From: a virus
DNA: 30,886 nt
IMG/VR virus record: IMGVR_UViG_3300042691_011952
Span: 1-30,886 of that record
Strand: one strand, 5' to 3'
The notes under the pieces were generated by a model that did not search any database, was not told the origin of the DNA, and worked only from the letters and a program-made list of their open reading frames with translations. Made by a program: the position numbers and the translations under genes. Positions 1 through 30,886 of the stretch are shown one piece after another (the first letter of the stretch is position 1; each line of letters opens with the position of its first letter).

Positions 1-2
1 GA

Positions 3-113
3 ACAGCCCCTCCAGATAATAGCAGTATAATATCTGGTCTAGGAATATACGATATTAAGAAAGACATTACGGGTGCAACTGGTGCAACTGGAGAAGCTCC
101 TTCTAATCCTTAA
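3..113 (+). CDS. 3' end of unknown gene with Gly-Ala-Thr tail (partial)
   Basis: The frame is open from the window edge and ends at TAA 111-113, giving 36 visible residues. The last part contains GATGATGE followed by a short Pro/Ser/Asn end. The same Gly-Ala-Thr motif forms the tails of the two portal proteins and the collagen-like tract of the tail fibre in this window, so this is probably the end of a virion protein. In T4 the gene before 14 is the neck gene 13, but nothing in these 36 residues identifies it. Its stop codon overlaps the stop of the minus-strand gene that converges on it. Confidence 0.6.
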   Translation, partial: TAPPDNSSIISGLGIYDIKKDITGATGATGEAPSNP

Positions 114-439
114 GAATTTAGAGGTTGATCCTCTGTGTATTCTTCAGTTTTAATTTCTTCTGGTTTTACTTCCTCTGACTCTAAATCACTAATTCCCGAA
201 TCTTTAGATTTTCTATAACCTAATAGAGTAGCTCCTATACTCACAAAAATTATAGATTGAGTAAGGATGTCAACACTTTTATCTAGGAACATTTTATCTA
301 TACATCCTAATAGGAAGCATAGACCTCCTATGAAAACAACGTATAAACCAGCAGTTCCACTTCCTGATGTTTTTCCGTCCGCATTTGAAGTAAGTTGGGC
401 AAAACTAAACTTCTCCATAGTAGCTCTAAATTTTTTCAT
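110..439 (-). CDS. Small two-helix membrane protein
   Basis: This minus-strand gene gives 109 residues from the ATG at 439. The frame extends to an ATG at 469, but those extra codons run through a TATATATT sequence that looks like a promoter. An ATG at 418 is a third option. The protein has a short basic N-terminus, two hydrophobic segments (the first contains LYVVFIGGLCFLLGC, the second SIIFVSIGATLLGY) and a Glu-rich charged C-terminal tail, so it is probably an inner-membrane protein with both ends on one side. The order of polar N-terminus, two helices and acidic tail makes a chance frame unlikely. It is the only convincing minus-strand gene here and lies head-to-head with the gp14-like gene. 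Function unknown. Confidence 0.7.
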   Translation of the reverse strand: MKKFRATMEKFSFAQLTSNADGKTSGSGTAGLYVVFIGGLCFLLGCIDKMFLDKSVDILTQSIIFVSIGATLLGYRKSKDSGISDLESEEVKPEEIKTEEYTEDQPLNS

Positions 440-451
440 ATACTTTTTTCT

Positions 452-461
452 GATATATATT
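452..461 (+). promoter_or_regulatory. GATATATATT promoter-like motif
   Basis: GATATATATT lies 17 bases before the ATG at 479. A near-identical GATATATACT lies 17 bases before the ATG at 22951, and others occur at 5257 and 16519. The TATATATA core is nearly symmetric and sits between two divergent genes, so it could serve both directions. Promoter function is inferred from recurrence and position only. Confidence 0.35.
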
Positions 462-478
462 AAAAACATTGCTACAAA

Positions 479-2668
479 ATGGCAGATAGCCCGATAGATT
501 TTTCTGCAATAGGGAATTATAGAATTATATCCTGGTCAGAACCCTTCAAAAACGTAGAGGGTTTTAATGGATGGGTAATAGATACAAGTGGAGAAAATCC
601 TCCTTATGTATATCTTTATCTTGAATATAGATGGAGTGTAAATGGATCTAATTGGTCTTTATGGAGTGCTCTAACACAAGAATCCATAGTGGAAATTCCT
701 ATTTCTCCTGATAATCCTTTCTGGATAGAAATAAGATTAACAGCTTCATCTACTGAAGATTCTAGTCCTTACTATCCTCCCGGGACAACTTTAAATCCTC
801 CGATAGTCCTATTAGACTTTGAGCTTGACTTACAATATAAAACAGTGGATCCTAGAGATTTAATGACTAATCCACCGGCTCCTTTATGTAGCAAAGAGTT
901 AACTAATTACCCAATAGTTTTTTCTGATTGTGATTTTACTTTTAGACCTTATGATATTAACAGATCCATAAACATGTATCAGGATCTGAGTAAGATAGTA
1001 AATAATGTATTTGGCCACGAAGTAGTTTATTACTCTGTACAACCTCAAGGAAGAGGAAGAGACGTAGTTCTTAAAGAATATAACTTGTTTAATGTAGTAG
1101 ACGAGAAATGTGTTAAAGTAATGGTACCGAATAACGCATTCCCAGATGCAGCTTTAACATTCGATTCTTGGGGATTAAATTTCAATCAACCTTTTGAAAT
1201 ACACATAGATAGAAAATATTTTGAAGGTATATTCGGAAAGGGATCACAACCTAGAAAAAGGGATATTATATATTTTCCAATAACTAATAGGATTTACCAA
1301 ATAGATTCCATGTATGTTTTTAGAGACATAAATAATTATCCAGTATATTTTAAGATACAGCTAACTAAATACGAGGTTAAAAAGAATACAACATTTATAG
1401 ATCCACAGGCAGAATCAGACTTGCTAGATTACACAGTTAACACCAAGGAATTATTCGGAGAGGAAGTTAAAAACGAGGAAATAGAATTGACTAAGCCACA
1501 ACAGTATGCTATAACTTCACAAAGAAGACTGGAGGATCCTATAAGATCCTATATAAATAAAGATCTTCCTATAATAGAGTATGATCTTAATAACAATTGG
1601 ACTATAGTTTTTAATAATTATTATGATCTAGATAGAATATTCCTAGATGCACAGGGGCAAGTAGATCCGTCTTCTCCTGCATTATTAGTTATGGAAAGAG
1701 ATGCTGTTAGATGGAAAGCAGATCCGGTATTAACCGAAAACGAAGAAAGATCATTCCTTTGTTGGTTTAGAATTAGAAATTATTTAGACAGAAGTAGATT
1801 AGTTCCTAAACCAGCTTCTAAGCTTCCTGTTACAATAGATAATATAGGAACTGGTCAAATAACATATAGCACATATCCATTACCCCATAAATTAAGCATG
1901 GGTGAAAATCCTAATGGATTTGTTTCTATACTAGCTGACGGTACAAGATCTGGAGGATTTGAATTGATATCAGTTAACGATCAGTTTAGGTTTACTGTAA
2001 AAGACGAAGGAGCACCTGCACCAGTTACAACAGCAGGATGGAAAGTTCAGAAAGCTCAGGCAAGAACTCTTTTTGATGGTTATTATGGAGGACAAGGGAT
2101 TTTAATAGACATTATATGGAGTGGTTCAAATGCAATCACTAGCCCAGTAGATAACAATTATGTACAAACTGGTAGTTTTAGAATAAGAATAAATGAACTA
2201 GAAATATTTTCTCCATTCGGTACAGGAATAGCTAGTACCCTTGGTGAGTTTATACCTACTACGGATGACTGGTATGGATTTGTTTTTAATTTCTCTAATA
2301 TATTTAGACAATACTCTATTAAAGTGTGGAGATTAACTTACGATCCGGACAATCCTGCATCACAAACATCAGATTTAAGCTTAATACATTCACTTGATGG
2401 AGTTACAAATCAGGCTTATACATTTGATATTCCTCCTGTAATAGAAGAAGATTATGATAGTCCTTTTTACGGAACTAATAATTATTCATATAAAACAAGA
2501 TCTTGTCCATTGTGGGCAACTAATTATAGATTTTTTAAACAAATGGTAGAAGAGGAAAAACAATCAACTCTATTAAATCAAAATATAGTTGGAGATGCTC
2601 AGCTTGCTATTATAATAGATAATGCTAAGCCTGTATTGAAACTTCCAAAAGTTGCCAGAAACAGATAA
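479..2668 (+). CDS. 14: Neck protein, gp14-like with long C-terminal extension
   Basis: 729 residues. About residues 200-320 resemble T4 gp14, which joins the head to the tail at the neck. The resemblance includes a stretch on the pattern FDSWGLNFNQPFEIHIDRKY followed by KRDIIYFPITNRIYQI, matching the gp14 segment around DLIYFPMDNGLFEI. Position supports this: genes 16-like and 17 follow directly, as in T4. T4 gp14 is about 256 residues, so this protein is almost three times larger. It has an added N-terminal beta-rich region (residues 1-120) and a C-terminal half rich in aromatic residues that looks like a jelly-roll or LamG-type fold, with WYGFVFNFSNIF near residue 600. The extra parts could be neck whiskers or decoration. 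The gp14 assignment comes from remembered family patterns, not an alignment. Confidence 0.55.
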   Translation: MADSPIDFSAIGNYRIISWSEPFKNVEGFNGWVIDTSGENPPYVYLYLEYRWSVNGSNWSLWSALTQESIVEIPISPDNPFWIEIRLTASSTEDSSPYYPPGTTLNPPIVLLDFELDLQYKTVDPRDLMTNPPAPLCSKELTNYPIVFSDCDFTFRPYDINRSINMYQDLSKIVNNVFGHEVVYYSVQPQGRGRDVVLKEYNLFNVVDEKCVKVMVPNNAFPDAALTFDSWGLNFNQPFEIHIDRKYFEGIFGKGSQPRKRDIIYFPITNRIYQIDSMYVFRDINNYPVYFKIQLTKYEVKKNTTFIDPQAESDLLDYTVNTKELFGEEVKNEEIELTKPQQYAITSQRRLEDPIRSYINKDLPIIEYDLNNNWTIVFNNYYDLDRIFLDAQGQVDPSSPALLVMERDAVRWKADPVLTENEERSFLCWFRIRNYLDRSRLVPKPASKLPVTIDNIGTGQITYSTYPLPHKLSMGENPNGFVSILADGTRSGGFELISVNDQFRFTVKDEGAPAPVTTAGWKVQKAQARTLFDGYYGGQGILIDIIWSGSNAITSPVDNNYVQTGSFRIRINELEIFSPFGTGIASTLGEFIPTTDDWYGFVFNFSNIFRQYSIKVWRLTYDPDNPASQTSDLSLIHSLDGVTNQAYTFDIPPVIEEDYDSPFYGTNNYSYKTRSCPLWATNYRFFKQMVEEEKQSTLLNQNIVGDAQLAIIIDNAKPVLKLPKVARNR

Positions 2669-2671
2669 TTT

Positions 2672-3439
2672 ATGCCAAGAAGAAAACCAAAAACACCAAA
2701 TTTATCCAAAGAGCAAGAACTTAATCTTAAGGATAGATTGGATAGTATTATACTAGCGGACGAGATGCTTTCTGGTCTGAGCACTCCTGATATTCCACCA
2801 ATAAAGCCTCACAGAGAGCTAAAAATAGACACGGTAAAAAGTGAGGTTGAGATGGAGGCTAGAGCTATATTAGAATCATTATCTAAATTCTATAATGATG
2901 TTGAAAATATATCAGAGGATTCTTATATGAAGCACAAGCAAAAGATAGATGCTATGAGCATCTCTACAATGGCTTTCCAAATAAGAACTGCACAACATGC
3001 TATAGCTAAAATAATTGAAGAGATAGATTCAGGAAGAGTTGAGCCAAGGCTTTTTGAAGTTTTAGCACAGCTACAAAATCAAATAATGCAAATGCCTAAG
3101 AATTTTTCTTCCTATATGACACAAATGGAGAAAAACTATAAGCAACTAAAAGCTGAGTCGGAAGATATCAAAAAAGGAGGAGATATACAATTTGACGAGA
3201 ACGGAAATATAATTCAATCCAAAGAGAATGAAGATTTATTAAAAGCTAGAGGAACTAGAAGTCTTATGGAAAATCTTCAAAATGTAATGAAGAATGGAAA
3301 TATGATAAAAGACGCGGAGATAGTTACTCCTGACGACAGCTTAATAAATCCAAGAACAAAGTTTGGTGGTACATCCGATTTATTAGGGGGAGGAGACGAT
3401 GGTGTAGATTTTGAACTTGATGATGATATATTCGAATAA
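2672..3439 (+). CDS. 16: Terminase small subunit, gp16-like
   Basis: 255 residues, directly before the large terminase gene (2-base gap) as in T4. The centre (about residues 85-165) is helical and probably coiled-coil. A segment with EPRLFEVLAQLQNQIMQMPK resembles T4 gp16 around the PRHMEVFATLMGQM helix that forms the oligomer core. Small terminase subunits form rings that recognise phage DNA and regulate the large subunit ATPase. The N-terminus is basic and Pro-rich (MPRRKPKTPNL). The C-terminus is acidic and Gly/Asp-rich and ends DDDIFE, and could contact the large subunit. It is longer than T4 gp16 (164 residues). The assignment rests on synteny plus a short similarity. Confidence 0.72.
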   Translation: MPRRKPKTPNLSKEQELNLKDRLDSIILADEMLSGLSTPDIPPIKPHRELKIDTVKSEVEMEARAILESLSKFYNDVENISEDSYMKHKQKIDAMSISTMAFQIRTAQHAIAKIIEEIDSGRVEPRLFEVLAQLQNQIMQMPKNFSSYMTQMEKNYKQLKAESEDIKKGGDIQFDENGNIIQSKENEDLLKARGTRSLMENLQNVMKNGNMIKDAEIVTPDDSLINPRTKFGGTSDLLGGGDDGVDFELDDDIFE

Positions 3440-3441
3440 AT

Positions 3442-5247
3442 ATGGCTACTAAAGAAGAAAAATCAAGTAATTTTTGGTCCAGTGCTAAAGTAGAAAGATT
3501 AGTATATGACGCCGAAGAGAATGGTGTTGATTATAAAGACGTAGATAATCCTTTTCATGAGAATGATCCAGAATTAAGAAAGGGTAATATCCTTTTTGAA
3601 TATACTGAATGGGAATTAGAAGAGATACAAAAATGTGCGGAAGACGTTGTTTATTTTGCTAATACATACTGTCACGTTATGACGGACGAAGGTATTAGAC
3701 AGATATTACTACGTGATTATCAAATTCAAATCCTAAATCAATATCAGCACCACAGAAAAAATGTATTCGTTTCTCCTAGACAATCAGGAAAAACAATCAC
3801 ATCATCTATATTCTTATTGTGGTATCTTCTTTTTAACTTTGAAAAAAATGCCATGATTATGGCGAATATCGGAGATACCGCAGCGGAGTTAATGGACAAG
3901 ATTAAGGTGATTATGAAGGGCTTACCTTTCTTTTTAAAGCCTGGTCTAGTTGTTTATAACGTAATGACCATGAAGTTTGATAACGGATGCCGTATAATGG
4001 CTAAGACGACAACTAAAACATCGTCTATCGGTTATACGATTCATATGTTATACATGGATGAGTTTGCTCATATTAACCCTAACTTTATAAATCAGTTCTT
4101 TAAATCTGTTTATCCCACTATATCTTCATCACAAATTGCAAGGGTTATTATAACATCAACCCCTAATGGAATGAATAAATTCTTTGAGATTTATAAAGGA
4201 GCAGTCGAAGGGGAGAATGAATTTAATCCTATAAGAGTTGAATGGTGGCAGGTACCAGGAAGAGACGAGGAGTGGAAAAGAAAAGAAATAGCTGCTTTAG
4301 GTTCAGAAGAAGACTTTAATCAGGAATACGGTTGTCAATTTTTATCATCTTCAAGACTTTTACTAGATTCTAACACGTTAAAAAGATTAAAAAATACGGA
4401 GGAGCAGTTTTTATTTCATGAATTATCTCCATTTGAAAAAAGTCCTATTGATTATTCCAATCTTCTATGGCATCCAAAATTTGACCCGGCTTCTATATTT
4501 GAAAAGGATGGACAAAAATTCTACATCTCAATCGATACTGCAAGCGGGGGAGGAGGAGACTATTCAGTTGCTAATATCTTTAAAGTTGCTCCAATGCCGA
4601 GCAGTGTAATAAGAAACAAAAGGTTCTTTGAAGATGAAAGTGATTTTTTCTGTCTATTACAAGTTGGTATATTTAGATCTAACACGATAGAAATAGACGA
4701 ATTTAAAGCTTTCTTAGAAATTTTAGTCGTTGAAGTGATGGGAGTGGATAATACAAGAATAGTTCTAGAGCTAGATCATAAAGGGGAGATGCTTATGGAC
4801 AAATTATTAGACTCTGAAGATTTCTTTGATGAAATGTTTGTCTATACTAAACACTCAGAAGCTAGCACCAAATTAAAGCCGGGCGTTAAATTAACTGTAA
4901 AAAATAAAGAAAAGTTCTGCTACGATTTAAAAATAAACACCAGATCTCATAGAATAATTCCTTCAAACAAAAACGGAATACACGAACTAGCAAATTTTGG
5001 AGTAAATCCTAATGGAAGTTTTTCAAGTCAAATAGGAAAAGATGACGAGGCAATGACTCTAGTTAACATAAATTGTGTTTTTGATGGAGGTGATTTTCAA
5101 GAAACTGTCATGGATCTATATGACATCATCCCAGAAAAGTTCAGAAAACTGATAGAAGAGAGGCTTTCAGAAAATACAGAAGCATCACAAAATAAAACTA
5201 GTGATCTATCAAACTATACTTTCTTAAACGGACTCCTTGATTCTTAG
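3442..5247 (+). CDS. 17: Terminase large subunit, gp17-like packaging ATPase/nuclease
   Basis: 601 residues, close to T4 gp17 (610). The N-terminal ATPase has Walker A SPRQSGKT (residues 111-118), Walker B LYMDEF (D206, E207) and coupling motif TSTPNG (238-243). The C-terminal RNase H-like nuclease has ISIDTASGGGGDYS with the metal-binding D365, a second acidic strand IVLELDH and a third around GKDDEA. The enzyme pumps DNA through the portal into the prohead using ATP and cuts the concatemer when the head is full. It follows the gp16-like gene by 2 bases and is co-oriented with the sheath gene. All key motifs are present, so it should be functional. Confidence 0.97.
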   Translation: MATKEEKSSNFWSSAKVERLVYDAEENGVDYKDVDNPFHENDPELRKGNILFEYTEWELEEIQKCAEDVVYFANTYCHVMTDEGIRQILLRDYQIQILNQYQHHRKNVFVSPRQSGKTITSSIFLLWYLLFNFEKNAMIMANIGDTAAELMDKIKVIMKGLPFFLKPGLVVYNVMTMKFDNGCRIMAKTTTKTSSIGYTIHMLYMDEFAHINPNFINQFFKSVYPTISSSQIARVIITSTPNGMNKFFEIYKGAVEGENEFNPIRVEWWQVPGRDEEWKRKEIAALGSEEDFNQEYGCQFLSSSRLLLDSNTLKRLKNTEEQFLFHELSPFEKSPIDYSNLLWHPKFDPASIFEKDGQKFYISIDTASGGGGDYSVANIFKVAPMPSSVIRNKRFFEDESDFFCLLQVGIFRSNTIEIDEFKAFLEILVVEVMGVDNTRIVLELDHKGEMLMDKLLDSEDFFDEMFVYTKHSEASTKLKPGVKLTVKNKEKFCYDLKINTRSHRIIPSNKNGIHELANFGVNPNGSFSSQIGKDDEAMTLVNINCVFDGGDFQETVMDLYDIIPEKFRKLIEERLSENTEASQNKTSDLSNYTFLNGLLDS

Positions 5248-5256
5248 AAGAAGAAT

Positions 5257-5307
5257 GATATATACATAGAAAAAGAAGTCAAAGGATAACTTCTTAGAAT
5301 ATAAATA
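5257..5307 (+). promoter_or_regulatory. Promoter region with T4-type late box before the sheath gene
   Basis: GATATATAC lies at 5257-5265 and a perfect T4 late promoter box TATAAATA at 5300-5307, ten bases before the sheath ATG. Between them is a 7-bp hairpin (AAGAAGT 5273-5279 paired with ACTTCTT 5289-5295). The hairpin has no T-tract, so it is not a classic terminator. The late box fits gp55-dependent transcription, and a gp55-like gene is in this window. If transcription starts 5-6 bases after the box, the leader would be only a few bases long. Confidence 0.6.
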
Positions 5308-5317
5308 AAAATTAAAA

Positions 5318-8300
5318 ATGGCAAAACAAGTCAAACTTGATTTATCCCAATTTAAAGCATCTGGTGTTTATACATTGGAATTTGATGCTAGTGAGAACAT
5401 TATTATTAACCCGTCTACCATTAGATTGGTGGTAGGTTATTCTAGCGTTGGTCCTTTCAACACGCCAGTTTATTGTCCGGATATCACTACTTTCCAATCA
5501 GTATTTGGAGGAATAGATAAAACTATGGAAAAGAAAGGATCTTTCTTCCACAGATCTTGCTTAGTATGTCTACAAAGTGGACCTATATTTGCTATTAATC
5601 TAAGACTTTTAAATAATACAGTAGACGAGAATGGAGATCCTGATTACGCATCAGGAGCTGATGTAGCTAGATATAGAGCTTTCTCTATGGATACAGAGGA
5701 ACAAAATGGAGCTAACGCTACTGGAGGATATTCAGATCCTTTAACAAAACAAGATAAATTATTATCTTCTTATTATAATAAGGAGAAGTTTTGGTTCCCT
5801 GATACTACATACTTATTAGCTACTGAAGACAATTCAGGTGCTCAACCAGATTCAAGAAAACTATTTAGCTTAGTTAATCTTGGTCAAAATCCAGTAAGTA
5901 TTATAGTAAGAAAATCTTTAGATTCTAGATTTCCTCTAAAAGGATTTGATATTACAGCTAGAGAATATTTTGGACCAGATAACGTGCCTTCTTACATGAA
6001 CCAATATGATTATCTTTCTGATTGGTTTATTGACGTAATTGCAGTAAGCGGTAACTGGACAGATTATCAAGCTCTTTCTAATGATCCTGTTTATAGTCAA
6101 TATTTTACATCTAAAGGATTTATTAAATCACAAATAGATAACTTTTTATCTCTAAATGGAGTAAATATTACATTAACAGTAACTGGTACAATCATTCCTA
6201 ACTTTACTGATCAAAACGGAACTTTAAGATATATTCAGACACTAATTAACAACCAAACACCAACAACTGGTATTTTCTGTGCTGTTAATGAAGAAGCTTT
6301 AGATGATCTTATTGATAACTCATCAGTATTTGACCTTGTTGGTCACCATTTAGTAGATGAGATAGGTTCAGATGCAGATATTAATTCAGTTCCTAAGAAT
6401 CTTAATTTCCTTTCTTATAGTCAAAATCTTTTTGCAGATTACACTTACTATAAGAATATAGACGGATCAACTGGAGGTACAGAAATTCAAGATAACCTTT
6501 CACCTTCTAATCCAGGTATGGATTTATTACCTGAGACTGGTACGCTTCTTATGGATAATCTATACAATGCAACAGGTGATGCAGGTATTCCTAGTTCACT
6601 TTGGGATACTTATAATCCTGCTGCTAGAGATGGTGGAGCTATTTATTTAGATACTTTGTTTACTTCTCCTACATTACATGACGATCAAATTACAACTTTA
6701 GATAGTTTCGTTAGCGTTTCTAATACTGCTCCTGCATCTAGATGGGTACTTGGTAAAGTAACAAGTAACCTTCCTACACCAGGATATCTTGGATTCTATG
6801 AAGGAGATTTAGTTAAATTAAGAATTGTAGAAGCTAAAACAATTACAAATTCTACTCTTCCTGTAGGTTTAAGAACTCAGGTAAGATTGAAATTAAAGCA
6901 TCCACTAGTTGGATCTACTCCTTCTACAACTTATGTTGAACCTTATGATATAACTAACAAGAGTACATCTGCAGCTTATCAAATAGGTAATCCAGATTAC
7001 TTTGATAATGATGATGTTTACTTCTCACCAGATATTCCAGTAGGAACTGACTCTTACTTAGCATACGAAAACTCTGAAATGTACAGAGACTGGGTAAAGG
7101 GTAACATTGGTGATGGTGATATCGATTGGAAAGATGACACAGGGTCATTACTACAATACTTAAAATTTGAAGTTAATGTAGATAGAGATGGTTACAACAT
7201 CCTAGTTTGTAGAGCTTTTGCAGATGATACATTTAACACACCGGAAGCTATTGCAACTTGGGATACTACTTATGTAAGTTCTCTTCCTATAGGAACTAAC
7301 CAAACAACAGGAGAAAGCTTTAATATAGTATCAACTGCAGGTAACATAAGTGACTATGTAGATATTATAACTCAGTTACAACCTAACGTTATTGAATTAT
7401 CTACTGCGGTTGCTAACTCATCAGGTATAAAAGTTGGAGATCTATTAGTATCAACTGATATACAGATCTATGATAATCCTTTAACTGAAAATCTTCAGTC
7501 TAGATTAACAAGAGTATTAGAAGTTAAAACAGTATCTTCTGCAACATCACCTGGAGTTTATACGATACAAGTTAAAACTGAAAGACCTATTAAACTATAT
7601 CCTGGTACTACTACAAGAGTTTGGAAATTTAAAAACGTACAAGAGTTTGTTAGAACATTCAACTTCACGTATCTTCCTGGAGCCGATATTAAGGCAGCTT
7701 CTATGCCTAACGGAACAGATACAAGAATGAACGAAATTCTTGATGTTCTTTACAACACTAATCTTGCTAGAACATTAGCAGACACTGACGTAATTACATT
7801 CAGATATATTGTTGATACATTTGACGGAGGTATTCAACCAAACTGTAAATACCAGCTTACTAAACTTGCTAAGAACAGACAAAAATGTTTAGCAATATGT
7901 AACTTACCTTCAATGAAGAAGTTTTCTGAATCTGTAGATCCTAGATTTACTTCTGCACCTACTGCAACAGATCCAGCTCCACTTTTACAAGCTAGATATA
8001 TTGCAGACGGAGGTAACTTAAGTTTAAACCCTGCATTTACTTTCTCTCTTCCTGATGAAGATTTAGGAGCTAAATTCTCTGGATTCTTTGCACCTTTCTT
8101 AACAATTAGAGAAAACAATAAGAATTTAGATGTACCACCTTCACCTTACGTTTCTAATAACTTTATTCGTAAGTTCATTACAGGAGAACCTTATTCAATC
8201 GTAGCAGGTCTTAAGAGAGGTATTATCTCTGCTAACAACTTAGTAGGATTAGAATATGACTTCGACATACAAGATAGAGAATATTTAGAGCCATTCGGAA

Positions 8301-8719
8301 TTAACCCTATTATTCGTAAGAGAGGAGTTGGTATAGTAATATACGGTAACCAAACAAGCTACCAAAGAACTAACTCAGCATTTAATAATCTACACGTTAG
8401 AGATTTATTAATCACTGTAGAAAGTGCAATTGAAGAAATACTTTCTAACTACGTATTTGATTTCAACGAAGATAATGTTAGACTTGAAATTAAAACGTTA
8501 GTAGACAACTACTTAACTGGAGTAAGATCTGTTGGAGGTATCTACAACTATCTAACTATTATGGACTCTTCAAACAATACCCCTGCAATAATCGATCAAA
8601 ACTTAGGTATTATCGACGTAATAATCGAACCTGCAAGAGGAATTCACAAGTTCATCAATAGAATGACAGTTACTAGAACAGGAGGTATCGCTTCAGGAGG
8701 ATTCATTCAATTTAGCTAA
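5318..8719 (+). CDS. 18: Tail sheath protein, gp18-like (large)
   Basis: 1133 residues. The N-terminus (residues 15-100) has the usual sheath start, with a beta strand, VVGYSSVGPFNTP, a grid of short strands and a FGG turn. The C-terminal 350 residues hold the conserved sheath domain, including RKRGVGIVIYGNQTSYQR, a helix with VRDLLITVESAIEEIL and a last strand ending IASGGFIQFS. Sheath subunits form the contractile outer tail cylinder and interlock through their ends. T4 gp18 has 659 residues, so about 450 extra residues lie in the middle (roughly 250-800) and probably form surface-exposed domains. It is followed by the tail tube genes, as in T4. It has its own late promoter box and an A-rich leader. 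Confidence 0.95.
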   Translation: MAKQVKLDLSQFKASGVYTLEFDASENIIINPSTIRLVVGYSSVGPFNTPVYCPDITTFQSVFGGIDKTMEKKGSFFHRSCLVCLQSGPIFAINLRLLNNTVDENGDPDYASGADVARYRAFSMDTEEQNGANATGGYSDPLTKQDKLLSSYYNKEKFWFPDTTYLLATEDNSGAQPDSRKLFSLVNLGQNPVSIIVRKSLDSRFPLKGFDITAREYFGPDNVPSYMNQYDYLSDWFIDVIAVSGNWTDYQALSNDPVYSQYFTSKGFIKSQIDNFLSLNGVNITLTVTGTIIPNFTDQNGTLRYIQTLINNQTPTTGIFCAVNEEALDDLIDNSSVFDLVGHHLVDEIGSDADINSVPKNLNFLSYSQNLFADYTYYKNIDGSTGGTEIQDNLSPSNPGMDLLPETGTLLMDNLYNATGDAGIPSSLWDTYNPAARDGGAIYLDTLFTSPTLHDDQITTLDSFVSVSNTAPASRWVLGKVTSNLPTPGYLGFYEGDLVKLRIVEAKTITNSTLPVGLRTQVRLKLKHPLVGSTPSTTYVEPYDITNKSTSAAYQIGNPDYFDNDDVYFSPDIPVGTDSYLAYENSEMYRDWVKGNIGDGDIDWKDDTGSLLQYLKFEVNVDRDGYNILVCRAFADDTFNTPEAIATWDTTYVSSLPIGTNQTTGESFNIVSTAGNISDYVDIITQLQPNVIELSTAVANSSGIKVGDLLVSTDIQIYDNPLTENLQSRLTRVLEVKTVSSATSPGVYTIQVKTERPIKLYPGTTTRVWKFKNVQEFVRTFNFTYLPGADIKAASMPNGTDTRMNEILDVLYNTNLARTLADTDVITFRYIVDTFDGGIQPNCKYQLTKLAKNRQKCLAICNLPSMKKFSESVDPRFTSAPTATDPAPLLQARYIADGGNLSLNPAFTFSLPDEDLGAKFSGFFAPFLTIRENNKNLDVPPSPYVSNNFIRKFITGEPYSIVAGLKRGIISANNLVGLEYDFDIQDREYLEPFGINPIIRKRGVGIVIYGNQTSYQRTNSAFNNLHVRDLLITVESAIEEILSNYVFDFNEDNVRLEIKTLVDNYLTGVRSVGGIYNYLTIMDSSNNTPAIIDQNLGIIDVIIEPARGIHKFINRMTVTRTGGIASGGFIQFS

Positions 8720-8750
8720 TAAATTTGTACAGAATTCTTGAATGTAAATA

Positions 8751-8758
8751 TATAAAAT
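8751..8758 (+). promoter_or_regulatory. Late-box-like TATAAAAT before first tail tube gene
   Basis: TATAAAAT lies 6 bases before the ATG at 8765 in the short gap after the sheath gene, within the leader TATATAAAATAAAAAC. It is one mismatch from TATAAATA. It could also be simply the A-rich translation leader seen throughout the window, so promoter function is uncertain. Confidence 0.3.
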
Positions 8759-8764
8759 AAAAAC

Positions 8765-9337
8765 ATGGCAGGATTACCACATTATACAAGTTCTAAGGCC
8801 TCGATCAACAAGTTCGAACCGGTTTTTCTAAACCAGTTTGAGGTTATTATTACTCCTCCGGCTGCTATTCCAGTTCAAGCTGGAAACCCAGGGAGTTCTA
8901 ATATATTGCTAGAGCAAGTAACTAGAGTATCTGGCTTACAGGTAGATCAAAACCCAGCGGAAATAACACAGCAATATAAATTTGCTAAAAGATATTACGC
9001 TGGTGCAGCTCCTGCAAGAACTGGATTGGATGTTGATATGGAATTTGAGATCAACTTAAATGACAACAACTCTATGTACGTTTTTAAAACACTACGTCAA
9101 TGGTCGGATTTAATTTATAATCCTCTTACTGGCGCTATGGGTCTTAAAAAAGATTACACAGGAAATATACTAGTTAATGTCTTCAATAAACAAGGTGATA
9201 TATTTAGAAAAATAAATCTTAGAGATTGCTTTCCGATGACGGCTATTAACGAAATGGGATTGAACTACACTCAGACATCAATATACAAATTGACTCTACA
9301 ATGGGCAGTTGATTATTTCGAAGACGTGTTTATATAA
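8765..9337 (+). CDS. 19: Tail tube protein, gp19-like, copy 1
   Basis: 190 residues (T4 gp19: 163). It has the family pattern: an N-terminal strand FLNQFEVIITPP, the loop VSGLQVDQNP, a helix with LNDNNSMYVFKTLRQWSDL and a final strand ending DYFEDVFI. Tube subunits stack as hexameric rings through which DNA passes. The gene directly follows the sheath gene, as in T4. A second copy starts 11 bases after this one ends. The two proteins share the first seven residues (MAGLPHY/F) and the segment KTLRQWSDLIYNPLTGAMG, and are clearly paralogous. Confidence 0.93.
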   Translation: MAGLPHYTSSKASINKFEPVFLNQFEVIITPPAAIPVQAGNPGSSNILLEQVTRVSGLQVDQNPAEITQQYKFAKRYYAGAAPARTGLDVDMEFEINLNDNNSMYVFKTLRQWSDLIYNPLTGAMGLKKDYTGNILVNVFNKQGDIFRKINLRDCFPMTAINEMGLNYTQTSIYKLTLQWAVDYFEDVFI

Positions 9338-9340
9338 AAA
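9333..9340 (+). promoter_or_regulatory. Late-box-like TATAAAAA before second tail tube gene
   Basis: TATAAAAA overlaps the last codon and stop of the first tube gene and lies 8 bases before the ATG at 9349. One mismatch from the T4 late box. It may simply be part of an A-rich translation leader. Confidence 0.25.
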
Positions 9341-9348
9341 TTAAAAAA

Positions 9349-9927
9349 ATGGCAGGATTACCACATTTTACATCGGCAAAAGCGGCGGTACAATTGTACG
9401 AACCGGTATATCTTAACCAATTTGAGGTTATTATACAACCTCCTGCTGGTGTTGCACTTGAGCAAGGAAACGGGGGAAGATCACTTTTAGTTGAAAATGT
9501 TCTATCAGTTACTGGTTTAACTGTTGATAAAAACCCAACGCCTGCAGAACAAAGATATAAATTCACTAAAAGAAGATACGCAGGTGGAGTTATAGACGAT
9601 ACTGGTGTTAAGATTAGAATTGAATTTGAAACAAACCTTAACGACAATAACAGTAATTATGTTTTTAAAACTCTTCGTCAATGGTCAGATTTAATTTATA
9701 ATCCTTTAACAGGGGCTATGGGAATAAAATCTAACTATGCTGGAGGTACTTATATTCTTGTTTCCATCTTCAATAAACAAGGTGATGTATTCAGAAGAAT
9801 TAAATTACTAAATTGTTTCCCTGTTGATCAGATTAAATCTTTAGATCTTGATTACACCAACGGTACTACTCCTTATAAAATAGCACTTTCATTTAGAGCT
9901 GATTATTTCGAGGACGTTTTTAATTAA
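9349..9927 (+). CDS. 19: Tail tube protein, gp19-like, copy 2
   Basis: 192 residues, paralogous to the preceding gene over its full length. It shares the start MAGLPHFTS, the strand LNQFEVIIQPP, VTGLTVDKNP, the segment LNDNNSNYVFKTLRQWSD and the end DYFEDVFN. The copies differ most in the loops around residues 35-50 and 85-100 and in the C-terminal third, where this copy has DQIKSLDLDYTNGTTP. This looks like an old duplication kept under selection rather than a recent copy. The two could form mixed rings, or one could make a specialised ring at an end of the tube. A terminator follows. Confidence 0.93.
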   Translation: MAGLPHFTSAKAAVQLYEPVYLNQFEVIIQPPAGVALEQGNGGRSLLVENVLSVTGLTVDKNPTPAEQRYKFTKRRYAGGVIDDTGVKIRIEFETNLNDNNSNYVFKTLRQWSDLIYNPLTGAMGIKSNYAGGTYILVSIFNKQGDVFRRIKLLNCFPVDQIKSLDLDYTNGTTPYKIALSFRADYFEDVFN

Positions 9928-9947
9928 TTTTATTTAACGTAATATAT

Positions 9948-9985
9948 AAATGGAGTCTCAACAAAGTCTCCATTTTTTGTTTTTT
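9948..9985 (+). terminator. Rho-independent terminator after the tail tube genes
   Basis: The inverted repeat AAATGGAG (9948-9955) and CTCCATTT (9968-9975) encloses a 12-base loop and is followed by a long T-rich tract. It lies 20 bases after the second tube gene and would end the sheath/tube transcripts. Confidence 0.8.
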
Positions 9986-10029
9986 GTTAAAACTTAGAAT
10001 GTTAAATTAAAATAATATGGACGACGATT

Positions 10030-10257
10030 GTGAATCAGAAAAGAAAAACAAGAATAGCTTCCGTCTGTTTAGTTTTAGCAACTTTCTTCAATCCCTTTGG
10101 ATTCGATATCCTTTTTGCAACGATAATGAAATGGACAAATTCCTATTGGCATACAGTAGCAATTTTCTATTTCCTTTCGGCTCTTTTCTTTGGTTTTTAT
10201 TTCTTTTTGTCATCAAATAGGAAACTAAACAGGAAAGATAAGGTAAAAGAGATATAA
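10030..10257 (+). CDS. Small two-helix membrane protein
   Basis: 75 residues from a GTG start; no ATG is available in this frame. The protein has a basic N-terminus (MNQKRKTR), a first hydrophobic segment with VCLVLATFFNPFGFDILFAT, a short loop with TNSYWHT, a second hydrophobic segment FYFLSALFFGFYFFLS and a Lys-rich tail. Two helices with charged ends and an aromatic-rich core make it a likely inner-membrane protein. Overlapping frames at 10017 (+) and on the minus strand are also hydrophobic but lack this clean layout. It ends 8 bases before the gp26-like gene. Function unknown. Confidence 0.65.
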   Translation: MNQKRKTRIASVCLVLATFFNPFGFDILFATIMKWTNSYWHTVAIFYFLSALFFGFYFFLSSNRKLNRKDKVKEI

Positions 10258-10265
10258 GAAATAGT

Positions 10266-11303
10266 ATGGAAAACAATATGGACGACGAATTACTCAATCA
10301 TCTTGGTAGAAAAGAAGCGGAATCTAAATTCCAATATGACCAAGATCCAGATGTAGGATCTTATACAATACCTGATTGGATTGATAAAGAAGCTAATGCA
10401 CAACAAAATACACAGCCATTAGAAACTCCACAAAATAATTTAGGAAGAGTAAATAATACTAGAACACCAATGGGAATGGAGAACGACTGGAAAAATATAC
10501 CAGCTGAAAATCTTCCTTCCAAAGGATTTGGATACCCAGAAGGTTTCGAAGTTGCTATAAAGGCATCAGGCGTTAAAGAAATTCGACAATTCTCTACAGT
10601 TGACGAAGACGATAGAATAGATTTAGATGACAAATTAAATACTATCTTAGCTAAGTGTATGAAGATAAGATGGAATGGAGGATTTCTAGAACCATACGAT
10701 CTTTGGTACGAAGACAGATTCTACATTATAATGTCTATTAGGGATATGACTTTCTTAAGAGGAGAGAATAAAATATTACTTCCTGTAACTAAGAACTGTA
10801 CAAAACCTGATTGTAATGTTCCAGATATGTTGGAACTAAGATCAAATCTATTAGATAGCTTTGTAGTAGATCCCGAAATTCTTAAAAGATACAACAGAGA
10901 AACATATTCTTTTAAATTTGTACCTAAAGACGGAAGCCAAGAAATGGATCTTTATATTCCTACCGTTGGTGTGACAACAGTATGTAGAAAAATATTATCC
11001 GACAAAAGAAGGAAAGGAAAAACTTTCGATGAGAGTTTTGCTAAAGTCGCTTCTTTTATTATTCCAGATTGGAGAGGCTTGGATGAATCTGTTTATGATC
11101 AATATGAAAGAGCTTCTAATGAGTGGACTCCTTTACAATTTTCTATAGCAGATCAAATAACAGAGAAGATAAACTTTGCCACTAAATCAAGAATTTATAG
11201 TAAATGTGAAAGCTGTGAGGGGGAGGTCACAGCAGATATATCATTTCCCGGAGGATACAGATCTCTTTTCGTTATTTCAGATATCTTTAGCCAATTACTT
11301 TGA
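10266..11303 (+). CDS. 26: Baseplate/tail assembly protein, gp26-like (zero-frame product)
   Basis: 345 residues to the TGA at 11301-11303. The core (about residues 75-200) matches my recollection of the T4 gp26-type baseplate hub family: an N-terminal LPSKGFGYPEGFEV, a helix DDKLNTILAKCMKI and a strand YIIMSIRDMTFLRG, then a Cys-containing loop. Four cysteines in two pairs (C178/C183 and C314/C317) suggest a metal-binding knuckle. The N-terminal 70 residues are polar and probably disordered. An alternative start at the ATG at 10278 gives MDDELL. The gene probably helps assemble the baseplate hub or tail initiator. Its end overlaps a second open frame by 128 bases with a CTT TGA at the junction (see the recoding entry). 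Confidence 0.65.
   Translation: MENNMDDELLNHLGRKEAESKFQYDQDPDVGSYTIPDWIDKEANAQQNTQPLETPQNNLGRVNNTRTPMGMENDWKNIPAENLPSKGFGYPEGFEVAIKASGVKEIRQFSTVDEDDRIDLDDKLNTILAKCMKIRWNGGFLEPYDLWYEDRFYIIMSIRDMTFLRGENKILLPVTKNCTKPDCNVPDMLELRSNLLDSFVVDPEILKRYNRETYSFKFVPKDGSQEMDLYIPTVGVTTVCRKILSDKRRKGKTFDESFAKVASFIIPDWRGLDESVYDQYERASNEWTPLQFSIADQITEKINFATKSRIYSKCESCEGEVTADISFPGGYRSLFVISDIFSQLL
11298..11303 (+). other. Candidate +1 programmed frameshift site CTT TGA
   Basis: In the gp26-like frame the last sense codon and stop are CTT TGA, the same six bases used by the bacterial release factor 2 gene for +1 frameshifting. A slip of the Leu tRNA from CTT to TTT would place GAT (11302) in the next codon and continue for 59 residues to TAA 11479-11481. 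The downstream frame has no ATG. No strong Shine-Dalgarno-like sequence is visible just upstream, unlike the release factor case. Confidence 0.55.
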
Positions 11304-11481
11304 TATCAAGTTTAGACTTTGGGACGAATTTAAGTTATCTATAGATCACTTAGAGAATCTTCCTTTTTATGAATATCAATTGTTTATAGATAAGCTAAAC
11401 GAAAAAATAGAAAAAGAAAACAAAAAAGTAGAACAAGGCGATCTAGTAGAAGCCTTTACATTTTCAAAGCCAAAAAGATAA
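11302..11481 (+). CDS. +1-frame extension of gp26-like protein
   Basis: A 59-codon frame beginning at the frameshift site, predicted sequence starting DIKFRLWDEFKLS, then a helix with NLPFYEYQLFIDKLNEKIEK and a Lys-rich end. The open frame extends upstream to a TTG at 11176, but those codons overlap the gp26-like frame and look like out-of-frame translation. The part after 11302 has a sensible amphipathic composition. A fused product would have 404 residues. Producing a short and a long form from one gene recalls the G/GT tail chaperones of other tailed phages. Alternatives are independent translation from TTG, or a one-base sequencing error in the TTT run. Confidence 0.55.
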   Translation, partial: DIKFRLWDEFKLSIDHLENLPFYEYQLFIDKLNEKIEKENKKVEQGDLVEAFTFSKPKR

Positions 11482-11495
11482 CTTTTTGGCTTTTT
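11466..11495 (+). terminator. Rho-independent terminator
   Basis: A perfect 12-bp stem AAAGCCAAAAAG (11466-11477) and CTTTTTGGCTTT (11482-11493) with an ATAA loop, followed by T residues. The stem includes the last codons and stop of the gp26-like extension. It sits just before the late box of the next gene. Confidence 0.9.
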
Positions 11496-11500
11496 AGGTA

Positions 11501-11508
11501 TATAAATA
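11501..11508 (+). promoter_or_regulatory. T4-type late promoter box
   Basis: A perfect TATAAATA lies nine bases before the TTG start at 11518 and immediately after a terminator, so the next gene probably has its own late transcript. The spacing to the start codon is almost the same as for the sheath gene, implying a very short leader. Confidence 0.55.
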
Positions 11509-11517
11509 AAAATAATT

Positions 11518-13302
11518 TTGGCAGGAGAAACAGGCACACAGGGATCAACAGGATCAGGAACACAGGGATCAACAGGATCAGGATTTCCGGTTTTTAAATC
11601 GGTAGAAGGTGCATTTGATAGAGCTAAGTTTCATAAAACTATTAGTTCTGGTGCAGGGTCAATAATCACACCAGAAACATTTGATGCTATGAAAGCTGCG
11701 GATAGCGCAGGTCAAGCCGCAAAACTTTTTTACGCAATATCATTTAATAAGAATTTAAGAGAGCTAGATCCAGAATTTAGAAGTGACTTGGTTTTTTACC
11801 GATTAGCATACTCGGAAGATAAAGTAGATAAAAATCTCATATCCGAGGATATAGACGAGGGAAAATCTGTTGACGGTAAGGATATATTTGAAATGTCTAA
11901 AAGATCTGCTAAGCAAAAATATAATAACGCAAAGATACTTAAAGAAGGAAATGTAACACAGATAATAGAAAATATAGGTTCTATTAGTGAAATAGAGGGT
12001 TTTGAATCATATGATTCAGTTAAAGATGAATTTGATAGCAAGATAAAAGACGAAAAACTAAAGTTTGATGTTTTATCTGATAAGTTTTTAGATATTCTTG
12101 GCTACTTTAATCAGGAAGGAGCTAGCGTTAATGCTAAAATGCTATATACTCCAGAAAATAATGCAATGATATCAGCATTTGCTAAGATATTAGAAGGAGA
12201 AGGATTCAATTCTGCTAGTGTTTTAGAAATGTCCAAAAGATATGATGATAATATAAAAAAATTAATAGAAAGTAAAGAGGGGAAAAAAGCAGAGGATGTA
12301 ATAAAAGATGCTGCACAAGAGGCTAAAAAGGAAGAAGCGAAGACAAAAACAGAAGAAACTAAGATAGAAGAAAAGAAATCAGAAACACCGTCTGGTCCAA
12401 CTGGATCTGCCCAAGTAGCAGGATCTACCGGATCAGCTGGATCAACTGGGACGGTAGAAAGCGCTTCAAATGAAACCAAAAAAACAGAAACCCCTACTAC
12501 AGGCCCAACAGCTTCCACAAGTACCGAAAATCTTACTAATAAAAGTACAACAGGTACTACAGGTACTACAGGTGGTACAGGGGGTACAGGAAAAGCGGAA
12601 GATATAAAAACAGGAAATAAGAAAGGCAAAAAAGGTAAAGATACAACACCAGCTCTTAGCGAATCAAATAAAGGAATCCTAGAAATGCTAGGATTAAAAA
12701 TGCCATCTAAAGAAGGTGACAAAAAAGAAGGAGAAGGAGGAGATGAAAAGGGTAAGGGTAAAGGAAAAGGAACTACAACAGGAAGCGCTGAGGTAGACAA
12801 GACACTAGAAGAACTAGGATTTAAAAAACCAAAAGAAGAGTCAGGAGACACAAAAGGAAAAGGAAAAGGAAAAACCGATAATAAATCTAAGTCAGAAAAT
12901 AAAGAAACTAAATTAGATGAAAAAGTTTCCACAAATAATGATAAAAAAACTGAAACTTCTACAACTAATACCCCTATAAAAGAAACAACAACACAAAATT
13001 TATCTAGTGTAAATACACCTACAACAGATAAGACTGAAGATAAAAAGGAAGATACAAAGACTACTACAAGTACAATTACAAGCACTGAAAATAAAACTGA
13101 AGATAAAAAATCAGATACTGAAGTAAAAACTGAAGGAACTCAACAAAAAGAAGGGGAAAATAAAGAAAAAACAGGGGATCAAGATAAAGCTATGAAAGAG
13201 TTAGGAGATAACATGAAATCTATGGTAACATTACTAACTCAGCTAAACAATACGTTAAAAAATCCTCTAATTGTTATACCTAACGGAAAAAAGTTTCATT
13301 AA
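11518..13302 (+). CDS. Low-complexity virion-type protein
   Basis: 594 residues from a TTG start. The sequence around it (TTGGCAGGA) parallels the ATGGCAGGA of the tube genes, which supports the choice. The N-terminus carries Gly/Ser/Thr repeats (GTQGSTGS twice). Residues of about 25-265 form a helical domain. About 265-555 are disordered, very rich in Lys, Glu, Thr and Gly, with GTTGTTGGTGGTGK and KGKGKG runs. The last 40 residues form a helix ending PLIVIPNGKKFH. It follows a gp26-like gene and precedes the non-structural block. The position after a frameshifting assembly gene and a length near that of T4 gp29 (590) would fit a tape measure, but the composition does not, so I leave the function open. 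Confidence 0.75.
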   Translation: MAGETGTQGSTGSGTQGSTGSGFPVFKSVEGAFDRAKFHKTISSGAGSIITPETFDAMKAADSAGQAAKLFYAISFNKNLRELDPEFRSDLVFYRLAYSEDKVDKNLISEDIDEGKSVDGKDIFEMSKRSAKQKYNNAKILKEGNVTQIIENIGSISEIEGFESYDSVKDEFDSKIKDEKLKFDVLSDKFLDILGYFNQEGASVNAKMLYTPENNAMISAFAKILEGEGFNSASVLEMSKRYDDNIKKLIESKEGKKAEDVIKDAAQEAKKEEAKTKTEETKIEEKKSETPSGPTGSAQVAGSTGSAGSTGTVESASNETKKTETPTTGPTASTSTENLTNKSTTGTTGTTGGTGGTGKAEDIKTGNKKGKKGKDTTPALSESNKGILEMLGLKMPSKEGDKKEGEGGDEKGKGKGKGTTTGSAEVDKTLEELGFKKPKEESGDTKGKGKGKTDNKSKSENKETKLDEKVSTNNDKKTETSTTNTPIKETTTQNLSSVNTPTTDKTEDKKEDTKTTTSTITSTENKTEDKKSDTEVKTEGTQQKEGENKEKTGDQDKAMKELGDNMKSMVTLLTQLNNTLKNPLIVIPNGKKFH

Positions 13303-13329
13303 GGGGTTTACTTTTTGATATGGATTTAA

Positions 13330-13337
13330 TATATTTG
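13330..13337 (+). promoter_or_regulatory. Possible Bacteroidota -7 box TATATTTG
   Basis: TATATTTG matches the TAnnTTTG -7 element of Bacteroidota promoters and lies 26 bases before the ATG at 13364 in the gap after the 11518 gene. The nearest TTTG upstream (13314-13317) is only 12 bases away, shorter than the usual spacing of about 19, so the match is partial. It would make sense as a host-sigma promoter for the non-structural block. Confidence 0.35.
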
Positions 13338-13363
13338 TGTAAAATAAACCTAAATAATAAATT

Positions 13364-13639
13364 ATGAGTAAAAGTTATGAAATTACAAAAGAGCTCAGAT
13401 CAACATTGGTTGAGTTCTTAAATGCCTATGGAGGCTACAAGGAATGTTTGGAAATTTTGGAAAATGAGGGAAAATCGGATTTTACCGAAGATGAAGTAAA
13501 TCAATTACTAAATCTTCTTGGGATATTTAGACTAATGGACACTTTCCATATTGTTGAGAGATTTAAAATAGAAGTTACACCTCTTAAATCCCAAGATTCT
13601 GATGAGCAATCAGAGCCTACCGCAGCACAAGCAGAATAA
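13364..13639 (+). CDS. Small acidic protein of unknown function
   Basis: 91 residues, mostly helical. It has a central amphipathic helix, EVNQLLNLLGIFRLMDTFHI, and an acidic, Gln/Ser-rich tail. No signal peptide or membrane segment. It has a clear A-rich leader (AATAATAAATT) before ATG and is first in the block with the dCMP deaminase, whose start it overlaps by 38 bases. I do not recognise the family. Confidence 0.75.
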   Translation: MSKSYEITKELRSTLVEFLNAYGGYKECLEILENEGKSDFTEDEVNQLLNLLGIFRLMDTFHIVERFKIEVTPLKSQDSDEQSEPTAAQAE

Positions 13640-14039
13640 AATAGATTCTCTTTATTTAAGAATGGCCAGTGTTTGGTCAGAAAACTCGCACTGTAACAGA
13701 AGTAAGGTAGGGTGTTTGATTGTAAAAGATCGCCAAATAATATCTGACGGATATAATGGTACACCCTCCGGATTTCCTAATGAGTGTGAAGACTGTAACA
13801 ATAACACACTTCCCACGGTTTTACATGCAGAAGCAAATGCCATAACTAAAATAGCAAAGAGCGCTAATAGTGCAGAGGGTTCAACTCTCTACGTCACTCT
13901 GTCCCCTTGTTTTGATTGTGCAAAACTAATCATCCAAGCGGGAATAAAAAGAATTGTTTATTCTGAGGAATATAGAAAAACAGATTCTTTTAAACTTTTC
14001 GAAGAAGCAGGAATAGAAATAAAGAAAATAGAAATTTAA
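13602..14039 (+). CDS. cd: dCMP deaminase
   Basis: 145 residues of the cytidine/deoxycytidylate deaminase family. The zinc site is complete: HAEANA (H75, with catalytic E77) and PCFDCAK (C103, C106). The upstream signature GYNGTPSGFPNECE is typical of dCMP deaminases that bind a pyrimidine nucleotide. The enzyme converts dCMP to dUMP, feeding thymidylate synthesis, which suits an AT-rich phage. The start at 13602 keeps the N-terminal helix (YLRMASVWSENSHCNRSKVG) expected before the core. An ATG at 13662 would cut into it. The gene overlaps the end of the preceding one in another frame. Confidence 0.93.
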   Translation: MSNQSLPQHKQNKIDSLYLRMASVWSENSHCNRSKVGCLIVKDRQIISDGYNGTPSGFPNECEDCNNNTLPTVLHAEANAITKIAKSANSAEGSTLYVTLSPCFDCAKLIIQAGIKRIVYSEEYRKTDSFKLFEEAGIEIKKIEI

Positions 14040-14055
14040 AAAATATTAAGGGATT

Positions 14056-14679
14056 ATGGCAGTAAATAATATACAGGAATTGGCAGAGAGTTTTATGAGA
14101 ACATCATCGGAGAAAGACTTCGTTGAATTATACAAAAGAATTAAACCTGGTCTACTAAACCATTGTAAATCTATATTAGTAGAACAAGAAGCAGCTGAAG
14201 ATGCAGTTTCTAATACAATGGCTAAGATATGGACTAAGATATCGCAGTATGATCCATCTAGAGGTAACTTCTCTACATGGGTTTATAATATAGCAAGAAA
14301 TGAATCACTCGGAATTAAAAAGAACGAGGACAGATATCTACCAATTATACAAGAGGTTGTAAGAAGTAATGAAGATTCGGATGAATCTGTATATCCATCA
14401 ATTACATCCTCACCAGCAACATTAGAAGCAGAATTTGATTATATAACCTCAGAAAACGACGAAATGGAAGATTTATATGAAAACGTAGTTGAGAAGATGA
14501 AAGATCTTCCAGAAATTTACAAGGATATACTATTTGATAGAGAAATCCTTAGAATGAAATACCAGGAAATAGCAGATAAGTATGGTATGAAAAAAAGAGC
14601 TATTGCGACAAGAATTAGAAGAGCTAGATTAAAAGTTAGGGATATGTTTCCTGGTGTTAATTTGACTTTTAACGATTGA
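14056..14679 (+). CDS. ECF-like sigma-70 family sigma factor
   Basis: 207 residues. Region 2 spans about residues 20-95, with AEDAVSNTMAKIWTKISQYD (DNA -10 and core binding) followed by NFSTWVYNIARNESLG, the typical ECF end of region 2. An acidic linker of about 50 residues follows. Region 4 (about 148-200) has LPEIYKDIL, then a helix-turn-helix MKYQEIADKYGMKKRAIATR and RRARLKVRDMF. Such proteins direct RNA polymerase to specific promoters. The long linker is unusual for ECF factors. A separate gp55-type sigma factor is encoded at 25508, so this one may serve another promoter class, possibly the GATATATAC sites. That link is speculation. Confidence 0.88.
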   Translation: MAVNNIQELAESFMRTSSEKDFVELYKRIKPGLLNHCKSILVEQEAAEDAVSNTMAKIWTKISQYDPSRGNFSTWVYNIARNESLGIKKNEDRYLPIIQEVVRSNEDSDESVYPSITSSPATLEAEFDYITSENDEMEDLYENVVEKMKDLPEIYKDILFDREILRMKYQEIADKYGMKKRAIATRIRRARLKVRDMFPGVNLTFND

Positions 14680-14713
14680 TCGTAACTTTTCCTAATAGAT
14701 AGATATAATTGAT

Positions 14714-15175
14714 ATGAATTATCCATTTAAACGAGTTATAACGGACATTAGGAACTATTTCTTTATAAAAAGAACTATAAAGAAAAACAAAGGATCCATA
14801 GAGTGGGAAAAATTTAAGCTAAGAGTAGATTGGGTTGGTAGAATATACACAGTAGTTAACCTTCCACCGGAAGTTATCTACTCTCCAGATTCCCCAGAAG
14901 AAATAAGACCTGCATATATTCTTGAGGAATCTAGACCTCTAAATGAATATCTTACCAAGCTAAATCTTCAGGAGGTAATAATGCCAAAGATCTCTCCCAT
15001 TCCAGATTCTGTTTCCTATCTAATAGTTTACAGTCCGTATTTTCAAAGATTTTCCATAAGATGGATTATCTACAGATTAATCCTAATCCTTATAATGATC
15101 TGGCTCCAATATAAGTTCGGATTTTTAAGTTGGATTATGGAAGGAATTAAATACCTATGGAATGTTATCTTCTGA
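14714..15175 (+). CDS. Membrane protein of unknown function
   Basis: 153 residues. The first 100 are soluble and mildly basic at the start (FFIKRTIKKNKG), then a domain with strands such as GRIYTVVNLPPEVIY and Pro-rich turns. A long hydrophobic segment near the end (about 116-145, with YRLILILIMIWLQY) anchors it in the membrane. The end overlaps the start of the nuclease gene by 14 bases in another frame, suggesting coupled translation. Not recognised. Confidence 0.7.
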   Translation: MNYPFKRVITDIRNYFFIKRTIKKNKGSIEWEKFKLRVDWVGRIYTVVNLPPEVIYSPDSPEEIRPAYILEESRPLNEYLTKLNLQEVIMPKISPIPDSVSYLIVYSPYFQRFSIRWIIYRLILILIMIWLQYKFGFLSWIMEGIKYLWNVIF

Positions 15176-15917
15176 TATACAAATAAACAGACAGGCTTTC
15201 CCTTGGGGAAGAGCTTATGTGGTAGAAGGAGCTGGTGAAGCTCCTTTAATTTTACCATCAGTTACCACTATTCTTAAGCTGGTAAAAAATGAAAAATACG
15301 AAGCTTTAAGAATTCAATTTGGAGAATCCCGATGGGATAAAATATTACACGATGCTGCAGAGAGGGGAAATGTTATGCACAGAATGCTTGAACTCTTCCT
15401 ATTGGAATGGGCAAAAGAAAATGATGTAGATAGATCATTAAAAAAAGCACAGATTTTTGCAATAGAGGAATCTAGAAGAGACGATGGAAAATACGCTAAG
15501 TATGTAAATAAAGGAAGAGATCTATTTTGGAATTTTTATCATACTAATTTTTGGAATGAGATAGAAGAAGTTGTAGATAACGAAGCTTTTCTTTATACAA
15601 CATTTAAAGGAGGATGGGCAGGAGCTTGCGACTTTGTTTATAGAAACAAAGAAAACTATTTAATAGTTGATGATTTTAAATCTTCAACATCTTTAAAAGA
15701 CGAAGAAGATATCTTAAGCTATAAACTACAGATATCCGCTTATATGTTTATGTGTGCTGAAAAATACAACGAGGTTCCTAAATTAGGAAGAATCAGAATT
15801 GCTAATGAACAAACTTCAGAGATACAAACATTTATTGTTCATGATTACGAGCTTAAAGATTATCTAGGTCAATTTATAGATCTTGCTAAAAAATTCAGAG
15901 AAATTCACGGTATATAA
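15162..15917 (+). CDS. RecB/Cas4-like PD-(D/E)XK nuclease
   Basis: 251 residues with the PD-(D/E)XK motif order of the RecB/Cas4-like (PDDEXK_1) group: ERGNVMHRMLE (H73), then GGWAGACDFVY (D157), YLIVDDFKSS (D171, K173) and the helix motif YKLQISAY (Q190, Y194). Proteins of this type cut or trim DNA ends and take part in recombination, repair or degradation of host DNA. There is no visible four-cysteine iron-sulphur cluster, so it is closer to simple exonucleases than to Cas4. It sits beside the dCMP deaminase and ECF sigma genes and is translationally coupled to the membrane protein gene before it. Confidence 0.85.
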   Translation: MLSSDIQINRQAFPWGRAYVVEGAGEAPLILPSVTTILKLVKNEKYEALRIQFGESRWDKILHDAAERGNVMHRMLELFLLEWAKENDVDRSLKKAQIFAIEESRRDDGKYAKYVNKGRDLFWNFYHTNFWNEIEEVVDNEAFLYTTFKGGWAGACDFVYRNKENYLIVDDFKSSTSLKDEEDILSYKLQISAYMFMCAEKYNEVPKLGRIRIANEQTSEIQTFIVHDYELKDYLGQFIDLAKKFREIHGI

Positions 15918-15940
15918 GAAACTTATTCAATAATAATCAA

Positions 15941-15948
15941 TATAAAAT
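15941..15948 (+). promoter_or_regulatory. Late-box-like TATAAAAT
   Basis: TATAAAAT lies 11 bases before the ATG at 15960 in the short gap after the nuclease gene. One mismatch from TATAAATA; spacing is close to that of the two perfect boxes. Could be a late promoter or only an A-rich leader. Confidence 0.35.
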
Positions 15949-15959
15949 AAAAAAACAAA

Positions 15960-16460
15960 ATGGGAAAAAAATCACAATCGCCAGAAGTAATGGAAGCTCA
16001 AAACGAAGCTACACTTGAAAAATACATCAGTAAAGTTGATACTGGAAAAGTAGAATCGATTAAGAAAGATTTAGAAAATTATAAGGCAAGCCTTAAAGAC
16101 AAAGAGTATGCAGTATCAATGAGTGATTCGATTTTACATAGATTCGAAATCTATATGAGAGAAGAAGTTCAATGGAGATCTAAAGAAGCTCTTGGAGTTA
16201 AGGAAATTCTAAAAAGAATCGATGAAGTAAAATCCGAAGGGATCAAAGACGGGGTGGTTTATTTTACAAATCTAGAGGTTGAGGCTTCACATTATTTTGT
16301 TTTGAAAATGGAAGGAAGAGGTGAAAAAGAAATTGAATCTTTTGTAACTCTTTGGAAAACTCTAGAAGAAACATTGATGTTAATCCAACAAGACAATATG
16401 GTAGTTAAAGATCTTGAGCAACAACTTGCAGCTGCTGAGCAAGGAATAGAACTGGAATAA
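15960..16460 (+). CDS. Coiled-coil protein of unknown function
   Basis: 166 residues, highly charged and almost entirely helical, with heptad patterns at residues 25-60 (ESIKKDLENYKASLKDKEYA) and at the C-terminus (MVVKDLEQQLAAAEQGIELE). There is no signal or membrane segment. Two aromatic-rich segments in the middle (HRFEIYMREEVQW, DGVVYFTNLEVEASHYF) suggest a small folded core between coiled coils. Its possible own promoter box and a strong terminator directly after it suggest a well-expressed single-gene transcript. I do not recognise the family. Confidence 0.8.
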   Translation: MGKKSQSPEVMEAQNEATLEKYISKVDTGKVESIKKDLENYKASLKDKEYAVSMSDSILHRFEIYMREEVQWRSKEALGVKEILKRIDEVKSEGIKDGVVYFTNLEVEASHYFVLKMEGRGEKEIESFVTLWKTLEETLMLIQQDNMVVKDLEQQLAAAEQGIELE

Positions 16461-16484
16461 TAGTTACTACTCAAATTATAATAC

Positions 16485-16515
16485 AAAAGACTGGTATTAA
16501 TGCCAGTCTTTTTTT
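16485..16515 (+). terminator. Strong rho-independent terminator
   Basis: A perfect 10-bp stem AAAAGACTGG (16485-16494) and CCAGTCTTTT (16503-16512) with an 8-base loop and a T-tract. It separates the coiled-coil protein gene from the membrane protein gene that follows. Confidence 0.92.
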
Positions 16516-16518
16516 GTG

Positions 16519-16528
16519 GATATATACT
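16519..16528 (+). promoter_or_regulatory. GATATATACT promoter-like motif
   Basis: GATATATACT lies immediately after the terminator and five bases before the ATG at 16534. The identical 10-mer recurs at 22924. If it is a -10 element, the message would start at or near the ATG, making it leaderless. Confidence 0.35.
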
Positions 16529-16533
16529 TAAGT

Positions 16534-17781
16534 ATGAAAAAGAAATTATTACCTTGGATAATAGCCTTATCTGCATTATCAGTTTCAGGATCGGCTGCTT
16601 TTTATTCTGTTACAGGACTTGGTAAAATGTTTGCTGGTGCATCATTACAAGTAATGGTTTTAGCAGGAAGTTTAGAATTTGCTAAACTTGTTACAGCCTC
16701 ACTATTATATCAGTATTGGAAAAAGCTGAAGCTTGGTTTGAAACTATACCTATCAATAGCAACACTTATATTAATAATTATAACATCCGCAGGGATATAT
16801 GGATTCTTGTCTTCTGCTTATCAAGAAACATCATTCAAAGTACAGAATCAGGATAAAAATATTCAGATCCTTGATAAAAATATTTCAATAATAAAGACAG
16901 AGATTACTAATTACGAATCACAGATAAAACAAAAGAATGATAGACTTGGACAATTAACTACTATAAGAACAAATCTACAATCAACACAGGATGTACTTAT
17001 AGAAAAATCAAAATCAACTAATGCAGTACGTCAACAAATAAAAGATGTTGACGGAGAAATAAAAAGAATGGATTCAGAGATATCAGTATTAAATGATTCA
17101 ATATCATCTAAAAATACTAGGATATCATCAATTGAGCAAGAAAAGTTTGGCGTTTCTTCTAATGCAGATCTTGCTAAAGAGGTTGGACCATTAAAATATA
17201 TTGCAAAATTAACAGGAAGCGATATAGACAGTGTGGTTAACTGGTACATAATAATTTTGATGCTAGTTTTTGATCCTTTGGCTATTGCTTTAGTTATTGC
17301 TGCTAACTTTGCATTTGAAATGAATGAGGAAAAAGAAAATAAAAAAGAAGAAGATATGGAAGAAAAAGAAAGCTCTATAAAAAGAATCTGGAAAAATATA
17401 ACTAGAAGGAGAAAAAAAGATATAGCTCAAGAAGAAGATATAATCTCACAAGATTTAACAAATGAAAATGAAAATATCTTAGTAGAAGACGAAGAACATA
17501 TTATAGATTATTCCAATCTAGAAACGGAAAAAAATGAGGAAATAGAAGAATCTATTATAAACGAAACTTCACTAGAAACAGAAAAAGAAGAGTTAATATT
17601 AGAAGATACTAAAAAAGAGGAAAATAAAGAAGAGAAACCGGATAAATATGATAAGGATTTAAAAGTTCCTAATAGATTAAAAAGTACAAGGGATAAATTT
17701 AGAGGAAATCCTGACGTAAAAAACTCTAGAGAGGGTCTAAGAAATAAAACGGATGATTCAAATCCATTAAATTTAAGATGA
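16534..17781 (+). CDS. Polytopic membrane protein with long periplasmic-type coiled coil
   Basis: 415 residues from the ATG at 16534. An in-frame GTG at 16516 lies in the terminator T-tract and is less likely. Three hydrophobic segments come first (about 6-24, 38-60, 70-92), with GSAAFYSVTGLGKMFAGAS and LAGSLEFAKLVTASLLYQYW. A coiled coil follows at about 100-205, then a fourth membrane segment (237-262, with FDPLAIALVIAANFAF) and a long, very acidic, Lys/Glu-rich cytoplasmic tail. I recall this arrangement in proteins of unknown function from several marine and Bacteroidota T4-like phages. It could sense or remodel the host envelope. The end overlaps the next gene by ATGA. Confidence 0.88.
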   Translation: MKKKLLPWIIALSALSVSGSAAFYSVTGLGKMFAGASLQVMVLAGSLEFAKLVTASLLYQYWKKLKLGLKLYLSIATLILIIITSAGIYGFLSSAYQETSFKVQNQDKNIQILDKNISIIKTEITNYESQIKQKNDRLGQLTTIRTNLQSTQDVLIEKSKSTNAVRQQIKDVDGEIKRMDSEISVLNDSISSKNTRISSIEQEKFGVSSNADLAKEVGPLKYIAKLTGSDIDSVVNWYIIILMLVFDPLAIALVIAANFAFEMNEEKENKKEEDMEEKESSIKRIWKNITRRRKKDIAQEEDIISQDLTNENENILVEDEEHIIDYSNLETEKNEEIEESIINETSLETEKEELILEDTKKEENKEEKPDKYDKDLKVPNRLKSTRDKFRGNPDVKNSREGLRNKTDDSNPLNLR

Positions 17782-18362
17782 TTGGAAAAGTTTACACAAC
17801 AGATCAAAGGTACATAAAGCACCTAGAATGTAATCCTTCAGTTTATAGAAGGGTATATTTTCAGTCATGTAATTTGGACGTAAGAGATGGGGCAAATATA
17901 CTTTCGAGTGTATCTCTTTGTGATTTTAAATTGGAATCATTAGGAAGCTCTGAAATAGGTGGATGCGGAGGTTCACTTAAGAAAAGCATAACACTAGGAC
18001 CAAATATTAATTATACACTTAATGCTCCTGAGATTGGACAAGCTCAAGGGGAGGTTCAGATGATAGTTGTTAAGGTTAAATATCAAAAAGATTGTCCAGA
18101 CGACCAAAGATTCCTAACATGGGAGTATAAAGGAGAGACATATCCGATAAGAAGTCTTATGATTTTAACAGGTAGAACCGAACCCGAAATACCTTGGCAA
18201 GGATGGGATCTTAGTTATTATTCTAATAATCCTCCCACTCCTGCTTTTAGTCCTCACATATATCCAACTCCCGCCTCACCGAATCTTTCGTTTGGTGGTA
18301 TTATGTTTAGTAATATTAACGATACATATAGTATGGAATTAGAAATATTTGTTTTTAACTAA
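17778..18362 (+). CDS. Fibre-region protein, copy 1 of a paralogous pair
   Basis: 194 residues, predicted beta-rich, with no signal peptide. It contains YFQSCNLDVRDGANILSSVS, KVKYQKDCPDDQRFLTWEYK and LMILTGRTEPEIPWQGWDL. The next gene product has matching segments in the same order, including FQRCNLQV..., LTILTGNSNYIFGGWDL and the paired cysteines, so the two are paralogs. Both lie directly upstream of the tail fibre gene and could be fibre connectors, chaperones or small fibre parts. That role is inferred from position only. ATGA overlap with the gene before and TAATG overlap with the gene after. Confidence 0.8.
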   Translation: MIGKVYTTDQRYIKHLECNPSVYRRVYFQSCNLDVRDGANILSSVSLCDFKLESLGSSEIGGCGGSLKKSITLGPNINYTLNAPEIGQAQGEVQMIVVKVKYQKDCPDDQRFLTWEYKGETYPIRSLMILTGRTEPEIPWQGWDLSYYSNNPPTPAFSPHIYPTPASPNLSFGGIMFSNINDTYSMELEIFVFN

Positions 18363-18916
18363 TGGCTACACCACCTATAGTATGTAATACAATACAATTT
18401 GAAGGGGCTATATTTCAAAGATGTAACCTTCAGGTTGTTAGAGGTACAACGGTTTTAAGAGACATAAGCCTTTGTGATACAGATATAGTTCTTAATAATT
18501 ACTCATCTTTTAGTGGATGCGTTTACGGGAACTCCTCACTTCTTCTTAGCGGAGCTGGACTAAACAATGTTGATTTTGTAATGATAAAAGCAACATACCC
18601 AAACACATTACCTGTATCTAATAGATTTATAAATATTCTATACAATGGTAATTATTTACCTATGGCTAATTTAACTATTCTAACGGGAAATAGCAATTAC
18701 ATATTTGGTGGATGGGATTTAGATCCTAACGGAAGCGATATAGAATCCCCTTATTTTGAACAAGGAGGAATGCTACTATACAATCCACATTCAGTAAGAG
18801 TGAACATTGAAGTAATAATAGGGGAAGGTAATGTTTCACCTGAGATAACAGATTATCTTGTTAATGAAGATGGATCGATATTAGTAAACGAGGACGGTGA
18901 CTTTTTAATCCTTTAA
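18362..18916 (+). CDS. Fibre-region protein, copy 2 of a paralogous pair
   Basis: 184 residues, paralogous to the preceding product (shared FQ-CNL, SLCD, a central strand region, the ILTG motif and GWDL). It lacks the Pro-rich insert near the end of copy 1 and instead ends in a short duplication, LVNEDGSI then LVNEDGDFLIL. This is a compact repeat of the kind I recall at the ends of phage fibre and head proteins. No signal peptide or membrane segment. Start and previous stop overlap (TAATG). The fibre gene starts 16 bases later. Confidence 0.8.
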   Translation: MATPPIVCNTIQFEGAIFQRCNLQVVRGTTVLRDISLCDTDIVLNNYSSFSGCVYGNSSLLLSGAGLNNVDFVMIKATYPNTLPVSNRFINILYNGNYLPMANLTILTGNSNYIFGGWDLDPNGSDIESPYFEQGGMLLYNPHSVRVNIEVIIGEGNVSPEITDYLVNEDGSILVNEDGDFLIL

Positions 18917-18932
18917 ATAAATTATAAATTAG

Positions 18933-21821
<2,889 letters not shown>

Positions 21822-21841
21822 AAAATTAAAAAAATAACTAT

Positions 21842-22894
21842 ATGGCAAGAGTAAGAAGAATAAACGTAAGTCAGGTAGAGGGAGATTATTCGAACGATTC
21901 AGATAAAAGACCAAACGGTGAAATGGGTCTTTATGAAGATGGAAACGGTGGATTTGATCTAGTAATACATGATGGCGTAAATGGTACTGTTGATAACAAG
22001 GTTTTAGGAAAGGGTAAACTTTATGGGCATAATGAGGATAGCGGGGATGGATCTGGATTTGATACCATTAAATTAATACCAGATATTGGTTTATACGATT
22101 CCGGAAGTCATCAATATATTATAGTTGATCCAACTGCACCGAATCATATTCATTTAAGACCTGGTGGAGACCCAGATAGCTCTAATTCAGATATTTTCTT
22201 AGGTGCAGAAAATACTAACGTAAAAGTTAGCGATCAGTACGATACAGTTTCTATTAATTCAGGAGGAAATTCTCAATGGTTATTTTCTTCTGATAATACC
22301 CTATCACTACCAGGAGGGGGTTTAATAGATGGATCAGATAGTAATGTTGAAGTTAGAGGAATGAATAACTTTAATGTTGAAGCATCTAGTAATTTTAATA
22401 TTGTAACAAATAGTCAAGATGTTACAAATTATCAATGGATATTTAAAGACGACGGAAATCTGCAATTTCCTAATAACACTTTACAGAATACAGCTTGGAC
22501 CGGCGGTAGAGTTGTAGAAGCTCCTCTAAGCAGTATAGGATCGGTTGGTGATTTAGAAGGAGATTTATCTTTTAATTCTTCATATCTATATTACTGTACA
22601 GAAAATTACGGAGGAACACAATATCCAGTAGTTCATGGGGCTAGTTCTTCAGCTGATGGAGTAAACACAGGTTACCTAGTATTTGATAACTATCAACTAC
22701 CTCAAGTTGGATGGCAGGTAAATTACGGAGGAAATTCTGCTATAATAGATCAAGTAAATACATCCACGCCAGGATTCTATATAGTATTTGTTAGTACTAC
22801 TCTTGTGATACCTGGAAATGCTACATTCTCTTGGGGTCCTTTACCTTCAACTAATATTTGGAAAAGAATTGGATGGAGTAATGATACTTGGTAA
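21842..22894 (+). CDS. Second tail fibre-like protein
   Basis: 350 residues, rich in Gly, Asn, Ser and Asp. The middle has the repeated strand pattern of phage fibres: HIHLRPGGDPD, DIFLGAENTNVKVS, WLFSSDNTLSLPGGG and WIFKDDGNLQFPNNT. The end has GDLEGDLSFNSSYLYYCTEN and finishes IWKRIGWSNDTW, a C-terminal pattern I recall from tail fibres of marine T4-like phages. Together these suggest a trimeric beta-helical fibre, perhaps the distal part linked to the preceding large fibre. It starts 20 bases after the large fibre gene ends. Confidence 0.82.
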   Translation: MARVRRINVSQVEGDYSNDSDKRPNGEMGLYEDGNGGFDLVIHDGVNGTVDNKVLGKGKLYGHNEDSGDGSGFDTIKLIPDIGLYDSGSHQYIIVDPTAPNHIHLRPGGDPDSSNSDIFLGAENTNVKVSDQYDTVSINSGGNSQWLFSSDNTLSLPGGGLIDGSDSNVEVRGMNNFNVEASSNFNIVTNSQDVTNYQWIFKDDGNLQFPNNTLQNTAWTGGRVVEAPLSSIGSVGDLEGDLSFNSSYLYYCTENYGGTQYPVVHGASSSADGVNTGYLVFDNYQLPQVGWQVNYGGNSAIIDQVNTSTPGFYIVFVSTTLVIPGNATFSWGPLPSTNIWKRIGWSNDTW

Positions 22895-22923
22895 TAATTA
22901 CAAAGGATTCTAAAAAAAGAATG

Positions 22924-22933
22924 GATATATACT
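22924..22933 (+). promoter_or_regulatory. GATATATACT promoter-like motif
   Basis: GATATATACT lies 17 bases before the ATG at 22951, in the 56-base gap after the second fibre gene. The sequence equals that at 16519, and the spacing to ATG equals that of the motif at 452. Confidence 0.4.
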
Positions 22934-22950
22934 AAAAAAGCGAATAACAA

Positions 22951-25260
22951 ATGGAAAAAAATATTAATCCAGAGATCAATAGATTAAATATGGAGACTTC
23001 TAAAAACGCTGCTGATTCTCTTAGAGAATGGGCTGGTTTAGGGTCAGAGAAAAAACCTGTTGCATCTACTTTCCTTAGTGGTTCAACAGCTCAGATGCTT
23101 AAGGAATCACAAATGCCTGATATTTCAACTAAGCCTAAAAATAGTGTTGTTTTTAGTTTTGGACTAGTTAATACAGTTTCTGCTTTAAAAAATTCTTCTA
23201 TGGGAGATCTTCCTGCAGGTAAAATTCTTCTTGAAAAGTATGAGCATCTATTACTAGGTAAAGGAATTTCTGAAGCTTTTATAATTGAAGGATTATTAAA
23301 CGATCTTAGATCTTTTTCTTGGGAAAATTCAGTAGCTCCTGTTTTAGAAAACTTAACTAATATTTTCGAAAACAGAAGAAGAGAAATAGAGGTTGTTAAA
23401 GCATATGAATCAATAAAAAATGCTCCAGGAAGAGAACTTTTCTCAGATGCTACTGGTCAAATGAAAAACTGGTTACTAGCAGAAAACAAATCTAGCGATA
23501 CTCTTGTACATGGACTTAAAAGCTTTGGATTTAATCCACTAGTAAGAAACCTAGTTAGCTTTCTATCTTTGTATGAGAATGATAATTCTAGCAAGTTCCA
23601 TTTAGGTTTTGATAACAACGTTTGTAACATAGATAATCTTTACTCTCCTATTACAGTTAACGAGAACGAGACATTATTTTATTCTTCTGGAAAATTCTTA
23701 AAGATTGATCACGAGTCAGGTGTTCTTCAAGAATGTAACATGGACGAAGTACCAGAAGAACTTGCTGATAAGGCTCAAATAGTTAGCGATAGAGACGTAA
23801 AAATTGATAACAATAAGATTTCATTAAATATTGGAAATAATAAGGTAGAGATCATATTTACTAACGAATCTAAAGAGATTTATTTTGACGGTAAAAGAAT
23901 AAATGAATCAGATCTTCCTGTTGCTGTTAGTGTTAGTACTAATAACTTATTAGAAAGCTCTAACCACAAAATAAATAAAGCTGTTTTTATAGCTAAGAAC
24001 GCTGAAGATATCGTTGATATTGATTTTGGTAAAAAAATAAAATCTAAAGTATACGAAAACGTAGAAGTTAATATCTTTAAAACTGAATCAGGAATTTACG
24101 TACAAACAGTTAATCCTGCTATGAGATTAAACAAAATCTACGAAGCTAATGCAACTCAAGCTATTACTATAGTTAAGGATTTCATTAAATATGACATCTC
24201 TGAATCATTAACAGAATTCTTAGAAGGTGAACAAGCTTTCTTAAGTGTTATGAAAAATGACAAGAATGAAATAATTAAAAATGTAGAAGTTCTAGAAAGC
24301 CAACTTAGAAAATTAGATATAGCTAAGAAAGAAAATCCTTTACTTGCTAAGTCTGACGAGCTTATAGCTTTAGAAGAAGGAATTCACGATGAAATTTCAT
24401 CACTTCAAGACAGATGGAATCAAATTAACTTAGAGATTTCAAGATTTGAAAGTAAAGCTAAAGAAGTACCTTCCGTTAATGAAGATCTTGGTTATCCTAT
24501 TGATACAGAGGTTAGAATTAAAAGAAATGGAAATAAAGGTAGAGTTATTGGAGTAGATGGAAGCTCTAAAACATATACTATTCTTTTCAAAGAAGGTAAG
24601 ACAGGAGAATATTTCTTCTCTGATGTTGAAGATCTAGATGATGAAATCGACAGATATGATATCAAAACTCCAGATCTTGATTTAGAATACACTAACGAAT
24701 CTAATCAGAACTTTGCAAATGCTCCAGGAAATAGAGGTGGATCTCATAGAGATTCTAGAATCGAAAGTCTTTCTAAAAAGCATATGGCTCAAGCTCCAGA
24801 TAAAAAAACAGGATCTTCTTCTAAGTTTATAAACAACGAAAAAGGAACTATGGCAGGTTTACCAAAGAGTGGTAAATCAGCACCTTTAACTGGCAGAGGA
24901 GTTAAATCTAAAACTTCAAATATGGCAGATCTTCCACACAAAGGAAAAGGTGGAAGTGGAAAAAAATTCATAGACAATTTAGAAAATCTTGATTTAGCTA
25001 AAGCACCAAGTGCATCTTTAAAAGGATCAGCTAGATTTATTCAAGATCTTAAAAATATGAATTTAGCAGAAAACCAAAAGAATTCACATATTGAAAAAGC
25101 TCCTAAAGGTAAATCCGAAAAATCTAAAAAGTTTATGGAAGACGAAGACGACTTTAACTTTGCAGATGCACACGGAAATAGCAAAAAGAATGGTAAAAGA
25201 TTTGCAGAAAGCGATAAAGTAGCAAATCTTTCTTCTGCACCCAGAACAAAAAAAAAGTAA
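22951..25260 (+). CDS. Large protein with C-terminal 23-residue repeats (zero-frame product)
   Basis: 769 residues. The N-terminal 330 residues are mixed helical and strand, with no family I recognise. Around residues 420-500 lies a coiled-coil stretch, then a small SH3/KOW-like beta segment (about 513-560, with EVRIKRNGNKGRVIGVDG). The C-terminal 180 residues consist of about eight short repeats, each starting with a hydrophobic residue plus A-x-A-P (FANAP, MAQAP, MADLP, LAKAP, IEKAP) and containing Gly/Ser/Lys then K-[FR]-F-[IM]. Repeat starts are 66-72 bases apart, apart from one short unit. The tail is strongly basic, so it may bind DNA or another virion protein. Followed in the window by the late sigma, head-completion and portal genes. 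Ends at a slippery A-run. Confidence 0.85.
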   Translation: MEKNINPEINRLNMETSKNAADSLREWAGLGSEKKPVASTFLSGSTAQMLKESQMPDISTKPKNSVVFSFGLVNTVSALKNSSMGDLPAGKILLEKYEHLLLGKGISEAFIIEGLLNDLRSFSWENSVAPVLENLTNIFENRRREIEVVKAYESIKNAPGRELFSDATGQMKNWLLAENKSSDTLVHGLKSFGFNPLVRNLVSFLSLYENDNSSKFHLGFDNNVCNIDNLYSPITVNENETLFYSSGKFLKIDHESGVLQECNMDEVPEELADKAQIVSDRDVKIDNNKISLNIGNNKVEIIFTNESKEIYFDGKRINESDLPVAVSVSTNNLLESSNHKINKAVFIAKNAEDIVDIDFGKKIKSKVYENVEVNIFKTESGIYVQTVNPAMRLNKIYEANATQAITIVKDFIKYDISESLTEFLEGEQAFLSVMKNDKNEIIKNVEVLESQLRKLDIAKKENPLLAKSDELIALEEGIHDEISSLQDRWNQINLEISRFESKAKEVPSVNEDLGYPIDTEVRIKRNGNKGRVIGVDGSSKTYTILFKEGKTGEYFFSDVEDLDDEIDRYDIKTPDLDLEYTNESNQNFANAPGNRGGSHRDSRIESLSKKHMAQAPDKKTGSSSKFINNEKGTMAGLPKSGKSAPLTGRGVKSKTSNMADLPHKGKGGSGKKFIDNLENLDLAKAPSASLKGSARFIQDLKNMNLAENQKNSHIEKAPKGKSEKSKKFMEDEDDFNFADAHGNSKKNGKRFAESDKVANLSSAPRTKKK
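24712..25245 (+). repeat. Protein-level tandem repeat of about 23 residues
   Basis: Repeat starts by codon position: 24712 FANAP, 24784 MAQAP, 24850 MAGLP, 24922 MADLP, 24994 LAKAP, 25063 LAENQ (short), 25090 IEKAP, 25159 FADAH, 25228 LSSAP. Spacing is 66-72 bases except for the 27-base unit. The DNA itself is diverged, so the repeat is old and kept at protein level. Confidence 0.85.
25248..25260 (+). other. Candidate -1 frameshift / transcriptional slippage site A9-G-TAA
   Basis: A run of nine A (25248-25256) followed by G and TAA. In the gene frame the last two sense codons are AAA AAG, so the heptamer A AAA AAG (25251-25257), the classic dnaX -1 slippery site, is in the correct phase directly before the stop. 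After -1 slippage the next codons are GTA ATT AGA and the frame stays open to 25511. An A-run of this length can also cause RNA polymerase slippage. Confidence 0.6.
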
Positions 25261-25511
25261 TTAGAGAATCAATAAATGAGTCTATTGCCAAAGACCCAGA
25301 CGAGGGTGTTGGTAATAGACTCAATTTTGTTTTAGACGATTTAAAAGATTGTTTAGAAAAAATCAAAGAATTAGAAACTTCTAGTGAAGAAAACGGTAAG
25401 ATAGGTATAGACACAATTAGAAATTCGAGGAAAAATTTGGAAGAATTAAGGGTTAATTTAGAAAAACAGATAGAAAAACTCCAAAATAATATTCCACAAC
25501 AAGAAGAATGA
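25257..25511 (+). CDS. -1-frame extension of the repeat protein
   Basis: 84 codons starting VIRESINESIAKD and then helical and acidic, with LNFVLDDLKDCLEKIKELE and a second helix with NLEELRVNLEKQIEKLQ, ending NIPQQEE. The pattern is a coiled-coil hairpin. The frame has no ATG or GTG start; the first TTG lies deep inside it. It therefore most likely depends on the slippery run just before it, giving an 853-residue fusion. Otherwise it is translated from a rare start such as ATT, or one A was lost in the sequence. It ends with an ATGA overlap with the late sigma gene. Confidence 0.6.
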   Translation, partial: VIRESINESIAKDPDEGVGNRLNFVLDDLKDCLEKIKELETSSEENGKIGIDTIRNSRKNLEELRVNLEKQIEKLQNNIPQQEE

Positions 25512-25864
25512 TATACGTAAAAAACAAAGAGCTAAAAAGAGCTCTCCTCGAAAGCAAAGAAAAAGGTCAGCTAACAGACGAGACCGTTAAGATGTTTACA
25601 CTTATAGTAAACGGAATGTCCAAGACACATTCTTACAGAGATAACGAAGATAAAGAAGATTGTATATCTTCAGGACTCGAAGATCTAGTTAAGTATTGGA
25701 ACAGATACGATCCTGCAAAGTCTGATAATCCTTTTGCCTTTATATCCCAGATAGCACATAACGGAATGAAAAAAGGCTGGAAAAAAATTCATCCACCTAA
25801 ATCACCAAAGACTATTCCCTTTTCAAGAATAGTAAGAGAAGAGAATTCCAATTATAATGTATAA
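25508..25864 (+). CDS. 55: Late-transcription sigma factor, gp55-like
   Basis: 118 residues (T4 gp55: 185). The N-terminus MIYVKNKELKRALLESKEKG matches the gp55 start with YVNNKELLQAII. This is followed by LIVNGMSKTHSY, like LIAEGLSKRFNF, then KEDCISSGLEDLVKYWNRYD, and finally NPFAFISQIAHNGMKKGWKK, like [20 protein letters not shown]. gp55 is a reduced sigma factor that binds RNA polymerase core and recognises the TATAAATA late box, with the sliding clamp and a co-activator. Perfect TATAAATA boxes occur in this window. The C-terminal part of T4 gp55 after this region is shorter here. ATGA overlap with the preceding frame. Confidence 0.88.
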   Translation: MIYVKNKELKRALLESKEKGQLTDETVKMFTLIVNGMSKTHSYRDNEDKEDCISSGLEDLVKYWNRYDPAKSDNPFAFISQIAHNGMKKGWKKIHPPKSPKTIPFSRIVREENSNYNV

Positions 25865-25866
25865 TT

Positions 25867-26352
25867 GTGGACATAAAAAAATTAAAGCCCAACGGGAAAT
25901 GGAAATCCGGTAAATATGCACCGGTCAATACTGAAAAGTATATTGGGGATATACACAATATAATCTATAGAAGTTCCTGGGAAAGAAAATTTTGTCAATA
26001 TTGTGACATTAATCCAAACATAACTAAATGGAGTTCAGAACCAACTGGAATTCCTTATTGGAGTCCTATAGATAAGAAAGAGCACAAATATTTTGTAGAT
26101 TACTACATTCAAGTAAAGAAGGGTGATGTTTTAGAAAACTGGTTTATAGAAATAAAGCCAGAGGATCAGTATGCACTTAATAAAAGACCAAAAGAACCTG
26201 TAGGTAACTTGACAGAGAAAAAGATAAGGTCTTATAACGAAAAACTCAAGACGTGGATAACAAATAGAGCTAAGTTTGAAGCAGCAACTAGATTTGCTGA
26301 ATCTAGAGGATACAAATTCGGTGCTATCAACGAAAGCTTTATAATGAGATGA
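25867..26352 (+). CDS. 4: Head completion nuclease, gp4-like (TnsA-type)
   Basis: 161 residues from a GTG start two bases after the sigma factor stop. It has the TnsA-like restriction-nuclease pattern: YRSSWERKFCQYCD (E39), the loop WSSEPTGIPYWSP, HKYFVDYYIQV (D78) and WFIEIKPED (E95, K97). This matches T4 gp4, needed to complete DNA-filled heads so that tails can join. In T4 it lies near other head-completion genes, and here it lies between the late sigma gene and the portals. The nuclease residues are intact, so it could trim DNA at the head opening. The end overlaps the next start (ATGA). Confidence 0.9.
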   Translation: MDIKKLKPNGKWKSGKYAPVNTEKYIGDIHNIIYRSSWERKFCQYCDINPNITKWSSEPTGIPYWSPIDKKEHKYFVDYYIQVKKGDVLENWFIEIKPEDQYALNKRPKEPVGNLTEKKIRSYNEKLKTWITNRAKFEAATRFAESRGYKFGAINESFIMR

Positions 26353-26945
26353 TACCGCCATTTAGAAAAAAGTTCGACGACTACAAATTTTCAGTTTCTG
26401 GATTAACTTCTCTTCCTGAAGAATCATTTATGCACTGGGTAAAAAATTATGTAAATAAAAACTCCCAATTTAATCCATTAAATTTTTTACAAGGAAAGGT
26501 TTACTCATTTTCTTATAATGACAAACTAGAACCAGGTAAAAAGTTTATAAATAAAAGACCTGTTATTTTTTTTACTGGATACGACAACTACGAAAAGAAA
26601 AATCTTTTCACTGGATTAGATCTTGTTTTAATACCACCAATTTTTAGATTATCTTTCTTTGAAAGAGTGCAAAGTGTATTTCAAGATCAGATAGAAAGAA
26701 ACTTACAGAAAGAAGAGAACGGAGACGGTAGAGATCAAGCTCCTCTTAGAACTGAGTATCAAATAATGGAAACAATTCTTAAAGGTATTCCCTATAAACA
26801 TGCTTATAGATCATGGGATTTAAAAAAAGTTAGAGATGTTATGGAAATTCCTTTTGAAGATTGGACTAGAATAATATATCTGGATACTCGTTCAATTGAA
26901 GGGACCCAGTTAAATGAGATATATAATAAAAATTCAAAAGTTTAA
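26349..26945 (+). CDS. Conserved-type protein of unknown role, between gp4-like and portal genes
   Basis: 198 residues. It contains a central beta domain with FLQGKVYSFSYNDKLEPG, then RPVIFFTGYDN, GLDLVLIPPIFRLSFFERVQ and a C-terminal helical part with KVRDVMEIPFEDWTRIIYLD. The motif of pulling strands plus LIPP and R-L-hydrophobic recalls a small SH3-like protein seen in other T4-like phages, but I cannot name it. It does not resemble T4 gp53. Overlaps the gp4-like stop by ATGA and the portal start by TAATG, so it is probably co-translated with head genes. Confidence 0.8.
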   Translation: MIPPFRKKFDDYKFSVSGLTSLPEESFMHWVKNYVNKNSQFNPLNFLQGKVYSFSYNDKLEPGKKFINKRPVIFFTGYDNYEKKNLFTGLDLVLIPPIFRLSFFERVQSVFQDQIERNLQKEENGDGRDQAPLRTEYQIMETILKGIPYKHAYRSWDLKKVRDVMEIPFEDWTRIIYLDTRSIEGTQLNEIYNKNSKV

Positions 26946-28576
26946 TGGCTGGACTTACCGACGAAAAAAAATCATTCTTTAGCTCTATCATAGAGAACAT
27001 AAAGAAAGTGGGTAGTTTTGGAATGGCCTACGAGGATTTAGTTATAAAAAATTCACAAGCAGTAGGTATAACAGAAGCTCAGTTTCTCCAAAAAGGAGGA
27101 ATTAAAGATGAATCTTTCTTATTTGGTTTAAGAAGAGCAGATACTACAACTAAACAATACATAGCATACTTTGATAAGGATTATAAAAATAAAAGACACT
27201 ACTTACAAGGATTTGCTCAAAACCCAGAAATAGAATTTATATTAGACACAATATGTGACGAATCTATAGTTTACGACGAAAAAAACTTCTGGGCTTATTT
27301 TTCTTTTATGCAGCATGATGATGTTGATGAAGAAACATATGATAAAGTACAAAAAAGATACAAAGAGATTTACAATCTATTTGGATTTAATCAAGACATA
27401 TCAGCATGGCATTTATTTAGAAAATTTCTAGTAGATGGTATTATAGCATTTGAAATAGTATTCGATAAAAAAGGAAAGAACATTGTAGGATTTAAAGAAT
27501 TAGATCCTTGGTCTTTAATACCAACAGTAGAGCCACAGCCCGATGGTAGTTTTATTGATATATGGATTCAGTATCCAGATAATCCATCACTTACAAGAAA
27601 ACTATATGATTCACAAATAATCTATTTAAGTTATGCTAAAGGTGGCGGAACATCATCTAGAGTTAGTTACTGTGAAAGAATGATTAGATCCTTTAATCTA
27701 TTAAGAATAATGGAGCATACTAGAATCATATGGAACGTAATGAACTCATCTTACAGGATGGCAATGACAGTTCCAATTGGTACTAGATCCCCACAAAAGG
27801 CTAAACAGACTTTAGGAGAACTTATGTCAATCTATAAAGAGGATATAAGATTAAATACTGACAGTGGGGAATTAAGTGTAGATGGTAAACCAAAAATACA
27901 ATTCTTTAAAAACTATTTAATGCCTTCATCTCCTAATGGTACTCCTGATATACAACCACTACCCGGTGGAGGTGATGCAACAGCATTTTCTGACACAACA
28001 GTACTTAAGTATTTTGCAAATAAATTAAGGATGGACTCTAAAATACCAGCAACAAGATTTGGTAGAGAAGAGTCAGGATCAGAAGGAACAATTACTTTTA
28101 CAGCAGAAGGTCTTGATCAAGAAGAAGTAAGATTTGGTAAGTTTATAAACAGGCTTAGATCAATATACCAAGAAATACTAATGAAACCACTTTGGGTTCA
28201 ATTCTGTTTAGATTTTCCGCACTTGAAAAAAGACTATATAATAAAATCTGAATTCGGTCTAGACTATGTTAAAGAAAACATGTTTAGAGAGGCAAAAGAA
28301 ATGGAAGTTTTAACTGCAAGAAAAGATCAGGTAATTAAAATATCAGCATTAATGAATTCACAAGGAAAAAAATACTTTAGTATGGATTTCTTAGTGGATC
28401 GATGGCTAGGAGTTAAAGGACAGGATCTTCTAACAAATAAAAAAGCTAAAGAAAAAGCTGCGGAAGAAAAGAAAAAAGCAGCTGAAGCAGAAGCTGGTGC
28501 TACGGGAGCTGAAGGAGCTACTGGAGCTGAAGGAGCTACTGGAGCTGAAGGTGGAGGAGACGAATTTACACTATAA
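26945..28576 (+). CDS. 20: Portal vertex protein, gp20-like, copy 1
   Basis: 543 residues (T4 gp20: 524). It has the T4 portal pattern: YIAYFDKDY, FILDTICDESIVYDE, a wing region with FKELDPWSLIP, the stretch IMEHTRIIWNVMNSSYRMAM then PVG-like TVPIGTRSPQKAK, LGELMSIYKEDI, and the C-terminal MDSKIPATRFGRE and RLRSIYQEILMKPLW. The portal ring at one head vertex nucleates head assembly, carries the packaging motor and later binds the neck. The C-terminus is an unusual Ala/Glu/Lys stretch ending in GATGAEGATGAEG repeats. A second portal gene follows 6 bases later. Confidence 0.95.
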   Translation: MAGLTDEKKSFFSSIIENIKKVGSFGMAYEDLVIKNSQAVGITEAQFLQKGGIKDESFLFGLRRADTTTKQYIAYFDKDYKNKRHYLQGFAQNPEIEFILDTICDESIVYDEKNFWAYFSFMQHDDVDEETYDKVQKRYKEIYNLFGFNQDISAWHLFRKFLVDGIIAFEIVFDKKGKNIVGFKELDPWSLIPTVEPQPDGSFIDIWIQYPDNPSLTRKLYDSQIIYLSYAKGGGTSSRVSYCERMIRSFNLLRIMEHTRIIWNVMNSSYRMAMTVPIGTRSPQKAKQTLGELMSIYKEDIRLNTDSGELSVDGKPKIQFFKNYLMPSSPNGTPDIQPLPGGGDATAFSDTTVLKYFANKLRMDSKIPATRFGREESGSEGTITFTAEGLDQEEVRFGKFINRLRSIYQEILMKPLWVQFCLDFPHLKKDYIIKSEFGLDYVKENMFREAKEMEVLTARKDQVIKISALMNSQGKKYFSMDFLVDRWLGVKGQDLLTNKKAKEKAAEEKKKAAEAEAGATGAEGATGAEGATGAEGGGDEFTL

Positions 28577-28582
28577 AATAAA

Positions 28583-30241
28583 ATGGCTGGATTTTTAGAT
28601 AACTTAGGAAAAATAAATCCGAATATCTCTAGGATATTAAAAACTATTAGCGGATTAGGATCATTTGGTATGGAGTATAAGGATATGGTAATCCAAGACT
28701 CTATGGCAATAGGTGTATCTGAAGCTAATATGAGAGAAAGGTTCGGGTTTACAGATACCGACGAAGATTTCATCTATAGTATAGCTGCACAGGATACTAC
28801 TAATAGAAAGTATATTGCATACTTCGATAAAGATTATCCTTTCAAAAGAGACTTCCTTAGAACATTTGCACTAAATGCTGAGATAGAATATATTCTAGAT
28901 ACTATATGCGATGAAGCTATAGTTTATGACGAAAAGAACTTCTTTTGTCATCCTGCTTTAATGAATATGGATCTTAAAGAAGATGTCGTAAAAGCAATGA
29001 GAAAAAATTTCAGAAAGCTATACGTACTTCACAACTTCGCTAATGGTTTAACCGGATGGCAATACTTTAGACAATTAATAGTTGAAGGATTCTTAGCATT
29101 CGAAATAATATATTCGAATGACGGAAAAGAAATAATAGGATTTAAAGAGTTAGATCCAGTAAGCTTAACTCCAGCAGTCGAAAAAAAAGCAGATGGAACT
29201 AGAGAAACTATATGGTGGCAATATTACGGAGAAACAGTAAGACAAAGAAAATTATTGGATGCTCAGGTCATTTACATATCATATGCTAAGGCAAATGTTG
29301 TTTCTAGAGTTTCATATACTGAAAGATTAATAAGATCATACAACTTATTAAAAATAATGGAGCATTCCCGAATAATATGGAACGTAATGAATTCTCAATA
29401 TAGAATTAAAATGACAGTTCCTATTGGAAGTAAAGCCCCCCAAAAAGCTAAAGAAACATTAGGTGAACTTATGTCAGTTTATAAAGAGGACATTAAGTTA
29501 GATACAACATCCGGTGAATTATCAATAAACGGTAGACCTGATATACAATTCTATAAAAACTACTTATTCCCTCAGCAAGGAGGTGAATCAGTTAAAATAG
29601 AAACATTAAATGCACAAGGACCCAATCTAAATGTTATGGACTCAGTGGTTTACTTCTATAATAAACTAAGACAAGATTCCAAAATACCTTATAATAGATT
29701 TTCTTCTAGATTTGGAGTTGGATCAAATAACGTTTTTAAAACAGGTGCAGATGGAGCAGAAAGGGATGAAGTAAGATTTGCTAAGTTTACAACAAGACTT
29801 AGATCTATATTTCAGGAAATAATAGTTAAACCCCTTTGGATACAGATGTGTTTGGATTTTCCAGATCTTAAAAATGATTCGGAGTTCAGAAGTCAAATAG
29901 GTGTAAAATTTGAAAGCGATAACCTATTTGGTGAATCTAGAGAAATAGAACAGTTAATAAAGAAAATAGATTTCATAACAGCAATGGGCGAAATTAAAGA
30001 AACTGTGAACGAGGAAGAAGTACAATTTTTTGATCAGGACTTTATGATAGAAAGATGGCTTGATTTATCTTATGATGATATACAGCTAAACAAATCTTAT
30101 GTAAAGAAATCTGAGGAAGATGGAAAAGCTGGAGCTACCGGAGCTACCGGAGGGGCGGAAGCAGCAGCAGAACCAGCAGCAGAACCAGCAGCAGAACCAG
30201 CAGCAGCAGAACCAGCAGCAGGGGAAGAACCAGCAGTATAG
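28583..30241 (+). CDS. 20: Portal vertex protein, gp20-like, copy 2
   Basis: 552 residues, aligned with copy 1 along its full length and roughly half identical by eye. Shared blocks include GSFGM, YIAYFDKDY, YILDTICDEAIVYDEKNF, GFKELDP, IMEHSRIIWNVMNS, TVPIGSKAPQKAK, LGELMSVYKEDI and RLRSIFQEIIVKPLWIQ. Both copies keep the same landmark motifs, so both should fold as portals. Differences lie in the wing insert, the loop after NYLFPQQGG and the C-terminal tail, which here is GATGATGG followed by repeats of AAEPAAEPAAE. No pseudogene signs. Possible roles: a mixed ring, two head types, or one copy specialised for another vertex. Confidence 0.95.
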   Translation: MAGFLDNLGKINPNISRILKTISGLGSFGMEYKDMVIQDSMAIGVSEANMRERFGFTDTDEDFIYSIAAQDTTNRKYIAYFDKDYPFKRDFLRTFALNAEIEYILDTICDEAIVYDEKNFFCHPALMNMDLKEDVVKAMRKNFRKLYVLHNFANGLTGWQYFRQLIVEGFLAFEIIYSNDGKEIIGFKELDPVSLTPAVEKKADGTRETIWWQYYGETVRQRKLLDAQVIYISYAKANVVSRVSYTERLIRSYNLLKIMEHSRIIWNVMNSQYRIKMTVPIGSKAPQKAKETLGELMSVYKEDIKLDTTSGELSINGRPDIQFYKNYLFPQQGGESVKIETLNAQGPNLNVMDSVVYFYNKLRQDSKIPYNRFSSRFGVGSNNVFKTGADGAERDEVRFAKFTTRLRSIFQEIIVKPLWIQMCLDFPDLKNDSEFRSQIGVKFESDNLFGESREIEQLIKKIDFITAMGEIKETVNEEEVQFFDQDFMIERWLDLSYDDIQLNKSYVKKSEEDGKAGATGATGGAEAAAEPAAEPAAEPAAAEPAAGEEPAV

Positions 30242-30336
30242 ATTTATAAGCGAAAACTTATTCTTTTTATTTAGTATAATATAAAAATCCTTTTTATTAT
30301 TTAAATTGGATTTCTATATTAGCTAAAAATACATTC

Positions 30337-30886
30337 ATGCAGAAAGAACTTAGAATTCTATTAGAGATTGAAATCGCAACAGGAAACGGATCACAAAAGA
30401 TTAAACAAGATCTTATAAAAAATAACTATTCTAAGGAATTAGAGTATCTTTTAAAAGTTGCATTAGATCCTTTCTTAACTACAAAGCTTCACAAACTTCC
30501 AGTACTTTCAGAGTCTCCTTATAAACTAGAAACAAACGATCTCTTTGAAAGATTTAAAAATTTAACAGAAAAACTTTTTTTAGCTCCAGCTGCAAACGAT
30601 AAGCTAAGAGAAGAAGCATTCGAAGTTGTTAACTGCTACCCTCTTTCAGAGGAAGAAAGAAAGATTTTGTCTAAAGTTTTAACAAAAAGATTAAACATAG
30701 GAATCGGAGCTAAATTAATAAACAAAGCTTTCAATAAGGAAGTTATACCTGATCCAAGTCTAATGCTTGCACAAGATGACGAAGACGAAATAAAAAAATG
30801 GGATCTAATCGTTTGTGAGGAAAAATATGATGGTGTAAGGGTTATAGCATTTGTTTCTGGAGAGGAAGTGAAATTTTACACAAGAG
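30337..30886 (+). CDS. 30: ATP-dependent DNA ligase (5' part)
   Basis: Open from the ATG at 30337 to the window end, 183 residues visible. The N-terminal 140 residues are helical, with ERKILSKVLTKRLNIGIGAK as in T4 gp30-type ligases, followed by PSLMLAQ, the usual segment before the nucleotidyltransferase site. Motif I is EEKYDGVR with the AMP-accepting lysine K163. The enzyme seals nicks in DNA using ATP in replication, recombination and repair. It is separated from the portal genes by 95 bases containing a TATAATAT and no strong terminator, so it may be part of another transcription unit. Confidence 0.93.
   Translation, partial: MQKELRILLEIEIATGNGSQKIKQDLIKNNYSKELEYLLKVALDPFLTTKLHKLPVLSESPYKLETNDLFERFKNLTEKLFLAPAANDKLREEAFEVVNCYPLSEEERKILSKVLTKRLNIGIGAKLINKAFNKEVIPDPSLMLAQDDEDEIKKWDLIVCEEKYDGVRVIAFVSGEEVKFYTR

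Follow-up and report, generated by a model that had tools for sequence, protein, structure and literature searches.

A putative +1 frameshift at UUU_C in a gp26/gp51-type tail assembly chaperone gene of Bacteroidota-type phages

Two overlapping frames in the tail gene region

The window analyzed here is a 30,886-nucleotide stretch of viral DNA from IMG/VR, and it holds a tail region in which two overlapping reading frames probably specify a short and a long form of one protein (Table 1). The 0-frame ORF closes with the codons TTA CTT TGA, while the +1 frame stays open up to a TAA at 11479-11481, 59 codons past the 0-frame stop. No ATG occurs in this extension, and joining the 0 frame to the +1 frame would give a fusion product of 404 residues. 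An earlier note on this DNA had given the same coordinates, lengths, and frames (345 aa, 59 codons, no ATG, and a 404-residue fusion) with a 0 frame ending in CTT TGA, and our reading of the ORFs bears these out. Within the overlap, at 11262-11285 and at homologous sites, the two frames encode look-alike peptides, SLFVIS in the 0 frame and SLFQIS in the +1 frame; an aligner superposes them, and they resemble the FF motif that ends gp26 of the T4 superfamily.

Table 1. Features of the tail region and of the proposed recoding site in the window
Feature	Coordinates	Strand	Remarks
Sheath	5318-8719		phrog_34521
Tail tube-like paralogue	8765-9337	+	phrog_32623 and phrog_3629; adjoins the 9349-9927 gene
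Tail tube gene	9349-9927	+	phrog_32623 and phrog_3629
0-frame gene, putative short tail assembly chaperone (TAC-N, gp26-like)	10266-11303	+	345 aa; stop TGA 11301-11303; phrog_36717, PF12322 via homologues
SD-like GGAGG within GGGGAGGTC (11220-11228)	11222-11226	+	17 nt upstream of the slip codon
Proposed slippery tetranucleotide TTT_C	11244-11247	+	0-frame A-site codon CCC 11247-11249; 133/133 loci
Dual-coded overlap, both frames read	11244-11303	+	Very few variable columns in both clades; 0-frame-silent and +1-silent changes mixed
+1-frame C-terminal domain of the putative long form (TAC-NC, gp51-like)	11248-11481	+	Begins CCG GAG GAT; phrog_634

The two-frame gene lies downstream of the sheath gene and the two tail tube genes, surroundings that are as expected for a tail assembly chaperone. 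A tape measure candidate at 16516-17781 has a weak match to phrog_10613. Directly after the chaperone gene comes a 594-residue low-complexity ORF (11518-13302, +) that is rich in G, S, T, K, and E; it has no family match, and TTG is its first listed start. The structural region also contains an RNA polymerase sigma factor-like gene (14056-14679, +; phrog_1740, E 1.1e-27). A probable tail fibre protein (18933-21821, +) has collagen-like repeats (PF01391, E 1.7e-12). Two full-length portal protein genes stand in tandem (26945-28576 and 28583-30241, +); they are 48% identical over 519 residues and both match phrog_213, and two portals in one phage are unusual.

Protein family and conservation of both frames

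The short form matches phrog_36717 (E 1.1e-13), and the Pfam family T4_baseplate (PF12322) is matched by 4 of 13 aligned homologues (best 3.4e-8); the window protein itself reaches PF12322 only through its family. The +1 ORF matches phrog_634, named "baseplate hub assembly catalyst" (E 2.3e-7), and residues 297-390 of the fusion align with positions 20-114 of phrog_634 across the junction (E 4.5e-7). Of the T4 proteins, gp26 and gp51 share a match to phrog_150, and gp51 has a further match to phrog_634, at 147-246, with both of its domains in a single frame. We therefore regard gp51 as a gp26 paralogue with an extra C-terminal domain. An AlphaFold2 model of the fusion has moderate confidence (mean pLDDT 73.8) and is weak at the junction (residues 327-334); its BFVD matches are relatives and a T4-like baseplate hub assembly prediction (E 6e-6), and a PDB fold search with it returned nothing significant. 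The assignment of a gp26-like gene by the earlier note is thus borne out, and its idea of a short and a long form following the logic of lambda G/GT gains support from the gp26-like short form together with the gp51-family match of the predicted fusion.

Searching IMG/VR with the 0-frame protein yielded 54 relatives, 50 of which extend past the site; every one of these 50 retains the 0-frame stop and has a +1 extension of exactly 59 codons. The same arrangement, with extensions of about 50 to 150 codons, is present in distant phages: Sphingomonas phage PAU, Chryseobacterium phage MA9V-1, Flavobacterium phage MaF61, Tenacibaculum phages PTm1 and PTm5, Prevotella Lak phages (in some of which TAG must be read as Gln for the arrangement to hold), and five huge-phage records. 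Conservation of both frames in related phages, to which the earlier note had pointed as a check, thus extends from close to distant relatives. From the isolates among them (Flavobacterium, Chryseobacterium, Tenacibaculum, and Prevotella) we infer a host within Bacteroidota. A scan of bacterial genomes with the protein of one relative, L070, found no relatives. In the huge-phage record LR756501 (positions 4728-5099), the +1 extension runs 101 codons past the stop and is unlike the others just after the shift site, with VFSNQVLSYS instead of LFSLFQIS.

The pattern of variation follows the two frames. Upstream of the site, 19 of 20 variable columns are 0-frame third positions; downstream, the variable columns switch to +1 third positions, with strong constraint between. 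After the 0-frame stop, +1 third positions are variable in 47 of 49 codons, whereas the first two codon positions vary in only 22 and 15 of the 49. Judged from these comparisons, the two-frame layout is far beyond chance, and one family of very large viruses that infect Bacteroidota-type bacteria appears to obtain two versions of a single tail-building helper from one gene, with some ribosomes skipping a single base in the direction opposite to that of related T4-type phages. The core proposal of the earlier note, that a gp26-like gene undergoes a +1 programmed frameshift, is in this respect supported by two-frame conservation and homology. Annotated isolates carry a separate tiny gene call at this place (PAU gp94, MA9V-1 MA9V1_007, MaF61 ORF156, and PTm1 ORF-023). 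On our reading, the annotation of sequenced Bacteroidota phages and of huge phages would be corrected, the "extra" small ORFs becoming tails of a fusion protein, and an unannotated gene would gain a homology-based name.

Position and mechanism of the proposed shift

Motifs were counted in 133 loci, 51 in clade A and 82 in clade B, with the window included. Loci inside each clade are kin and their counts are not independent events, so the argument for the site rests on agreement over about eleven lineages. The earlier note had placed the shift at CTT TGA, as in RF2 genes, where the stop codon acts as the slow A-site signal. We consider a shift there highly improbable. CTT TGA is found in the window and in 32 of the 51 clade A loci, but relatives that retain the extension have TTT TGA (14 loci) or CTT TAA (5 loci) in clade A, and GAA TAA or AAA TAA in 82/82 clade B loci, where GAA_U is unable to re-pair. 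In clade A, changes at +27, +36, +42, and +54 from TTT replace 0-frame residues and are silent in +1. Replacements of F by L, S by E, D by N, and L by F in the 0 frame accompany silent +1 changes upstream of the 0-frame stop, and the 30 nt preceding that stop are constrained more in the +1 frame than in the 0 frame. Because the stop context varies and the substitutions before it alter the 0-frame protein while leaving the +1 protein unchanged, the shift is placed upstream of CTT TGA, and the changes from +27 onward indicate that ribosomes have entered the +1 frame well upstream of the stop. A search 3 nt before CTT TGA found no SD-like sequence; the GGAGG lies instead 17 nt before TTT. On the 5' side, a +1 stop stands directly before TTT in the huge-phage records LR756500 (L059) and LR756501 (L064) and in two clade B sequences, and one clade A sequence has a +1 stop about 8 nt upstream of TTT. 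These stops and the 3' substitution pattern bound the shift between about -3 and +27 of TTT.

Within these bounds, TTT CCC is in frame in 133/133 loci of both clades, 57 to 63 nt before the 0-frame stop (11244-11249 in the window, 57 nt), and it has no other in-frame occurrence among the 9251 window codons counted. Another in-frame CCCG is present earlier in the chaperone gene. All 11 lineages with a site at the same position carry TTT CNN, with CAA, CCT, CGA, and CTC as variants besides CCC. The 0-frame residue after Phe is P, Q, R, or L, yet the first base of its codon is always C, and, apart from TTT_C, no +1 tetranucleotide that re-pairs perfectly occurs at this position in all 11 lineages. 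TTT_C itself is therefore indicated as the site, and UUU_C is, on this comparison, its constant part. The exceptions are MA9V-1, with TTT CTA 8 codons later; PTm1, with TTT CAA upstream; and LR756504, which has CCC_A alone and no TTT_C at the aligned position. At +6 to +20, the +1 residues (D/G, T/I, and L/P) are more variable than the 0-frame residues, which leaves some room for a shift slightly downstream of TTT. The same variability favors a shift a few codons past TTT, where the SLF motif contains a conserved (C/A)TT TTC (about 11265-11270 in the window), as do the position of the -1 T-run of cyanophage gp26, which falls at the corresponding FF motif, and the ability of CTT_T to re-pair through G-U as in RF2. 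However, ATT TTC in clade B, TTA TTC in L070, and ATA TTC in Lak phages re-pair poorly, and a shift at the SLF motif explains neither the invariance of TTT nor the constant C that follows it despite the amino acid change; we consider it unlikely.

Alternatively, the +1 ORF could be a small gene in its own right, with an independent start and translational coupling to the gene before it. Annotators have called a separate gene there in PAU, MA9V-1, MaF61, and PTm1; PAU has a +1 ATG six bases after its GGAGG, and in clade B +1 ATG codons stand about 37 nt past TTT. Clade A, though, is without a conserved start near the site, and no ATG, GTG, or TTG common to both clades follows the last +1 stop in the +1 frame. 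An independent start codon for the +1 ORF was rejected on this ground, as none is conserved. The gp51-family match also extends without a break from 0-frame residue 297 across the junction, and a separate gene is thus very unlikely. That the arrangement is an artifact of sequencing or assembly, or a pseudogene in decay, has nothing in its favor beyond the original worry over the run of T. It is barely credible, since about 130 contigs drawn from many metagenomes, as well as sequenced isolates, share one frame relation and both frames are under purifying selection.

The locus is thus very probably a tail assembly chaperone pair whose long form is made through a +1 slip of tRNA-Phe at UUU_C. Most ribosomes would read 10266-11303 in frame and produce the 345-residue short form. 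A fraction would pause while UUU (11244-11246) occupies the P site and the rare CCC the A site, and the peptidyl-tRNA-Phe would then re-pair one base ahead, from UUU to UUC, with full pairing. Translation would go on with CCG GAG GAT to the stop at 11479-11481 and yield the 404-residue long form. By analogy with lambda G/GT, the tape measure protein would be covered by many short copies and few long ones, whose extra domain would bring in tail tube subunits. Slippage of tRNA-Phe from UUU to UUC is the likeliest mechanism by analogy with influenza PA-X, for which P-site slippage on UUU_C has been argued in work that also predicted a class of such sites (PMC3498833). When the slip codon of RF2 was randomized, CCC and UUU were the next most slippery (PMC10885494). 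The A-site codons CCC, CGA, and CTC are rare, at 2 to 8% of the codons for their amino acid; CAA and CCT, used by some lineages, are not rare. No tRNA genes were found in the window. The predicted junction peptides are ...DIVFPTESNIFSL... in PAU and ...LHFENTVLFSL... in MaF61.

In clades A and B, GGAGG is part of GGGGAGGTC or GAGGAGGTC and precedes TTT by exactly 17 nt. It recurs at the same spacing in PAU, LR756500, LR756501, L070, L073, L155, and Lak-C1 and is absent from MaF61 and L158. Among unique clade A sequences, the codons of the element are GGG in 26/26, GAG in 25/26, GTC in 26/26, and ACA in 26/26; in clade B, GAG is found in 53/53 and GTC in 46/53. GTC makes up 2 to 3% of Val codons, yet it is nearly fixed in the element, where GAG and GTC are minority or rare choices with synonymous sites that hardly vary. 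The known SD stimulators of +1 shifting, as in RF2, act at a much shorter spacing than 17 nt. Ribosomes of Bacteroidia have been reported not to recognize SD sequences (PMC9976891). For both reasons, the long spacing and the reported indifference of these ribosomes, GGAGG fits poorly as a known SD stimulator, and its conservation at synonymous sites, in phages whose hosts are reported to ignore such sequences, poses a puzzle that can be tested. A phage-encoded bS21 able to alter SD use was found in none of 8 related records. We also considered a stimulatory RNA hairpin, which was rejected since 11215-11320 folds worse than shuffled sequences (z +1.77), and a GAGGUC/GAUCUC pairing spotted by eye, which is broken by variation at +20.

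Comparison with known systems

The earlier note knew of no such recoding in gp26-type genes. That statement stands for the +1 direction, as the accessible portions of the literature searched yielded no paper on a +1 shift in a gp26/gp51-type tail chaperone gene. It is otherwise incomplete: Vladimirov et al. (2022, as cited in PMC12846349 and PMC10885494) have already identified T4 gp26 and gp51 as chaperones of tail assembly, and their counterparts in the T4 superfamily show a -1 anatomy. Since the protein pair is known and the direction and site of the present branch were not found described in that literature, we read the locus as a variation on a known pair. The domains are homologous to those of T4, with a short form and a long form that has an extra C-terminal domain; in T4, however, gp26 and gp51 are two separate, divergently oriented paralogous genes, whereas here one gene would give both products by a +1 shift. 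Seven T4-superfamily phages (S-PM2, S-CAM1, P-SSM5, the Vibrio phage PVA8, Aeromonas phage 65, phiM12, and YB07) come closer, with a short gp26-like ORF followed by a gp51 part of 54 to 61 codons in another frame. In these seven, a T-run close to the stop (TTTTTTC in six and TTTTTTT in phiM12) precedes a -1-frame extension, unlike the +1 frame and the TTT_C 57 to 63 nt before the stop in the present group. Among the cyanophage and other T4-superfamily records with this -1 anatomy in gp26/gp51 are L161 (26066-26370) and L164-L169, and several records annotate gp51 as a separate small gene. Taken together, the two genes of T4, the -1 shift of cyanophages, and the putative +1 shift described here suggest that the protein pair is conserved and the direction of recoding is not.

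Lambda G/GT and the -1 tail chaperones of other long-tailed phages (Xu 2004; phage Adele, PMC12846349) likewise derive two isoforms from one frameshifted gene beside tail genes, and they differ from the present locus in the direction of the shift and the type of slippery site. A +1 shift has been reported as very likely for the tail G-T protein of the archaeal myovirus HSTV-2 (PMC5009743), a case comparable with ours in the direction of the shift and the type of gene. In a bacterial phage with +1 shifts in structural genes, those for the capsid and tail shaft, the direction of the shift and the kind of host are shared; no chaperone is involved there, and the slip occurs on proline next to a pseudoknot or stop, whereas several of the present lineages are without CCC.

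We tentatively raise the possibility that the gp26/gp51 pair is expressed in three ways, by -1 frameshifting, by gene duplication, and by a +1 shift at UUU_C with a conserved GGAGG 17 nt upstream. If this is true, the GGAGG element in Bacteroidota would imply a new type of +1 stimulator or conditional use of SD sequences. The closest parallels to the site itself are influenza A PA-X and the plant amalgaviruses, with +1 sites of the form UUU_CGN (PMC3498833 and PMC5052127), where P-site slippage on UUU_C with a slow A-site codon is of the kind proposed here; MaF61 and L155 carry TTT CGA, matching UUU_CGN. Those systems involve eukaryotic ribosomes and unrelated genes, whereas the sites described here are mostly TTT CCC with an upstream GGAGG, and they would provide a natural bacterial system for +1 frameshifting at UUU_C, the class predicted from the influenza work (PMC3498833).
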